The translations under genes were made by a program, and so were the position numbers. A stretch of DNA of 64,000 nt. Origin: Phyllobacterium sophorae (GTDB lineage: Bacteria; Pseudomonadota; Alphaproteobacteria; Rhizobiales; Rhizobiaceae). Under the pieces are notes generated by a model, which saw nothing but the letters and a program-made list of their open reading frames with translations, was not told the origin of the DNA and ran no database searches. Below are positions 1 to 64,000 of this stretch, piece by piece. Location of the stretch: NCBI RefSeq assembly GCF_003010965.1, contig NZ_PGGM01000001.1, positions 62,001 through 126,000 on the forward strand, written 5' to 3'. Each line of letters begins with the position of its first letter. Position 1 is the first letter of the stretch.

Positions 1-243
1 GCCCTCCATGTCGGGGGCCTGCGCCAGATAACGTACGGTAACGCCGGGATGCTTGAACACCTCGCCATCCGTTGGCGCGACGAAGCCGGCGGCAATCTTC
101 AGCAGTGTGGATTTACCCGATCCGTTGCGTCCAACAAGCGCAATGCGGTCGCCTTCGCTGACGGAAATGGCAGCCTCACTTAAAAGCGGCGTACCGCCGA
201 ATGTCAGTGCAATCCGGTCAAGGCGAAGAAGGGGTGGAGCCAT
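1..243 (-). CDS. ABC-F family ATPase, 5' part (runs off left edge)
   Basis: This is the N-terminal 81 codons of a cytoplasmic ATP-binding protein that continues beyond the left edge. A Walker A motif (GRNGSGKST) lies at about residues 38-46, and the opening (LLRLDRIALTFGG) is like soluble ABC-F/Uup-type proteins, which carry two ATPase domains, have no membrane partner and mostly act on ribosomes. No permease is visible beside it, which fits ABC-F. The ATG at 243 is the only sensible start. An ordinary importer ATPase cannot be excluded from this fragment. Confidence 0.75.
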   Translation of the reverse strand, partial: MAPPLLRLDRIALTFGGTPLLSEAAISVSEGDRIALVGRNGSGKSTLLKIAAGFVAPTDGEVFKHPGVTVRYLAQAPDMEG

Positions 244-342
244 GAAAATTTTCAGTTCTGGGAGTTGGAGCAACGATCGGAAGCCAGCCGTGGCACCCGA
301 ACATGCGCCTTGTCGGCGAGAATGCCGCCTCTGTCAAATGAA

Positions 343-365
343 ACAGGCCGGAAATTCCGGCCTGT
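343..365 (-). terminator. Hairpin terminator after the first Gly-zipper lipoprotein
   Basis: This is an 11-bp perfect inverted repeat (343-353 with 355-365, so the real loop is the central few bases) just downstream of the minus-strand gene ending at 392. The run of T on the minus strand is weak (ATTTGA). Its GGCCGG core is shared with the hairpin at 806-829. Confidence 0.55.
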
Positions 366-391
366 CTCGAATTAATCCGGCAAAGCTCCGG

Positions 392-718
392 TCAGTAACC
401 GCCGCCATAGCCGCCGCCGCTACCCTCGCAGGGAGCAGTATAAATCGAACCATCACGGCGCTGGTAACGGCATAAATTCTGATCCTGCCCGCGCGGCGTC
501 GTCGCCGTTCCGACAGCAGCACCGAGCAGCGCGCCACCGGCGGCACCGACAATCGTGCTCTTCGTGTCACGTCCCAGAGCCTGTCCGGCCAGCGCACCAA
601 CGCCGCCGCCAATCAAGGCACCCGTCCCGGCACGCTGATTCTGCTCACTTGTTGCACAACCGGCAACAGATACTGCCAGAAGCGCTGAAACCGCTACGGC
701 GGTAAGACGAAATCTCAT
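392..718 (-). CDS. Glycine-zipper outer-membrane lipoprotein (paralogue 1)
   Basis: The product is a 108-residue lipoprotein: a short signal peptide, lipobox VAGC with the acylated Cys at residue 21, then a Gly/Ala-rich glycine-zipper segment (GALIGGGVGALAGQALG, later GAAGGALLGAAVG), a short C-terminal module with two cysteines, and a Gly/Tyr tail. This is the layout of YMGG-like/Gly-zipper_2 lipoproteins, thought to pack as helix hairpins in the outer membrane; the exact role is unknown. The ATG at 718 is preferred to an upstream in-frame ATG at 751 because the signal peptide begins there. The next gene (855-1136) is a clear paralogue in the same orientation with its own terminator, suggesting tandem duplication. 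Confidence 0.75.
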   Translation of the reverse strand: MRFRLTAVAVSALLAVSVAGCATSEQNQRAGTGALIGGGVGALAGQALGRDTKSTIVGAAGGALLGAAVGTATTPRGQDQNLCRYQRRDGSIYTAPCEGSGGGYGGGY

Positions 719-805
719 ATTTAATCCTCTCAATTCATATAAGTGCGGCACGATCCTGCTTACCTAATGCGGCAGAAGAAAGATCGTTCCTGTTCACCGA
801 AACAG

Positions 806-829
806 AACAGGCCGGAAGTCCGGCCTGTT
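806..829 (-). terminator. Hairpin terminator after the second Gly-zipper lipoprotein
   Basis: A 10-bp perfect stem (AACAGGCCGG / CCGGCCTGTT) with loop AAGT lies 25 bases past the stop of the minus-strand gene ending at 855. It shares its stem core with the terminator at 343-365. Confidence 0.6.
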
Positions 830-854
830 TGCAATGCGCTTGCGCTTGAAGTTA

Positions 855-1136
855 TTAACGGCAAGGAGCCCGATAACGTTCGCCGTAGCGGTTTTGATAA
901 GTGCAGTAGCCGCTGGAGCGCGGATTGGTTGCAGCGCCAACAAGAGCACCACCGGCGCCACCAATCGCAGCACCCGCCAAAGCGCCTCTGCCTCCATCAA
1001 TAGCACCACCGGCCAATGCGCCCAAGGCGGCGCCACCGACGCCATAACCAGCAACGCGCTGATCGCTAGTTGTACAACCAGCCACCGACAAAGCCAAAAG
1101 CCCTGCAACTGCTATTGTAGACAAACTTTTCAACAT
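855..1136 (-). CDS. Glycine-zipper outer-membrane lipoprotein (paralogue 2)
   Basis: This 93-residue lipoprotein has signal peptide MLKSLSTIAVAGLLALSVAGC with the lipobox Cys at residue 21, followed by a long glycine zipper (GVGGAALGALAGGAIDGGRGALAGAAIGGAGGALVGAATNP with few breaks) and a C-terminal YCTYQNRYGERYRAPC module. The last part matches the RYQRRDGSIYTAPC module of the neighbour at 392-718, so the two are paralogues. The ATG at 1136 is chosen over an in-frame ATG at 1169 because it starts the signal peptide. Likely an envelope protein; no specific function can be assigned. Confidence 0.75.
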   Translation of the reverse strand: MLKSLSTIAVAGLLALSVAGCTTSDQRVAGYGVGGAALGALAGGAIDGGRGALAGAAIGGAGGALVGAATNPRSSGYCTYQNRYGERYRAPCR

Positions 1137-1229
1137 GGAAGACCTCTCCCGTTTAAAAACCAAACTCACCAGCTTGCGTCCCCAATGCTGTGCCGCAACA
1201 ATTACACTTTCCGCTTTGTTTTACAAGCG

Positions 1230-1865
1230 TTAGGCGATTTGCGGGGCAGCAATCAGGATCGCTTTACCCGAATGGAGCGATACGTGGAGATTTCCACACA
1301 CAGCATTCGATACTGTAAGAGATGAACCGAAAAAAAGTTCCATATTTTTCAAAGGCCAGCGCGCGCCCTCGATCGAAAGCCCCTGCAATGGCGTAAATGC
1401 AACGATGCTGAAGAGCGTCCCGTCGGCAAAATCGAAATCATAAACTCCTGCAACCAGCGGGTGTGCTTCCTCGCTGCCGCTGGAAAGGACAAGCTTGCGT
1501 CCTTCGGCTGCGTGAGCCGTCGCCATCGTCAAATGCAGGAGCGTGTGATCGGCGCGCGATCCGCCGAAAGCGCCGCACAGGATGACTTCGCTGGCGCCGA
1601 GCCTGTAGGCCTCGTTCAATGCAAGCTCGCCATCGGTCATGTCCTTGGCTGCCGGAAATACGACCCGTGGCACATGGGCATACTTTGCCTCAAGCTCCGG
1701 CGATGTCGAATCGAAATCGCCAAGCCACAGCTCGGGTGCGAGACCTAATATGTCAGCGTGTGCGATGCCGCCATCGGCCGCCAGGACGCGCGCGCCGGAG
1801 ACAAGTTGCCGAAGACGGTCGGAGACGTGAACGGTTCCGCCGAGAAGGATAACGAATTTGCTCAT
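1230..1865 (-). CDS. thiN: Thiamine diphosphokinase (thiamine pyrophosphokinase)
   Basis: This 211-residue cytoplasmic enzyme would transfer pyrophosphate from ATP to thiamine, giving TPP directly. Family motifs are visible in order: ADGG at 30-33, LGDFDS at 48-53, KDMTDGE at 74-80 and GGSRADH at 101-107. These acidic residues bind Mg-ATP in the ThiN/TPK family. It lies opposite a TPP riboswitch and the thiamine importer thiBPQ, so imported thiamine can be converted to cofactor in one step, bypassing ThiE/ThiL. Start ATG at 1865. A small membrane-protein gene ends 59 bases upstream on the same strand. Confidence 0.9.
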   Translation of the reverse strand: MSKFVILLGGTVHVSDRLRQLVSGARVLAADGGIAHADILGLAPELWLGDFDSTSPELEAKYAHVPRVVFPAAKDMTDGELALNEAYRLGASEVILCGAFGGSRADHTLLHLTMATAHAAEGRKLVLSSGSEEAHPLVAGVYDFDFADGTLFSIVAFTPLQGLSIEGARWPLKNMELFFGSSLTVSNAVCGNLHVSLHSGKAILIAAPQIA

Positions 1866-1924
1866 AAAGCGCCCATAGCATGCGGCGGGGCCGGTCGCAT
1901 AGCTTTGATAAAGCTGGGTTGAAA

Positions 1925-2113
1925 CTATCCCGACATGCCGAGGAAAATGGCCATAACTCCGGCAATGGCAACGCCGATGACTAGAACGAGGCTAGGCGAG
2001 ATCGCAGGAACCAGTTTCTGTCTTCTGCGCCGTAACAGGATCGCATGCGGCTTCACCGGCCTTGTCGATTGAACCCTCACAGTTGAATATTGAAATCCTT
2101 GACCACGAAACAT
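1925..2113 (-). CDS. Small single-span membrane protein (hypothetical)
   Basis: This 62-codon frame has a good Shine-Dalgarno (AAAGGA, about 7 bases before the ATG at 2113). The product has a basic N-terminal half (LLRRRRQK) and one hydrophobic C-terminal helix of about 21 residues (SLVLVIGVAIAGVMAIFLGM), the pattern of a small inner-membrane protein with its N-terminus inside. It is on the same strand as, and 59 bases upstream of, thiN, so the two may be co-transcribed. I do not recognise a family. The position suggests, but does not show, a link with thiamine use. Confidence 0.5.
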   Translation of the reverse strand: MFRGQGFQYSTVRVQSTRPVKPHAILLRRRRQKLVPAISPSLVLVIGVAIAGVMAIFLGMSG

Positions 2114-2369
2114 GGCTGATCCTTTCGCGTGAACCGGTCCGTTGTGGATGGTCTGGCGAAAATAGCGCCCCCGAAATCAGCATTCGAGTTGGAAAAACGC
2201 TGTGCGGCGAGGGATGTGCCCCGCAATTGTTGGAGAGAGGCGCCCGTCTTCCCCAACCACTCAATGGCCAGACTCAGAGATGAGGGTGTGGCGGGGAAGG
2301 AAACATATCATTGAGCCCGCAGATAGCCCCGCTTGCGCACCTGCAGCTTTATCTTTAATCTTTGCAACG
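2114..2369. other. Divergent promoter region of thiN and thiBPQ
   Basis: Between the minus-strand small membrane gene and the TPP aptamer I see no convincing gene. Open frames here have no recognisable product. The stretch must hold the promoters for both directions; no strong -35/-10 pair stood out. Confidence 0.5.
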
Positions 2370-2474
2370 CTCTAACGGGGTGCCTGCCTTACCGAGGACA
2401 GGCTGAGAGGCTTTGGGAGAAATCCTGCCAACCCGCGGAACCTGATCCGGTTTGTACCGGCGGAGGGATTAGAC
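2370..2474 (+). ncRNA. TPP riboswitch (thi-box) upstream of thiBPQ
   Basis: The conserved thi-box elements appear in order: CGGGGTGCC near 2376, the CTGAGA core at 2403, ACCCGCGGAACCTGATCCGG around 2431-2450, and the closing GGCGGAGGGATTAGA at 2459-2473. The loops between them fold as the P2-P5 arms of a TPP aptamer. The aptamer lies 56 bases before the thiB start. The thiB Shine-Dalgarno is far enough downstream for either transcriptional or translational off-switching. High TPP should shut down the thiamine importer. Confidence 0.93.
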
Positions 2475-2529
2475 GCGGCAGTAAAAGCCGGCGCATCAAT
2501 CCTTTTGAATTGTAACTATGGAGACGCCG

Positions 2530-3546
2530 ATGCGGCCGTTCAATACACTTGTGAAATCAGCAATTCTGGCCGGCGCATTGGCGCTCGGCCTGACAGCCCC
2601 GGCAAAGGCCGAGGGCAAGCTAACCGTCTATACCTATGAAAGTTTCACCGCAGAGTGGGGTCCAGGTCCGAAAGTCAAGGAAGCTTTCGAAAAGCAGTGC
2701 GGCTGCACCGTCGAGTTTGTGGCAGTCACTGATGGGGTTGCCCTGCTCAACCGGCTCAAACTCGAGGGTCCTTCCACCAAGGCAGATGTTGTCCTCGGAC
2801 TTGACACCAATTTGACCTACGAGGCCAGCGAAACCGGCCTCTTTGCACCGCACGGCATCGACACAAGTGCCATCTCCATACCCGGCGGCTATCAGGACGA
2901 TACGTTCGTGCCCTTTGACTATGGCTATTTCGCTGTGATCTACGACACGGAAAAACTGAAAAATCCTCCTGGCAGCCTGAAGGAACTTGTCGAGGGCGAC
3001 CCGAAGCAGAAGATCGTCATCGAAGATCCGCGCACCTCGACGCCTGGCCTCGGTCTGCTGCTATGGGTGAAATCGGTCTATGGCGATAAGGCTGGCGAAG
3101 CCTGGGACAAACTGAAGGACCGCGTATTGACGGTAACACCGGGCTGGTCGGAAGCCTACGGGCTATTCACCAAGGGCGAAGCGCCGCTTGTGCTTTCCTA
3201 TACCACCTCGCCTGCCTATCATATCGTTGCTGAAAAGACCGATCGTTACAAGGCCGCTCCCTTTGAGGAAGGTCATTATCTGCAAGTGGAGGTTGCGGGC
3301 CAGACAGCCAATGGCGCCAAAAACCCGTTATCCGCACAGTTCCTGACGTTCATGACCAGTCCGGCGTTTCAGGATGCAATCCCGGAGAACAATTGGATGT
3401 TTCCCGCCGCCAAGACGAGCACTGCGCTCAACCCGGCTTTTGAAACGCTGGTGAAGCCAGCAAAGACTTTGATCTTGTCACCGGAGGAGGTCTCAAAGAA
3501 CCGCAAGGCCTGGATCGATGAATGGTTGTCAGCCATGAGTTTGTAA
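2530..3546 (+). CDS. thiB: Thiamine/TPP ABC transporter periplasmic binding protein
   Basis: This 338-residue secreted protein has a signal peptide (about residues 1-27, ending near APAKAEG) and then the ThiB-like fold opening [10 protein letters not shown]. It also carries typical motifs such as [12 protein letters not shown] and [17 protein letters not shown]. It would capture thiamine and its phosphates in the periplasm for ThiPQ. The ATG at 2530 is chosen because GGAG lies six bases upstream; an in-frame ATG at 2518 overlaps that ribosome-binding site. First gene of thiBPQ behind the TPP riboswitch. Confidence 0.92.
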
Positions 3547-3550
3547 TGCT

Positions 3551-5185
3551 GTGACGGCAGACCGCTCCTTGAAACCTCTGGCGGGGGCGTCCGCCCTCGC
3601 CCTTCTGGCCATTCTTGCCGGAGGCGCATTGTTGAGTCTGGCGATTGAAGCGATGGGCGGCCGCACGGAGGGCTTTGCCACTTTCGACAGTTATTTATGG
3701 CGTATTGCGCGCTTCACGCTGGTGCAGGCGCTTCTGTCGATGCTGCTGTCGGTGGCCCTTGCCGTTCCGCTCGCCCGTGCGCTGCATGCGCATCCGGCGT
3801 TCCCCGGACGCGCCATGATCCTGCGGCTCTTTGCTCTGCCGCTGGCGTTGCCGGCATTGGTCGCGGTCCTTGGCATTACCAGCATCTACGGCCGCAATGG
3901 ACTGCTGGCAGCGACCTTCCGCGCGCTCGGCCTTGACGCGATACCCGATATCTACGGTCTGACCGGCATCCTCATTGCCCACGTATTTTTCAACCTGCCT
4001 CTTGCGACCCGGCTGATTCTGTCTGGCCTCGATTCCATCCCCGAAGATTACTGGAAGCTGGCGTCCCAATTAGGCATGAATGGATGGGCGCGCTTCCGGC
4101 TGATCGAATGGCCCGTCATCGGGCGCAATCTCTCCGGCATCGCCGGCTTGATCTTCATGCTGTGCATAACTTCCTTCACCATTGTCCTGACGCTCGGCGG
4201 CGGACCGCGGGCAACGACACTGGAAGTTGCGATTTACCAAGCGTTGCATTTCGACTTCGACATTGCACGTGCGGTGTCGCTGACGCTGCTGCAACTCTGC
4301 CTGACAATCGCAGTTCTGGCGGTGCTGGGGCTGAGCGGCCGGCCGGCGGAAGAAGGGTTTAGTCTGCACACGGCAACACGTCGTTTTGACAGGCCGCCGC
4401 TTGGAGCAAAACTGCTGGACGGCGGGCTGATCCTTTTTGGCCTGGTGTTTGTGGGACTTCCCATTGCTGGAACCGTTGTCTCGGGCCTTGCAGCCGATCT
4501 GCTCCGGCTGCTCAGCGAAAGACCTGTCTGGCAGGCGATCTTGACGAGCCTTATCCTTGGCGCAAGTGCCGCGGCCCTTTCACTGATTATTTCGCTCGCA
4601 CTGGTCATGGCTCGCGAATATCTCGCCAATGAGCGCCGTGACGCGCCACCCACGCTCTTCGAGCGTGCGCTCGATCTTGGTGCAAGCCTGATCATGGTCG
4701 TCCCGCCTATCGTGATCGGCGCGGGCTGGTTCATCCTGTCGCGCCATTTCGTCGATCCGTTCAGTCTTGCGCCGATCATGGTCGTAAGTGTCAACGCAGC
4801 GATGGCTATACCCTTTGCCTTCCGCATTCTGCGCCCGTCATGGGACACAGCGGCCAGCCGCCATAACCGGCTCTGTGCACAACTTGGCATTGCCGGATGG
4901 AACCGGCTCCGGCTCATTGATTGGCCTGCACTTGCCCGGCCCTTGGGCGTTGCGTTTGCCTTTGCCATGGCGCTGTCGCTCGGTGATCTGGGAACCATTG
5001 CACTTTTTGGCAACAATTCTATTCAAACGCTGCCATTTCTTTTGCTGCAGCGCATGGGAAGCTATCGCACTGAAGATGCCGCCGGCCTGGCTCTTATCCT
5101 CGGTTTTCTTTGCCTTCTCCTGATGATAATAGCCGACCGGGGGGCAAGCCGCCTGGCAAGAACAGAGAGCGGAAATAATGGCTAA
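3551..5185 (+). CDS. thiP: Thiamine ABC transporter permease
   Basis: This 544-residue inner-membrane protein has two homologous permease halves, each with about six helices and an EAA-type loop (around residues 176-200 and 448-470, with [18 protein letters not shown] and [18 protein letters not shown]). The duplicated fused permease is typical of ThiP and related Fe3+ permeases. The GTG start at 3551 follows the thiB stop by four bases, and the 3' end overlaps thiQ by eight bases, so the three genes are translationally coupled. Confidence 0.92.
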
Positions 5186-5930
5186 GCCTTCCGGGCCACA
5201 TGCGAGCGACGGCGCGTCGATCCGGCTCGATGCAGTGGGCTTCGACTTTGGCGATATGGCTATGCATTTCGATCTTGCCATCGCACCATCCTCGATAGCC
5301 GCCATTATCGGCCCAAGCGGGTCCGGAAAGTCCACGCTGCTTAATCTCATCGCGGGATTTGAAACGGCAAAGTCTGGCAGGATTCTGATCGGTGGCCAAG
5401 ATGTGACGCATGCACCCCCGGCCCGGCGCCCCGTTTCCATGGTTTTTCAGGACAACAATCTCTTTGCGCATCTCGATGTTGCCGCAAATGTCGGGCTGGG
5501 CCGCAAGCCGGACCTCAAATTGAACAATGCGGATCGTACCGCCGTGAGCGAAGCGATCCGGAAAGTCGGTCTCGCGGGCAAGGAAGTACGCAAGCCGGAA
5601 GCGTTATCCGGTGGCGAACGCCAGCGCGTGGCCATTGCTCGCGCTCTTGTGCGCAACCGGCCCGTGCTTCTCCTGGACGAAGCTTTTGCTTCGCTGGGAC
5701 CCGCGCTGCGCCACGAAATGCTCGATCTCGTCGGAAATCTGCAAGAGGATACAAGGATGACAATCGTTATGGTGACGCATCATCCGGAAGATGCATTGCG
5801 CCTGCCCTCGACGCTGTTCTATCTCGAACACGGCAAAATCGTCGCTTCAGGGCCTGCGAAAGAATTATTGTCAGACAAGAGGCCGTCGCTGTTGCGGAAA
5901 TACCTCGGTGTGAAAGACTCTGACCTTTGA
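5178..5930 (+). CDS. thiQ: Thiamine ABC transporter ATP-binding protein
   Basis: This 250-residue cytoplasmic ATPase has Walker [10 protein letters not shown] at residues 45-53, the Q-loop (VFQDNNLF), signature [15 protein letters not shown] near 143 and Walker [13 protein letters not shown] near 165. It powers ThiP. The ATG overlaps the end of thiP. Last gene of the riboswitch-controlled operon; no clear terminator is visible before the next plus-strand gene about 100 bases on. Confidence 0.92.
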
Positions 5931-6027
5931 CATATTTTCGACGCCTTGCCTTCTTTAAGAGGACAATGAATTTCTTGCTCAAGGCTGTTTGTCGGGCTAG
6001 CAAGAACACAGACATACGAGTCTGCTG

Positions 6028-7557
6028 ATGCGCTACGACAACGAGGACATGATTCTGGGTTCGCTTAACTCCCCCACTGGCAACGGATGGCTTCAAGCCG
6101 CTCGCCGCAGGAACCTTGCGCCGGCGACGCTATTGCTTGCGTTCCTGTCGGGGTGCCAGGTGCTCAATGTCGGCAAGGAAGATGCGCTCGGTCCTTCATC
6201 GAACCCGGTGACCGTCGACAATGTTACCAAGAACGACCGGTTGGCAAAACTCAGTGCTGAGCAGCATCCGCGCATTCTCGCGACCTATGGCGGAGAGTAC
6301 AAGGACGCCAAGCTGGAACGAATGGTTGCCAAGGTCGTGGGTAATCTGACCACGGTCTCCGACAATCCGACCCACACCTACCGCATCACCATCCTGAACT
6401 CGCCCAACATCAATGCGTTCGCTTTGCCGGGCGGCTATCTCTACGTGACGCGCGGTCTGCTGGCGCTTGCGAATGACAGTGCCGAACTTTCCGCTGTCAT
6501 TGCACACGAAATGGGCCACGTGATCGCCAATCATGGTATCGAACGCCAGCAGCGCGAACAGGAGGCGCAGATCGCCGGACGTGTTGTCTCGGAGGTTCTG
6601 CAGGATGATAGCGCCGGACGCGAAGCCTTGATCCGCGGCAAGTTGCGGATGGCGCAATTCTCGCGCAATCAGGAACTGCAGGCGGATGCTATCGGGATCA
6701 AGATGATTGGTGAAGCAGGCTATGATCCGTTCGCCGCCGCCCGCTTCCTGCAATCGATGGCATCCTATGCGGATTTCCGCACTGTCTCAGGTGCGACAGA
6801 TGCCAGCCTCGACTTTCTGGCCAGCCACCCTTCGGCACCGCAACGCATCGAGCTCGCCCGCGGCCACGCTCGCCGCGTCGGGGCACCGGGCGTTGGCACA
6901 ACCGATCGTGATTCCTTTCTCCAGGGCATTGACGGCATTCTCTATGGCGACACGCCGGAGGAGGGTTATGTGCGCGGACGGAGCTTTGTTCACCCGCTGC
7001 TCGGCGTGAGCTTCACCGTTCCCGATGGTTTCGTCATCGACAACAGTGCCGACGCAGTCATGGCCACGGGACCTGGCGAGGTGGCGGTCCGCTTTGATGG
7101 AACGCAGGTTTCGGGCAGTCCGTCCATGACCGACTACATGCGCAGCGGCTGGGTTACGGGTCTGGACGGTGCGAGCGTGACAGCCACAACTTTCAACGGG
7201 ATGCCGGCAGCAAGCGCCAAGGCCAGGGCCGATCGCTGGGAGTTTGACATTTTTGTTGTCAACGCCGGCGACCGGATTTATCGCTTCCTGACCGCGGCTC
7301 CGACCGGTAGCACTGCGCTGACACCCGCGTCGCAGACAGTGATACAAAGTTTCCGCCTGTTGACGCCGCAAGAAAAGGCCAACATCAAGCCGCTGCGCAT
7401 CCGTGTCGTCACGGTTAGACCCGGCGATACTTTGACCAGTCTCTCTAACCAGATCATGGGAACCGAGCGCAAACTCGATCTCTTCCGGCTGATCAATGCG
7501 TTACCGCCCGGGGGGACTGTGTCAGTCGGGGACAAGGTCAAAGTCATTAGTGAATAA
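6028..7557 (+). CDS. M48 family zinc metalloprotease with C-terminal LysM-like domain
   Basis: This product of up to 509 residues has an N-terminal hydrophobic stretch ending in a lipobox-like LSGC (Cys about 43), so it is probably a periplasm-facing lipoprotein. The M48 catalytic site HEMGH lies at residues 160-164 and the third zinc ligand in NQELQADAIG near 215. After a middle region resembling the BepA/YfgC-type tail, the C-terminus (VRPGDTLTSLSNQIMG...) reads as a LysM-like peptidoglycan-binding end. It probably trims misassembled outer-membrane proteins. An in-frame ATG at 6049 is an alternative start. It ends at a strong terminator shared with carD. Confidence 0.85.
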   Translation: MRYDNEDMILGSLNSPTGNGWLQAARRRNLAPATLLLAFLSGCQVLNVGKEDALGPSSNPVTVDNVTKNDRLAKLSAEQHPRILATYGGEYKDAKLERMVAKVVGNLTTVSDNPTHTYRITILNSPNINAFALPGGYLYVTRGLLALANDSAELSAVIAHEMGHVIANHGIERQQREQEAQIAGRVVSEVLQDDSAGREALIRGKLRMAQFSRNQELQADAIGIKMIGEAGYDPFAAARFLQSMASYADFRTVSGATDASLDFLASHPSAPQRIELARGHARRVGAPGVGTTDRDSFLQGIDGILYGDTPEEGYVRGRSFVHPLLGVSFTVPDGFVIDNSADAVMATGPGEVAVRFDGTQVSGSPSMTDYMRSGWVTGLDGASVTATTFNGMPAASAKARADRWEFDIFVVNAGDRIYRFLTAAPTGSTALTPASQTVIQSFRLLTPQEKANIKPLRIRVVTVRPGDTLTSLSNQIMGTERKLDLFRLINALPPGGTVSVGDKVKVISE

Positions 7558-7586
7558 AAAAGGCCCGGCAATGCCGGGCCTTTTTT
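7556..7586. terminator. Bidirectional intrinsic terminator
   Basis: An 8-bp GC stem (GGCCCGGC / GCCGGGCC, loop AAT) is flanked by six A on the left and six T on the right, so it works on both strands. It sits between the convergent M48 protease gene and carD. Confidence 0.92.
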
Positions 7587-7606
7587 AAATAATCGAATGA
7601 ACCCGC

Positions 7607-8212
7607 TTATGCGGCTTCTTCCTGCTCGTCTTCCACAACGGAATCTGCTTCCACTTCGGCATCCGCCTCGGCTTTTGCACCGCGCTTCGGTCCCTTGGCA
7701 AGGTTGACTTCGATCAGGCGAACCGCTTCGGTTTCCGACATCTTGTTGACCGCGGAAATTTCACGAGCCATCCGATCGAGCGCTGCTTCATAAAGCTGGC
7801 GTTCCGAATAGGACTGCTCCGGCTGGTTGTCAGCACGGAAAAGGTCGCGGACGACTTCGGAGATCGAGATCAGGTCGCCTGAATTGATCTTCGCATCGTA
7901 TTCCTGTGCACGGCGGGACCACATGGTGCGCTTGATGCGGGCGCGACCCTGTACAACCTTCAACGCACGATCGACATAGTCGGTCTCGGAGAGCTTGCGC
8001 ATGCCAATTGCAGTTGCTTTGGCAACAGGTACTTTCAAGCGCATTTTATCTTTTTGAAAATCAATAACAAACAGTTCAAGCTTGTGACCTGCAACTTCCT
8101 GTTCTTCGATATTGACGATTTGGCCTACGCCGTGGGCCGGATATACAATGAATTCGCCCGTCTTGAATCCAATACGCTGGGCGGCGGCTTTTTTCTGCGG
8201 AACTGCTGTCAT
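7607..8212 (-). CDS. carD: CarD/CdnL family RNA polymerase-binding transcription factor
   Basis: This 201-residue cytoplasmic protein has the N-terminal RNAP-interaction domain (IGFKTGEFIVYPAHGVGQIVNIEEQ...), the helical C-terminal part typical of CdnL (RRAQEYDAKINSGD, YEAALDRMAREIS), and an acidic tail. CarD/CdnL stabilises open complexes at rRNA and other housekeeping promoters. The ATG at 8212 has AAGGAG 11 bases upstream; the open frame extends further upstream without family similarity. The helicase/S4/fdxA/carD order is common in the Rhizobiales. Confidence 0.92.
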   Translation of the reverse strand: MTAVPQKKAAAQRIGFKTGEFIVYPAHGVGQIVNIEEQEVAGHKLELFVIDFQKDKMRLKVPVAKATAIGMRKLSETDYVDRALKVVQGRARIKRTMWSRRAQEYDAKINSGDLISISEVVRDLFRADNQPEQSYSERQLYEAALDRMAREISAVNKMSETEAVRLIEVNLAKGPKRGAKAEADAEVEADSVVEDEQEEAA

Positions 8213-8568
8213 GCGCTTAACTACTCCTTGCTGCGCCCGGCAAAACGCACCGGCTAAACCAATCACTGGAAACCGGAACCCGGTTTGTCGGCCGCCAAGA
8301 TATTCGCGCAAAAGCAATCCGGACGAAGCAGTGGGTGGGCGAACAGACAACCATACCCAGAACTGTTAGGTCCGAAATAAATCTAGCCGATTGGTGATTT
8401 ATGCTTTAGCGCCACGAAATTGACGTCCAATGATCAACATATCCCGTGACCATATCACGAAAAGTGATTAGAATCAACTTTTTGCTGCACTTGCTCAAAA
8501 AGAGCGTTTTTGCAAGACTTGCATTATACGGCAATTCACGCTTGAGCAAACACTGATTCACGAAATAT
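8213..8568. other. Long carD leader / fdxA 3' region
   Basis: No gene is supported in these 356 bases. On the minus strand a perfect TATAAT (8523-8528) with a weak -35 (GTTTGC, 17-base spacer) could start carD transcription and would give a leader of about 300 bases. A small hairpin (GCTCTTTTTGAGC, near 8495-8510) may end fdxA transcription. Confidence 0.4.
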
Positions 8569-8907
8569 TCAGTCACCCTCACCGGGTTCAGGCGAAAAGA
8601 ACTTTTCGAACTTACCTTCAACGCCGTCCATCTCTTTGGCATCCGCCGGGGCGTCGCGTTTCGCGGAAATATTCGGCCATTTTTCGGCATATTCGGCGTT
8701 CAACTGCAACCAGCTGTCGAGACCCGGCTCGGTATCTGGTTTGATAGCTTCAGCCGGGCATTCGGGCTCACAAACGCCGCAATCGATGCATTCATCCGGA
8801 TGAATGACGAGCATGTTTTCACCTTCGTAAAAACAGTCGACCGGACAGACCTCAACGCAATCCATGTATTTGCAGCGGATGCAATTGTCGGTCACAACAT
8901 AAGTCAT
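8569..8907 (-). CDS. fdxA: Seven-iron (3Fe-4S/4Fe-4S) ferredoxin
   Basis: This 112-residue electron carrier has the cysteine pattern of Azotobacter FdI-type ferredoxins: Cys 9, 17 and 50 for the 3Fe-4S cluster and Cys 21, 40, 43 and 46 for the 4Fe-4S cluster. The motifs are [14 protein letters not shown] and [12 protein letters not shown]. The C-terminal half is the long acidic extension usual for FdxA. Start ATG at 8907 with a GGAG-like site just upstream. Redox partner unknown. Confidence 0.93.
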
Positions 8908-9224
8908 TTGCTGGCTCCTGAAGACACCACAATCAGCGTGTCAGCGGTTCAGGTAACGATTTGACGCCGAGCTGACAAGGGGGGAAAATAAGCTGCGGCA
9001 CCAGAACGCGGCCCGCATCACGTGCAAACGCCGAAGTTCGTCGCCATCACACCTGAACATGGGCCATACCCAAGTACTCACTGCGCCATTCATCGCACCG
9101 CGATGCTTGGCCGACAAGCAATCATTATCCCTTACTAGCGAATTTCGTAGAATATTATTCTAGATCGACGCTCAAGATAGGAGATCATTTCGACAAAAGC
9201 GCCGATTTCTGCAATCCTGCGCTC
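8908..9224. other. Intergenic region between S4 protein and fdxA
   Basis: These 317 bases hold no gene I can support. The half nearest fdxA presumably carries its promoter. No clear terminator for the S4 gene was seen. Confidence 0.4.
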
Positions 9225-9629
9225 CTAGCTGTCTGAATCGTCGCCATCCCCATGCATCAGTCGATCCACCTGCCGCCGCTGGCGTTTCGTCGGACGTCCG
9301 CTGCCGGCATCACGGGCCGGCAATCCATCGAGGCGGCTGATGCCGTTCTTCGGCGGCAAGGGTGGCGATATGTCCTCATATAGTGTTTGCGCTTCCTCGG
9401 CCGGACCACGTCGCGTCCCGACCGAAAGGACACGGTAGATCAGAATCCGCCGCTCAAGACTGATCGTCAGAACATCACCCGGCTTAACGCCTTGAGACGG
9501 CTGATCGATTTTGTCCTTGTTTATGCGCACCTTGCCCCCGGATACGAGCTTTGCCGCCAAGGAGCGGGATTTGACGACCCGAGCGAAAAACAGCCATTTG
9601 TCGACGCGCTGCCTTTCTTCTCCTGTCAT
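9225..9629 (-). CDS. S4-domain RNA-binding protein (HslR/Hsp15-like)
   Basis: This 134-residue basic protein has an N-terminal S4 RNA-binding domain (RVDKWLFFARVVKSRSLAAKLV, then GGKVRINKDK and the GDVLTI strand, about residues 8-55). A variable middle and a strongly basic C-terminus (RPTKRQRRQVDR) follow. Hsp15 relatives bind free 50S subunits carrying nascent chains. It starts 20 bases after the helicase stop and is probably co-transcribed with it. Confidence 0.85.
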   Translation of the reverse strand: MTGEERQRVDKWLFFARVVKSRSLAAKLVSGGKVRINKDKIDQPSQGVKPGDVLTISLERRILIYRVLSVGTRRGPAEEAQTLYEDISPPLPPKNGISRLDGLPARDAGSGRPTKRQRRQVDRLMHGDGDDSDS

Positions 9630-9648
9630 TCAGGCGATTCCCGTCATT

Positions 9649-12600
9649 CTATTTCTTCATCTGTTCCTTCAGGGCCAAGAGTTTGGCGAAGGGCGAGTCC
9701 ATGTCGATCTTAACCGGACGTTCTTCACGCTCCGGACGCTTTGCGTGGGGCTGCGGCTTGCCCGAAGGCTTACCGCCTTCCTGCTTGAAGCGCTCATTGC
9801 CTCCGGGCTTACCTTTGCCGCGGAAATGATCCTTGCGATCGCCGCGTTCATTCTGCTGGTTTGTATTCCGCTCCGGCCGAGCCTGGCGTTGTTCGCTCGG
9901 GCTATTACGGACCTGGCCTCCATTCGGCTGATTGCGCTTCTCCTGGTTGCCGCGATTGGCGCGGCCTTCAAAACGCGCCTGACGCCACAGAAATATGGGC
10001 TTTGGCGCCTCTTCTGGCGCAACGTTGGCAGGTTCGTCACCCGGTTCGCTGGCTTCGTTTGCCGGATCAGCCCTGACCTGTGGTTCTTCTGCAACCGATT
10101 GCACCGCTTCGACAGCTTCTGGTACAGAAGGCATTTCCGAGTTTGACTCGCTGACTTCCTGCGCGGCGGCAGGCGCTGACGCTGCATCAAGTTCAAGGAC
10201 CTTCGCAGCGACGGTTGCAGCATCGACCGCTTCCTGACGATAGCCGAGGTTCTTCAGGATTTCTTCCATATCATCGGCAGTCGCGCCGAGAATCGACATC
10301 ATTGCCGGCGTGACGACGAAGCGCGTGCCATCATAGGCACCATCCGGCCGTGTACTTGCACCAGGTTTCCACGCAAGCGCAGGCCGGATGAGATCGGCAA
10401 GGCGTTCAAGAATATCGATACGCACCGCACGCCGTCCAAGAAGCCTGTAGCCTGCCAAGCGGTAGAAGGCGGGATCGAAGCTCGGATCGGTCACGACGGA
10501 CGTACGTCCGGCAGACAGGACCTGAACGACATCGCCATACCCTGGGCGATCTTTCGCGTCTTCCTTGAGCGCCCACAAAAGCGATAACAGGCCCGCTGGT
10601 GCGGGTTTCAGCAATGCCGGCAGGAATATGTGATAAGCGCCGAAGCGGACGCCAAGACGCCGGAGAGCCGCGCGGGAATCCTGATCGAGGCCCCGGACGT
10701 CTTCGGCAACGTCACGGCGCTGAAGGACGCCAAAATTCTCGACCAACTGGAACGCCAACCCCTTGGTGATACCCACAAGTGCGTCGGCATTGGCAAGATC
10801 CACAAGCGGCTTCAGCACGGTTTCGATGTGGTGTGCCAGAAAACGGTCTACCCGCGCCGCAACCTTGTCGCGAGCGGGGCCGGTGAGTTGCTCGTCGGCC
10901 AACAGCACCGCACGCGGCTTCAGCGCCTGTTCACCGGAAACGACCGAAGCAACAGGAGCGCCTATCCAGCGCAAGGTTCCATCGGAGCCCAGAGCGAAAT
11001 CGCCGTTTGCCGCAGCGTCAAACCGCGCCGCACGACTTTCAAACTCTACGCCCAGGGCCTTCTGCGCGGCCGCCTTGACGGCTTTCGCATCTGTTCCATC
11101 GACTTGAGCATCCGTGGTGAAACGGAACCCGTCCAAATGTCCAACATGGTGCCCTTCGACAACTACGTCCCCGGCAGGGCTAATTTCGGCTTCTAGCATT
11201 GTATTCTCTCTCAGGCGCCTCATAAGCACGCTTGTCCTGCGGTCTACGAAGCGTTTCGTCAACCGTTCATGCAGTGCATCTGATAATCTGTCCTCAATTT
11301 CACGCGTCTTTTCTTGCCAATGTGCCTGATCTGCCAGCCATCCGGGCCGGTGAGACACAAAAGTCCAGGTTCTGATCTGGGCAATTCGCCGCGAAAGCGC
11401 GTCGATGTCGCCGTCGGTGGAATCGGCCCGGCGAACCTCTTCGGCCATATAAGTTTCGTTAACATGCCCGGACTCAGCGAGATCAGTATAGATCGACGCA
11501 ATGATATCCGCGTGCTGCGCCGGCGCGATCTTGCGGTAATCGGGCAGCGCGCAGGCGTCCCAAAGCAGCGCAACGCGCTCCGGCGTGTTAGCAAGTGGTG
11601 CAACATCCGCGTCGCGTGAAAGGAATTCCAGCGCTTGCTGGTCAACCGCGGGAAGCGCCCTCGTCAAACCTTCGACCGGCGCGGCGGTATCGATCGACCG
11701 CTTCAGTGCGTCGAGGCTGGAATAATCGAAGCGGGCGGTGCGCCACTGCAGGATTTTTACGGAATCAAACGCATGCGACTCGACGCGCTGGACCAGTTCT
11801 TCGGAGAAACCCGCTACCTGACCGGTGACACCAAAAGTGCCATCGCGCAAATGACGGCCGGCGCGGCCGGCGATCTGACCGATTTCTGCTGGCGACAGAC
11901 CACGGAACTGATAGCCATCGAACTTCCGGTCTTGGGCAAAGGCCACATGATCGACATCGAGATTGAGGCCCATGCCGATCGCATCGGTCGCGACCAAATA
12001 ATCCACATCGCCCGATTGATATAGGTCGACCTGCGCGTTGCGCGTGCGCGGACTGAGCGCGCCCATGACAACCGCTGCACCGCCGTTCTGCCGCCGGATA
12101 AGTTCGGCAATCGCATAAACTTCCTCCGCAGCAAATGCGACGACGGCTGTACGCGGTGGCAGCCGGGTGATCTTTTTCGATCCGGCATAGGTGAGATTTG
12201 AGAGCCTGGGGCGCGTGATCATCGAAATTCCGGGCAGGAGCTTTTCGAGAATGGCGCGCATCGTGGCGGCACCCAGCAACAAAGTTTCCTGGCGCCCGCG
12301 AAGATGCAAAATACGATCGGTGAAGATGTGACCACGTTCCAGATCGTTGGCAAGCTGCACTTCATCGATAGCGACGAAATCCATGCTGGTCTGGCGCGGC
12401 ATGGCTTCTACGGTGCAGACCGCATAGCGGGCACCTGGCGGGTTGATCTTTTCCTCACCTGTAATCAGTGCGACATTCTTCACCCCTACCCGCTCAGCCA
12501 CGCGGTTATAAACCTCGCGTGCCAGAAGCCGCAGTGGCAGGCCGATCATCCCCGTCTGGTGCGCCAGCATCCGTTCGATGGCGAGATGCGTTTTTCCCGT

Positions 12601-12678
12601 ATTGGTCGGCCCCAAGACGGCTGTGACATCGCGGCCTGTCAGGATAAGCGGAATTTCGGGAGTGGGCATAAGGTTCAT
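9649..12678 (-). CDS. SUV3-like DExH/D-box RNA helicase with basic C-terminal tail
   Basis: This large cytoplasmic helicase (about 1009 residues) has Walker A GPTNTGKT near residues 23-30, motif II DEVQ near 105-108, and motif VI (IGQIAGRAGRH, about 265-275). That order and the DEVQ box match mitochondrial SUV3-type helicases found throughout the Alphaproteobacteria. The last 150 residues are low-complexity, rich in Arg, Gln, Asn, Gly and Lys (RGDRKDHFRGKGKPGG), resembling RNA-binding tails of degradosome helicases. ATG at 12678 is used; a TTG directly before it and an ATG at 12669 are alternatives. It precedes the S4 RNA-binding gene by 19 bases. Confidence 0.88.
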   Translation of the reverse strand: MNLMPTPEIPLILTGRDVTAVLGPTNTGKTHLAIERMLAHQTGMIGLPLRLLAREVYNRVAERVGVKNVALITGEEKINPPGARYAVCTVEAMPRQTSMDFVAIDEVQLANDLERGHIFTDRILHLRGRQETLLLGAATMRAILEKLLPGISMITRPRLSNLTYAGSKKITRLPPRTAVVAFAAEEVYAIAELIRRQNGGAAVVMGALSPRTRNAQVDLYQSGDVDYLVATDAIGMGLNLDVDHVAFAQDRKFDGYQFRGLSPAEIGQIAGRAGRHLRDGTFGVTGQVAGFSEELVQRVESHAFDSVKILQWRTARFDYSSLDALKRSIDTAAPVEGLTRALPAVDQQALEFLSRDADVAPLANTPERVALLWDACALPDYRKIAPAQHADIIASIYTDLAESGHVNETYMAEEVRRADSTDGDIDALSRRIAQIRTWTFVSHRPGWLADQAHWQEKTREIEDRLSDALHERLTKRFVDRRTSVLMRRLRENTMLEAEISPAGDVVVEGHHVGHLDGFRFTTDAQVDGTDAKAVKAAAQKALGVEFESRAARFDAAANGDFALGSDGTLRWIGAPVASVVSGEQALKPRAVLLADEQLTGPARDKVAARVDRFLAHHIETVLKPLVDLANADALVGITKGLAFQLVENFGVLQRRDVAEDVRGLDQDSRAALRRLGVRFGAYHIFLPALLKPAPAGLLSLLWALKEDAKDRPGYGDVVQVLSAGRTSVVTDPSFDPAFYRLAGYRLLGRRAVRIDILERLADLIRPALAWKPGASTRPDGAYDGTRFVVTPAMMSILGATADDMEEILKNLGYRQEAVDAATVAAKVLELDAASAPAAAQEVSESNSEMPSVPEAVEAVQSVAEEPQVRADPANEASEPGDEPANVAPEEAPKPIFLWRQARFEGRANRGNQEKRNQPNGGQVRNSPSEQRQARPERNTNQQNERGDRKDHFRGKGKPGGNERFKQEGGKPSGKPQPHAKRPEREERPVKIDMDSPFAKLLALKEQMKK

Positions 12679-12847
12679 CAATTACATTCCAGTACCGGCG
12701 CGACGGCCTGACCAAATGAGCAGGCGAGCCGGGCATGCAGTCCAAGTAGCATTTTCAGCATCCGACAGAAAGTATGCGGGGCTGTCGAGATAAACAATCA
12801 TGAACCGATTCACGGAGTGTTCCATTAGGAAATAGAACGCGAGCAGA

Positions 12848-12869
12848 ACGAATCAGCTACGAATCAGCT
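12848..12869. repeat. Perfect 11-bp tandem direct repeat
   Basis: ACGAATCAGCT occurs twice head to tail, about 170 bases upstream of the helicase start. It could be a pair of activator sites or a slippage product. Confidence 0.6.
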
Positions 12870-13270
12870 TTAGGATGAGATTCCTGATTTGTTCACGGCC
12901 ATATATAGATTTTTGTCTGGAGGGGCGCACTAAATGCTGAATCCGGAGTTCTCATATCGAGTGATCCTCTTGCATTGAATTAACCTTTACGCATTTTGGC
13001 CACCGCACCTCATCACACCGCTAGAAAATTTAAAAGAGTAATGAATACTTGTGGTTAGGACTACATCAATTCCTTCATCCCTTCCTTTCCGATGAAATTT
13101 CACCAGGCCGGAACGAATCGCTGATGGAATCAATGCTCCAACTTATTCATGTTTTGTTCACTGTTCAATTTTTATTGACGCGAACAGGACAAAGCATCCC
13201 GGGCGCGGCTTTCGATAGGACAAGATTCATTCGGGCATGTTTCCAAGATCATGGGAAACGTTCCTTAAAA

Positions 13271-13301
13271 AAACGCCGCGCATAGAAGACGCGCGGCGTT
13301 T
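13271..13301 (-). terminator. Intrinsic terminator of phaB
   Basis: An 11-bp perfect stem (AAACGCCGCGC / GCGCGGCGTTT) with a 9-base loop is followed on the minus strand by seven T. It lies about 20 bases past the phaB stop. Confidence 0.9.
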
Positions 13302-13318
13302 CCGGCATTTCTCGTCAA

Positions 13319-14044
13319 TTAGCTTGAGTATTGCCCACCATTGGCCGAAAGCGTCGAACCGGTGATAAAGCCTGCATCGTCGGAAGCGAGGAACACAACG
13401 CAGCGCGCCACTTCCTCCGGCTCGCCGAGGCGGCCGACCGGAATCTGCGGGATAATGCGTTCATTAAGCACTTTCTCGTCGATCGCCCTCACCATCTCGG
13501 TCCCGATATAGCCGGGACAGATGGCATTCACCGTAATTCCGGCACGCGCGCCTTCTTGCGCCAGCGCCTTGGTGAACCCGATATCACCGGCCTTTGCCGC
13601 CGAGTAGTTAACCTGTCCAGCCTGCCCCTTCTGCCCGTTGATGGAAGAGATATTGATTACCCGCCCGAATTTGCGGTCGCGCATACCGGTCCAGACTGGA
13701 TGGGTCATGTTGAAGAGGCTGGTCAAATTGGTATTGATCACTTCGCTCCATTGACCAGGGGTCATCTTGTGGAACATTGCATCCCGTGTGATACCGGCAT
13801 TATTTACGAGCACGCCTACCGGACCGAGGTCGGCTTCGATTTTAGCAATCCCTGCAGCGCATTCCTCGTAGTTTGACACGTCCCATTTATAGGTCGCGAT
13901 CCCCGTTTCCTTGCTGAATTTCTTCGCTGCATCGTCATTGCCGGCATAATTTGCCGCGACCTTGTAACCAGCCGCTTTCAAAGCCACGCATATGGCAGCG
14001 CCGATACCGCGTGTCCCACCTGTCACGATTGCCGTTTTTGTCAT
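13319..14044 (-). CDS. phaB: Acetoacetyl-CoA reductase (NADPH), PHB synthesis
   Basis: This 241-residue short-chain dehydrogenase has the cofactor motif TGGTRGIG at residues 8-15, NNAG at 81-84, and the catalytic Tyr147/Lys151 pair in YSAAK. The sequence is close to PhaB/PhbB: it reduces acetoacetyl-CoA to (R)-3-hydroxybutyryl-CoA for PHB synthase. The ATG at 14044 follows GGGAGGGCACA. It lies 105 bases after phaA on the same strand and ends in a strong terminator, so phaA-phaB form an operon. The PHB synthase gene is not in the window. Confidence 0.92.
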   Translation of the reverse strand: MTKTAIVTGGTRGIGAAICVALKAAGYKVAANYAGNDDAAKKFSKETGIATYKWDVSNYEECAAGIAKIEADLGPVGVLVNNAGITRDAMFHKMTPGQWSEVINTNLTSLFNMTHPVWTGMRDRKFGRVINISSINGQKGQAGQVNYSAAKAGDIGFTKALAQEGARAGITVNAICPGYIGTEMVRAIDEKVLNERIIPQIPVGRLGEPEEVARCVVFLASDDAGFITGSTLSANGGQYSS

Positions 14045-14149
14045 TGTGCCCTCCCTTAAACGGATTCTCTCAAACGAAATGTACTTATAAAAACAATCGA
14101 AATTTGGGGTGCTGCTGGCCCAAATAGTATTGAGCCAGCGGAACTGCGA

Positions 14150-15427
<1,278 letters not shown>

Positions 15428-15445
15428 CTAAGTCGAAATTATCAC

Positions 15446-15462
15446 TTGCTGCATTGCAGCAA
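15446..15462. promoter_or_regulatory. Palindromic PhaR-type operator between phaA and phaR
   Basis: TTGCTGC-ATT-GCAGCAA is a perfect 7-bp inverted repeat with a 3-base centre. It contains CTGC-N3-GCAG, the TGC-rich core known for PhaR of Paracoccus denitrificans. More TGC/GCA half-sites follow (15471-15515). It lies 112 bases from the phaA start and about 134 bases from phaR, so one site could repress both. Binding by this PhaR is inferred. Confidence 0.7.
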
Positions 15463-15595
15463 AGGTCTCGATGCATTGCGTTGGATGCGCTGCACAAATC
15501 ACTTTGAATTGCAGCGCTTTGCCCCTATCCTCCAATGTCTATCCGTAAGCCGTCACGCAAGTTCGGTAATGGACACGAGGTTGGGGAGTTGAGCA

Positions 15596-16207
15596 ATGGC
15601 AGGAAAAACCGGCGACGTCGTCATCAAGAAATATGCCAACCGGCGTCTCTACAATACCGGTACAAGCACCTACGTGACGCTCGAAGATTTGGCCGAGATG
15701 GTGAAGCGGAATGAGGATTTCACCGTACAGGATGCGAAAACCGGCGAGGATATCACCCATTCAGTCCTCACTCAGATCATCTTCGAACTCGAGAACAAGG
15801 AAGGGCAGAACATGCTGCCCATTCCGTTCCTGCGGCAATTGATTGCCTATTATGGCGACCAGATGCAGGTGGTTCTTCCAACGTTCCTCGAGCAATCCAT
15901 GTCTGCCTTTGCCAAGGAGCAGGAACGCATGCGCGAGCAATTGACTGCAGCCTTTGGCAAGGCGCCAATGGACATGATGAATGTCAGCGCCCCGATCAAG
16001 CTGGTCGAGGAACAGGTTCGCCGCAATACCGAAATGCTGCAGCATGCGATGCGCATGTTCACGCCTTTCCCCCTTGGCAAGACGGCCGGTACGGCAGAGC
16101 CTGCGGACGCGGACACTCCAGAGAAAGCCACGAAAGATACCGGACTCGACGAGCTGAAGGAGCAGATCGCCGCCATGCAGCGCAAGCTCGACTCCCTCGA
16201 CAAATAA
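15596..16207 (+). CDS. phaR: Polyhydroxyalkanoate synthesis repressor
   Basis: This 203-residue DNA-binding protein has the N-terminal PHB/PHA accumulation regulator domain (VVIKKYANRRLYNTGTSTYV, residues 8-27) and the following PHB_acc repeat (LIAYYGDQMQVVLPTFLEQSM...). The C-terminus is charged and probably coiled-coil (LDELKEQIAAMQRKLDSL). PhaR senses PHA polymer and represses phasin and its own gene. The ATG at 15596 follows GGGGAG. It is divergent from phaA across the CTGC-ATT-GCAG palindrome. Confidence 0.92.
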   Translation: MAGKTGDVVIKKYANRRLYNTGTSTYVTLEDLAEMVKRNEDFTVQDAKTGEDITHSVLTQIIFELENKEGQNMLPIPFLRQLIAYYGDQMQVVLPTFLEQSMSAFAKEQERMREQLTAAFGKAPMDMMNVSAPIKLVEEQVRRNTEMLQHAMRMFTPFPLGKTAGTAEPADADTPEKATKDTGLDELKEQIAAMQRKLDSLDK

Positions 16208-16233
16208 GAGCTCCGGCCCGAACCGGGCTTGTC

Positions 16234-16250
16234 CGGCTCCCAATGGGAGC
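16234..16250 (+). terminator. Weak hairpin after phaR
   Basis: A GGCTCCC-AAT-GGGAGCC hairpin lies about 27 bases past the phaR stop. No T run follows, so termination is doubtful. It lies just before the HbpS-like gene. Confidence 0.35.
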
Positions 16251-16289
16251 CGCTGCTATTCAATGAAACACCCTCGCAACGAGAACACT

Positions 16290-16727
16290 ATGGCCCAGAT
16301 TACACTTTCCAAAGCCAACACGATCATCAAGGCTGCCCTGGCAAAGGGTAGTGAACTTGGAATGCGCCCCTTATCCGTCACGGTTCTTGATGCCGGCGGT
16401 CACCTGAAAGCGTTTCAAAAGCAGGACGGCGCATCCATGCTCCGGTTTGAAATCGCTTTTGGCAAAGCCTTCGGTGCACTGTCCATTGGCGCTGGGTCGC
16501 GCACGGTGGAAAAATTTGCCAAGGAGCGCCCGCATTTCGTGGAAGGTCTCGTTGCTGCATCCGGAGGGCATGTCATTCCGGTGGCTGGCGGTGTTCTTAT
16601 CAAGAACACCAAGGGCGAGATTCTCGGTGCCGTCGGCATTACTGGCGATTCATCAGACAATGATGAAATAGCCGCTGTCGCAGGTATTGAAGCCGCGGGC
16701 TTCGTTGCCGACGGGGGTCAAAGCTAA
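16290..16727 (+). CDS. GlcG/HbpS family heme-binding-like protein
   Basis: This 145-residue protein of the GlcG/HbpS (former DUF336) family opens ITLSKANTIIKAALAKG. It also has the typical SVTVLDAGGHLKAFQKQDGA and GGVLIKNTKGEILGAVGITG. No signal peptide is visible from this start. HbpS binds haem in Streptomyces, while many relatives sit in glycolate or diol loci and have unknown roles. The ATG at 16290 is preferred over one at 16263, which lacks a ribosome-binding site. A cupin gene follows 48 bases later. Confidence 0.8.
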   Translation: MAQITLSKANTIIKAALAKGSELGMRPLSVTVLDAGGHLKAFQKQDGASMLRFEIAFGKAFGALSIGAGSRTVEKFAKERPHFVEGLVAASGGHVIPVAGGVLIKNTKGEILGAVGITGDSSDNDEIAAVAGIEAAGFVADGGQS

Positions 16728-16775
16728 AACTTGCTCCAGCAGGATCTTGATGATCCAGAGGTAACGGGAGGCAAG

Positions 16776-17057
16776 ATGACGGGATCGGCCAAGGCGACAG
16801 TCTTCATCGACAATGAACGCGTTATTGTCACCGAGTATCGTTTCGCGGTCGGAGAGAACACCGGCTGGCACCGCCATGAACATGATTATGTTGTCGTTCC
16901 ATTGATGGACGGGCGCGTGAAACTATTGACAAAAGACGGCGAAACCTTCGCCGACATGAAGAAGGGCGTGCCCTATTTCCGCTCGGAAGGTGTTGAGCAT
17001 GATGTCATCAACGCCAATGAAGGAGAATATGCGTTCATCGAAATAGAGCTGAAATAG
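16776..17057 (+). CDS. Small single-domain cupin protein
   Basis: This 93-residue cupin has motif 1 around GENTGWHRHEHDYVVVPLMDG, with three potential metal-binding histidines/glutamate, and motif 2 around PYFRSEGVEHDVIN. One cupin barrel of this size is often a metal-dependent isomerase or dioxygenase, or simply a binding protein; substrate unknown. The start is ATG 16776 with GGGAGG six bases upstream. It probably shares a transcript with the HbpS-like gene ahead of it. Confidence 0.8.
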   Translation: MTGSAKATVFIDNERVIVTEYRFAVGENTGWHRHEHDYVVVPLMDGRVKLLTKDGETFADMKKGVPYFRSEGVEHDVINANEGEYAFIEIELK

Positions 17058-17074
17058 ACGAACCGCCGACGGTT

Positions 17075-17479
17075 TCAGCGAAAATTCACGTCCCGGCCGG
17101 CAGAACGCAGGGAAACTGCAAAGCCCGCCAAAATATCGAAGAATGCCATTGCCAACAGAATGAAGAACAGCGAGTGCGAAGCACTGGGTACTAGCAGGAA
17201 TTCCACAAGGAATGCGACGAAGACAAATATCGACAACAAATGATCGATAACCGATGTATTGCTGGTACGCGTTGATTTCATGATCTCGAAGAACAGCAGA
17301 GCCAGCTACAGAACCAGCATCAAGTCGCCCAAGGTCATGCGCCAGATACCGCCGGAAAACATATGCATCGAATAAAGTTCCGTCGCCCAAGGATCCGCGC
17401 CACCGCCCCCCACCAATCCAGCGACAACCAGATTGAAGACAACAAGCGGCACTACCATCAATGGAATATTTGAAATCAC
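17075..17479 (-). pseudogene. Small multi-span membrane protein gene interrupted by an in-frame TAG
   Basis: Reading from a GTG at 17479 (GGGAG eight bases upstream) gives a hydrophobic protein (SNIPLMVVPLVVFNLVVAGLV...DPWATELYSMHMFSG). It runs into a TAG codon at 17308-17306 after LGDLMLVL and then continues in the same frame without any shift (LALLFFEIMKSTRT...) to a stop at 17075. The downstream part has two more membrane helices and a natural end. The two halves look like one four-helix protein of about 134 residues, so this is a recent nonsense mutation, a sequencing error, or a read-through codon. The family resembles conserved rhizobial hypothetical membrane proteins (from memory, not verified). 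Confidence 0.65.
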
Positions 17480-17520
17480 AATATCTTCTCCCAGGCAAAA
17501 CCGCCGAACGCACAAACAAA

Positions 17521-17544
17521 AAGACCGGCACAAATGCCGGTCTT
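17521..17544 (-). terminator. Intrinsic terminator of rpmF
   Basis: AAGACCGGCA / TGCCGGTCTT forms a 10-bp stem with a 4-base loop, followed on the minus strand by TTTGTTTG. It lies 26 bases past the rpmF stop. Confidence 0.85.
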
Positions 17545-17569
17545 CTCTAGCATGAATTCGAAAAAGGGC

Positions 17570-17752
17570 TCAGCCTTCTTTAGGCGTCAGAACCTGACGA
17601 CCACGATACATGCCGGTCTTCAGATCGACGTGATGCGGACGGCGCAGTTCGCCTGAATTCTTGTCTTCGACGTAGGTCGGGGCCTTCAGCGCGTCGGCAG
17701 AACGGCGCATGCCGCGCTTCGACGGAGAAGTTTTTCGTTTAGGTACAGCCAT
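17570..17752 (-). CDS. rpmF: 50S ribosomal protein L32
   Basis: This 60-residue basic protein starts with the invariant [20 protein letters not shown] and continues with the alphaproteobacterial C-terminus ([17 protein letters not shown]). It lacks the zinc-binding cysteines found in some L32 proteins. Monocistronic, with its own terminator. Confidence 0.96.
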
Positions 17753-17930
17753 TGTTCCAGCTCCAGTAATCAGTCAAAATCCGGCACTGGCCCGATTGAG
17801 CCTGTCACAATGGACAAAATTCCGGAAAGTTCGGCTGGGGCTATACACGGCTTGAGAGCTTTTGACCAGCATGAGTCACATATTTTTTGTCATAAAAGCT
17901 TCGAACCGCCGATTCTTCGCCGCTTCGTTA

Positions 17931-18704
17931 CTAGTTTACACATCCGACATAGGCACCGGCGCCACGCGCGCGACGTTCGTTAAGCCTGGCGAGCGTCTGC
18001 ATCCCGCGTCCTGGTCTCGCCGGATTGCGCACGATGGGGTTAGGTAGTGTCACTGCAAGGTAAGCGGCCTGGCGCGGCGAAAGCTTTGCCGCGCTGACAT
18101 TGAAATGGTGCTGGGCGGCGGCTTCGACGCCGTAGATGCCCGGGCCCCATTCAGCAATATTCAGATAGATCTCCATCAGGCGCTGTTTAGGAAGGATAAG
18201 GTCAGTCATGATGGCAAGCGGCACCTCCAATCCTTTTCGAATAAAGGAACGGCTGGTCCAGAGGAACAGATTCTTGGCCGTTTGCATTGTGATCGTCGAC
18301 GCACCACGTGTCTGCTCGCCGTCGATCGCGTCAGTAACGACCGAATTGAGCGCATCCCAATCAACACCCGAATGGAAGCAGAACTTCGCATCCTCGGACA
18401 TCATTACTGAATTGATGAGTGTTGGAGATATTTGGTCCAGCGACACCCATCGGCGGTCGTATCCAGAGAACGTCACAAGATCTTTCATCATCAACGTGGA
18501 AACCGGGTGAATAAACGGCAAACGATAGAGGCTTAGCAGGATGATGGGCAGCATGATAAAGATGATTCCGGCCAGGACGAGATAACGCGTGAAGCGGCCC
18601 AAAGGCGATCGCCCGGGATTAACCAGATACCCTCTGCCCCGCTTATTTTTCACCAGAACCCGCGTCACACATCCCGTCCGCTCTAAAAAACTCCCGTTGG
18701 ACAT
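17931..18704 (-). CDS. mtgA: Monofunctional peptidoglycan glycosyltransferase
   Basis: This inner-membrane enzyme of the GT51 family polymerises lipid II into glycan strands. One N-terminal transmembrane helix ([20 protein letters not shown]) precedes the GT51 domain with [17 protein letters not shown] (catalytic Glu), [16 protein letters not shown], and [29 protein letters not shown] (second Glu). There is no transpeptidase domain, hence MtgA and not a class A PBP. The start is uncertain: ATG 18704 or GTG 18668, the latter with GGACGGGA just upstream. The frame opens further upstream, towards the divergent ispA. Confidence 0.9.
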
Positions 18705-18836
18705 AGAGCAAAGAGCCGCAGAAGGGAATTCATTCTGCGATTTTCTGCGCGATTCACACAGGGTGCGCTTCAAAATGGCAATCAAGGCAACACACGCCCA
18801 TTGACCAGAGGCCCGTTTTTCGGTCATTGCCTGATC

Positions 18837-19757
18837 ATGATGACAGATCAAGGTTTCTCATTGTTCCAGATCACCTTGCAGCAGCGCGCAGCTTCGGTCG
18901 AAACGTTGCTGTCCGAATTGCTGTCGGATCAACCGCACAGCGGCGAAATCAGCCGCCCGGCTCGGTTGATGGCAGCCATGCGGCATGGCGTGTTGAATGG
19001 CGGTAAACGCTTGCGTCCATTTCTGGTGATGGAAAGCGCCGCCCTGTTCGGCGCTGATAATTTTACTGCTTTGCGGATTGCCGCCGCCCTTGAGTGTGTC
19101 CACAGCTACTCGCTCGTTCATGACGATCTGCCCGCAATGGACGATGATGACCTGCGGCGCGGCCAGCCAACCGTTCACCGTAAATTCGACGAAGCTGCGG
19201 CCATACTTGCTGGCGACAGCCTGCTGACCTACGCCTTCGAATTAATCGCTAGTGACGAGACCGAGCTTGATGCGCAGTGCCGCGTGACGCTGATAACAGC
19301 ACTTGCCCGCGCTTCGGGGATCGGTGGCATGACTGGAGGTCAGGCGCTTGACCTTGAAGCTGAGAAAATCAAACCGGACGAAGCAGGCATTATCCGCCTT
19401 CAGGCGATGAAGACCGGCGCATTGATCCGCTTTGCCTGTGAGGCAGGCGCCATCATCGGTCGTGCCGGCACCAAGGATCGCGACCGTTTGGCAGAGTATG
19501 GCTCGGCCATTGGCCTCGCCTTTCAGCTGGCTGATGATCTTCTCGACGTTACCGCCGAGGCAAGGGATATGGGCAAAGCGACAGGCAAGGACGCTGCTGC
19601 GGGCAAAGCCACGCTCGTGTCGTTGCATGGCGTCGAGTGGGCCAAACTGCAATTGGCGGGTCTTGTTGAGCAGGCTGAGGAAGTTCTGGCGCCGTTTGGC
19701 GAAAAGGCAGCCCTGCTCAAGGATGCGGCGCGCTTTATCGCCGATCGGCGTAACTAA
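18837..19757 (+). CDS. ispA: Polyprenyl synthetase (farnesyl/geranylgeranyl diphosphate synthase)
   Basis: This 306-residue cytoplasmic prenyltransferase has the first Asp-rich motif in [16 protein letters not shown], the second in [11 protein letters not shown], and GKRLRPFL at the start of the fold. The two residues between the first Asp pair and the spacing are those of class II FPP/GGPP synthases such as IspA. It condenses IPP with DMAPP/GPP. ATG at 18837 (or 18840) starts the conserved region. It converges with ispG ten bases away, placing two isoprenoid genes side by side. Confidence 0.88.
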
Positions 19758-19767
19758 GCGAAAGAGA

Positions 19768-21027
19768 CTATTCCGCTGCGTGCGTGTCCGCCCCCCGGCC
19801 AAAGCGGTTCTCGATATAATCGGCGACCATCTTCTGGAATTCCTGGGCGATACCGGCGCCGCGCAATGTCGCAACCTTCTTGCCGTCGACAAATACCGGT
19901 GCCGAAGGCGTTTCACCGGTTCCCGGCAATGAAATTCCGATATCGGCCATCTTAGATTCTCCGGGCCCATTAACGATGCAGCCCATGACAGCCACATTCA
20001 AAGCCTCGACGCCCGGATATTTTTCACGCCAGATAGGCATATTGGTGCGTATATCACTCTGGATCGACTGAGCCAGCTCCTGAAACACCGTCGATGTCGT
20101 ACGTCCGCAGCCGGGGCACGCAGCGACGATCGGTATGAATTGACGGAAACCCATGGTCTGCAGCAATTCCTGCGCCACCTGCACTTCGCGTGTGCGATCA
20201 CCGCCCGGTTCCGGCGTCAACGAAATGCGGATTGTGTCGCCGATGCCTTGTTGCAACAAAATGCCCATTGCGGCCGACGAGGCGACGATCCCCTTTGAAC
20301 CCATTCCCGCTTCGGTCAATCCCAAGTGCAGCGCATGGTCGCAACGCCGCGCAAGCTCGGCATAGACTGCGATCAGGTCCTGAACCTGGCTGACCTTGGC
20401 TGACAGAATGATCTTCGACCGCGGCAAGCCAATTTCTTCGGCGAGCTGTGACGAGATAAGCGCCGACTGGACAATCGCCTCGCGTGTCACCTGCTCTGCC
20501 GTCAGCGGTGCGCCTGCCGCATGGTTCTGGTCCATCAAGGCTGTCAGTAGTTCCTGATCGAGCGAGCCCCAGTTCACCCCAATGCGCACGGGCTTGTCGT
20601 AGCGGATCGCCATTTCGATGATCGCACCGAATTGCGCATCCTTCTTGTCCTTGAAACCGACATTGCCCGGGTTGATGCGATACTTGGCCAGCGCCTCGGC
20701 GCAAGCCGGATGATCGGCCAGGAGCTTGTGACCGATATAGTGAAAATCGCCGACGAGCGGAACGGAAAGGCCCAGTCGATCGAGCCGCTCGCGTATCCTC
20801 GGTACTGCCGCCGCCGATTCATCGCGGTCGACGGTGATGCGCACGATCTGCGAGCCGGCCCTGGAGAGAGCAGCCACCTGCGCTACTGTACCGTCCACAT
20901 CGGCTGTATCCGTATTGGTCATCGACTGCACGACGACAGGAGCGCCTCCACCAACCATGATACCACCTACGTCGACTCCAACCGAGGGCCGCCGGGCAAA
21001 GGGTTGCGAAAAGTATTCAGACATCAT
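19768..21027 (-). CDS. ispG: 4-hydroxy-3-methylbut-2-enyl diphosphate synthase (GcpE/IspG)
   Basis: This 419-residue iron-sulphur enzyme of the MEP pathway has an N-terminal TIM-barrel start ([26 protein letters not shown]). The C-terminal 4Fe-4S domain has CPGCGRT and a third Cys in [14 protein letters not shown]. It reduces MEcPP to HMBPP. An ATG also lies at 21024. Single gene, divergent from bdhA. Confidence 0.95.
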
Positions 21028-21229
21028 GAAGCTCCAGATATGCTTTTCACGTGGCGCAGCAATCGCTGTTTGTCAACTCCATGCGACGTTGTAACAGCAT
21101 GCCTCGCGTACAACGCAGACCTTGCATGACAAAGTGTTCATACGCCAAGCCTAGCAATTTTGTTGCGATGCAATATATTCCGGGAGCCCTCAACGGGCCC
21201 GGTTGATCAAAACCAAAGGAAATTTTGTC

Positions 21230-22009
21230 ATGGCCAAGAAGACCGCAGTCGTCACAGGTTCTAATTCCGGCATTGGCCTGGGCTCTGCCCACGCCCTCGC
21301 TGCGGCAGGGTATAATGTGGTGATCAATTCATTCACCGACCGGCCCGAAGACCATGCGCTTGCAGCTGAAATAGCCGAAAAGCACGGCGTTGGCGTCGCC
21401 TATGTAAAGGCAGATATGTCGAATGGTGGCGAGTGCCGGGTCCTGATTGACAAGGCAGCCGAAGCCTTTGGCAGCGTCGATGTGCTGGTGAACAATGCCG
21501 GGATCCAGTTCGTTGCGCCCGTGGACGAGTTCCCGACGGAAAAATGGGACGCGATCATTGCGATCAATCTAACATCCGCTTTCCATACAACAGCCGCCGC
21601 CCTCCCCTACATGAAGAAAGCTGGCTGGGGCCGTATCATCAATATTGCATCGGCGCACGGCCTCCGGGCATCGCCATTCAAATCCGCCTATGTCGCTGCC
21701 AAACATGGCGTTCTCGGTCTCACCAAGACCGTCGCCCTGGAGGTCGCGGAAAAGCAAATCACTTGCAACGCCATATGCCCCGGCTATGTTCTGACACCCC
21801 TCGTAGAAGCACAGATACCGGATCAGATGAAAGCACACGGCATGGATCGTGAAACGGTTATCCGCGAAGTCATGCTCGACAAACAAGCAACGAAGGAATT
21901 CGCGACGATTGACCAGATCGGCGCAACGGTGGTGTTCCTCGCAAGTGAAGCCGCTGCCCAGATTACCGGAACATCCATATCTGTAGATGGCGGCTGGACG
22001 GCAGCATAA
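21230..22009 (+). CDS. bdhA: D-3-hydroxybutyrate dehydrogenase
   Basis: This 259-residue NAD-dependent short-chain dehydrogenase has TGSNSGIG at residues 9-16, NNAG near 92, and active-site Tyr/Lys in YVAAKHG near 154-158. The QITCNAICPGYVLTPLVE segment and the C-terminal GGWTAA are typical of bacterial 3-hydroxybutyrate dehydrogenases. It oxidises the monomer released from PHB to acetoacetate. The ATG at 21230 follows AAAGGAA. Its stop codon shares one base with the start of the patatin gene, so the two are translationally coupled. Confidence 0.9.
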   Translation: MAKKTAVVTGSNSGIGLGSAHALAAAGYNVVINSFTDRPEDHALAAEIAEKHGVGVAYVKADMSNGGECRVLIDKAAEAFGSVDVLVNNAGIQFVAPVDEFPTEKWDAIIAINLTSAFHTTAAALPYMKKAGWGRIINIASAHGLRASPFKSAYVAAKHGVLGLTKTVALEVAEKQITCNAICPGYVLTPLVEAQIPDQMKAHGMDRETVIREVMLDKQATKEFATIDQIGATVVFLASEAAAQITGTSISVDGGWTAA

Positions 22010-23127
22010 TGAGTAACAAACCCAAGCCGATCAATATCGCGCTACAGGGAGGCGGCTCGCACGGCGCCTTCACCTGGGGCGTTCTTGATCGCATTCTGGA
22101 GGATGGCCGACTAACGATCGAGGGCATATCGGGGACGAGTGCCGGCGCGATGAATGCCGTGGCGGTAGCTGACGGCTGGTCACACAATGGGGCTGAGGGT
22201 GCTCGGGCAAAACTGCATGAATTCTGGCGTGCGGTTGGGCGAACGGGACAATTCAGTCCTGTCCAGCGCACGCCATGGGACAGGTTCTTTGGCAACTGGT
22301 CCGTCGAGAACGGTTTTGGATATAACCTGTTCGAGCAGTTTTCCCGGGTGTTCTCGCCTTATGAGTTCAATCCCTTCAATCTCAATCCGCTGCGGGACGT
22401 TGTTGAAAAAGAAATAGATTTCGCGCGGGTAAGATCCTGCTCGAAACTCAAACTGTTTATTTCTGCGACAAATGTGGAAACCGGGCGTCTCCGGGTGTTT
22501 TCACAATCGGAGCTTAATGCAGATGTCGTCATGGCTTCTGCCTGCCTTCCCTATATCTTTCAGGCAGTAGAGATCGATGGCGAGCCGTATTGGGATGGCG
22601 GCTACGGTGGAAATCCTGCCCTGTATCCGTTCTTCTATTCGAGCGAGATTGAAGACGTCTTGCTGATACAGATCAACCCGATCGAGCGGAAAGGCACCCC
22701 CAAGACGGCGCGAGAGATCTCAGATCGCATCGACGAAATCACCTTTAATGCCGCTCTCTTGCGCGAATTGCGCTCGATCGCCTTCGTCAATTCGCTTATC
22801 GAAGCAGGCAGGCTCCAGCACGGCGAGTATCGCAACATCCGCATGCACCGCATCGATGCTGACGAAGCCCTTGCAGGGCTTTCGGCATCGTCCAAGATCA
22901 ATGCGGAATGGGCGTTTCTCGAATACCTGCGCGATCTCGGCCGCGCTGCCGCCGAAGATTGGCTTGAGGAACATTTCGATGCGGTTGGCGAACACGCCAC
23001 GCTCGACCTGTCCGGCGAGCTGGCGCCTGAGATGAATGTCGGTATCCGATCGAAAAAACCAGGCAAACGGGTGACCGATTTCCTCATGCAGCGCAAGAAG
23101 CCTGCCATCGCAGCGCGGCGGGCCTAA
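22009..23127 (+). CDS. Patatin-like phospholipase/hydrolase coupled to bdhA
   Basis: This 372-residue patatin-fold hydrolase has the oxyanion motif GGGSHG at residues 14-19, the nucleophile elbow GTSAG at 42-46 (Ser44), and the catalytic Asp in WDGGYGG near 195. There is no signal peptide, so it acts in the cytoplasm. Patatins hydrolyse acyl esters, usually phospholipids. The one-base stop/start overlap with bdhA suggests a role linked to hydroxybutyrate; a bdhA-patD pair is known in Legionella pneumophila. Whether it attacks lipid, PHB or another ester is unknown. It overlaps the convergent MFS gene by four bases. Confidence 0.85.
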   Translation: MSNKPKPINIALQGGGSHGAFTWGVLDRILEDGRLTIEGISGTSAGAMNAVAVADGWSHNGAEGARAKLHEFWRAVGRTGQFSPVQRTPWDRFFGNWSVENGFGYNLFEQFSRVFSPYEFNPFNLNPLRDVVEKEIDFARVRSCSKLKLFISATNVETGRLRVFSQSELNADVVMASACLPYIFQAVEIDGEPYWDGGYGGNPALYPFFYSSEIEDVLLIQINPIERKGTPKTAREISDRIDEITFNAALLRELRSIAFVNSLIEAGRLQHGEYRNIRMHRIDADEALAGLSASSKINAEWAFLEYLRDLGRAAAEDWLEEHFDAVGEHATLDLSGELAPEMNVGIRSKKPGKRVTDFLMQRKKPAIAARRA

Positions 23128-24290
23128 GGCTGCTCTCTATCGGCAGTGGAAGCCAGATTGGCCATCAGGAAAACGACGATCAACAATGCGGCAAGCACCA
23201 TGTAGACAGGACCGAACCCGGTCCTGCCGCCGACAAAGCCGATAGCCGACGGCGCCACCAATATTCCCGAATAGCCCATCAGCGTAACCATGCTGAGCGC
23301 CACTCCTGACGACGTTCCCTTCTGATTGCCTGCAGCCGAAAAGGCAATGGGGACCATATTGGCAATGCCAAGGCCTGAAAAAGCGAACGCAAGTATTGCT
23401 ATCCACGAGGTCGGTGCGAGGCTCGCGACAAGCATGCCAGCAGCACCGATCAGCGCAGAGTACCGCAGTGTGTTCACCGCGCCGAAACGATTGCGCACGC
23501 CGTCGCCCAGGAATCGCATGACGGACATCGTGCCGGAAAACGCGGCAAAGGCAAAGCCAGCCGTCGCGATATCCGCACCACGTTCCTGCTGCAGATACAG
23601 CGCAGCCCAATCCAGCACCGAACCCTCCGGCACCATGGAAAACAGCGCCATAAGACCGATAAGGTAAATCAGCGGATTGGTTGGGAAGACCAGCTTCTGC
23701 TTTTCATGCAGGACCGGGGTTTCTTCAGTAATCATGTAGCGGAAAGCGGCAAGCCCGATCACAATGGCGATGAGCGTAACGACGACGGCATGTGTAAGAT
23801 AACCGTGCGCCTCGATTAATAACCCGCCTAGCCCGCCGCCCGCAAATCCGCCAAGACTCCAGAAACCGTGCGACGACGACATGACCGCGCGGGACAGTTT
23901 CTTTTCCACCTCGACCGCATTGGCGTTCATCGCCACATCCATGCCGCCGATCACTGCACCGAAGAGAAACAGCGCTGGTGCCGCCGTGATTACGTTGGGC
24001 GCGAGGGCCACCAGCAAAAGCGAAAAGGAGCAAAAGATCGCGAAGCTTTTGACAACAGCGCGCGATCCAAAACGGCCAATGAGATAGCCGCACCAAGGCA
24101 TTGAAGCCAGAGCACCGACACCGAAGATAAGAATGAGCAAGCCGAGCGTGAACTCACTGATCCCCAGGCGCATCATGAACACCGGTATTTGCGGCGCCCA
24201 GCTACCCACGAGAAAGCCGTTGAAGAAGAACGCGCTAGCAACCGCCCATCGGCCATAGACAGCTTTCCTGATGTAGACAGAGGCATCCAT
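23124..24290 (-). CDS. MFS transporter, YbjJ-like
   Basis: This 388-residue inner-membrane transporter has twelve predicted helices. The loop-2 motif region GYLIGRFGSRAVVKSF, GAVIGGMDVAMNANAVEVEK and SSSHGFWSLGGFAGGGLGG are typical of YbjJ/fucose-permease-like MFS members. Substrate unknown. It lies 66 bases downstream of a DeoR-family regulator on the same strand, suggesting regulator and transporter share a transcript and that the ligand is a sugar-like molecule. Confidence 0.8.
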   Translation of the reverse strand: MDASVYIRKAVYGRWAVASAFFFNGFLVGSWAPQIPVFMMRLGISEFTLGLLILIFGVGALASMPWCGYLIGRFGSRAVVKSFAIFCSFSLLLVALAPNVITAAPALFLFGAVIGGMDVAMNANAVEVEKKLSRAVMSSSHGFWSLGGFAGGGLGGLLIEAHGYLTHAVVVTLIAIVIGLAAFRYMITEETPVLHEKQKLVFPTNPLIYLIGLMALFSMVPEGSVLDWAALYLQQERGADIATAGFAFAAFSGTMSVMRFLGDGVRNRFGAVNTLRYSALIGAAGMLVASLAPTSWIAILAFAFSGLGIANMVPIAFSAAGNQKGTSSGVALSMVTLMGYSGILVAPSAIGFVGGRTGFGPVYMVLAALLIVVFLMANLASTADREQP

Positions 24291-24356
24291 TAGTTCATCA
24301 CCATGTTGAAAGTTGGCACTGGGTAGACATTCAGCTCACCTTTGAGCAAGGGTAGA

Positions 24357-25139
24357 TCACGCAGGCTGGTCGTCCGCGACGATCACCTCGACGCCCTCCC
24401 CGCTTATTCGCTCCAGGATAGAGCGATCTGCTGTCCTATCGGTTACAAGGGTAGATATGAGTGATATCGGACCTATGGAAAAAGGACCTTGTTTGAGAAG
24501 TTTTTCGCTCGTTGCCAGGAGAATGATCTCATTGCTTGCCTGACCAAACGCAAGCTTCATGCGGGCATCATCATAGTTTTCTGCGCGCAACATCAACCCC
24601 TCGTCGACGGCGCAGGCACCAAGAACACAGTAGTCGACACGCATCGACTGGGCCTCGGCCAGCGTCGATTGCCCGATTGTACTACGCGTCAGCCGGTTCA
24701 AGCTTCCGCCTAGAAGGATGACCTCGCAGCAGGGGTGGTCAAGTGCCGCCGAGGCGATATCAGGGCAACCGGTGATGATGCATGTTTGAAGGTCTGCCGG
24801 GAGTGCGCGAACGAACTCCAGCACTGTCGTGCTCGAGTCGAGAAGCATCGTTGCATGCGCTGGGATTCGCGCCGCAGCAGCTGCGGCAATTGCCCTTTTA
24901 CCGGCGGTCTCATCACGCGCTCGCTGCTGAAAACTTCGAGGACCCGATCTGCTTCTGGCAGCGCCGCCGTGGAAACGTTGAACAAGCCCCTGCTCGGACA
25001 GTTCCCGAAGATCCCGGCGTATAGAGTCTTCCGAAACGCCAAATTCGGATGCAACTGCGCTTGCCAATACCCGGCCGGATTCATTGATCCTCTTGAGGAT
25101 CATGCCCTTTCTTTCGTCCGGCGACAAATCTTTCAGCAT
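24357..25139 (-). CDS. DeoR/GlpR-family transcriptional regulator
   Basis: This 260-residue repressor-type protein has an N-terminal DeoR helix-turn-helix (ERKGMILKRINESGRVLASA then VSEDSIRRDLRELSEQGLV). The DeoRC sugar-phosphate sensor domain follows (TMLLDSSTTVLEFVRALP, VILLGGSLNRLTRSTIG, DYCVLGACAVDEG). Family members bind phosphorylated sugars. ATG 25139 begins the HTH; the frame extends 21 codons upstream. Its likely target is the MFS gene behind it, possibly itself. Confidence 0.85.
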   Translation of the reverse strand: MLKDLSPDERKGMILKRINESGRVLASAVASEFGVSEDSIRRDLRELSEQGLVQRFHGGAARSRSGPRSFQQRARDETAGKRAIAAAAAARIPAHATMLLDSSTTVLEFVRALPADLQTCIITGCPDIASAALDHPCCEVILLGGSLNRLTRSTIGQSTLAEAQSMRVDYCVLGACAVDEGLMLRAENYDDARMKLAFGQASNEIILLATSEKLLKQGPFSIGPISLISTLVTDRTADRSILERISGEGVEVIVADDQPA

Positions 25140-25267
25140 TTCAACGTAGCTCCAGCCCATAGACCGCATCGTAACAAGAAGTGCCGATATCGGCAAGAAC
25201 AAATGCGCATATATGCATGAATCAGAAGGTCAGAATTTTCGACCTGGATGACAGTCCTCAGAATTGC

Positions 25268-25294
25268 AAAAGCCCCCGGAGATTCGGGGGCTTT
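25268..25294 (-). terminator. Intrinsic terminator of pyc
   Basis: AAAAGCCCCC / GGGGGCTTT with loop GGAGATTC lies 40 bases past the pyc stop. It reads into TTTTGC on the minus strand. Confidence 0.85.
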
Positions 25295-25333
25295 GCCAAA
25301 GGACGAGTTTGCGGGTGACGAACTGCCGTAAGT

Positions 25334-28300
25334 CTATTCGTAGACGATTAGCAGATCCTTTGCGTCGATCTGGTCACCTGCGCGGACAAGCACTTCGGCG
25401 ATTGTGCCGTCACGTTCTGCGCGCAGCGCGGTCTCCATTTTCATCGCTTCGATAGAGAGCAGCACGTCACCTGCATTGACCTTCTGGCCGGTAGACATGC
25501 CTAACGTCGAGACAATACCCGGCATTGGCGCACCAACATGCTTCTCATTGCCAAGCTCCGCCTTGCGCCTCACGCCAGCACCACTTCCGGCGCGGGTGCG
25601 GTCGGGAACCTTCACACGGCGCGGCTGCCCGTTCATCTCGAAAAACACCGTGCACATGCCCTTTTCATCGGCCTCGCCTACAGCTTGGTTGCGCACGACC
25701 AGGGTCTTGCCGCGTTCGATATCGAGGAAAACCTCTTCCTCCTGCGCCAGACCATAGAAATAGACATGGGTTGGAAGAACGCTTGTCGGCCCGTAGGTGC
25801 CGTTAGTAACGGCAAAGTCGCTGAACACCTTCGGATACATCAGATACGACGCGAACTCCTGGTCGGTGATCTTGCGTTCCAGCTTTGCCTCAATCTCTTT
25901 GCGTTCAGCGTCGAGATCAGCGGGCTGCAGCAAGGCACCGGGCCGTTCTGTAAAGGGCTCCTCGTCTTTCAGAACCTTCTTCTGGATATCTTTCGGCCAC
26001 CCCCTCGGCGGTTGACCAAGATCGCCGCGCATCATCGACACGACCGAATCCGGAAAGGCTATATCCTTATCCGGATTCTTCACGTCCTCGACGGAAAGAT
26101 CCTGGCTCACCATCATCAGCGCCATATCGCCGACAACCTTGGAGGAGGGCGTCACCTTGACGATATCGCCGAACATCTGGTTGACGTCGGCATAGGCCTG
26201 CGCAACTTCGTGCCAGCGGGTTTCGAGGCCAAGCGAGCGGGCCTGTTCCTTGAGATTGGTGAACTGGCCGCCTGGCATTTCATGCAAATAAACTTCGGAC
26301 GCAGGTCCCTTCAGGTCGCTTTCGAACGCTGCATACTGCGTGCGTACCGCTTCCCAATAAAAGGAAATGCGGCGGATCCATTCAGGATCAAGGCGCGGAT
26401 CACGCTCCGTGCCCTTCAGTGCCTCGACGATCGAACCAAGGCATGGCTGCGACGTATTACCGGACAGTGCATCCATGGCAGCGTCAACGGCGTCGACACC
26501 CGCATCCACCGCGGCAAGCACAGTAGCGGCGGAGATGCCGGACGTATCATGCGTGTGAAAATGCAGTGGAAGGTCCGTCGCCTCGCGCAACGCCTTGAAC
26601 AATACCTTGGCTGCGCCGGGCTTCAACAGGCCCGCCATATCTTTGATGGCAATGATGTGCGCGCCGGCTTTTTCGACTTGCTGGGCAAGGTCGACATAGT
26701 ATTTCAGATCATATTTCGGCCGCGCAGAATTCAGGATGTCTCCGGTATAGCAGATCGCGGCTTCGCATAGCTTGTTCTCTTCGACAACGGCATCCATGGT
26801 GACGCGCATATTTTCAACCCAGTTAAGGCTGTCGAACACGCGAAACAGGTCGATGCCTCCCCGTGCCGCTTGTCTTACGAAATATTTGACCACATTGTCA
26901 GGATAGCTCTTGTAACCCACACCGTTGGCACCGCGCAGCAGCATCTGCAGTAGAATATTCGGCGCCTGCTCGCGGACGTCCGCGAGCCGTTCCCACGGGT
27001 CTTCCGTAAGGAACCTCATCGCTACGTCGAACGTCGCACCGCCCCAGCATTCCAATGAAAACAGCTGCGGCAATGCGCGGGCGTAGGTGCCAGCGACGCG
27101 AGCGATATCATATGTCCGCATCCGTGTAGCCAGAAGTGATTGATGCCCATCACGCATGGTCGTATCGGTGACCAGTACACGTTTCTCATTGCGCATCCAC
27201 TCTGCAAACTTATTCGGACCAAGCTGGTCGAGGAGTTGCTTGGTACCGTCCGGGATGGGCGTTTCGATGAATGGGACACGCGGCAGTGCCGCCTCCTTGG
27301 GCGGCGTCGCGCGGCCCTTGGTTTCGGGATGGCCGTTGACGGTCACATCAGCGAGGTACGTAAGGAGCTTCGTGGCGCGATCCTGCCGCTTCACCTGCGC
27401 GAACAATTCCGGCGTCGTATCAATGAATTTGGTTGTGTAGGAATTGTCTAGGAACTTCGGGTGCGTGATGATTGCCTCGAGGAAGGTCAGGTTCGTGGCA
27501 ACACCGCGGATACGGAACTCGCGCAAGGCGCGGTGCATCCGGTGGATTGTCTCGTCCGCCGTCGGTGACCATGCGGTGATCTTCTCCAGCAGGGGATCGT
27601 AGAAGCGTGTGATGACCGCCCCGGAATAGGCAGTGCCACCATCCAGCCGGATACCGAAGCCGGTTGCGCCGCGATAGGCGGTGATGCGGCCATAATCCGG
27701 AATGAAATTCTGTTCGGGATCTTCCGTCGTGATACGGCACTGCAGTGCATGGCCGTTCAACTTGATATCCCGCTGCGCGGGAACCCCCGATACCGGTGTG
27801 CCAATTTTTGCACCTTCGAGGATGCGTATCTGTGCTTTGACGATGTCGATGCCTGTTACTTCTTCGGTAACCGTATGTTCGACCTGGATACGGGGATTGA
27901 CCTCGATGAAATAAAATTCACCAGTGTCGGCATCCATCAGAAATTCGATTGTTCCGGCACCGATATAGTTCGTCGCCTTGGCAATTTTCAGGCCGTAATC
28001 GGAGATCTCTTTGCGTTGTGCTTCATTGAGATAGGGTGCGGGTGCGCGTTCCACTACTTTCTGGTTGCGTCTCTGAATCGAGCAATCGCGCTCGAACAAG
28101 TGCACTGCATTGCCATGCGTATCGCCCAGTATCTGCACCTCGACGTGCCGTGCGCGCTGCACCAGTTTTTCGAGATAGACTTCATCTTTGCCGAACGCAG
28201 CCTTGGCTTCGCGCTTGCCTTCCGTCACTTCGCGGGCGATGTCCTCCGGCGAGAAGATTGCGCGCATGCCGCGGCCGCCACCGCCCCATGAGGCCTTCAG

Positions 28301-28792
28301 CATGATAGGATAGCCGATCTTCTCGGCCATTGCCTTGACCGCGTCCAAGTCGTCGGGAAGCGGCTCTGTGGCAGGAACCACCGGAACACCGATCTCGATC
28401 GCCAGATTGCGAGCGGCTACCTTGTTGCCAAGCCGGCGCATAGTCTCAGGCTTGGGGCCGATGAAGATGATCCCCGCCTCGGCGCAAGCCTCGGCGAATT
28501 CCGGGCTTTCCGACAGAAGGCCGTAGCCCGGATGAATGGCGTCCGCGCCAGAAAGTCTGGCGACACGAATGATTTCCTCGATCGACAGGTAGCTCTCGAT
28601 TGGGCCCATATCCTTGGCCAAATGCGGACCGCGCCCAACCTGGTAGGATTCGTCAGCTTTAAAGCGGTGCAGCGCCAACTTGTCCTCTTCCGCCCATATC
28701 GCCACGGTTTTCATACCAAGCTCATTGGCGGCCCGGAAAACCCGGATAGCGATTTCCGATCGATTTGCGACAAGGATTTTCCTGATAGGCAA
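25334..28792 (-). CDS. pyc: Pyruvate carboxylase
   Basis: This 1152-residue cytoplasmic biotin enzyme turns pyruvate and bicarbonate into oxaloacetate. Domains in order: biotin carboxylase (1-450; KILVANRSEIAIRVFRAANELG, ATP-grasp GGGGRGM), carboxyltransferase (about 535-800; DTTMRDGHQSLLATRMRT, metal His in HFHTHDTSG), PYC/OADA conserved domain, and a C-terminal biotinyl domain with biotinylated Lys in EAMKMET near residue 1118. Full length, single gene with its own terminator. It would refill the TCA cycle when acetyl-CoA drains into PHB. Confidence 0.97.
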   Translation of the reverse strand: MPIRKILVANRSEIAIRVFRAANELGMKTVAIWAEEDKLALHRFKADESYQVGRGPHLAKDMGPIESYLSIEEIIRVARLSGADAIHPGYGLLSESPEFAEACAEAGIIFIGPKPETMRRLGNKVAARNLAIEIGVPVVPATEPLPDDLDAVKAMAEKIGYPIMLKASWGGGGRGMRAIFSPEDIAREVTEGKREAKAAFGKDEVYLEKLVQRARHVEVQILGDTHGNAVHLFERDCSIQRRNQKVVERAPAPYLNEAQRKEISDYGLKIAKATNYIGAGTIEFLMDADTGEFYFIEVNPRIQVEHTVTEEVTGIDIVKAQIRILEGAKIGTPVSGVPAQRDIKLNGHALQCRITTEDPEQNFIPDYGRITAYRGATGFGIRLDGGTAYSGAVITRFYDPLLEKITAWSPTADETIHRMHRALREFRIRGVATNLTFLEAIITHPKFLDNSYTTKFIDTTPELFAQVKRQDRATKLLTYLADVTVNGHPETKGRATPPKEAALPRVPFIETPIPDGTKQLLDQLGPNKFAEWMRNEKRVLVTDTTMRDGHQSLLATRMRTYDIARVAGTYARALPQLFSLECWGGATFDVAMRFLTEDPWERLADVREQAPNILLQMLLRGANGVGYKSYPDNVVKYFVRQAARGGIDLFRVFDSLNWVENMRVTMDAVVEENKLCEAAICYTGDILNSARPKYDLKYYVDLAQQVEKAGAHIIAIKDMAGLLKPGAAKVLFKALREATDLPLHFHTHDTSGISAATVLAAVDAGVDAVDAAMDALSGNTSQPCLGSIVEALKGTERDPRLDPEWIRRISFYWEAVRTQYAAFESDLKGPASEVYLHEMPGGQFTNLKEQARSLGLETRWHEVAQAYADVNQMFGDIVKVTPSSKVVGDMALMMVSQDLSVEDVKNPDKDIAFPDSVVSMMRGDLGQPPRGWPKDIQKKVLKDEEPFTERPGALLQPADLDAERKEIEAKLERKITDQEFASYLMYPKVFSDFAVTNGTYGPTSVLPTHVYFYGLAQEEEVFLDIERGKTLVVRNQAVGEADEKGMCTVFFEMNGQPRRVKVPDRTRAGSGAGVRRKAELGNEKHVGAPMPGIVSTLGMSTGQKVNAGDVLLSIEAMKMETALRAERDGTIAEVLVRAGDQIDAKDLLIVYE

Positions 28793-28913
28793 GGCGAGAA
28801 CTCCAGAATATGAGCAATACAGTATGAGTTTGGCGCGGTTATCTGGCTACAGATTGCTGCAGTGCAAACAGCGCATAATGATCACAAGATAGTGAAATGT
28901 CCAATAGCAAAAT

Positions 28914-28932
28914 GCCCGGCACGAAGCCGGGC
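28914..28932 (-). terminator. Intrinsic terminator of the liv operon
   Basis: GCCCGGC / GCCGGGC with a five-base loop lies 28 bases past the livJ stop; on the minus strand it is followed by ATTTTG. Confidence 0.8.
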
Positions 28933-28959
28933 ACTCACTGGTTGTATCAAGCAGAAAGC

Positions 28960-30075
28960 TTATTGCTGGAAGTAGCTGTACTTGCCGTCTTCGCCCTTTT
29001 TCCATTCGTACATGACGTAGCCTGGGAGCTTCGGATCGCCCTTTTCGTCAAAGGCAATGTCGCCAAGAACGGTCTTGAACGGGCCTTTTTCTTTCATGGT
29101 CTTGGCAACGGTTTCTGGATCATTCGATCCAGCGGCCTTTGCTGCATCGGCAATGACCTGAGCGGCTGCATAGGCGTAGAGCGTGTAGGCTTCCGGCTCA
29201 AAGCCCTGTGCACGGAACTTCTCAACGAGTTCCTTGTTTGCGGGATTCTTGCTCGGGTCTGGACCAAAAGTGTTGAGTGTACCTGCAACTGCATCGCCGG
29301 CGATCGAAGCAAGCTCGTTCGAAACGATACCGTCACCGGAGATGAAAGTAACCTTCAGGCCCTGATCAGCAAGCTGACGGATGATCAGACCAGCTTCGGT
29401 GTGCAGGCCACCCCAATAGAGAACGGTCACGCCGGCTTCCTTTGCCTTGGCGATCAGTGCAGAGAAGTCCTTGTCGCCGACGTTAACGCCTTCGTACATG
29501 GCTTCCTTGATGCCCTTGGCATTCAGGGTCTTCTTGGTCTCGTCAGCGAGTCCCTGGCCATACGGCGTCTTGTCGTGAACGACCGCAATCTTGGCGTCCT
29601 TGAACTTCTCGGCAATGTATGTCCCGGCCACCACACCCTGCTGGTCATCGCGACCGCAAGTACGGAAAGTGTTCCACAACCCGCGTTCGGTGAAGACGGG
29701 GTTTGTTGCGGCAGGAGTGATTTCGAGAATGCCGTTTTCCGCATAGACTTCCGATGCCGGAATTGACACGCCAGAGTTGAAGTGGCCGATAACGAATTTT
29801 ACGCCGTCAGCAACGAACTTGTTAGCAACGGAAATGCCCTGCTTCGGATCGGAAACGTCGTCACCAAGCGAAAGCTTGACCTGCTCGCCATTGATACCAC
29901 CGGCAGCATTGATTTCGGCGATAGCGGCCTCTGCGCCCTTCTGCAGCTGAGCGCCGAAGGCGGCGTTCGGGCCAGTGAGCGGACCACCGACACCAATCAA
30001 GAGATCAGCATAGGCGTGACCACTCAAAGCGAGCATCGCAGCAAGTGCAACGCCCGAAAACAGTGACTTCTTCAT
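28960..30075 (-). CDS. livJ: Branched-chain amino acid ABC transporter binding protein
   Basis: This 371-residue secreted protein has signal peptide [23 protein letters not shown] (1-23), followed by [22 protein letters not shown] and the rest of the LivJ/LivK type I fold ([47 protein letters not shown]). It captures Leu/Ile/Val-type ligands for LivHMGF. ATG 30075 begins the signal peptide. It is the last gene of the operon, 126 bases after the DUF6867 gene, and ends in a terminator. Confidence 0.92.
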
Positions 30076-30201
30076 TTGAAAACTCCCATTTTCTAGGTAC
30101 TTACCAAACCCCTCGCGATGACCCTTTTCATCGCTTGAAGTGCACATTTGCCGATTTCCCGGCGGTTGTCACGCTGATTCATTTCGCACCAGCGAGATTG
30201 A

Positions 30202-30561
30202 TTAGGCCCTCGTTCTTTCTTTCCAGGAGAAAGGCGAAACTTTTTCATAGAGCCAATGATATTGCCGCACCATTTGCTTGGTACGGGTGTAGCGGTAACC
30301 GAGAGTACCGATAATGATCAACACAATCGTATCGACGATATAGTAATGAAGTGTCAGCATTGTACCGCCAAACAAAGCGAAATGAATGAAGCGAACGGCG
30401 ATACCGAGCAATAGCATGTAGAACACGAGAATCGCGATTGGTCGCCAAGTCTTGGCACACGCACGCCCGGTCATCCACGCCGCCCACCCGCCCATGACGC
30501 AAGTGACCAGCAGGAACAGCCAGATCGAGGGTTCTTCGTACAATATACCTTGCATGGCCAA
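30202..30561 (-). CDS. DUF6867-like small membrane protein in the liv operon
   Basis: This 119-residue protein has three hydrophobic helices (IWLFLLVTCVMGGWAAWMTG, PIAILVFYMLLLGIAV and IVDTIVLIIIGTLGYRYT) and a basic/aromatic C-terminus. It resembles the rhizobial DUF6867 family, which I recall as regularly found between livF and the binding protein gene; I could not verify this. It starts 50 bases after livF. Its role in transport is unknown: it might be an accessory subunit. An ATG at 30555 is an alternative start. Confidence 0.75.
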   Translation of the reverse strand: MAMQGILYEEPSIWLFLLVTCVMGGWAAWMTGRACAKTWRPIAILVFYMLLLGIAVRFIHFALFGGTMLTLHYYIVDTIVLIIIGTLGYRYTRTKQMVRQYHWLYEKVSPFSWKERTRA

Positions 30562-30611
30562 GTTCTCCCTGAGGGTTTTTCCTGATTGCGGAAACGCGCC
30601 CCTTATTCTTG

Positions 30612-31343
30612 TTAGTGACGACCACCTTCGAGATAGGCCGCACGTACTTCTGGATTGGCAAGAAGATCGGCGCTGGAACCGCTCATTTTGACGATCCCGT
30701 TGACCATCACATAGCCGCGATCAGCCAGTTTCAACGCGCCGAAGGCATTCTGCTCGACAAGGAACACCGTCAATCCAGTATGCTTGTTCAGTTCCTTGAT
30801 GGCCTCGAAAATGTGCTTGATGATCAATGGTGCAAGACCGAGCGAAGGCTCGTCGAGCAGCAACAATCGCGGGCGGGCCATCAGCGCACGGCCAATGGCC
30901 AGCATTTGTTGTTCGCCGCCCGATAATGTGCCGCCGCGCTGATTGATGCGTTCTTTCAACCGCGGGAACAGATCGAACACCATACGCGAATCTTCATCAA
31001 AGAATTGAAGATTATCGAGACTTGCACCCATCTGCAGGTTTTCCTGCACGGTCATGCGCGGAAAGATGCGGCGGCCCTCCGGCGATTGGGCAATACGCAA
31101 ACGCGCGATTTCATGCGTCGGCAATTTTGTGATGTCTTTCCCGTCGAAGACAATTCGGCCGGTCCGAGCGCGCGGCATACCGAAGATCGTCATCATCAGC
31201 GTAGACTTGCCAGCGCCATTGGCGCCAATCAGCGTAACGATCTCGCCGGGATTCGCGTGCACGGTAACACCGCTCAGTGCGCGAATGTTGCCGTAATAGG
31301 TTTCTACATTCTCGATGCTGAGAAGGGCTTGTGGTTCCGCCAT
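30612..31343 (-). CDS. livF: Branched-chain amino acid ABC transporter ATPase LivF
   Basis: This 243-residue ATPase has Walker A GANGAGKST near 38-46, signature LSGGEQQMLAIGRALM and Walker B LLLLDEPSLGL. The NVETYYGNIRALSGV start identifies LivF rather than LivG. Its first base overlaps the last base of livG, so the two are coupled. Confidence 0.94.
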   Translation of the reverse strand: MAEPQALLSIENVETYYGNIRALSGVTVHANPGEIVTLIGANGAGKSTLMMTIFGMPRARTGRIVFDGKDITKLPTHEIARLRIAQSPEGRRIFPRMTVQENLQMGASLDNLQFFDEDSRMVFDLFPRLKERINQRGGTLSGGEQQMLAIGRALMARPRLLLLDEPSLGLAPLIIKHIFEAIKELNKHTGLTVFLVEQNAFGALKLADRGYVMVNGIVKMSGSSADLLANPEVRAAYLEGGRH

Positions 31344-32695
31344 TACTTGGCCCCTCCGGTCTTCTTAGGCGCCGGTTTCGCCTGACTCTCTTTTGCCAGT
31401 TTCTTCGCTTGGCCAATCCAGTCTTCGCGGGCGATGCGTCCGTCAAAGTCAAGGTAGGCTTCAGCCGCGATCACATCCGCTTTTTTCCATGCAGCAATCT
31501 GGTCGAAGTGGAAAATGCCATGTTCGTTGAGCTTGCGCTCGTTGACCGGACCTATACCCTTGATCAGGATGAGCCGGTCTGCCTTGCCGCCGCGCGGTTC
31601 AGTCAGCGCGTTCGCTGTAGCCCCGGCTTTGATTGCCCCAGCCTTCGCAGCTGCTTCTGTTGCGGTTGATACTGTCGTCGCGGACGTCTTCTTGACAGCA
31701 GGCGTTTTGGCACGCCTCGCCTTGGCCGCGGATGTTGCGGGGATCAACTCAACTGGCCCGGCATCCGGGTGGGTTTCCACGATTTCCTGCAGCGCCTCTG
31801 TCGATAGCAGGTCAACGGCCGCGGTGATATCGTCAACGCCGGCGGCTTCAGCCTGCTCGATGAGTTCAACAACTTCCTCATCTTCAACGCCGAGATAGGC
31901 TGCGATCACCTTAGGATCGTTCTTGACCATATCCGGTGTGCCATCGGAAATCTTCGTGCCATACTCAAGAACGACGACATGGTCGGAGATTTCCATGACC
32001 ACGGACATGTCATGTTCGATAAGCAGAATGGATGTACCGGTTTCTGCGCGGATATCGAGCAAGAGCTTATTCAATTCTGCCGATTCACGTGCGTTCAAAC
32101 CTGCGGCCGGCTCATCGAGGCAAAGCAGTTCAGGTTCCGTGCACATCGCACGGGCAATCTCGAGGCGGCGCTGCGCGCCATAGGGAAGATCGCCGGCAGC
32201 GTCGTCTGCCCTATCGACGAGATTGATCTTCTCCAGCCAAAAGCGAGCTTTCTCGATCGCGTCTGCGGCCGCTTTTTTGTAAGTTGGAAAGCCAAGCAGT
32301 CCAAGAACAGTAAAGCCGGAGGAAAGCATTAGAGGATTATGCTGGGCGACGAGTAGGTTTTCCAAAACAGTAAGGCCCGAAAACAGCCGGATATTCTGGA
32401 ACGTGCGCGCAACCTTCGCCTTCTTCGTGATGACGAAATCGGCCATCCGCTCCAGAAGATATTCCTCTCCATTCTGACGGGTCAGTGTCAGCATGCCTTC
32501 AGTCGGCTTGTAGAAGCCGGTGATGCAGTTGAAGACCGTGGTCTTGCCTGCACCATTCGGGCCGATAAGTGCGGTGATCGCTCCCCGCTTGGCCTCGAAG
32601 TTCAAGTCATTGATGGCGATAAGACCACCGAATTTCATGGAGAGGCGTTCAACGCGCAATATTGCGCTTGTATTCTTCTGCACTTCCGAATCCAT
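31343..32695 (-). CDS. livG: LivG ATPase with C-terminal helix-hairpin-helix extension
   Basis: At 450 residues this is far longer than the usual 255-295 of LivG. Residues 1-265 are a normal LivG (GPNGAGKTT Walker A near 43, VARTFQNIRLF Q-loop, YGAQRRLEIARAM signature, CLDEPAAGLN Walker B). Then comes an acidic stretch (EDEEVVELIEQAEAAG) and an Ala/Lys/Thr-rich linker. The final domain of about 60 residues (LILIKGIGPVNERKLNEHG, IFHFDQIAAW, GRIAREDWIGQAKKLA) is a helix-hairpin-helix motif like those attached to NuoE and ribosomal L21 in Alphaproteobacteria. The fusion is seen directly. What the tail binds is unknown. It overlaps livM and livF by one base each. Confidence 0.9.
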   Translation of the reverse strand: MDSEVQKNTSAILRVERLSMKFGGLIAINDLNFEAKRGAITALIGPNGAGKTTVFNCITGFYKPTEGMLTLTRQNGEEYLLERMADFVITKKAKVARTFQNIRLFSGLTVLENLLVAQHNPLMLSSGFTVLGLLGFPTYKKAAADAIEKARFWLEKINLVDRADDAAGDLPYGAQRRLEIARAMCTEPELLCLDEPAAGLNARESAELNKLLLDIRAETGTSILLIEHDMSVVMEISDHVVVLEYGTKISDGTPDMVKNDPKVIAAYLGVEDEEVVELIEQAEAAGVDDITAAVDLLSTEALQEIVETHPDAGPVELIPATSAAKARRAKTPAVKKTSATTVSTATEAAAKAGAIKAGATANALTEPRGGKADRLILIKGIGPVNERKLNEHGIFHFDQIAAWKKADVIAAEAYLDFDGRIAREDWIGQAKKLAKESQAKPAPKKTGGAK

Positions 32696-34089
32696 CAGCC
32701 GTGCCCTTCTTTCGTAAACTCACCTGACACCGACTTGCGTTTATGCAGGAAGGCGCTCGGCTCCCGGCTGCCGACAAAGCCTCGCGGCTTCCACACCATG
32801 ACCACGATCATAGCGAGGCCAAATAATAACATGCGGTAGAGTTCTGGCGTAAAATCATTGCCAAAGATGCGCTTCAGGAACTCCAGTTCTCGCAAGAGTT
32901 CGGTGCCCCCGATCATGACGGCTGCGGCGATGGCGATACCTACCAGTGATCCCATGCCACCCAGAACTACCATCGCCAGAATGATTGCCGATTCGAGGAA
33001 GACAAAGGATTCGGGGCTGACGAAGCCCTGTCGTGCTGCAAAGAACGATCCGGCAAAACCTCCGAACATGGCACCCGTGGCAAAGGCCGTCAGCTTGGTT
33101 GTTGTCGTGTTGATACCGAGCGAACGGCAGGCGATCTCGTCTTCGCGCAAAGCCTCCCAGGCACGGCCGATCGGCATGCGCCTCAGACGAATCGTGACCC
33201 ACGCGGTCAGGAGCGCGAGAAGTAGAATCAGGTAGTAAAGGAAAATCTTGTAATAGACGCCGGAATTTGGCAGGCCGAGCAGCGCCGCAAAACCGGTGGG
33301 CCCCGGGGTAAATGGAATGCCAAACAACGTTGCCTTGGCAATACCGGAGATACCGAATGTACCCTTGGTTACGACGGTCCAGTTGATCAGGATCAGGCGA
33401 ATGATTTCACCGAATGCCAGTGTCACGATGGCCAGATAGTCCCCCCTCAGACGCAGGACGGGAAATCCGAGGATGACCCCCCAGGTCGCGGCAAAAATAC
33501 CCGCCATAGGCAAGAGCAGCCAGAACGAAAAGCCAAAATGAGTGGAGAGCAGGGCGTAGGAATAGGCGCCCACCGCATAAAAGGCGACATACCCGAGATC
33601 CAGCAGCCCAGCAAGGCCCACGACGATGTTCAATCCCCAGGCAAGCATCACGTAAATGAGGATCTGGATACCGAAATTATCGACATATTTGAGCGATCCC
33701 TGCAACCCGCCCATGATCGAGCCATTAGAGATGGTGAGGATCAGGATCACCAGGAATGGGTAGGTAAACAGCAGCCCGAGACCGATCTTGGGAAAGCTCT
33801 TACGGAAAGCTGACGGCTCTTTCGCTTCGACGACGCGCTTGGTCTTCTTGCGCTCCTCGCGCCACGGCGCGGTATACGTGATGGCGAAGCGGGCAAATGC
33901 GGCAACAAGCACGAATATCGTCAGAAGTCCCCAGCGCTGTGTGAGGATAAGTTCGTTGCGGATGTTCTGGTCCGTGCGGAAACCGACCACCAGGCAAAAC
34001 AAGCCCAGCGCAAGTGCACCCGCAACAAGCCCTTCCTTCAGGGCTTTCGCGAACACGGAATCCCGTTCTGTTGATTGAATATCGGCCAT
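32695..34089 (-). CDS. livM: Branched-chain amino acid ABC transporter permease LivM
   Basis: This 464-residue inner-membrane permease has an N-terminal extension with about three helices before the BPD_transp_2 core ([42 protein letters not shown] in pieces). The EAA-like loop is [30 protein letters not shown] 34089 is chosen; it starts four bases after the livH stop. Long LivM proteins with an extra N-terminal region are usual for true Liv systems. Confidence 0.93.
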
Positions 34090-34093
34090 GCGC

Positions 34094-35002
34094 TTAAACC
34101 TTTTCGACTTCGGGCCGGCCAAGAATGCCCGACGGAAGGAAAATCAGTACGATCGCCAGGATCGAGAACGCCGCGACATCTTTGTAGTCGATGGAGAAAT
34201 AGGCGGACCAAAGAGCCTCGATCAGGCCGATCAGCAGGCCGCCAACCACCGCGCCAGGCAACGATCCGATACCGCCAAGTACTGCCGCCGTGAAAGCTTT
34301 GACACCCGGCACGAATCCATCGGTGAATGAAATGACCCCGTAGAACATGAGGTAGAGTGTACCCGCAACGGCGGCAAGCATGGCACCCATCACGAACGTA
34401 GTGGAGATCGTCCGATCGACATCGACACCCAAAAGCGCCGCCATCTTGCGATCTTGTTCACAGGAACGCTGCGCCCGTCCAAGCGTCGTCTTGTTGACAA
34501 GATACCAGAATGCCGCGAGCAGGATCGCTGTGACGATGATAATGACCATCTGCTTGTAGGCAATGGTGATGTTCGTGCCGTAGACCGTGATGCCGCCATT
34601 GACCAGCGGCGGGATCGGCTTGTTGCGAGGACCCTGCGTGACCTGCACGAAATTGGATAGTGCAATCGACATGCCGATTGCTGTAATCAACGGCGCCAGG
34701 CGGAATGAACCGCGCAGCGGCCGGTATGCCAGACGCTCGATCGTCCAGCTCCACAGCCCCGTCAGCAGCATGGCCACGATCATCATCAGCAGCAGCGCCA
34801 GCACGACCGGCACACCGCCGATGAAAGTTGTCAAAGCAAGAAAAACGATCATCGCCATAAAGGCGCCAAGCATGAAAACATCGCCATGGGCGAAGTTGAT
34901 CATGCCGATGATCCCGTAGACCATCGTGTAGCCGATTGCGATCAGGCCATAAATTGAACCAAGCGTCAGACCATTGATCGATTGCTGGATGAAGTACTCC
35001 AT
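34094..35002 (-). CDS. livH: Branched-chain amino acid ABC transporter permease LivH
   Basis: This 302-residue inner-membrane permease starts [20 protein letters not shown] and contains [19 protein letters not shown], both hallmarks of LivH. It forms the channel with LivM. ATG 35002 is chosen; the open frame begins six codons earlier with an unlikely start. First gene of livHMGF-DUF6867-livJ. Confidence 0.93.
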
Positions 35003-35270
35003 CGCAACGATACCCCTCATTTTTATTGGGAAATTTTTTATCCGGTTTTTTTATCCGGTTCCCATTTGCCCCAATATGTTTACACCTAGCGCCTGCGTTA
35101 AAGAAAGCAACTGCTTTTTTAGCGCACACGATAACGTTACATTTGCTCGCATAGATTTGGTGGAAATTTTCACCAAAATTTCAAGGCCATGCGATGAAAA
35201 CCCCCATGATATTGGCCTTGTTAGGCGAATTGTCTAGCCCTGCCTTAATCTCGTAACAAGCCGAAATGGC
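35003..35270. other. liv operon leader/promoter region
   Basis: The 268 bases before livH hold no gene. Two copies of TTTTTTATCCGG (35034-35045 and 35047-35058, period 13) lie 32-57 bases upstream of the livH start. They could be tandem regulator sites or an RNA element in the leader. The rest is AT-rich. Confidence 0.5.
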
Positions 35271-36272
35271 TTACTTCACCACAAACCCATGTGCAAAGGG
35301 ATCGCGATCGTCGATAAAAATCGTATTGTAGCCTGTCATCCGCGCCCAGCCCGATATGGACGGAATAATGGCCTGCCTGTCCGCGACCTTGACGGCTTTC
35401 TCCACCCTGCCATGGAACAATGAGCCGATTATTGATTCGTGCACGAAGCCGTCGCCCGGTTTAAGTTTGTCCTTGGCAGCCAGCTGTGCCATCCGGGCGG
35501 ATGTCCCCGTTCCACAGGGCGAACGGTCGATCGCCTTGTCACCATAGAACACTGCGTTGCGCGCATGTGCTTCCGCTTGCGTTGGCGCACCGGTCCACAG
35601 GAGATGGCTAAGCCCGTTGATACCTGGGTTTTCCGGATGCTGGAACGAATAGCGCTCATTCAGGCGCTCCCGCAATACCGGACTCCAACCTATGAGATCG
35701 AGCGCGCGGTAGTCAGCAAGATCAGTGAAATTCTCTTGGCGATCAACGATAGCGTAGAAATTTCCACCATAGGCGACATCGACGAGGAGTGTCCCCAGAT
35801 CAGGGCACTCAACTTCAAGCCCCTCTGCGTAGAGAAAGGCAGGAACGTTGGTGATGCGCACGCTAGTGACATATGGCCCTTCTTGACGGTACTCGGCGAC
35901 AACCGGCCCGGCCGGCGTGTCCAGCTTGAGGACGCCTGGGGTCTTGGGCGTAATGAGGCCATGTTCGATCGCCATTGTCACGGTGCCGATCGTGCCATGG
36001 CCGCACATGGGCAGGCATCCGGAGGTTTCGATGAAAAGTACAGCCACATCGCAATCATCACGTGTAGGCGGATAAAGAATTGAACCCGACATCATGTCAT
36101 GGCCGCGCGGCTCGAACATCAGACCGGTACGAATCCAGTCGAACTCCGCAAGAAAATGTGCACGCTTTTCCATCATGGTCGCGCCAGAGAGGTTTGGCCC
36201 CCCGCCAGCCACCAAACGCACCGGATTGCCACAGGTATGACCATCGATACAGAAGAAAGAATGACGCGCCAT
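35271..36272 (-). CDS. 4-hydroxyproline 2-epimerase (proline racemase family)
   Basis: This 333-residue cofactor-free enzyme has the two catalytic cysteines of the family: Cys90 in PMCGHGTIG and Cys253 in DRSPCGTGTSA. The Cys/Cys pair separates racemases/epimerases from the Thr-containing dehydratases. Given its neighbours, it most likely turns trans-4-hydroxy-L-proline into cis-4-hydroxy-D-proline. It is third in the operon deaminase-oxidoreductase-epimerase, with 8 bases to the previous gene. Proline racemase is the alternative. Confidence 0.88.
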   Translation of the reverse strand: MARHSFFCIDGHTCGNPVRLVAGGGPNLSGATMMEKRAHFLAEFDWIRTGLMFEPRGHDMMSGSILYPPTRDDCDVAVLFIETSGCLPMCGHGTIGTVTMAIEHGLITPKTPGVLKLDTPAGPVVAEYRQEGPYVTSVRITNVPAFLYAEGLEVECPDLGTLLVDVAYGGNFYAIVDRQENFTDLADYRALDLIGWSPVLRERLNERYSFQHPENPGINGLSHLLWTGAPTQAEAHARNAVFYGDKAIDRSPCGTGTSARMAQLAAKDKLKPGDGFVHESIIGSLFHGRVEKAVKVADRQAIIPSISGWARMTGYNTIFIDDRDPFAHGFVVK

Positions 36273-36280
36273 GATGCTCC

Positions 36281-37534
36281 TTAGAACCTTTGCGGATGAA
36301 ATGGATCAATAGGAATTGCCGGATCTCTTCCGCCGATAATGTCACTGATCAAACGTCCAGTCGCTGCCGACTGGGTCAGTCCGAGATGGCCGTGGCCAAA
36401 AGCATAGAGAACATTTTTGCTTTTCCTTGCATAGCCGATAACAGGCAAGGAGTCAGGTAGGGACGGTCGATAGCCCATCCATTGCCGCCCGCAACCGGTT
36501 TCAAGACCAGGCATGAATTTCCTGGCCTTTGTCAGCATGGCCTCGGAGCGCCTGTAGTTGGGCGGCAGGGCAAGACCGCCCAATTCTACCGCCCCGCCGA
36601 TACGAACACCCGTTTCCAGCGGCGTGACGACGAAACCATGTCCAGAAAAAATCAACTGACGTTTCAAATCGAATGCCCCGACAGGTAGCGTGGTATTATA
36701 GCCGCGCTCGGTCTCCAGGGGAATCGCATCGCCCAGGTCTTTTGCGAGCCGGTGCGACCAGGCTCCAGCGGCGATGATCAACTTCGCCGCCTCTATTCTT
36801 CGACCGTCCATCAGGCGAACTGCGGCACCAGTTTCGTCTGCCGAAACGGACGCAACCTCGGCCCGAAGGAAACTGGCGCCGAGACGCTCCGCGTAGTTCC
36901 ATAACCCTTTACCGACATGCTGGGGATCGCTGACTGTCTTCCAACCAGGTACAAAAGTCCCCGCTACAAAGCGCGATGCGAGGCCTGGTTGGCTGGCGGC
37001 AAGCTCCTCGCCGCGCAAATGTTCGAAAGCGATGCCTGCCTTCCTTCTTGCATTCCACCCGGGCAAGGAGGCATTGAGCTCTTCTTCGCTTTCATAAAGC
37101 TCAAGCGAGCCATCCTCGCGAACCATATGGCGGATGCCCGCTCGCTGCATTAAACCCAGCATTTCCGGTTCGGCAAGCCGCATCATCGCGCCTTGTGCCT
37201 GTACAGTCCGTGCGAGCGCATCGGTGCGGCTGGCACGCCAGAACCGGATCAGCCACGGTGTAAGCTTCGGCAGGTAGGACGGCCGGATGGTGAAGGGCCC
37301 CAATGGATCCATAAGCCAACGAGGGACTTTCGCCAGCACGCCCTTGGAAGCCATCGGCAGAATATCAGAAAAGGCCAAAGCCCCGGCATTACCGGAACTC
37401 GTCCCTTCACAAATACCCTGCCGGTCTATGACAAGTACGGTGCGCCCCGCCTCGCAGAGGCAGGCGGCAACAGCAATGCCGACAATCCCGGCACCGATGC
37501 TGACGATGTCCTGCTTACCCGCCTTCTTGTCCAT
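36281..37534 (-). CDS. FAD-dependent D-hydroxyproline dehydrogenase (DadA-like)
   Basis: This 417-residue DAO-family flavoenzyme has the N-terminal dinucleotide motif GAGIVGIAVAACLCEAG. Further DadA-like signatures are IIAAGAWSHRLAKDLG and the C-terminal GYRPSLPDSLPVIGYA and FGHGHLGLTQSAATG. In this operon it should oxidise cis-4-hydroxy-D-proline to pyrroline-4-hydroxy-2-carboxylate, passing electrons to the respiratory chain. It lies 17 bases after the deaminase gene. A broader D-amino-acid dehydrogenase is the alternative. Confidence 0.85.
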   Translation of the reverse strand: MDKKAGKQDIVSIGAGIVGIAVAACLCEAGRTVLVIDRQGICEGTSSGNAGALAFSDILPMASKGVLAKVPRWLMDPLGPFTIRPSYLPKLTPWLIRFWRASRTDALARTVQAQGAMMRLAEPEMLGLMQRAGIRHMVREDGSLELYESEEELNASLPGWNARRKAGIAFEHLRGEELAASQPGLASRFVAGTFVPGWKTVSDPQHVGKGLWNYAERLGASFLRAEVASVSADETGAAVRLMDGRRIEAAKLIIAAGAWSHRLAKDLGDAIPLETERGYNTTLPVGAFDLKRQLIFSGHGFVVTPLETGVRIGGAVELGGLALPPNYRRSEAMLTKARKFMPGLETGCGRQWMGYRPSLPDSLPVIGYARKSKNVLYAFGHGHLGLTQSAATGRLISDIIGGRDPAIPIDPFHPQRF

Positions 37535-37551
37535 CGGTCAGCCGAATGGCA

Positions 37552-38445
37552 CTAGAGAACAGGCAGCTTTGGACGGGATGCAATCGCATCCTTGACCGTC
37601 TTCTCGACAGCGGTGCGACGCTCGCCCCGCAATGGCTGGCGTGGCAGGCGGACGCGGTCATTAGTGCCGATCTCGTGCACTTCCGCAAGCTTGATATTCT
37701 GCACCAGATAGGTGGAGACATCGAGGTCGAGCAGCGGGCGGAACCACCGGTAGATCTCTAGCGCTTCGGCATAGCGCCCCGCCATCACGAGCTTGTAAAT
37801 CGCCACTGTCTCGTTTGGAAAAGCAGTAACAAGGCCAGCGACCCAACCGATGGCACCAGCGGTCAGCGCTTCGAATGCGAGATTGTCGACACCTGTAAAC
37901 AGATCGAAATGCGTGCCAAACGTATTGATGATGTCCGTGGTGCGGCGGATGTCATCCGAGGATTCCTTTATGGCGACGAAATGCTTGTCGGTCGCCAGCT
38001 CCGTAAGGATCTCGCTGGTAACATCCACACGGTAGGCAATGCGGTTGGAATAGATCATGACTGGCAGATCGCCCGCAGCGGCAACCGCTTTCAGCGTTGT
38101 GACTGTTTCTTCCGGGTCGGTATGGTAAACCGGACTGGGAACAAGCATCAGCCCGTCTGCGCCAGCTTTGGCAGCGCGCTTGGCAAGGGCCACGCCGTCA
38201 CGTGTCGCCGCTTCATTGATCGTTAGAAGTACCGGCTTGCCCCTGGCCACGCTTTGCGCGGTCTTTAAAACTTCGAGCTTCTCGCCATGGCTGAGCATGG
38301 GACCTTCACCGAGTGAGCCTGCAACGATCAGCCCGTCGCAGCCCGCATCCATCAGGAGCGAAAAGCAACGTTCCATTTCCCCATGATCGAGACTATCATC
38401 TTGCGTGAATTTACTGGTAACTGCCGGAAATACGCCTGCCCACAT
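37552..38445 (-). CDS. DapA-family lyase, likely 1-pyrroline-4-hydroxy-2-carboxylate deaminase
   Basis: This 297-residue TIM-barrel protein of the dihydrodipicolinate synthase family has the Schiff-base Lys160 in HFVAIKESSDD, Tyr132 in MIYSNRIAYRV, and the phosphate/substrate-loop equivalent GSLGEGPML near 43-51. Its place with the epimerase and D-amino-acid dehydrogenase points to the hydroxyproline deaminase (product alpha-ketoglutarate semialdehyde). It is first in the operon and divergent from the GntR regulator across a palindromic operator. Confidence 0.87.
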   Translation of the reverse strand: MWAGVFPAVTSKFTQDDSLDHGEMERCFSLLMDAGCDGLIVAGSLGEGPMLSHGEKLEVLKTAQSVARGKPVLLTINEAATRDGVALAKRAAKAGADGLMLVPSPVYHTDPEETVTTLKAVAAAGDLPVMIYSNRIAYRVDVTSEILTELATDKHFVAIKESSDDIRRTTDIINTFGTHFDLFTGVDNLAFEALTAGAIGWVAGLVTAFPNETVAIYKLVMAGRYAEALEIYRWFRPLLDLDVSTYLVQNIKLAEVHEIGTNDRVRLPRQPLRGERRTAVEKTVKDAIASRPKLPVL

Positions 38446-38461
38446 GGCCCTGCTCCTTCTT

Positions 38462-38480
38462 GATATATCACAAATATATC
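38462..38480. promoter_or_regulatory. Palindromic operator between hydroxyproline operon and its GntR regulator
   Basis: GATATAT-CACAA-ATATATC is a perfect 7-bp inverted repeat with a 5-base centre, only 17 bases from the minus-strand start and about 33 bases from the plus-strand start. GntR/FadR-subfamily regulators typically bind short palindromes of this size, so it is the probable target of the divergent GntR protein. Confidence 0.7.
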
Positions 38481-38512
38481 TGTAAGGCTTTTTGCTGTCA
38501 ATCCGCTTAAAA

Positions 38513-39181
38513 ATGAAAGTTCGACGTATGTATCAAACGGCCGTCCATTCCATTGCCCAGACAGGCGAGAGCCTCGCAGAGCTAGCTTACCGCCAGATTG
38601 AAGAATTGATTGTAACGCTGAAACTTGAACCCGGCGCAATCGTCAACGAGCGTGCATTGACGGACATTACCGGAATGGGCCGCACACCCGTGCGCGAAGC
38701 CGTTCAGAAGCTGGCTTGGGAAGGGCTGATGGAAATTCGCCCACGTTCCGGCATTGCAATAGCTGCGCTCAATCCCAAGGATTTTGGCAAGGTGCTGGAT
38801 GCGCGGGAAGGTGTCGAGCGTGTTCTGGCCCGCGATGCGGCGCATTACGGGGCAGCCCTGCACCACAGACGGTTGAAGGAAGCCTCCGACGCCATGAGCA
38901 CGGCTCTAGCGGCCGACGATGTGAGCAGTTTCCTTATCGCAGACAAGGTGTTCGACACGGTACTGGGCCAAGCTGCAGAAAACCCTTTTGCCGCACGTCT
39001 CGCGTCGCCGCTGCAAACCCACAGCCGGCGTTTCTGGTTCCGGCTGCAAAGACCCGGCAGCCTGCAACAGTCAGCAGGTGCGCATCGGGCCTTGATTGAC
39101 GCTATCATAGAAAGGGAACCGGAACGCGCCGCCGACGAAGCGACGAAGTTGATTGACCACCTCCGCACGCTCGCACCCTGA
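38513..39181 (+). CDS. GntR-family (FCD) regulator of hydroxyproline catabolism
   Basis: This protein of about 222 residues has an N-terminal winged helix (ELAYRQIEELIVTLKLEPG; RALTDITGMGRTPVREAVQK; LEIRPRSGI-type wing MEIRPRSGIAI). An FCD ligand-binding domain of about 150 residues follows (ALNPKDFGKVLDAREGVER...). The FCD metal/ligand pattern is partly degenerate by eye. It is divergent from the hydroxyproline operon and most likely represses it until hydroxyproline or an intermediate binds. The start could also be ATG 38528; neither has a strong ribosome-binding site. Confidence 0.85.
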   Translation: MKVRRMYQTAVHSIAQTGESLAELAYRQIEELIVTLKLEPGAIVNERALTDITGMGRTPVREAVQKLAWEGLMEIRPRSGIAIAALNPKDFGKVLDAREGVERVLARDAAHYGAALHHRRLKEASDAMSTALAADDVSSFLIADKVFDTVLGQAAENPFAARLASPLQTHSRRFWFRLQRPGSLQQSAGAHRALIDAIIEREPERAADEATKLIDHLRTLAP

Positions 39182-39209
39182 TCAAGCTATTGATTGGAGT
39201 GCGGACCCG

Positions 39210-39530
39210 TCACATCTTCAACATGGCAACATCAGGCCTTTGTTCCCAAGACTCACCTGCCGCAAGAATGCAACTCTTTCCGGAGACGTCCGTGACTATG
39301 ATGGTCCAGGTGGCGCCCTTGGCGGAAAGATAAAGTTCGAGGATTGCTTTGTCTCCAACCAGTCCGTAGGCCCCCTGAAGTTCCTGGAACTCGCTCTTCA
39401 AATATTCGGCAATCTCGGCATGTTTGGCACAGGCAAGTATCTCTGCGCGGGCAGCGGCCGTGAAACCTGCGGCCTCCAATGCCATTGCAAAAACGAACAT
39501 CATCATTCGATGAGTATAAATGCGTTTCAT
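39210..39530 (-). CDS. Small secreted protein, unknown function
   Basis: This 106-residue product has a signal peptide (MKRIYTHRMMMFVFAMALEA...AAARA, about 1-27). The mature part has two cysteines (LACAKHAEI and KSCILAAGESW) and a TWTIIVTDVSGKSC strand region. It resembles small exported rhizobial proteins with a C-terminal WTIIVT...C..A.G.. pattern; no function is known to me. ATG 39530 has AAGGAGG about 6 bases upstream, a strong site. Convergent with the GntR gene, 28 bases apart. Confidence 0.75.
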   Translation of the reverse strand: MKRIYTHRMMMFVFAMALEAAGFTAAARAEILACAKHAEIAEYLKSEFQELQGAYGLVGDKAILELYLSAKGATWTIIVTDVSGKSCILAAGESWEQRPDVAMLKM

Positions 39531-39708
39531 AACGCACCTCCTTGGCCAGTCCGATCCGGCAACAGGGGGCGTGTCGTTGCGCTCATACCGGAAGGATGAC
39601 AGCTCGTTGTTTCGTACGCACCGTGTCGCTCCTTTCTGTGACAAACCGGCCAAACTGCCGATTCCATCTACGTAAATGACGTGGGAATTTTTCATCGGAA
39701 CTTCAAGC

Positions 39709-39743
39709 AAAAGGGCCACAGCAAAATTGCTGCGGCCCCTTTC
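39709..39743 (-). terminator. Intrinsic terminator of mmsA
   Basis: A long stem pairs AAAAGGGCCACAGC with GCTGCGGCCCCTTT (one mismatch/bulge) around AAAATT. It is followed by TTTTGC on the minus strand, 23 bases past the mmsA stop. Confidence 0.8.
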
Positions 39744-39765
39744 TAAGCAAATATTCCGTTGGGTC

Positions 39766-41262
39766 CTATTTCATCGTCGGGATGACGAACTCCGCACCAT
39801 CTTTCACACCGGATGGCCAGCGTGACGTAACGGTCTTTGTTTTGGTGTAGAAACGAAACGCATCCGGACCATGCTGGTTGAGATCGCCGAAGCCAGAGCC
39901 TTTCCAGCCGCCGAAGGTGTAGTATGCGATCGGAACCGGGATCGGCACATTGATACCGACCATGCCGACCTGAACGCGCGAGGCGAAATCGCGAGCCGCA
40001 TCACCGTCACGCGTGAAGATTGCAACACCATTGCCGTATTCATGCTCGTTCGGCAGGCGGATCGCGTCTTCGTAGGTTTCCGCACGCACAATGCCGAGAA
40101 CCGGTCCGAAGATCTCTTCTTTGTAGATGCGCATGTCCGGCGTCACATGGTCGAACAGGCAGCCGCCCATATAGTAGCCGTTCTCGTAACCTTGCATCTT
40201 GAAGCCGCGACCGTCGACGACAAGCTTGGCTCCTTCCTCCACCCCGAGATTGACATAACCCAGGATGCGCTCCAGTGCCTGCCTGGTAACGACCGGACCG
40301 TAGTCCGCCGCCTTGTCGGTCGAAGGTCCAACCTTGAGGCTTTCAACGCGCGGGATCAGGCGTTCGACCAGACGATCGGCCGTGTCCTTGCCGACTGGCA
40401 CCGCAACCGAAATCGCCATGCAGCGTTCGCCCGCGGAACCATAACCCGCACCTATCAGCGCATCGACGGTCTGATCCATGTCTGCATCTGGCATAATGAT
40501 CATATGGTTCTTGGCGCCGCCAAAGCACTGGGCACGCTTGCCGTTCGCCGTTGCGCGGCTGTAGATGTATTGCGCGATCGGTGTTGAGCCGACAAAACCG
40601 ACAGCCTTCACATCCGGGTCATCAAGGATGGCGTCGACTGCTCCTTTGTCGCCGTTGACAACATTGAAGATACCGGCAGGAAGGCCGGCTTCAATGAAGA
40701 GTTCAGCAAGCCGCATCGGCACGCCCGGATCACGCTCCGAAGGCTTCAAAATGAAGGCGTTGCCGGAGACGATCGCGGGACCGGCCTTCCACAGCGGGAT
40801 CATCGCGGGGAAATTGAACGGTGTAATGCCAGCAACGACACCGAGCGGTTGACGCATCGAATAGACGTCAATACCCGTACCGGCACTGTCGCTGAATTCC
40901 CCTTTGAGCATATGCGCGGCACCAAGGCAGACTTCGACGACTTCAAGGCCGCGCTGGATATCCCCTTTGGCGTCGGGAATGGTCTTGCCGTGCTCGCGTG
41001 CCAGAAGTTCGGCTAGCGAGTCATATTCGGCCTCGACCAGTTCAAGGAATTTGCGCATGACACGCACGCGGCGCTGTGGATTGGTCGCCGCCCAGCCCGG
41101 CTGTGCCGCCTTTGCATTCTCGACGGCTGCCCGGACTTCGGCCGCAGTTGCCAAAGCCACCGTGCCCTGAACGGTGCCGTCCATAGGCTGGAAAATCTCG
41201 GTCGTACGACCGCTTGTTCCGGCGACATGCTTGCCACCGATAAAATGTCCGACTTCACGCAT
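39766..41262 (-). CDS. mmsA: Methylmalonate-semialdehyde dehydrogenase (CoA-acylating)
   Basis: This 498-residue aldehyde dehydrogenase has the MmsA hallmark N-terminus (VGHFIGGKHVAGTSGRT), GVVAGITPFNFPAMIPLW, and the CoA-acylating family's catalytic Cys in GSAGERCMAISVAVPVG. It converts (methyl)malonate semialdehyde to propionyl- or acetyl-CoA in valine, beta-alanine and inositol breakdown. ATG 41262 has GGGAGG about 9 bases upstream. A LysR regulator is divergent across 133 bases, probably controlling it. Confidence 0.93.
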   Translation of the reverse strand: MREVGHFIGGKHVAGTSGRTTEIFQPMDGTVQGTVALATAAEVRAAVENAKAAQPGWAATNPQRRVRVMRKFLELVEAEYDSLAELLAREHGKTIPDAKGDIQRGLEVVEVCLGAAHMLKGEFSDSAGTGIDVYSMRQPLGVVAGITPFNFPAMIPLWKAGPAIVSGNAFILKPSERDPGVPMRLAELFIEAGLPAGIFNVVNGDKGAVDAILDDPDVKAVGFVGSTPIAQYIYSRATANGKRAQCFGGAKNHMIIMPDADMDQTVDALIGAGYGSAGERCMAISVAVPVGKDTADRLVERLIPRVESLKVGPSTDKAADYGPVVTRQALERILGYVNLGVEEGAKLVVDGRGFKMQGYENGYYMGGCLFDHVTPDMRIYKEEIFGPVLGIVRAETYEDAIRLPNEHEYGNGVAIFTRDGDAARDFASRVQVGMVGINVPIPVPIAYYTFGGWKGSGFGDLNQHGPDAFRFYTKTKTVTSRWPSGVKDGAEFVIPTMK

Positions 41263-41395
41263 TGCGAGCAACCTCCCTGCAATTGATTGATTTCTGTTAT
41301 CCCTATCATCGCGCTTCAAAATCTTTATTGCAAGCCGATCAAAAGCGTATCCGTTGTGCGAAAATTGAAGTACCACTATATTTGGAGGACACTTC

Positions 41396-42277
41396 ATGAA
41401 TTGGGATGACGTGCGTATTTTTCTGGCTGTGGCTCGTTCGGGACAGATACTCGGTGCCGCGAAACGCCTCGGTGTCAACCATGCAACCGTAGCACGTCGG
41501 CTCACTGCGCTTGAGAATGATCTCAACACCAAACTCCTCACACGGCGCACGAATGGCTGCGAGCTTACTCACGCCGGTGAGGAATTCCTGCTGTCAGCCG
41601 AGCGTATGGAAGCCGAAATGCTGTCTATACGCTCGTCGCTCGGCGACGCGGACGTAGCAATTTCGGGGTCGGTCCGCATTGGCGCGCCCGACGGCTTTGG
41701 TGTGACATTCCTGGCGCCGCGTCTGGCACTGCTGACTGCCCGGTATCCGGATCTCAAGATCCAGCTGGTTCCAGTCCCGCGCTCCTTTTCCCTGTCGCGC
41801 CGCGAAGCCGATATTGCCATTACGGTCGACCGGCCAGATCAGGGCCGTCTCGTCGCTCGCAAACTGGTCGATTACAGCCTGCGCCTTTATGCCAGCCGCG
41901 CCTATCTCGCTGAATATCCTGCGCCGCAATCTATCGATGAGCTCTCCCGGCACCGTCTGGTCGGCTATGTGGACGATCTGGTCATTAGCCCTTCATTGAA
42001 TTATGCGCCCGAGATTACGCGGGACTGGCGTCCTGCTTTCGAGATTTCCAGCGCCCTCGGACAGGTCGAAGCAGTGCGGGCGGGTGCAGGGATTGGCATC
42101 TTGCACATGTTCATCGCGCGTGAACACGACGACTTGATCCCGGTATTGCCGGAACGTACGATCCGCCGCTCCTATTGGTTGGCCTATCACGAATCCGTTC
42201 GCACCCTCCGCCGCATCACGGCCGTGTCCAGCTTTATTTCCGATCTGGTGAACAGTGAGACCGGCCGATTTTCTTGA
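41396..42277 (+). CDS. LysR-family regulator divergent from mmsA
   Basis: This 293-residue LTTR has an N-terminal winged HTH (DVRIFLAVARSGQILGAAKRLGVNHATVARRLTALE in two helices) and a C-terminal co-inducer domain (GSVRIGAPDGFGVTFLAPRL...). The VNHATVARRL reading helix belongs to the subgroup often found next to aldehyde dehydrogenase genes. GGAGG lies eight bases upstream of the ATG. Likely activator of mmsA; the inducer is unknown. Confidence 0.88.
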   Translation: MNWDDVRIFLAVARSGQILGAAKRLGVNHATVARRLTALENDLNTKLLTRRTNGCELTHAGEEFLLSAERMEAEMLSIRSSLGDADVAISGSVRIGAPDGFGVTFLAPRLALLTARYPDLKIQLVPVPRSFSLSRREADIAITVDRPDQGRLVARKLVDYSLRLYASRAYLAEYPAPQSIDELSRHRLVGYVDDLVISPSLNYAPEITRDWRPAFEISSALGQVEAVRAGAGIGILHMFIAREHDDLIPVLPERTIRRSYWLAYHESVRTLRRITAVSSFISDLVNSETGRFS

Positions 42278-42395
42278 ACACCGCTTGTGACGAATGAATG
42301 CGAAAATGTGATTAACCAGCATGGAACAAATTTGACCCTTTCGGCTTCAAATGATGCACCATAATGGTCGACTCGAATCGTCTCGGAGAGGAAAA

Positions 42396-42770
42396 ATGTA
42401 CCGATATATCCTGGCATTTGCGATTGCTCTTGGTGGCGCACAGTTCATATCGGAGCCCGCCCAGGCACAGAACGCCGTCAAATGCGAATCGCGCAAGTTC
42501 AAATACAGGGAATGCGATACTGATATGCGCCGTCCGCGCATTACACGGCAGCTTTCGAGGTCTCCCTGCATTGCGGGCGATACTTGGGGATTTCAGCGGG
42601 GTACGATCTGGGTGGACAGGGGTTGCGGTGCAGTTTTCGCGGATTCTGGCCGGCCACGCTGGCGCGAGCGGGATAGGGGCTGGGACGACCGCTACGCACC
42701 GCGCGCAGACGACGAATACTATCCCCGGCGCAGGCGCAGTGATGGCGTTGAACTGGAACTAGACTTCTAG
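42396..42770 (+). CDS. DUF3011-like secreted protein
   Basis: This 124-residue exported protein has signal peptide MYRYILAFAIALGGAQFISEPAQA (about 1-24). The DUF3011-type core follows, with paired cysteines (VKCESRKFKYREC; SPCIAGDTWGFQRGTIWVDRGCGAVF). The tail is rich in Arg, Asp and Tyr. ATG 42396 follows GGAGAGG. Function unknown. It converges with macB, 17 bases apart. Confidence 0.78.
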   Translation: MYRYILAFAIALGGAQFISEPAQAQNAVKCESRKFKYRECDTDMRRPRITRQLSRSPCIAGDTWGFQRGTIWVDRGCGAVFADSGRPRWRERDRGWDDRYAPRADDEYYPRRRRSDGVELELDF

Positions 42771-42787
42771 GCCAGGACCCTACGGGC

Positions 42788-44731
42788 CTATTCTGAGCTG
42801 AGTGCAACGGCCGGCTGGAGCCTTGAAGCGTTTCGAGCCGGCAGATAGCCGAAGACCAAGCCCGTCAGAAAAGAGCACGCAAACGCCAAGGCAACCGGCC
42901 CGACGGTGAAACTGATCGGCGCACCGAGAAACTTCGCAAGAACGCCCGTGCCTAGACCGGCCAAAACTCCGATCGCCCCGCCTATGGCGGAAACAACGAG
43001 CGCTTCAATAATGAACTGCAGCAATATATCGCGCTGCCGGGCGCCTGTTGCCATGCGAACACCGATCTCACGGGTCCTTTCACTGACGCTGACCAGCATG
43101 ATATTCATAACGCCTATACCGCCAACGAGCAGCGAGATCGCGGCAACGGCACCCAAAAATAATTTGAGCGTGTTCGATGTCTCAGTGACGGCCTCACGAA
43201 TGGACGCCATATTGGTGATCTGCGTGTCTTGCTTCTTGTGGCGCCGGTCAAGCAGCGCCTGAAGTGTCTCCTGCGTCGCATCTATGGCGCCGCCATCTTT
43301 CACCTGGACAGTGATCGACCGGACGTTACGCTGGCCAAATAGCCGCATGCTCCCGGTTGTCAGGGGAACGAGGATCGTATCATCCTGGTCATTGCCACCT
43401 GGCCCGGCGCCCATTTCGCTCATGACCCCGATAATCTGGAATGGAATTTTGTTCACCAGCACATATTTGCCGAGCGGGCTTTCCCCATCGGGGAAAAGCG
43501 TTTTTGTCACCGTCTGCCCCAGCACAGCCACGGGCGCATATGCATCCATATCACCCTGGTTGATGAATTCGCCTTGTCCGACTTTCCAGGATTTCGCCTG
43601 CGTAAATTGCGGAACGGTGCCGTTGGCTGTCGTTTGATAGTCGATGTTGCCATAGCGGACAGTCACGGTGCTTGTCATCTCCGGTACAGCAAAGGCAATG
43701 TTTGGCTGTTCAAGGATGGCATCGGCATCGGCCGGGATCAGCGTGACGACGCTGCCACCGGTTCCACCACGGAAATTGGCCATGTTAGGCCGAATTACCA
43801 GGAGATCCGAACCCATTGACGAAATGCGGTCAAGCACCGAATTCTGTGCCCCGGTCCCAATGGCCAGCATCGCCACAACAGAACCGACACCGATGACAAT
43901 GCCAAGCAAGGTCAGGATCGTGCGGAACAGATTGGCATGCAGTGCACGGATCGCCATCTTGATTGCTTCAGTCACATCAGCGATCGCTGCGACGCCCTCA
44001 ACTGCCCTTTGCTTGAGCCCGGAAGCCGCTTCGGGATTGCTGCGCCGCTTCTTGGTACGATCAGAAATGATCCGCCCGTCACGGAGCTCGATCAGACGAT
44101 CGGCTTGCTCGGCAACTTCGCGCGAATGAGTAATGACGATGATTGTGTGGCCGCCCTCGTTCATGCCGCGCAGGAGCGCCATGACTTCTTCGCCGCTCTG
44201 GCTATCCAGCGCGCCGGTCGGCTCGTCCGCAAGAATGACGCGCCCGCCATTCATCAATGCCCGAGCAATGGAGACACGCTGCTGCTGACCGCCCGAAAGC
44301 TGGTTGGGGCGATGATCCAGCCTGTCGCCCAGCTTCAGCGAGTTGAGCAGCGCCTCCGCCCGATCGTGCCTGTCGCGCGCCGAAGCACCCGCATAGACCG
44401 CCGGAACCTCGACATTTTCCTGCGCGCTCGCCGTCGGTATGAGATTGTAGCTCTGGAAGACGAACCCGAAGGTCCGGCGCCGCAATCCCGCAAGTTCGTC
44501 TGGCTCAAACCCGGATACATGTTCGCCGTCGAGCAGATAATTGCCGCTCGTCGGCTTATCGAGACAGCCCAGGATATTCATCAGCGTTGACTTGCCAGAG
44601 CCGGATTGCCCAATGATCGCAACAAACTCACCCGCCTCGATATCGAGCGAAATGCCGTGCAGGACCTCAACGGCGAGGTCGCCATTGTGGTAGGTCTTGC
44701 TGATATCCTTGAGCGAGATAATTGCGGTCAT
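42788..44731 (-). CDS. macB: MacB-type ABC exporter (ATPase-permease fusion)
   Basis: This 647-residue inner-membrane protein has an N-terminal ATPase (Walker [10 protein letters not shown] near 42-50, [26 protein letters not shown]). It continues with a MacB-type permease: first helix [23 protein letters not shown] near 270, a large periplasmic domain, and three C-terminal helices ([38 protein letters not shown] in part). It works with MacA and an outer-membrane channel in macrolide, peptide or siderophore efflux. Starts three bases after macA. Confidence 0.92.
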
Positions 44732-44734
44732 GGC

Positions 44735-46030
44735 TTAGAACATTGGCGGCATGCGCATGCCGCGTTGCGAACGATTGCCGGTGGCACGGGTCGTCGTTGC
44801 AGTGCCAGATTCACTACCTGACCCGATGACCACCAGATCACCCTCCGTCAAACCGCTCCTGATCTCCGCACTGACGCGGTTTCGGATGCCAACTTCGACT
44901 TCACGCGTCTCTGTTGCACCTGAGGCATTGACAATCGTCACTTCCGCCTTGTGTAGCTCACCATCGGCGGCCGCGCGGCGCGAACCGGGGTGAACTGCAG
45001 CACTCGGCACCACAAGAACATTCTTGGCGGCCGACTGCACGAAGAACACCTGGGCACTCATCGAGATCATCAGATCACCGTCAGGATTGGGCACATCAAA
45101 CAGCGCGTAGTAGAGAACGACATTGTTTTCGATGTCGGGTGTCGGCTGGATCTGCCGCAGCTTGCCGGTATAGCGCTTGCCCGGCTGACCGAGCAGCGTG
45201 AAATAGGCATCCATGCCGATTTTGAGCTTGCTGACATCCGCTTCCGACACCTGTGCCTTGACCGTCATCGTTGACAAGTCTGCAATCGTGACGATGGTCG
45301 GAGCGGTCTGGCTCGCGTTCAGCGTCTGGCCTTCCTTGACCGGAACGGCTGCGATCGTGCCGGCCATCGGTGCGTAGATCTTTGTGTAGCCGAGATCCAC
45401 CTCATCGCCGTCGAGCGTCGCCTTCTGTTTCCGGATCTGTGCTTCCAAAGCGTTCACATCGGCTTCGGCCGTCGCAAGATCGGCAACGGCCTGATCAAGG
45501 ACAGATTGAGAGACGCTCCGCGTCGCCACGAGGTTGCGCTGGCGTTCAATATTGGCCTGTTTCAATACGAGCTGAGCCTTTTTGGAAACAAGCTGCGCTT
45601 GCAAGTTGGCGAGTTCCGCCTGATCGATTTCAATCCGGTTCTGAATGGTCGCGGGATCAATCTCGCCAATCAGTTCGTTCTGCGTGACCGTATCACCGAT
45701 CGCAACGTGCAATACCTTCAACTGGCCGGAGACCTGCGCGCCAGCATCGACGGACTTGACAGAATCGAGTGTACCAACGGCAGTCACGGCATTTTCGATG
45801 TCACCGCGCACGACTGCCTGCGTCACCACGGCTGCGGTTGACATGGAGGTTCTGTATTGGCTCCACGCATAATAGCCCGTCCCTGCCACAACGAGGACAA
45901 CTGGCAGCCACATCCAGAGACGTGAGCGCCGATTCTTTCGTCCCGGAGGAACGGCACCCGGAATAAAGGTGACATTGGACGTATCCTGCAACGCCTTATC
46001 TTGTTTGGCCGTTCTGGCTGTCTCGGTCAT
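44735..46030 (-). CDS. macA: MacA-type periplasmic adaptor
   Basis: This 431-residue adaptor has one N-terminal membrane anchor (RLWMWLPVVLVVAGTGYYAW). The lipoyl half-motifs are VDAGAQVSGQLKVLHVAIGDTV and TKIYAPMAGTIAAVPVKEGQTL, flanking a long alpha-helical hairpin (about 130-200) rich in Gln/Ala/Lys; beta-barrel and membrane-proximal domains follow. Coupled to macB. Two palindromes lie just upstream (46074-46088 and 46126-46149). No TolC-like gene is adjacent. Confidence 0.92.
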   Translation of the reverse strand: MTETARTAKQDKALQDTSNVTFIPGAVPPGRKNRRSRLWMWLPVVLVVAGTGYYAWSQYRTSMSTAAVVTQAVVRGDIENAVTAVGTLDSVKSVDAGAQVSGQLKVLHVAIGDTVTQNELIGEIDPATIQNRIEIDQAELANLQAQLVSKKAQLVLKQANIERQRNLVATRSVSQSVLDQAVADLATAEADVNALEAQIRKQKATLDGDEVDLGYTKIYAPMAGTIAAVPVKEGQTLNASQTAPTIVTIADLSTMTVKAQVSEADVSKLKIGMDAYFTLLGQPGKRYTGKLRQIQPTPDIENNVVLYYALFDVPNPDGDLMISMSAQVFFVQSAAKNVLVVPSAAVHPGSRRAAADGELHKAEVTIVNASGATETREVEVGIRNRVSAEIRSGLTEGDLVVIGSGSESGTATTTRATGNRSQRGMRMPPMF

Positions 46031-46073
46031 CTAACCCATTCCATCTTGTTGTGCAGACGATGAGCACTCATCC

Positions 46074-46149
46074 TGATACATCTTATCAAGAAATGGAGAT
46101 GAGAGGTTCGCCCGAAAAGCATTGAGATCATTATATTTTCGTAATGATC
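46074..46149. promoter_or_regulatory. Two palindromes upstream of macA
   Basis: TGATA-CATCT-TATCA at 46074-46088 and GATCATTA-TATTTTCG-TAATGATC at 46126-46149 are perfect inverted repeats in the 167 bases between rlmH and macA. Neither has a T run, so they look like protein-binding sites rather than terminators. A local regulator gene is not visible. Confidence 0.5.
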
Positions 46150-46197
46150 ATCGTATCGCTATTATCGATGGCCGGCATGAATGGGGTCTGAATGACA

Positions 46198-46680
46198 TCA
46201 CACCCGGTGATAGGGATGCCCTGAGAGGATGGTCGTGGCGCGGTAAAGTTGTTCCGCAACCAGGATGCGGACGATCTGATGCGGCCATGTCATGGCACCA
46301 AGCGCCAGAACGAGATCGGCCCGGTCGCGCAATGAAGCATCATGCCCGTCAGGTCCGCCAATCGCGAGAAGGAGCTGGCGTTTTCCATTGTCGCGAAACC
46401 GCGCGATCACTTGGGCGAAAGCTTCCGATGGCATGGTCTTGCCGCGCTCGTCGAGCAGGATGAGAACACCACCTTGATCCAGCGCTTCCAGAACTTTTGT
46501 TGATTCTTCCTGCTTGCGCAATTCCGGCTGCTGAGCACGGCTTTCAGAAATTTCAGTGACGGAGGAAAACTCGAGGCCAAGCGGGGTACCAGTCTTTTTC
46601 AGGCGGTCCAAATAGCGGTCTGCCAATTCCCGTTCGGGGCCAGATTTCATCCGGCCCACGGCAAATACAGTGATACGCAT
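46198..46680 (-). CDS. rlmH: 23S rRNA (pseudouridine1915-N3)-methyltransferase
   Basis: This 160-residue SPOUT methyltransferase starts MRITVFAVGRMKSGPERELADRYLDRLKK, in pieces characteristic of RlmH. It has the SAM-binding knot LLAIGGPDGHD (near 104-114) and the conserved C-terminus EQLYRATTILSGHPYHR. It modifies Psi1915 in 70S ribosomes. It follows rsfS by 122 bases, the usual order. Confidence 0.95.
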   Translation of the reverse strand: MRITVFAVGRMKSGPERELADRYLDRLKKTGTPLGLEFSSVTEISESRAQQPELRKQEESTKVLEALDQGGVLILLDERGKTMPSEAFAQVIARFRDNGKRQLLLAIGGPDGHDASLRDRADLVLALGAMTWPHQIVRILVAEQLYRATTILSGHPYHRV

Positions 46681-46802
46681 GACACTCTCCAGTATCCGGG
46701 ACTATTCGACCCGAAAACATCCGAACCGGTCAACCCGGCCCTAAATCCATCAACGTTCAGAACGTTCACCGGCCTTCCGGCCCGAGCGTCCCGATCGTTC
46801 GA

Positions 46803-47186
46803 TTAATGCACGGTCTCTCCGTCGAGTTCGGGAGCCTGCCACATCTTTTCGATGTTGTAGAACTCGCGTACTTCCGGACGGAAAATATGGATGATGATAT
46901 CGCCCGTGTCGATCAGCACCCAATCACCGCTGGCTAGACCTTCGACCTTCACGCTATTGCCATGCCCGTTCTCTTTCAGAGCGCGCAAAAGCTGATCCGC
47001 GACCGCCGTTACGTGACGATGCGAACGTCCCGATGCGATGACCATATGATCACCGATAACGGACTTGCCTCGAAGGTCGATGGGGACAATGTTTTCAGCC
47101 TTGGAGTCTTCGAGACTGGCAAGGACTGACTGGAGGGCAAGAGATACGGAATTGATTCCGTTCATCTCCGCCGTTGAAGGTGCCAA
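46803..47186 (-). CDS. rsfS: Ribosome silencing factor RsfS
   Basis: This protein of up to 127 residues of the RsfS/Iojap family binds L14 and blocks subunit joining when nutrients are low. Family motifs: NIVPIDLRGKSVIGDHMVIASGRS, HVTAVADQLLRALKENGH, GLASGDWVLIDTGDIIIHIF and REFYNIEKMW. Start TTG 47186 has AGAAGGA upstream; ATG 47165 is the alternative but has its purine-rich stretch too close. Usual neighbour of nadD. Confidence 0.93.
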   Translation of the reverse strand: MAPSTAEMNGINSVSLALQSVLASLEDSKAENIVPIDLRGKSVIGDHMVIASGRSHRHVTAVADQLLRALKENGHGNSVKVEGLASGDWVLIDTGDIIIHIFRPEVREFYNIEKMWQAPELDGETVH

Positions 47187-47247
47187 GGCATCCTTCTTCT
47201 GAAATGCTGTTCTCAGTGTATTTCCTTTCCCTTAAGAACAACGCGCC

Positions 47248-47267
47248 GCAGTATGTATTCATACTGC
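47248..47267. repeat. Hairpin between nadD and rsfS
   Basis: GCAGTATG-TATT-CATACTGC is a perfect inverted repeat in the 162-base gap. It has no T run. It may be an operator or an RNA-processing stem. Confidence 0.5.
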
Positions 47268-47348
47268 ACGCTATTAAGATAGGCAGAGTCGCATGACACT
47301 TTCAAGACGTCATATCGAAGTAAGCCGTACCCAGCTTGTAACGCGACT

Positions 47349-48005
47349 TTAGCCTTTTGGTTTCGTCGCTCCATTGCGGATGTCGGTCGACGACAACAAT
47401 GACCTTGGCCCATGAATGAAAGTCCAGGCCGGTGCCTTCGAGCGTGGAAGAATCGGCGCGTCAGTCTCATCAACGCGCGCGTAGTCGAATGTCTTCGCCA
47501 TACGCGACGAAAGGAACGACAGCGTCGATCCCGGGCGGTCGATGACAGCGATCGGCAATGTCAGAGCGATTTTCTGCCAGCGCTGCCAGCGGTGAAAATT
47601 GGCAAGGTTATCCGCGCCCATGATCCAGACAAAATGCACACCCGGATTGCGTGCCTTTATCATCGCCAGCGTATCCGCAGTGTAGCGAATATGATGGGTT
47701 GCCTCGAATGCTGTAATCTTGATCCGCGGATCATGGATGAGGGCTTGGCTGCGTTCGAGCCGTTCCGCCAGGGGCGCCAGGTGGCGCGTATCCTTCAATG
47801 GATTGCCGGGTGTTACGATCCACCAGAGCTGGTCGAGCTTCAAACGCCGTAGCGCGATCTCCGCGACAAGGGCATGGCCGGCATGCGGCGGGTTGAAGGA
47901 ACCGCCAAACAAGCCGACCGTCATGCCCTTCTCGACGAAAGGCATGCGCAAATGCGCTTCGCTGACACCTGGAAAGCTTTCTCGCACCCCCGGCTTTGAT
48001 GTCAC
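47349..48005 (-). CDS. nadD: Nicotinate-nucleotide adenylyltransferase
   Basis: This nucleotidyltransferase has [14 protein letters not shown] (ATP-binding HxGH-type) near residues 31-44 and SSTDIRNG (ISSTxIR motif) near the C-terminus. It makes deamido-NAD from NaMN. The GTG start at 48005 shares four bases with the proA stop and gives 218 residues; ATG 47945 (MPFVEKGM) or 47924 would give the shorter usual N-terminus. A perfect 8-bp hairpin lies in the gap before rsfS. Confidence 0.92.
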
Positions 48006-49285
48006 GGGCGAGTCTGGCCATTGCCGCGCACGCGGTACTTGAACGAGGTCAATTGCTCGACGCCAACTGGCCCGCGCGCATGCATCTTGCCCGTCGCAAT
48101 GCCAATTTCCGCTCCCATGCCGAATTCGCCGCCATCGGCAAACTGTGTCGATGCATTATGCAGTAGAATCGCCGAGTCGATTTCGTTGAAGAACCGTTCC
48201 ACTACATGAGCATCTTCAGCAATTACTGCTTCCGTATGATGCGAGGAAAAATGGTTGATATGCTGGATCGCGCCGCCGATGCCGTCAACGAGCTTCACGG
48301 AAATGATCGCATCCAGATACTCCGTCGACCAATCTTCATCCGTAGCCGGCTTGGCGTCAGCAAAAAGCTCGACCACCGCCCTGTCGCCGCGAATTTCGCA
48401 GCCTGCTGCGCGCAGGTCCTCCAGCAAGGGCACCAGATGCGACGAAGCGATAAGGCTGTCAACGAGAAGCGTTTCGGCTGAGCCGCATACTCCCGTTCGG
48501 CGCATTTTTGCGTTCACCGCGATCTTGCGTGCCATTGCAAGATCAGCGGACGCATCGATGTAAACGTGACAGAGCCCTTCAAGATGGGCGAAAACCGGCA
48601 CACGGGCCTCGGCTTGCACGCGCGCAACGAGGCTTTTGCCGCCGCGTGGAATGATCACATCGAGATTGCCGGCAAGGCCTTTGAGCATTTCACCGACAGC
48701 CGCGCGATCGGTGGTCGGGACCAACTGGATTGCGTCCCTTGGCAGCCCGGCCACTTCAAGGCCCTCCAATAGTGCTTGGTGAATGGCTTTCGATGAATGG
48801 GCCGAGTCCGAACCGCCGCGCAAAATCACTGCATTACCGGATTTGAGGCAGAGTGCACCGGCATCCGCCGTGACATTGGGCCGGCTCTCATAGATTACAC
48901 CGATGACGCCAAGCGGCGTGCGTACGCGCTCGATGTGTAGGCCATTGGGGCGGTCCCATTCGGCAATGACGTCTCCGACGGGATCCTGCAGCTCGGCAAT
49001 GGCGCGGATGCTTTCCGAAATACCGGCGATACGCTTGTCGTCGAGCTTGAGCCGGTCGAGGAGGGAAGCAGCCATACCGGCTTCCAGGCCATTTGCCATA
49101 TCTCGCTCGTTCGCCGTAAGGATTTCGGCGCTGCGGCGGTCGATTGCGTCAGCCATGGCAAGGAGAGCCGCGGTTTTCTGAGCCGGGTAAGCGATGGATA
49201 GTGGCTGTGCAGCGGCGCGTGCCTTGCGGCCGATTTCAGCCATCAATTCGGCAACCGACAGGTCTTCATCCACTCGTCGCAACAT
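48002..49285 (-). CDS. proA: Glutamate-5-semialdehyde dehydrogenase
   Basis: This 427-residue NADPH-dependent reductase is the second step of proline synthesis. Signatures: [34 protein letters not shown], in parts, and the catalytic Cys in [16 protein letters not shown]. It starts three bases after proB and overlaps nadD by four. Confidence 0.95.
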
Positions 49286-49288
49286 CTC

Positions 49289-51552
<2,264 letters not shown>

Positions 51553-51764
51553 TCAGTCCTTTTTGATATTCCGAGGCATTACAGGAAAATCCCGGAGAAG
51601 AAAACTGGCCGCCGCAATGTTGGAGACCTTTGAGAATTCACCCTGATGAGTCAGCCGGTGTGGCTTTCGAGAACCGGAGCGGAGCGGACATATTGGTCCG
51701 TGAGCACCGGAAGCGCAAAAAACCGCACCAGATGGCCATCAGGGTAGAGAAATCAAACGGTCTC

Positions 51765-52385
51765 CTATGACGTCCAGCTGCGAAGGCCGATCCACGTACG
51801 CCGGTCGAGCATGTAGCGTTCGACTGGCACATTGCCCGCGACCAGCGAATCCATCATGCCGGTGTTGGCATACTGGAATCCGCTCTTATAGATCACCCGG
51901 CGTGAGGCGATGTTCGATACGCGGCAGGAAGCATGCAGCTTTTCCACCTGCGTTGCCCGGAACACCAGATCAACCAGCGCATGCGCTGCTTCTGTCGCAT
52001 ACCCCCTGCCCCAATAGAGCTCACCGAGCCAGTAACCGATCTCGAGCTCATCCTTGCCGGAGCTGCCATATTCATCTTTGTTACGACGGTAGTTGATACC
52101 GCAACAGCCAATGAAAGTGCCCGTTTGCGCAAGCGTAATGGCGTAGACGCATTTGCCGATCTCGCCCGCATTGGCGCGACGAACAAAATCCACCGCATGT
52201 TCCTTCGTGTAGGGGTGCGGCATGCGGGAAAGCATTTCGGCCACGTGAAGGTTATCGGCGAGACGGGCAATTGCATCCACATCCTCGTTACGTGGCGCGC
52301 GCAAAACGAGGCGTTCCGTAACGAGAACCGGACAGTCTATCAGATCCAGCCGTTCTTCATCGTCTTCCAGTATTTCAGCAACCAT
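51765..52385 (-). CDS. RimJ/RimL-type GNAT N-acetyltransferase
   Basis: This 206-residue acetyltransferase has VLVTERLVLRAPRNEDVDAIARLADN (typical RimJ/L start), FIGCCGINYR, ELEIGYWLGELYWGRGYATEAAHALV (acetyl-CoA pyrophosphate loop) and HASCRVSNIASRRVIYKSGF. Substrate unknown; a protein N-terminus is plausible. ATG 52385 has GGAGGA upstream. It sits between rpmA and obgE, as in many Rhizobiales, but downstream of a strong terminator. Confidence 0.88.
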   Translation of the reverse strand: MVAEILEDDEERLDLIDCPVLVTERLVLRAPRNEDVDAIARLADNLHVAEMLSRMPHPYTKEHAVDFVRRANAGEIGKCVYAITLAQTGTFIGCCGINYRRNKDEYGSSGKDELEIGYWLGELYWGRGYATEAAHALVDLVFRATQVEKLHASCRVSNIASRRVIYKSGFQYANTGMMDSLVAGNVPVERYMLDRRTWIGLRSWTS

Positions 52386-52405
52386 TTGTCGTTCCTCCAG
52401 ATACG

Positions 52406-52440
52406 AAAGGGGAGATGGGTGGTAATCCCATCTCCCCTTT
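52406..52440 (-). terminator. Strong intrinsic terminator after rpmA
   Basis: A 14-bp perfect stem (AAAGGGGAGATGGG / CCCATCTCCCCTTT) with a 7-base loop ends about 20 bases before the GNAT start. It separates the rplU-rpmA operon from the GNAT-obgE genes or attenuates read-through. Confidence 0.88.
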
Positions 52441-52504
52441 GATCTTTTGGCTTGGTTGCCATACACCGGGTCCGATGGGACGCCGGTGCTTCAAGCAGGA
52501 CCGG

Positions 52505-52777
52505 CTATTCTGCTGCTTCGGCGATCGGGTTGACGATCGACACGTAGCTACGGCCGTTGGCTTTGGTGCGGAAGGAAACAACGCCTGCTTCAAGTGCAAA
52601 CAATGTGTGATCCTTGCCCAGGCCAACGTTGACGCCGGGATGCCATTTGGTGCCGCGTTGACGCACGAGGATGTTGCCGGCAAGGACGCGCTCGCCACCA
52701 AACTTCTTCACGCCAAGGCGCTTCGATTCGGAATCACGACCGTTACGTGACGAACCACCAGCTTTTTTATGTGCCAT
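52505..52777 (-). CDS. rpmA: 50S ribosomal protein L27
   Basis: This 90-residue protein begins [20 protein letters not shown] and contains [15 protein letters not shown], both invariant in L27. It begins at residue 2 with the usual AHKKAGG, without the cleavable N-terminal extension of Firmicutes. It starts 24 bases after rplU. Confidence 0.97.
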
Positions 52778-52801
52778 CGGATTGCTCCTTTAAACTTGTT
52801 C

Positions 52802-53287
52802 TTACTCGCCCTTAGCGGGCTTCTCGGCCTTGGCAGCAGCCTTTTTCGGCGCTGCCTTTGCCTTAGGGGCGGCTTTCGTCTCGGTTACCGTTGCGTCCGC
52901 AACAGCAGCTTCTGCCTTCGGAGCAGCTTCCTTCTTGGCCGGCTTTTCAGCGGCCTTCTTGGAAGGCTTCGCGCCACCGGTGAGAATCTCCGAGATACGG
53001 ATCGTCGTCAATTCCTGACGATGACCACGCGTACGCTTGGAATTCTGGCGGCGACGCTTCTTGAAGGCGATAACCTTGCGTGCACGGCCCTGTTCAACGA
53101 CTTCGGCTGTTACCAGAGCGCCGCTTACAACAGGAGAACCGATCGTTGCGTCCGCTCCGACGCCGACCATCAGAACTTCGGCGAATTCAACGATATCACC
53201 AGCATTGCCGGTAACTTTCTCGACCTTCAGAAGGTCATTGGCGGCAACGCGATACTGCTTACCACCGGTCTTGATGACTGCGAACAT
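52802..53287 (-). CDS. rplU: 50S ribosomal protein L21 with a basic C-terminal tail
   Basis: Residues 1-103 are a normal L21 ([33 protein letters not shown]). The remaining 58 residues are Ala/Lys/Pro/Glu-rich low complexity. Many rhizobial L21 proteins carry such a linker followed by a helix-hairpin-helix domain; here only the linker is present. ATG 53287 is chosen from the L21 start; the frame runs further upstream. A good sigma-70 promoter lies at 53455-53483. Confidence 0.95.
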
Positions 53288-53454
53288 TTTTTCCCTTTCG
53301 GAGTTCGGTTCGGTTTTGTGCCGTTTTGCGGCAATAACCGTCTTTTTGTCAGTCGTGACAGATTGATCGAAAGGCGCCTTGACCCATAAGAATAAAGGCA
53401 CCCGAATTCAAAAACAAACGGCGCGGAGAATCCCCCACGCCAGTCGTTGCGCGC

Positions 53455-53483
53455 TTATAAGATCAGCTTTGTTAGAGAGTCAA
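53455..53483 (-). promoter_or_regulatory. Sigma-70 promoter of rplU-rpmA
   Basis: TTGACT (53478-53483), a 17-base spacer and TTATAA (53455-53460) read on the minus strand, 168 bases before the rplU start. Confidence 0.7.
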
Positions 53484-53636
53484 GAAATTTAACGCAAAAT
53501 TGCTCTTGTATCCTGAAGCTTTGCCCGCTATCTAGCACGCCGCACGCTCAAGCCAAGCCCCTCGGGGCATCGCGGCACCGGCAGGGCACAATTGTCCTCG
53601 CCAATACACGGGGTCTTCACAATCGATCCTGCATGC

Positions 53637-53726
53637 GGAGAGGTGGCTGAGTGGTTGAAAGCACCGCACTCGAAATGCGGCATGGGGGCAACTCCATCGG
53701 GGGTTCAAATCCCTCCCTCTCCGCCA
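53637..53726 (+). tRNA. tRNA-Ser (anticodon CGA)
   Basis: This 90-base class II tRNA has acceptor stem GGAGAGG / CCTCTCC, discriminator G, encoded CCA (53724-53726), anticodon stem CCGCA/TGCGG with loop CTCGAAA (CGA at 53671-53673), a long variable arm and the T loop GTTCAAATC. It decodes UCG. Confidence 0.97.
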
Positions 53727-54054
53727 TCGTTCCTGCCAGCTGCACGGCCTTGCCGGCATTGTAGCCAACAGCAATATCCGCACTCAACTCACGAGCTCGA
53801 ATAGACCCGTCGGTGACTGTTCGACCGAACATGTAGTTTGCGTCTCCGATCGAGCCAGCGCCACACATCATCATTTCGATGAGATGCCGCACAATCGCGC
53901 CATGGCGTAATTCGCCTCCAGATGTAAGCCCACAAACTCTCCCCCACTCATCGGTGGCGAATAAAACGATTGACAAGCACAAGCAAAAATCCAAATCTAT
54001 TACATTAATAGGGGATATATTCCATAATATTGGAATCCGACTGAGGAGAGTCGT
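53727..54054. other. Region between tRNA-Ser and the GNAT-NagZ operon
   Basis: A minus-strand open frame (ATG at 53994) runs through this stretch and into the tRNA. The first 85 codons look gene-like (ELRHGAIVRHLIEMMMCG; AGSIGDANYMFGRTVTDG), but the tail is only antisense tRNA. It could be a decayed gene fragment next to the tRNA 3' end. The right part must hold the promoter of the downstream operon. Confidence 0.4.
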
Positions 54055-54534
54055 TTGGCAGATTTGCTTGTAAGCCTGTATTCAGACCACCTGTCCCGTC
54101 TGGAACAACGGACCCGCGCCAGCAATGTCGTGATGCGGCCGGCCCTGCCTCCTGAAATGCAACTGGTCGTTGATTGGGTTCGCGATAACTTCAGCACCAA
54201 CTGGGCCAGCGAAGTCTCCGTCGCCATAACACGCCAGCCGTCCGCATGCCTTGTTGCCATCGATGACGGTAACCTCGTCGGGTTCGCCTGCTACGACACC
54301 ACGGCGCGCGGCTTTTTCGGGCCGACAGGTGTTCATCCGGACAGTCGCGGCAAGGGCGTGGGCTTAGCGCTCTTTTCCGCAGCGCTGCAGGCCATGAAAT
54401 CCATGGGCTATGCCTACGCGATCATTGGGGATGCCGGTCCTGTCGATTTTTACGTCAACGCCGTTGGTGCCATGACAATCCCTGCCGAGGGCAAGGGAAT
54501 TTATCAAGGCATGCTGCGGGCAAAGAAAACCTAA
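54055..54534 (+). CDS. GNAT N-acetyltransferase, first gene of the NagZ/Dpp operon
   Basis: This 159-residue acetyltransferase has the acetyl-CoA loop TGVHPDSRGKGVGLAL and the C-terminal YAYAIIGDAGPVDFYVNAVGA. It starts with TTG at 54055, supported by GAGGAGAG five bases upstream. It precedes the NagZ-like gene by 41 bases, so it may acetylate or sense an amino sugar or peptide in the same pathway; this is inference. Confidence 0.83.
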   Translation: MADLLVSLYSDHLSRLEQRTRASNVVMRPALPPEMQLVVDWVRDNFSTNWASEVSVAITRQPSACLVAIDDGNLVGFACYDTTARGFFGPTGVHPDSRGKGVGLALFSAALQAMKSMGYAYAIIGDAGPVDFYVNAVGAMTIPAEGKGIYQGMLRAKKT

Positions 54535-54575
54535 CCTCTGCCCCACCGCAACATAGTCCCTAGGGAGTGAACATA

Positions 54576-55601
54576 GTGTCCAGACAATCGCCTCTTGCCC
54601 TGTTTGTCGGCATCCCCAACCCGACATTGTCCCTGGATGAGATTGCCTTGTTTCGGGAAACCAATCCGCTCGGTCTCTTCGTTGGCCGCCGCAATCTGCG
54701 CAATCCAGACCAGGCAAAGGCTTTGATCGCGAGTTTCCGCGAGGCGGTTGGCCGCGACGATGCCCCGGTCTTTACCGATCAGGAAGGCGGCCGCGTCCAG
54801 CATCTCGATGCGGGACCCTGGCCCTTGTTCCGCAGCTTCGACGAATTCGCAGAACTGGCGCGCCATGATCTTGCCCTCGCGAAACGGGCATTGCGCCTTT
54901 CTTCGCGCGCCATGGGAACGATGATGAGCGAGCTTGGCCTCACCAGCGGCTGTTCGCCGGTACTCGATCTGGTTTTTCCAACCACGAGCGCAGTCATCGG
55001 TGCACGATCATTCGGCCCCGACCCCGAACTCGTGGCGACGCTGGGGCGCGAAGTTGTCGAGGGACTGCTCGAAACCGGAAACATGCCGATCATGAAACAT
55101 ATTCCCGGCCATGGCAGGGCAACGCTTGATTCGCACAAGGAACGCCCGGTGGTCGATGCCAGCAGGGAGACGCTGCTCGCCACGGATTTCAAGCCGTTCG
55201 TTGATCTCAAGGGCACGCCATGGGCCATGGTCGCCCATGTGGTCTATTCGGCCTACGACAAGGAACGACCCGCCTCAGTATCGCCCGTCCTGCATGACGT
55301 GATTCGCAACGATCTTGGCTATGACGGCGTGCTTGTTTCCGATTGCATCTTCATGAACGCGCTTGAGGGCACGATGCCTGAACGGGTGAAGCAGGTGCTG
55401 GATGCCGGTTACGACATTGCCCTGCACAGCCACGGCGATCTTGCCGACAGCGAGGCGGCCGCAAAGGCTGCCCGTCCGTTGAGCGAAGCAGCGTCAAGGC
55501 GAATCGATGCTGCAAAAACCCGTCTCGGATCACAAAAGGTGAACGTGGCGCAGGTTCATGCCGAAGTCGAAAACATGTTTGCCAATGCATTTGTAAGCTA
55601 A
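54576..55601 (+). CDS. NagZ-like GH3 beta-N-acetylhexosaminidase
   Basis: This 341-residue GH3 N-terminal-domain hydrolase has FTDQEGGRVQHL and the NagZ loop MKHIPGHGRATLDSHKERPVV, whose Asp/His (DSH) dyad is the acid/base unique to NagZ. The nucleophile Asp is in DGVLVSDCIFMNAL. No signal peptide, so it is cytoplasmic. NagZ removes GlcNAc from muropeptides or chito-oligosaccharides. GTG 54576 has GGGAG eight bases upstream; GTG 54567 is less likely. The gene is followed after 23 bases by an oligosaccharide/peptide-type ABC importer, which suggests it cleaves what that importer brings in. Confidence 0.87.
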   Translation: MSRQSPLALFVGIPNPTLSLDEIALFRETNPLGLFVGRRNLRNPDQAKALIASFREAVGRDDAPVFTDQEGGRVQHLDAGPWPLFRSFDEFAELARHDLALAKRALRLSSRAMGTMMSELGLTSGCSPVLDLVFPTTSAVIGARSFGPDPELVATLGREVVEGLLETGNMPIMKHIPGHGRATLDSHKERPVVDASRETLLATDFKPFVDLKGTPWAMVAHVVYSAYDKERPASVSPVLHDVIRNDLGYDGVLVSDCIFMNALEGTMPERVKQVLDAGYDIALHSHGDLADSEAAAKAARPLSEAASRRIDAAKTRLGSQKVNVAQVHAEVENMFANAFVS

Positions 55602-55624
55602 GTCGAAAAACCAGGGGAATAACT

Positions 55625-57277
55625 ATGTTCAAAAACCGTTTGCTTGCCGCCGCATCCGCATTTGTACTGCTTTCAAGCCCTGCCTTGGCGCAGACCGTAC
55701 TGACCGCCAATATCGAGCCCGCGACGACATGGGTGAGAAACTTCAACCCGTTCAATCAGACATCGGCGCGCCAGAGCACGCTCGATTTCATTTATGAGCC
55801 GCTTGTCATCTTCAATCGTTTTGACAACAACAAGCCGAATTTTCGCCTGGCGGAAAGCTTCAAGCTGGCGGACGACCTCAAGAGCATTGAATTCAAGCTG
55901 AGGCCAGACCTCAAATGGTCCGATGGCAAGCCGCTGACAGCGGCCGATGTCAAATTCACCTACGAGTACCTCAAGAAATTCCCGGCGCTCGATTTCGTCA
56001 GCATCTGGAAGTTCATTGACGGCGTCGAGGCTGTCGATGCACAGACCGTGCGCTTCACGCTGGTCAACCCGAGTTCCCTTGCGGCTGATCAGCTGGTCCA
56101 GGTACCGATCATTCCAGAACATGTCTGGAAGGACATTGCCGATCCCGTTACCTTTGCCAACGAGATCCCGGTCGGCAGCGGCCCGCTGACGGAAATTCCG
56201 CGTTTCACCGGTCAGACATACGATCAATGCCGCAACCCGAATTACTGGGACACCGCTGAACTCAAAATCGATTGCCTGCGCTTTCCGCAGCTTGCCGACA
56301 ACAATCAGATCCTGACCGCGACCGCCGACGGTACGCTCGACTGGGGTGTTTCATTCATTCCCGATGTCGAGAACACCTACGTCGCCAAGGACAAGGAGCA
56401 TTTCCACTTCTGGTACACGCCAAGCAGCATGGTGGCGTTCCTCTTCAATCTGGAAACGGCCAACGAGGCCAACCGCAAGGCGTTCAATGACATCAGATTC
56501 CGCCAGGCGGTCAGTATGTCGCTTGATCGCAAAGCCATGGTTGATGTTGCAGGCTATGGCTATCCGACGCTCAACGAGGACCCATCCGGTCTTGGCGAAC
56601 TTTACAAACCCTGGTCCGATCCCTCGGTCATCGAGGCATTTGGCAAGTTCGGCAAACATGACACCGAGGCGGCAAAGGAATTGCTCGATGAGGCGGGTTA
56701 TGTCGACAAGGATGGCGATGGCCTGCGCGATAATCCCGACGGCAGCAAGATATCGTTCTCCGTCATCGTGCCCAGTGCTTGGACGGATTGGATCGATACC
56801 GTACAAATCGCCATCGAAGGCATGCAGGAAGCCGGTCTTGATGCCAAGATCGCCACACCGGAAGAGGCCGTCTGGACGGGCAACCTGATCAACGGCACGT
56901 TCGACATGGCCATCAACAGCCTCCCTGCTGCCGCTTCGCCCTACTATCCCTATCAGCGTGCGTTCAACGAGACCGACAAGGGAAAGACGCGTTTTACCGC
57001 GCAACGCTGGTTCAATCCGGACCTTGCGAAACTGCTGGTTGATTTTACCCGGACGGCCGATCCCGCCGCCCGGAAAGAGGTAATGAACAAGGCCCAGCGC
57101 ATCGTGGCCGAAAACCTGCCCATGTTTCCCGTCTACAACAATCCCAACTGGTATCAATACAACACCAAACGCTTCAGCGGGTGGTCGACGCCCGATAACC
57201 CGTTCGTCAACCCGTCCATCACGCGCAACAATCCAGCGCGTCTGCTTCACCTCCTGGCATTGAAGCCGGCAAACTAA
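55625..57277 (+). CDS. Family 5 (oligopeptide/oligosaccharide-type) extracellular binding protein
   Basis: This 550-residue secreted SBP has signal peptide MFKNRLLAAASAFVLLSSPALA (1-22). The SBP_bac_5 fold follows (FIYEPLVIFNRFDNNKPNFRLAESFKLADDLKSIEFKLRPDLKWSDGKPLTAADVKFTYEYLK, in parts). The FNPFNQTSARQSTLDFIYEPL start is like binding proteins for beta-linked di-/oligosaccharides (cellobiose, chitobiose) as well as peptides. With a NagZ-like gene upstream, chitobiose, GlcNAc-anhydroMurNAc or a related disaccharide is the best guess. Confidence 0.85.
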   Translation: MFKNRLLAAASAFVLLSSPALAQTVLTANIEPATTWVRNFNPFNQTSARQSTLDFIYEPLVIFNRFDNNKPNFRLAESFKLADDLKSIEFKLRPDLKWSDGKPLTAADVKFTYEYLKKFPALDFVSIWKFIDGVEAVDAQTVRFTLVNPSSLAADQLVQVPIIPEHVWKDIADPVTFANEIPVGSGPLTEIPRFTGQTYDQCRNPNYWDTAELKIDCLRFPQLADNNQILTATADGTLDWGVSFIPDVENTYVAKDKEHFHFWYTPSSMVAFLFNLETANEANRKAFNDIRFRQAVSMSLDRKAMVDVAGYGYPTLNEDPSGLGELYKPWSDPSVIEAFGKFGKHDTEAAKELLDEAGYVDKDGDGLRDNPDGSKISFSVIVPSAWTDWIDTVQIAIEGMQEAGLDAKIATPEEAVWTGNLINGTFDMAINSLPAAASPYYPYQRAFNETDKGKTRFTAQRWFNPDLAKLLVDFTRTADPAARKEVMNKAQRIVAENLPMFPVYNNPNWYQYNTKRFSGWSTPDNPFVNPSITRNNPARLLHLLALKPAN

Positions 57278-57330
57278 TCCACGGGGCGCAGGGGCGATCG
57301 ATCGCCCCTGCGCCATGATGGGAGAAGCAT

Positions 57331-58308
57331 ATGGTTTTCTTGCTCCGCCGCCTCGGATTCTACCTGGCAGCTTTTGTGGCGGCCGCCACAATCAATTTCT
57401 TCTTGCCGCGCCTGATGCCAGGTGATCCGATCCAGATCATGTTTTCTAGCACCGGCACCGAACTGTCGGCGGAAAATCTTGCGTCCTTGAAACTGACCTT
57501 CGGCTTTGTCGACGGTCCCCTGTGGCAGCAATACCTGACCTATCTGCAGAGCATCTTTACCGGCGATCTCGGTCGCTCGATCAAATATTTCCCCCTGCCC
57601 GTCACCTCGGTTCTTGGCCACGCGCTGATCTGGACGGTCGGCCTCATGGGCACGGCGACAATCATCAGCTTCACTCTCGGCACATTCCTCGGTGTCCTCG
57701 CCGCATGGTGGCGCGGCGGGATATTCGACGTGGTGGTTTCCGTCGGCGCCATTTTCGCGACCTCTGTCCCGGCAGTGGTCACCTCGCTTATCGTATTGTT
57801 CTTCTTCGGTTTTACGCTCGGCTGGTTTCCGACCGGCTACGCCGCCGACCCGGCACTCGATCCATCGTTTTCGTTGACCTATATCGGCAGCCTGCTCTAC
57901 CATGGCATCCTGCCGATGCTGACGCTCTGCACCGTGCTCACGGGCGGCTTTGCGGTCACCATGCGCAACAACATGATCAACCTTCTCGGCGAGGATTATA
58001 TCGTCATGGCGCGGGCCAAAGGGCTGTCCGACAGCCATGTCATGATCTGGTATGCTGCGCGCAATGCCCTGCTGCCAACGGTCAGCAGCCTTGCCATCGC
58101 CATTGGCACAGTCCTTGGCGGCTCGCTCGTTACGGAAGTCGTCTACAACTATCCGGGCCTTGGCAATATTCTCTATCAGGCCATCCTCGCCCGCGACTAT
58201 CCGGTAATACAAGGACAGCTTTTGATCATGACCGTCGCGATGCTTGTCGCCAATTTCATCGTCGATGTCAGCTATGTGCTGCTCGATCCGCGCCTGCGGG
58301 GGGCATGA
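57331..58308 (+). CDS. DppB-type ABC permease
   Basis: This 325-residue inner-membrane permease has six predicted helices. It starts FLLRRLGFYLAAFVAAATINFFLPRLMPGDP as DppB/OppB permeases do, and has the EAA loop MARAKGLSDSHVMIWYAARNALLPT. A ribosome-binding site GGGAG lies seven bases before the ATG. It overlaps the next permease by four bases. Confidence 0.9.
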   Translation: MVFLLRRLGFYLAAFVAAATINFFLPRLMPGDPIQIMFSSTGTELSAENLASLKLTFGFVDGPLWQQYLTYLQSIFTGDLGRSIKYFPLPVTSVLGHALIWTVGLMGTATIISFTLGTFLGVLAAWWRGGIFDVVVSVGAIFATSVPAVVTSLIVLFFFGFTLGWFPTGYAADPALDPSFSLTYIGSLLYHGILPMLTLCTVLTGGFAVTMRNNMINLLGEDYIVMARAKGLSDSHVMIWYAARNALLPTVSSLAIAIGTVLGGSLVTEVVYNYPGLGNILYQAILARDYPVIQGQLLIMTVAMLVANFIVDVSYVLLDPRLRGA

Positions 58309-59201
58309 CAATGCGTATTCTTCTCTCCGGTCTCGTCCGCAATCGCAAGGCCCTCATCGGCATGATCATCATTGCGGCCATCGTACTCGTTGCACTCGCA
58401 GCGCCGCTTCTGACCGAATACAATCCGGCGGCCCGCGTCGGCCGCCCACATCAGCCGCCATCGGCGGACCATTGGCTCGGGACAACTCGCATCGGCCAGG
58501 ACGTCTTCTCGCGCCTCGTCCATGGCGCGCGCACGTCGCTTACCGTTGGATTCGGGGCGGGACTGCTGATAACGGCGCTTGGCACGGCGCTTGGCATTAT
58601 TGCCGGTTATCGCGGCGGCAAGACCGATGAAGTGATCAGTTTTTTCACGAACATGGTGCTGGTGGTACCGAACCTGCCCCTGCTCCTGGTTCTTGCCGCT
58701 TTCATCGGACAGGCCAGCCCGCTGGTCATCGCCATCATCCTTGGCTTTACTTCATGGGCCTGGGGCGCGCGCGTCACTCGTGCCGAAACCCTCTCGGTCA
58801 AGCACAAGGACTTCGTCAAGTCAGCGGAAATGATGGGCGAGCCGCGCTGGCGCATCATGGCCTTCGAAATCTTTCCCAATCTCATTTCCATCGTCGGCAT
58901 CAATTTCATCGGCAGCGTGATCTTTGCCATCATCACCGAGGCAACGCTGGAATTCCTCGGCCTCGGCGATCCAAAAACCGTGTCCTGGGGCATGATGCTC
59001 TACAATGCACAAAAAGCGTCGGCCCTGTCGGTCGGCGCATGGTGGGATATTCTCACCCCGTGCTTTGCCCTCGCCCTTCTGGGTGTCGGGCTTTCGCTGC
59101 TGAATTTCGCGGTTGACGAGATTGCCAATCCGCGCCTGCGGACGGGCAATCGTCTGAGCCGCTGGACCGCATTGATCCGTTCGGGAGAAGGCCGCCTGTG
59201 A
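58305..59201 (+). CDS. DppC-type ABC permease
   Basis: This 298-residue permease has the N-terminal OppC-type helix (RNRKALIGMIIIAAIVLVALAAPLL), the DHWLGTTRIGQDVFSRLVHGARTSL motif, and the EAA loop VKSAEMMGEPRWRIMAFEIFPN. ATG 58305 overlaps the dppB-like stop by four bases. The frame stays open far upstream (from 57522), but that part is out-of-frame translation of the preceding permease. The gene overlaps the next one by four bases. Confidence 0.9.
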   Translation: MTMRILLSGLVRNRKALIGMIIIAAIVLVALAAPLLTEYNPAARVGRPHQPPSADHWLGTTRIGQDVFSRLVHGARTSLTVGFGAGLLITALGTALGIIAGYRGGKTDEVISFFTNMVLVVPNLPLLLVLAAFIGQASPLVIAIILGFTSWAWGARVTRAETLSVKHKDFVKSAEMMGEPRWRIMAFEIFPNLISIVGINFIGSVIFAIITEATLEFLGLGDPKTVSWGMMLYNAQKASALSVGAWWDILTPCFALALLGVGLSLLNFAVDEIANPRLRTGNRLSRWTALIRSGEGRL

Positions 59202-60013
59202 CCCAGCCATTGCTTTCCATACGAAATCTGACCATCGACTACATCGGCGAAACAACCGATTTTCGCGCGGTCGATGACGTGAGTTTCGACGTCGCCCACG
59301 GCGAGATTTTCGGTCTTGCCGGCGAATCCGGTTGCGGCAAGAGCACGATCGCCTTTGCCATCAGCCGCCTGCACAGACCTCCGGCTTTGATCCGGAGCGG
59401 CCGGATCCTGCTAGAGGGCCGCGACGTACTCGATCTCGATCCGCGGGAGCTGCGCCACTTTCGGTGGCGCGAAGTGGCCATGGTTTTCCAGAGCGCCATG
59501 AATTCGCTTAATCCGGTGCTGCGCATCGAAGCGCAGTTCTACGACGTGCTGCACACGCATCAGGGGATGAACCGCAAGCAGGCGCGGGAACGGACAGCCG
59601 AGATGCTGCGTCTCGTCGACATCCAGCCAGACCGCATGAGGGACTATCCGCATCAGTTCTCGGGCGGCATGCGCCAGCGCATAGTCATCGCGATCTGTCT
59701 CGCGCTCAATCCGAAGATTGTCGTGATGGACGAGCCCACGACGGCGCTTGACGTTGTCGTCCAGCGCGAAATTCTCCAGCGCATCAACGAGCTGCGCAAG
59801 ACGTTCGGTTTCTCGGTGCTGTTCATCACGCACGACCTCGGCCTGATGGTTCAGGTTTGCGATCGCATCGGCATCATGCTGGCAGGCAAGCTCGTCGAAC
59901 AGAACACCGCCCAGAAAATCTACGGCGCACCGCAACACGACTACACAAGGAACCTGTGGGCCTCGTTCCCGTCATTGCACGGGGCCAGAGTGACGGAGAT
60001 CGCAGCCACATGA
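59198..60013 (+). CDS. DppD-type ABC importer ATPase
   Basis: This 271-residue ATPase has Walker A GESGCGKST near 44-52, Q-loop VFQSAMNSLNPVLRI, signature FSGGMRQRIVIAICLAL, Walker B VVMDEPTTALD and ITHDLGLMVQVCDRIGIMLAGKLVE. The GTG start overlaps the previous stop. It lacks the usual oligopeptide C-terminal Cys motif and is shorter than DppD (about 325). Confidence 0.9.
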   Translation: MTQPLLSIRNLTIDYIGETTDFRAVDDVSFDVAHGEIFGLAGESGCGKSTIAFAISRLHRPPALIRSGRILLEGRDVLDLDPRELRHFRWREVAMVFQSAMNSLNPVLRIEAQFYDVLHTHQGMNRKQARERTAEMLRLVDIQPDRMRDYPHQFSGGMRQRIVIAICLALNPKIVVMDEPTTALDVVVQREILQRINELRKTFGFSVLFITHDLGLMVQVCDRIGIMLAGKLVEQNTAQKIYGAPQHDYTRNLWASFPSLHGARVTEIAAT

Positions 60014-60924
60014 CTGATCCGTGCAATGCCATATTGGCGCTCGACCGTATTTCAAAAACCTTTGGCCGTGCCCCTTTCGCGGTAAAGGCAGCGCAATCCG
60101 TGTCGTTTGCGCTGCATCCCGGCCGTACATTGGCGCTGGTCGGAGAATCGGGAAGCGGCAAGACGACCTGCGCGCGTCTCGTCATGCGGGAATATACGCC
60201 GAGCGAGGGGCGGCTGCTGTTCAAGGGCAAGCCGGTAGAAACCGGTGACGCCCGGGCGCTTGCGGCATACCGGCGTTCCGTGCAGATGATCTTCCAGGAT
60301 CCATTCTCTTCGCTCAATCCGGCACACACGATCGCCTATCACCTGCGCCGCCCGTTGCAACTGCACCGGCGCGATCTGAAAGGACGCCAGATCGATGAGG
60401 CCGTCGCGGACCTACTGACGAAAGTCCAGCTCGACCCGGCGCTCGTGGCCCCCAAGCACCCGCACGAACTCTCTGGAGGGCAACGGCAGCGGGTGAATAT
60501 TGCGCGAACGCTAGCGGTCGGCGCCGAGGTCATCGTGGCCGACGAGCCGACATCCATGCTGGACGTATCGGTTCGGCTGGGCGTGCTCAACCTTCTCAAC
60601 GAGATGAAGCGGGATATGAAGCTCGCGCTGCTTTACATCACCCACGACATCGCAACGGCCCGCTATGTCGCCGAAGACATCATCGTCATGTATGCCGGCC
60701 AGATTGTCGAATGGGGCAACGTCAACAAGGTAATCGACAACCCGCAGCATCCCTATACGCGCCTGCTTCTGTCAGCAGTGCCGGATCCGGAAATTCGCTT
60801 CGACGATCCGAGGGCGCAATTGAAGAACGCAACCGTCGGGGAAGTCCGCCGCCTCTCCGCAATCCCGCAGGAACGCATTGTAGCAATCGAATCTGATCAT
60901 TTTGTCCGGCAGATTGCGGCGTAG
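60010..60924 (+). CDS. DppF-type ABC importer ATPase
   Basis: This 304-residue ATPase has Walker A GESGSGKTT, Q-loop IFQDPFSSLNPAHTI, signature LSGGQRQRVNIARTLAVG and Walker B IVADEPTSMLD. The C-terminal oligopeptide-transport segment is present (NPQHPYTRLLLSAVPDPE). ATG 60010 overlaps the previous stop by four bases. Last gene of the seven-gene operon. Confidence 0.9.
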   Translation: MTDPCNAILALDRISKTFGRAPFAVKAAQSVSFALHPGRTLALVGESGSGKTTCARLVMREYTPSEGRLLFKGKPVETGDARALAAYRRSVQMIFQDPFSSLNPAHTIAYHLRRPLQLHRRDLKGRQIDEAVADLLTKVQLDPALVAPKHPHELSGGQRQRVNIARTLAVGAEVIVADEPTSMLDVSVRLGVLNLLNEMKRDMKLALLYITHDIATARYVAEDIIVMYAGQIVEWGNVNKVIDNPQHPYTRLLLSAVPDPEIRFDDPRAQLKNATVGEVRRLSAIPQERIVAIESDHFVRQIAA

Positions 60925-60946
60925 TGCTTCCTGCTTGAGCGCATCA

Positions 60947-60972
60947 GAGCCGGAACACGTGGTTTCCGGCTC
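60947..60972. terminator. Hairpin between the Dpp operon and glnII
   Basis: GAGCCGGAA / TTCCGGCTC with an 8-base loop lies between the two convergent stops. There is no T run on either side, so Rho-independent activity is uncertain. Confidence 0.45.
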
Positions 60973-60992
60973 CGTCGGCTGGCTGGGTATGG

Positions 60993-62033
60993 CTAAGCGG
61001 CGACCGAAACCCTGCTTTCCGTCGGGACGGACGCAATCGTTTTCAAAATCTGCGAAGCGATCTGGTAGGGGTCACCCTGCGAATTTGGACGACGGTCTTC
61101 GAGATAGCCGCGATAACCGCTATTTACGAAACTGTGCGGAACGCGGATCGATGCACCACGGTCAGCAACACCATAGCTGAAGGTGTGAATCGATTGGGTT
61201 TCGTGCTTGCCGGTCAGGCGCAAATGGTTGTCTGGTCCATAGACCGCAATATGATCGGCTCGTGCCGCTTCAAAAGCGCTCATAAGCGCCTCGAAGTATT
61301 CCTTGCCACCCGTCTCACGCATGTAGGCGGTGGAGAAATTGGCATGCATACCGGAGCCGTTCCAATCGGTATCTCCGAGCGGCTTGCAGTGATATTCAAC
61401 GTCTATGCCGTATTTTTCCGTCAGGCGCTGCATCAGATAGCGCGCGATCCACATTTCGTCAGCGGCCTTCCTGGAGCCCTTGCCGAAAATCTGGAATTCC
61501 CATTGCCCCTTTGCCACTTCGGCATTGATGCCCTCGTGATTGATTCCGGCGGCGAGACAGATGTCCAGATGTTCTTCCACGATCTTGCGGGCAACGTCAC
61601 CTACATTGCTATAGCCAACACCCGTGTAGTAGGGGCCCTGCGGAGCAGGATAGCCGGCGTCTGGAAAGCCCAGCGGGCGACCATTCTTGTAGAAGAAATA
61701 TTCCTGTTCGAAGCCGAACCAAGCGCCATCATCGTCAAGAATAGTTGCACGCTTGTTCGATGGATGCGGAGTCTTGCCGTCCGGCATCATGACTTCGCAC
61801 ATCACCAGGACACCATTCTTGCGTTCACTGTCCGGGTAAACCGCGACAGGTTTCAAGACGCAGTCTGAGCTTCTACCCTCGGCCTGCATTGTGGAGCTTC
61901 CGTCAAATCCCCACAACGGAAGTTGCTCAAGCAGGGGAAAACTGTCGAATTCCTTAATTTGGGTTTTTCCGCGAAGATTTGGTACCGGAGTGTACCCATC
62001 AAGCCAAATGTACTCGAGCTTGTATTTTGTCAT
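60993..62033 (-). CDS. glnII: Glutamine synthetase II (eukaryotic-type)
   Basis: This 346-residue enzyme starts MTKYKLEYIWLDGY and has WGFDGSSTMQAEGRSSD, the catalytic WFGFEQEYFF, LAAGINHEGINAEVAKGQWEF, and GDTDWNGSGMHANFS. These are GSII (short beta-grasp) signatures, distinct from GlnA, and known in rhizobia, Agrobacterium and plants. It fixes ammonia into glutamine under nitrogen limitation. ATG 62033 is chosen from the family start. A sigma-54-type promoter lies 53 bases upstream, fitting NtrC control. Confidence 0.95.
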   Translation of the reverse strand: MTKYKLEYIWLDGYTPVPNLRGKTQIKEFDSFPLLEQLPLWGFDGSSTMQAEGRSSDCVLKPVAVYPDSERKNGVLVMCEVMMPDGKTPHPSNKRATILDDDGAWFGFEQEYFFYKNGRPLGFPDAGYPAPQGPYYTGVGYSNVGDVARKIVEEHLDICLAAGINHEGINAEVAKGQWEFQIFGKGSRKAADEMWIARYLMQRLTEKYGIDVEYHCKPLGDTDWNGSGMHANFSTAYMRETGGKEYFEALMSAFEAARADHIAVYGPDNHLRLTGKHETQSIHTFSYGVADRGASIRVPHSFVNSGYRGYLEDRRPNSQGDPYQIASQILKTIASVPTESRVSVAA

Positions 62034-62085
62034 TTCAAACCTTCCATATTTTTGATGATCAAGGCGACGGCCAATTTGGAGAGAA

Positions 62086-62100
62086 GCATTTATTATGCCA
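62086..62100 (-). promoter_or_regulatory. Sigma-54 promoter of glnII
   Basis: On the minus strand TGGCATAATAAATGC gives GG-N10-GC, the invariant -24/-12 spacing of RpoN promoters (consensus TGGCAC-N5-TTGC; two mismatches). It would start transcription about 40 bases before the glnII ATG. No clear NtrC dyad was found further upstream. Confidence 0.65.
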
Positions 62101-62469
62101 ATTGCCTTCGAAAACGGCGCGATTCTGCATCCGACGTCGACGCGAACCTGGTTTTTTTCGTACAAACGGTCAAAATGCTGCCTCGAAAGCCTCAAATGGG
62201 GCCCGGGATCGAATTCCGAACCTGGAGGAAGCTTGGCGCACAATAATTCTCCGATGCGAGAACGGCCAATAGAGTTATGGGCTTTCCGGCGCTCCAAAAC
62301 CGGGTGATTAAATAGTCAGCACAATGACCGTTGTTTGGGCATGCGTGACTAACGGAAGAGTTTCCGCTCAAATGTAACCGGTTGAATTCGTGATCTGGCA
62401 AAGCGATGAAACGCAGCCTGCCCGCCGCTTCTCAATCAGCAAAAGCCTGCTTCAGGATTGCGCCGTGCC
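62101..62469. other. glnII upstream region
   Basis: These bases between the sigma-54 site and the P-loop gene hold no gene with support. An enhancer for NtrC would be expected here but I could not recognise one. Confidence 0.4.
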
Positions 62470-63126
62470 TCAGCGCGGTGGAGGTGCTTTTAGGCCATCG
62501 ATCGTCGCGGCCACCAATTCTTCGGTCGTTTTGTACTTGTCGACATCCAGGACCGTGCAGCCGCCCTCGATAACGAGCTGCAACGTCTTTTGATCGAACA
62601 ACAGCGTGCGTTCGAGGAATCTGGAGATCATTGCGCGGCTTTGTTCGCTCGCGGTGGTGAATCCACTTCCTTCGTAAATCCGGGATCGCAAGGTCTCAGG
62701 GCCGGCCGTGAGCCAGACGGCCCCCACTTCTTTCATGTGGTGACCGCTGGTAATGAAGGGCCATAGGGCCGATCCTTCGAGCACTAATTTTCGCGAACCT
62801 TCATCCTTTACGGTCGACCGTACAAATTCTGCGATAACTGGGGACATCTTACGGTGATGCAGGATGACGGATTCCAGAAGTTCATTGGCCTTCAAGCTCA
62901 GGTAATGTTCCGCGTCGTGGTCTGAAACTTTACCGGTCGTCTTCCGCCATGGCCTCCCTGGGTGCCTGGCTAGACTGTCGGTTGAAACACACCTCCAGCC
63001 AAGTTTCTCTGCGAGCGCCTGCGCCAACGCGGATTTTCCAATATTTGACGCGCCACCGATCAGAACGACCCTGAGATTGGGGGCGATACGCTTGTTCAAT
63101 GATCCGCCCCCCTTACTGAGCGTCAC
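62470..63126 (-). CDS. Orphan P-loop kinase-like protein
   Basis: This 218-residue cytoplasmic protein has a Walker A motif GGASNIGKSALAQALAEKLG (about 24-43) followed by a segment resembling nucleoside/2-phosphoglycerate kinase-like folds (ST after the LID region; IYEGSGF). A Walker B-like strand (RKLVLEGSALWP) follows. It is preceded by a basic leader (LNKRIAPNLRVVLIGGAS). I do not recognise a specific family. It is downstream of, and on the same strand as, a short candidate gene. The ATG at 63126 may be too far upstream; ATG is otherwise absent before the P-loop. Confidence 0.65.
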   Translation of the reverse strand: MTLSKGGGSLNKRIAPNLRVVLIGGASNIGKSALAQALAEKLGWRCVSTDSLARHPGRPWRKTTGKVSDHDAEHYLSLKANELLESVILHHRKMSPVIAEFVRSTVKDEGSRKLVLEGSALWPFITSGHHMKEVGAVWLTAGPETLRSRIYEGSGFTTASEQSRAMISRFLERTLLFDQKTLQLVIEGGCTVLDVDKYKTTEELVAATIDGLKAPPPR

Positions 63127-63227
63127 AAAAACACATTCCTACGCTGCAGACGATCATTCACGATTTCATGACAACCGCAAGCCGTCATGGAAGAAGCGCC
63201 ACTTCATATCGCCATTAGTACAACTCT

Positions 63228-63374
63228 TCACTGGCGCATGGGTGCGTCATTGGAAAGGCTCTTTTGCACCTCTTTCTTGACGGAACCCGCGATTTCCGGG
63301 CAGGCCGCGAGCAACGAATCGGCCGTAAGCGCGACAGTGGAAATTGCGGTTATGAACGTTGTAAAGGCTGTCAT
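63228..63374 (-). CDS. Candidate 48-residue secreted/membrane peptide
   Basis: This short frame (48 codons) starts ATG 63374 with GAGAGG nine bases upstream. It encodes a hydrophobic start (MTAFTTFITAISTVALTADS) that could be a signal peptide or membrane helix, one Cys, then a charged helix (GSVKKEVQKSLSND). No family recognised; identified only from the ribosome-binding site and composition. Its gene ends about 100 bases before the orphan P-loop gene on the same strand. Confidence 0.35.
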   Translation of the reverse strand: MTAFTTFITAISTVALTADSLLAACPEIAGSVKKEVQKSLSNDAPMRQ

Positions 63375-63471
63375 CCCTGACATCCTCTCTGTTCACTCAG
63401 GAACGGGTGACCCCCGACGGCGCAAATGTTCCTGCCTTAAAAAAGCCGGATGCAGACAGCTTTTAGAAGCG

Positions 63472-63499
63472 GCCGACGGGTTCCGCGGAACCCGTCGGC
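63472..63499. repeat. Perfect 28-bp palindrome between divergent small genes
   Basis: GCCGACGGGTTCC-GC-GGAACCCGTCGGC is fully symmetric. It lies 98 bases from the start of the minus-strand 48-residue frame and about 62 bases before the PepSY-like gene. No T run is adjacent on either side, so it is either an operator or part of a transcript stem. Confidence 0.65.
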
Positions 63500-63560
63500 A
63501 TATTGAACGTTGAGTAAATTGAATGGGCGGAACATTCGAATTTGGATAAGGAAAATAGTC

Positions 63561-63878
63561 ATGTTGAAAAAACTGCTGATCATTGGAGCAACTGCTCTGG
63601 TCGCCGTAACTTCCGCGCCGCAGGCATTTGCGCAATCCATCGAGATCGGACCTGATGGTGTGCGGCTGCGGGAACCTTACCAGGAACGTGTCTATCGGCG
63701 TGCCCCTGAAATTAGCGAACGCGAAGCTGTTCGCATTGCAAGGAGCGAAGGTCTTCGTGACGTAGACGACGTTAGACGGACGAGATCGAGATTTGTCGTG
63801 GAAGGCATAGATCGCCGAGGCGATGATATACGTGTGGACATCGATCGCCGCACGGGCGACGTGATCGCCGTGCGATAG
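63561..63878 (+). CDS. Small secreted PepSY-like protein
   Basis: This 105-residue exported protein has signal peptide MLKKLLIIGATALVAVTSAPQAFA (1-24). It then has EISEREAVRIARSEGLRDVDDVRRTRSRFVVEGIDRRGDDIRVDIDRRTGDVIAVR in segments, which matches the pattern of PepSY domains (helix, then a beta hairpin with DxxTGxV). PepSY domains often inhibit proteases or sense the envelope. ATG 63561 with GGAAAA upstream. Followed by a hairpin. Confidence 0.75.
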   Translation: MLKKLLIIGATALVAVTSAPQAFAQSIEIGPDGVRLREPYQERVYRRAPEISEREAVRIARSEGLRDVDDVRRTRSRFVVEGIDRRGDDIRVDIDRRTGDVIAVR

Positions 63879-63894
63879 TTCCGAGATTCACGAG

Positions 63895-63928
63895 AAAAAG
63901 CCCGGCACTTGGGTGGCGGGCTTCTTCT
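63895..63928. terminator. Bidirectional terminator after the PepSY-like gene
   Basis: AAAAAGCCCG and CGGGCTTCTT pair around a loop of about 12 bases; A-run on the left, T-rich run on the right. It sits between the convergent PepSY-like gene and the partial gene at the right edge. Confidence 0.65.
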
Positions 63929-63931
63929 GCC

Positions 63932-64000
63932 CTAGTAGCTTGAAGTTTCCTCGGCGGTGTCGTTCAGGTCGTATAGGCGTGAAAGCTCCAGCTCGACTGC
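63932..64000 (-). CDS. 3' end of an unidentified gene (runs off right edge)
   Basis: Reading the minus strand from the edge gives an open frame of 22 codons (AVELELSRLYDLNDTAEE, then TSSY) ending in TAG at 63934-63932. It is just past a bidirectional terminator. The fragment is acidic and too short to identify. Confidence 0.45.
   Translation of the reverse strand, partial: AVELELSRLYDLNDTAEETSSY

Follow-up and report, generated by a model that had tools for sequence, protein, structure and literature searches.

A PhaH-type helix-hairpin-helix tail on a LivG-type amino-acid importer ATPase of Phyllobacterium and related genera: a candidate tether to the nucleoid

Several importer ATPases, including MalK, MetN, and ModC, have an extra C-terminal domain that binds a substrate or a regulator and sits close to the ATPase. 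The livG-type gene of Phyllobacterium sophorae described here, located in a 64,000-nucleotide stretch of DNA (the window), likewise encodes an ATPase with an extra C-terminal domain, which in this case, unlike in those, is a helix-hairpin-helix (HhH) on a long linker. Tails of this HhH family have been described before, and a function is reported for one of them, that of the phasin PhaH of Caulobacter crescentus. The N-terminus of PhaH is reported to bind PHB granules and its C-terminal HhH to bind DNA nonspecifically (PMC13052382). In this account, which relays Salinas et al. 2023 (doi 10.1111/mmi.15124), PhaH places PHB granules along the nucleoid and deletion of phaH leads to disorganised granules (PMC13052382). 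PhaH thus resembles the LivG protein in having a C-terminal HhH of the same family, with an N-terminal part that binds a large cellular body, but its host is a PHB granule protein, whereas the LivG host is an importer ATPase for which DNA binding is predicted.

A further described relative is protein-O of the Dinoroseobacter shibae RC-LH1 complex. The published map does not resolve its C-terminal domain, whose function is stated to be unknown, and the protein-O gene is located between nuoE and nuoF (PMC12079452). Protein-O (PDB 8yy9 chain O) has the same C-terminal domain as the LivG tail (E 1.7e-14) and a long flexible linker, but is part of a photosynthetic complex, in which its transmembrane helices anchor it. 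The same tail domain is found on NuoE of Alphaproteobacteria with a C-terminal extension, where the host is a complex I subunit, and on L21 and S2 with a C-terminal extension (NF008915, NF008916, and NF008966), where the hosts are ribosomal; the best solved-structure match of the LivG tail was PDB 9wqv chain a ("NADH:ubiquinone oxidoreductase 41 kd complex i subunit," E 5.7e-18). Searches of the open literature (most subscription journals being outside its scope) found no paper on LivG and helix-hairpin-helix, none on helix-hairpin-helix with L21, with "NADH-quinone oxidoreductase subunit E," or with RC-LH1, and none on a NuoE "C-terminal extension" in alphaproteobacteria. COG3743 was found in the open literature in work on PHA polymerases.

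The livG-type gene and its tail domain

A sequence-only reading of the window had described a LivG ATPase with a C-terminal HhH following an acidic stretch and a low-complexity linker, and Pfam and NCBIfam profiles bear out this architecture (Table 1). Both the ABC ATPase (PF00005, 1.4e-28) and the branched-chain transporter C-terminus (PF12399, 2.6e-11) were recognized above cut-off in the 450-aa protein. We refer to the ATPase as LivG-type, and to its substrate as putative, because its score against the NCBIfam LivG equivalog NF008449 (325.6 bits) was under the cut-off of 362. By eye only, the adjoining ORFs look like livF, livM, livH, and livJ.

Table 1. Features of the livG-type gene and adjoining ORFs, in window coordinates.
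Feature	Position	Strand	Basis
livG-type gene, 450 aa, ABC ATPase with C-terminal HhH domain	31343..32695	-	ORF reading, Pfam/NCBIfam profiles
ABC ATPase, residues 1-270 (Pfam ABC_tran 29-197, BCA_ABC_TP_C 248-272)	31886..32695	-	Pfam
Acidic stretch, residues 271-310	31766..31885	-	Comparison with HhH-less LivGs
Low-complexity linker, residues 311-365	31601..31765	-	20 Phyllobacterium genomes
HhH domain, residues 366-434	31394..31600	-	Profiles, domain model, fold search
C-terminal end, residues 435-450, last codons overlapping the ribosome-binding stretch of the next gene	31346..31393	-	
GGAGGGG, ribosome-binding-like, for the next gene, within the livG tail	31351..31357	-	Junction sequence
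TAATG overlap of livG stop and start of the next ORF	31341..31345	-	Junction sequence
livF-type ABC ATPase ORF, 243 aa	30612..31343	-	Name by eye from sequence
livM-type permease ORF, 475 aa from first possible start	32695..34122	-	Name by eye from sequence
livH-type permease ORF, 308 aa	34094..35020	-	Name by eye from sequence
livJ-type substrate-binding protein ORF, 395 aa from first possible start	28960..30147	-	Name by eye from sequence

The last 85 residues of the protein matched tail-bearing NCBIfam models with E values of 3.2e-24 to 4.3e-12, the closest tail by score being that of NuoE with a C-terminal extension (NF009040 / PRK12373, E 3.2e-24). The relationship to the tails of NuoE and L21 that had been proposed from the sequence therefore holds, and each of five tail-bearing models was matched at 1e-4 by all 102 domains sampled. 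Homology to PhaH is likewise established: model NF045508 was matched by 102/102 sampled domains at E 1e-4 or better, including the window copy (3.6e-12, PhaH positions 169-233). Only this C-terminal part is common to the two, and as a whole the window protein scored 52.6 bits against a PhaH cut-off of 250. In 14 control genomes, the model scored above its cut-off in Caulobacter alone, and it produced 13 matches at 1e-10, none above cut-off, in 142 genomes of the class. Against Pfam HHH_5, the window tail reached 16.4-19.2 bits, below the gathering threshold of 27. Nine positions were invariant in the 102-domain alignment (numbering of the LivG-type protein: L375, G380, G382, G393, Q399, R420, R423, W426, and Q429). 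The tail domain has an HhH fold according to the AlphaFold model of the domain, which was good; the model of the whole protein was poor (mean pLDDT 54.9) and was left unused. Among viral structures, a Foldseek search with the domain returned 35 matches up to E 10 and none at 0.001, and of eight plasmid records found with the tail, none covered 80% of it.

Two other parts of the extension were considered and set aside. The acidic stretch that had been noted is present, but it lies outside the HhH module at its start, since the E/D-rich start is the normal LivG C-terminus and many HhH-less LivGs end with the same. A conserved C-terminal TGGAK was rejected as a binding motif: its codons contain GGAGGGG, placed 7 bases ahead of the next start codon, where the two ORFs share the TAATG overlap, and its conservation is explained more simply by their serving as the ribosome-binding stretch for that ORF. 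GG within the last 14 residues occurred in 64 of 98 LivGs, including 27 of the 34 with an HhH, and hence is not universal.

Selection on the fusion and its distribution

All 20 Phyllobacterium genomes examined, that of the window included, have the fused frame, as do several other genera. The frameshift or assembly error that the sequence-only reading had raised as a possible cause of two joined genes is therefore refuted. Across the 20 genomes, Nei-Gojobori dN/dS was low in the ATPase (0.029), the HhH (0.032), and the acidic stretch (0.049), and higher in the linker (0.228) and the final 16 residues (0.202), placing the HhH under strong purifying selection. The HhH was 69 residues long in 20/20 genomes and the linker varied from 29 to 113 residues. 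With an HhH constrained like the ATPase and a loose, variable linker, the pattern is that expected when a folded, working module hangs on an unconstrained tether. Conservation and selection of the LivG-HhH fusion extend over many genera of the family, so it is not a single-genome oddity.

Among 80 named loci, picked by similarity to the LivG tail profile and capped at that number, so that counts are not frequencies, 55 were LivG fusions, 24 were tails on other proteins, and one (L083) was cut at a contig end. Genera with listed LivG fusions included, among others, Phyllobacterium, Mesorhizobium, Aminobacter, Brucella/Ochrobactrum, Pseudochrobactrum, Nitratireductor, and Hoeflea. A LivG-HhH on a contig titled Bacillus subtilis SK6B4 (L078) scored like the Pseudochrobactrum copies, and is probably a mislabelled or contaminated record.

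The survey of LivG homologues that had been suggested for this fusion covered 141 family genomes, with matches at E 1e-85 or better regarded as orthologues. An orthologue was identified in 98 of these genomes (one of which has a second, weaker match) and the best match was read in each of the 98, with an HhH on 34 and none on 64 (one of the latter, L241, being cut at a contig end); a broader HhH model applied to the 98 LivGs revealed no further tails beyond the 34. Tail-less LivG ATPases have the same core and, in many cases, the same acidic start after residue 270, but end soon after, 14-102 residues past the ATPase (median 29) in the family, L201 excepted. At L201:371-2044 (+), in a 1.9 Mb family genome, LivG and LivF form one 557-residue ORF without an HhH. 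For the order, 74 of 150 genomes matched at 1e-95, and the best 30 of the 74 were read. Five of these loci were from the family, four of them fused, and 25 were from other families, none of them fused (0/25) and all ending soon after the acidic start. The remaining 44 loci show no HhH, because none of their alignments extends beyond query residue 368 and those passing residue 301 contain stops.

Mapped onto the ATPase tree, the HhH trait requires 15 changes, of which strongly supported branches force at least four; this is a quick tree of 98 rows, in which 39 of 95 inner branches are open and the L201 row also contained LivF. On the HhH tree, built from 77 columns only, neither a single LivG clade (p-AU 0.94) nor a LivG plus AapP clade (0.80) was rejected. 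Within one genus, two genomes (L149 and L150) differ, with an HhH on one LivG and the other ending after a linker-like stretch without one, a contrast that is a recent loss or gain of the HhH. The patchy presence on 34/98 orthologues, the 15 changes, and the unrejected single clade would each suit a tail that is a tolerated passenger, a functionless fusion inherited once and repeatedly lost. We consider this very improbable, as the dN/dS of the HhH is ATPase-like despite large synonymous change among the 20 genus genomes (pS 0.64), and as the same design recurs on a second type of importer ATPase.

Other hosts of the domain

This second host is a polar amino-acid importer ATPase with an N-terminal HhH, found in seven family genomes (L333:1412-2530 (-), L335-L338, L341, and L342). 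The best NCBIfam name for the HhH-bearing protein is GlnQ (319.1 bits, below the cut-off of 379), and we refer to the ATPase as GlnQ/AapP-type. GlnQ/AapP-type ATPases were present in 131 of 141 family genomes, of which 33 loci were read: the best 10 and 23 more, the latter including all remaining frames in the list with at least 340 residues. The HhH was detected on 7 of the 33, all within the best 10; in frames under 340 residues there is little or no space for it. None of the seven genomes has a LivG orthologue, their best matches being 39-47% identical in frames of 279-319 residues. AapP-HhH thus occurs in 7 of the 43 genomes that lack a LivG orthologue versus 0 of 98 that have one (Fisher p 1.7e-4, a value that ignores kinship, the seven genomes representing only five genera). 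Another GlnQ/AapP-type ATPase (L344) has a long low-complexity N-terminal extension in which no HhH was detected. What is new here is the fusion of the HhH to ATPases of amino-acid importers, at the C-terminus of LivG and at the N-terminus of the GlnQ/AapP type, with the literature searches above covering the LivG form.

The 102 loci contained 106 tailed proteins, which simple patterns and a hydropathy threshold sorted into 33 predicted transmembrane proteins, 31 NuoE, 14 L21, 8 LivG, and 20 others; these labels are crude, and one PHB depolymerase landed in the transmembrane group. Overall, outside the importer ATPases, the domain occurs in large assemblies or on membrane proteins, PHB depolymerases included. 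In four examples scanned, S2, L19, and PHB depolymerase hosts were confirmed by Pfam, and L19 and the depolymerase also by NCBIfam. A C-terminal HhH tail is present on the PHB depolymerase PhaZ at L296:504-2081 (-) and L302:486-2240 (-), in keeping with PhaH on these granules. Ribosomal protein L19 has the tail at L265:486-1229 (-), as do S2 and L21 in several genomes, and one protein (L300:450-2228 (-)) combines a predicted transmembrane segment with three HhH domain matches. Family HhH proteins with predicted transmembrane segments were also observed in metagenome bins titled Nitratifractor and Campylobacteraceae (L084, L093, and L104), which, if the bins are right, lie outside Alphaproteobacteria.

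The genome of the window has four copies of the domain: on LivG, on NuoE, on L004, for which a single transmembrane segment is predicted, and on a protein of 199 residues (L003:1108-1704). The last of these has a hydrophobic N-terminal stretch below the transmembrane threshold, is encoded, by eye, between nuoF and nuoG, and may be a non-photosynthetic counterpart of protein-O. Together with the location of the protein-O gene between nuoE and nuoF, its position in the nuo operon hints that protein-O belongs with complex I.

A putative tether to the nucleoid

Docking on DNA is held to be the most likely role of the LivG tail because the tail matches the HhH part of PhaH, a reported DNA binder. 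Support for this reading comes from the same design on GlnQ/AapP-type ATPases, from the large assemblies and membrane proteins among the other hosts, and from the fold neighbours of the HhH in a VIA search, which are mostly RadA/Rad51 N-terminal domains and include Y-family polymerase HhH regions. The sequence-only reading had proposed a nucleic-acid- or protein-binding tail that might act in tethering. This was the right class of idea, and the analogy with PhaH points to nonspecific DNA binding in particular. The regulatory link or sensing that it also suggested found no support in the analysis. By this analogy, the LivG tail may be a tether that docks the importer on the nucleoid via weak nonspecific DNA binding, to which we assign a probability of about 0.5. 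An arm of some 70-150 residues, mostly of low complexity, would separate a PhaH-type HhH from the LivG ATPase on the cytoplasmic side, and the HhH would bind chromosomal DNA weakly and without sequence preference via its hairpin and the invariant Arg, Trp, and Gln. Inner-membrane importer complexes would then be tethered to the nucleoid and distributed along it. The analysis establishes the fusion, its conservation and purifying selection, its homology to PhaH, and the recurrence of the design on a second importer ATPase; that the LivG tail binds DNA, that it tethers the importer in vivo, and that transport is affected in any way are inferred from these.

Alternatively, though we regard it as less likely, the HhH is a protein-docking domain, and a common partner or another HhH of the family (e.g., that of the small membrane-type proteins) gathers the importer, complex I, and other assemblies. 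The net charge of the domain is near neutral (+2.2 and +4.5 in LivG) and is near zero or negative in the NuoE and L21 tails (-0.6 and -2.2), and NusA and SAM domains are also among the fold neighbours, which together count against DNA docking and give protein docking some plausibility. It would also suit the many kinds of assemblies among the hosts, and the presence in the same genome of NuoE-HhH, L004, and L003. However, PhaH, the only relative with a reported function, is reported as a DNA binder. Binding of RNA (ribosomes, mRNA, or rRNA), which would couple the importer to translation, is in our view unlikely. Tails on S2, L19, and L21 and a weak profile similarity to S13 and eL32 are consistent with it, but a tail on a ribosomal protein might just as well attach the ribosome to DNA, ribosomal-protein matches in the PDB search reached only E 0.03 to 0.55, and the L21 tails are net acidic.

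A broader and more tentative possibility is that Alphaproteobacteria use a portable nucleoid-docking tail to fasten large machines, membrane complexes included, to the chromosome, with which these would spread and segregate: LivG, AapP, NuoE, the hydrophobic protein of the nuo operon, S2, L19, L21, PhaH, PhaZ, and protein-O. The PhaH relative offers one testable account of why complex I, ribosomal proteins, and protein-O have such tails, which are so far unexplained. In the case of LivG, the ATPase of a transporter would itself fasten that transporter to DNA. Should its tail bind DNA, an inner-membrane amino-acid importer would be tied to the chromosome through its motor subunit, linking nutrient uptake and the nucleoid.
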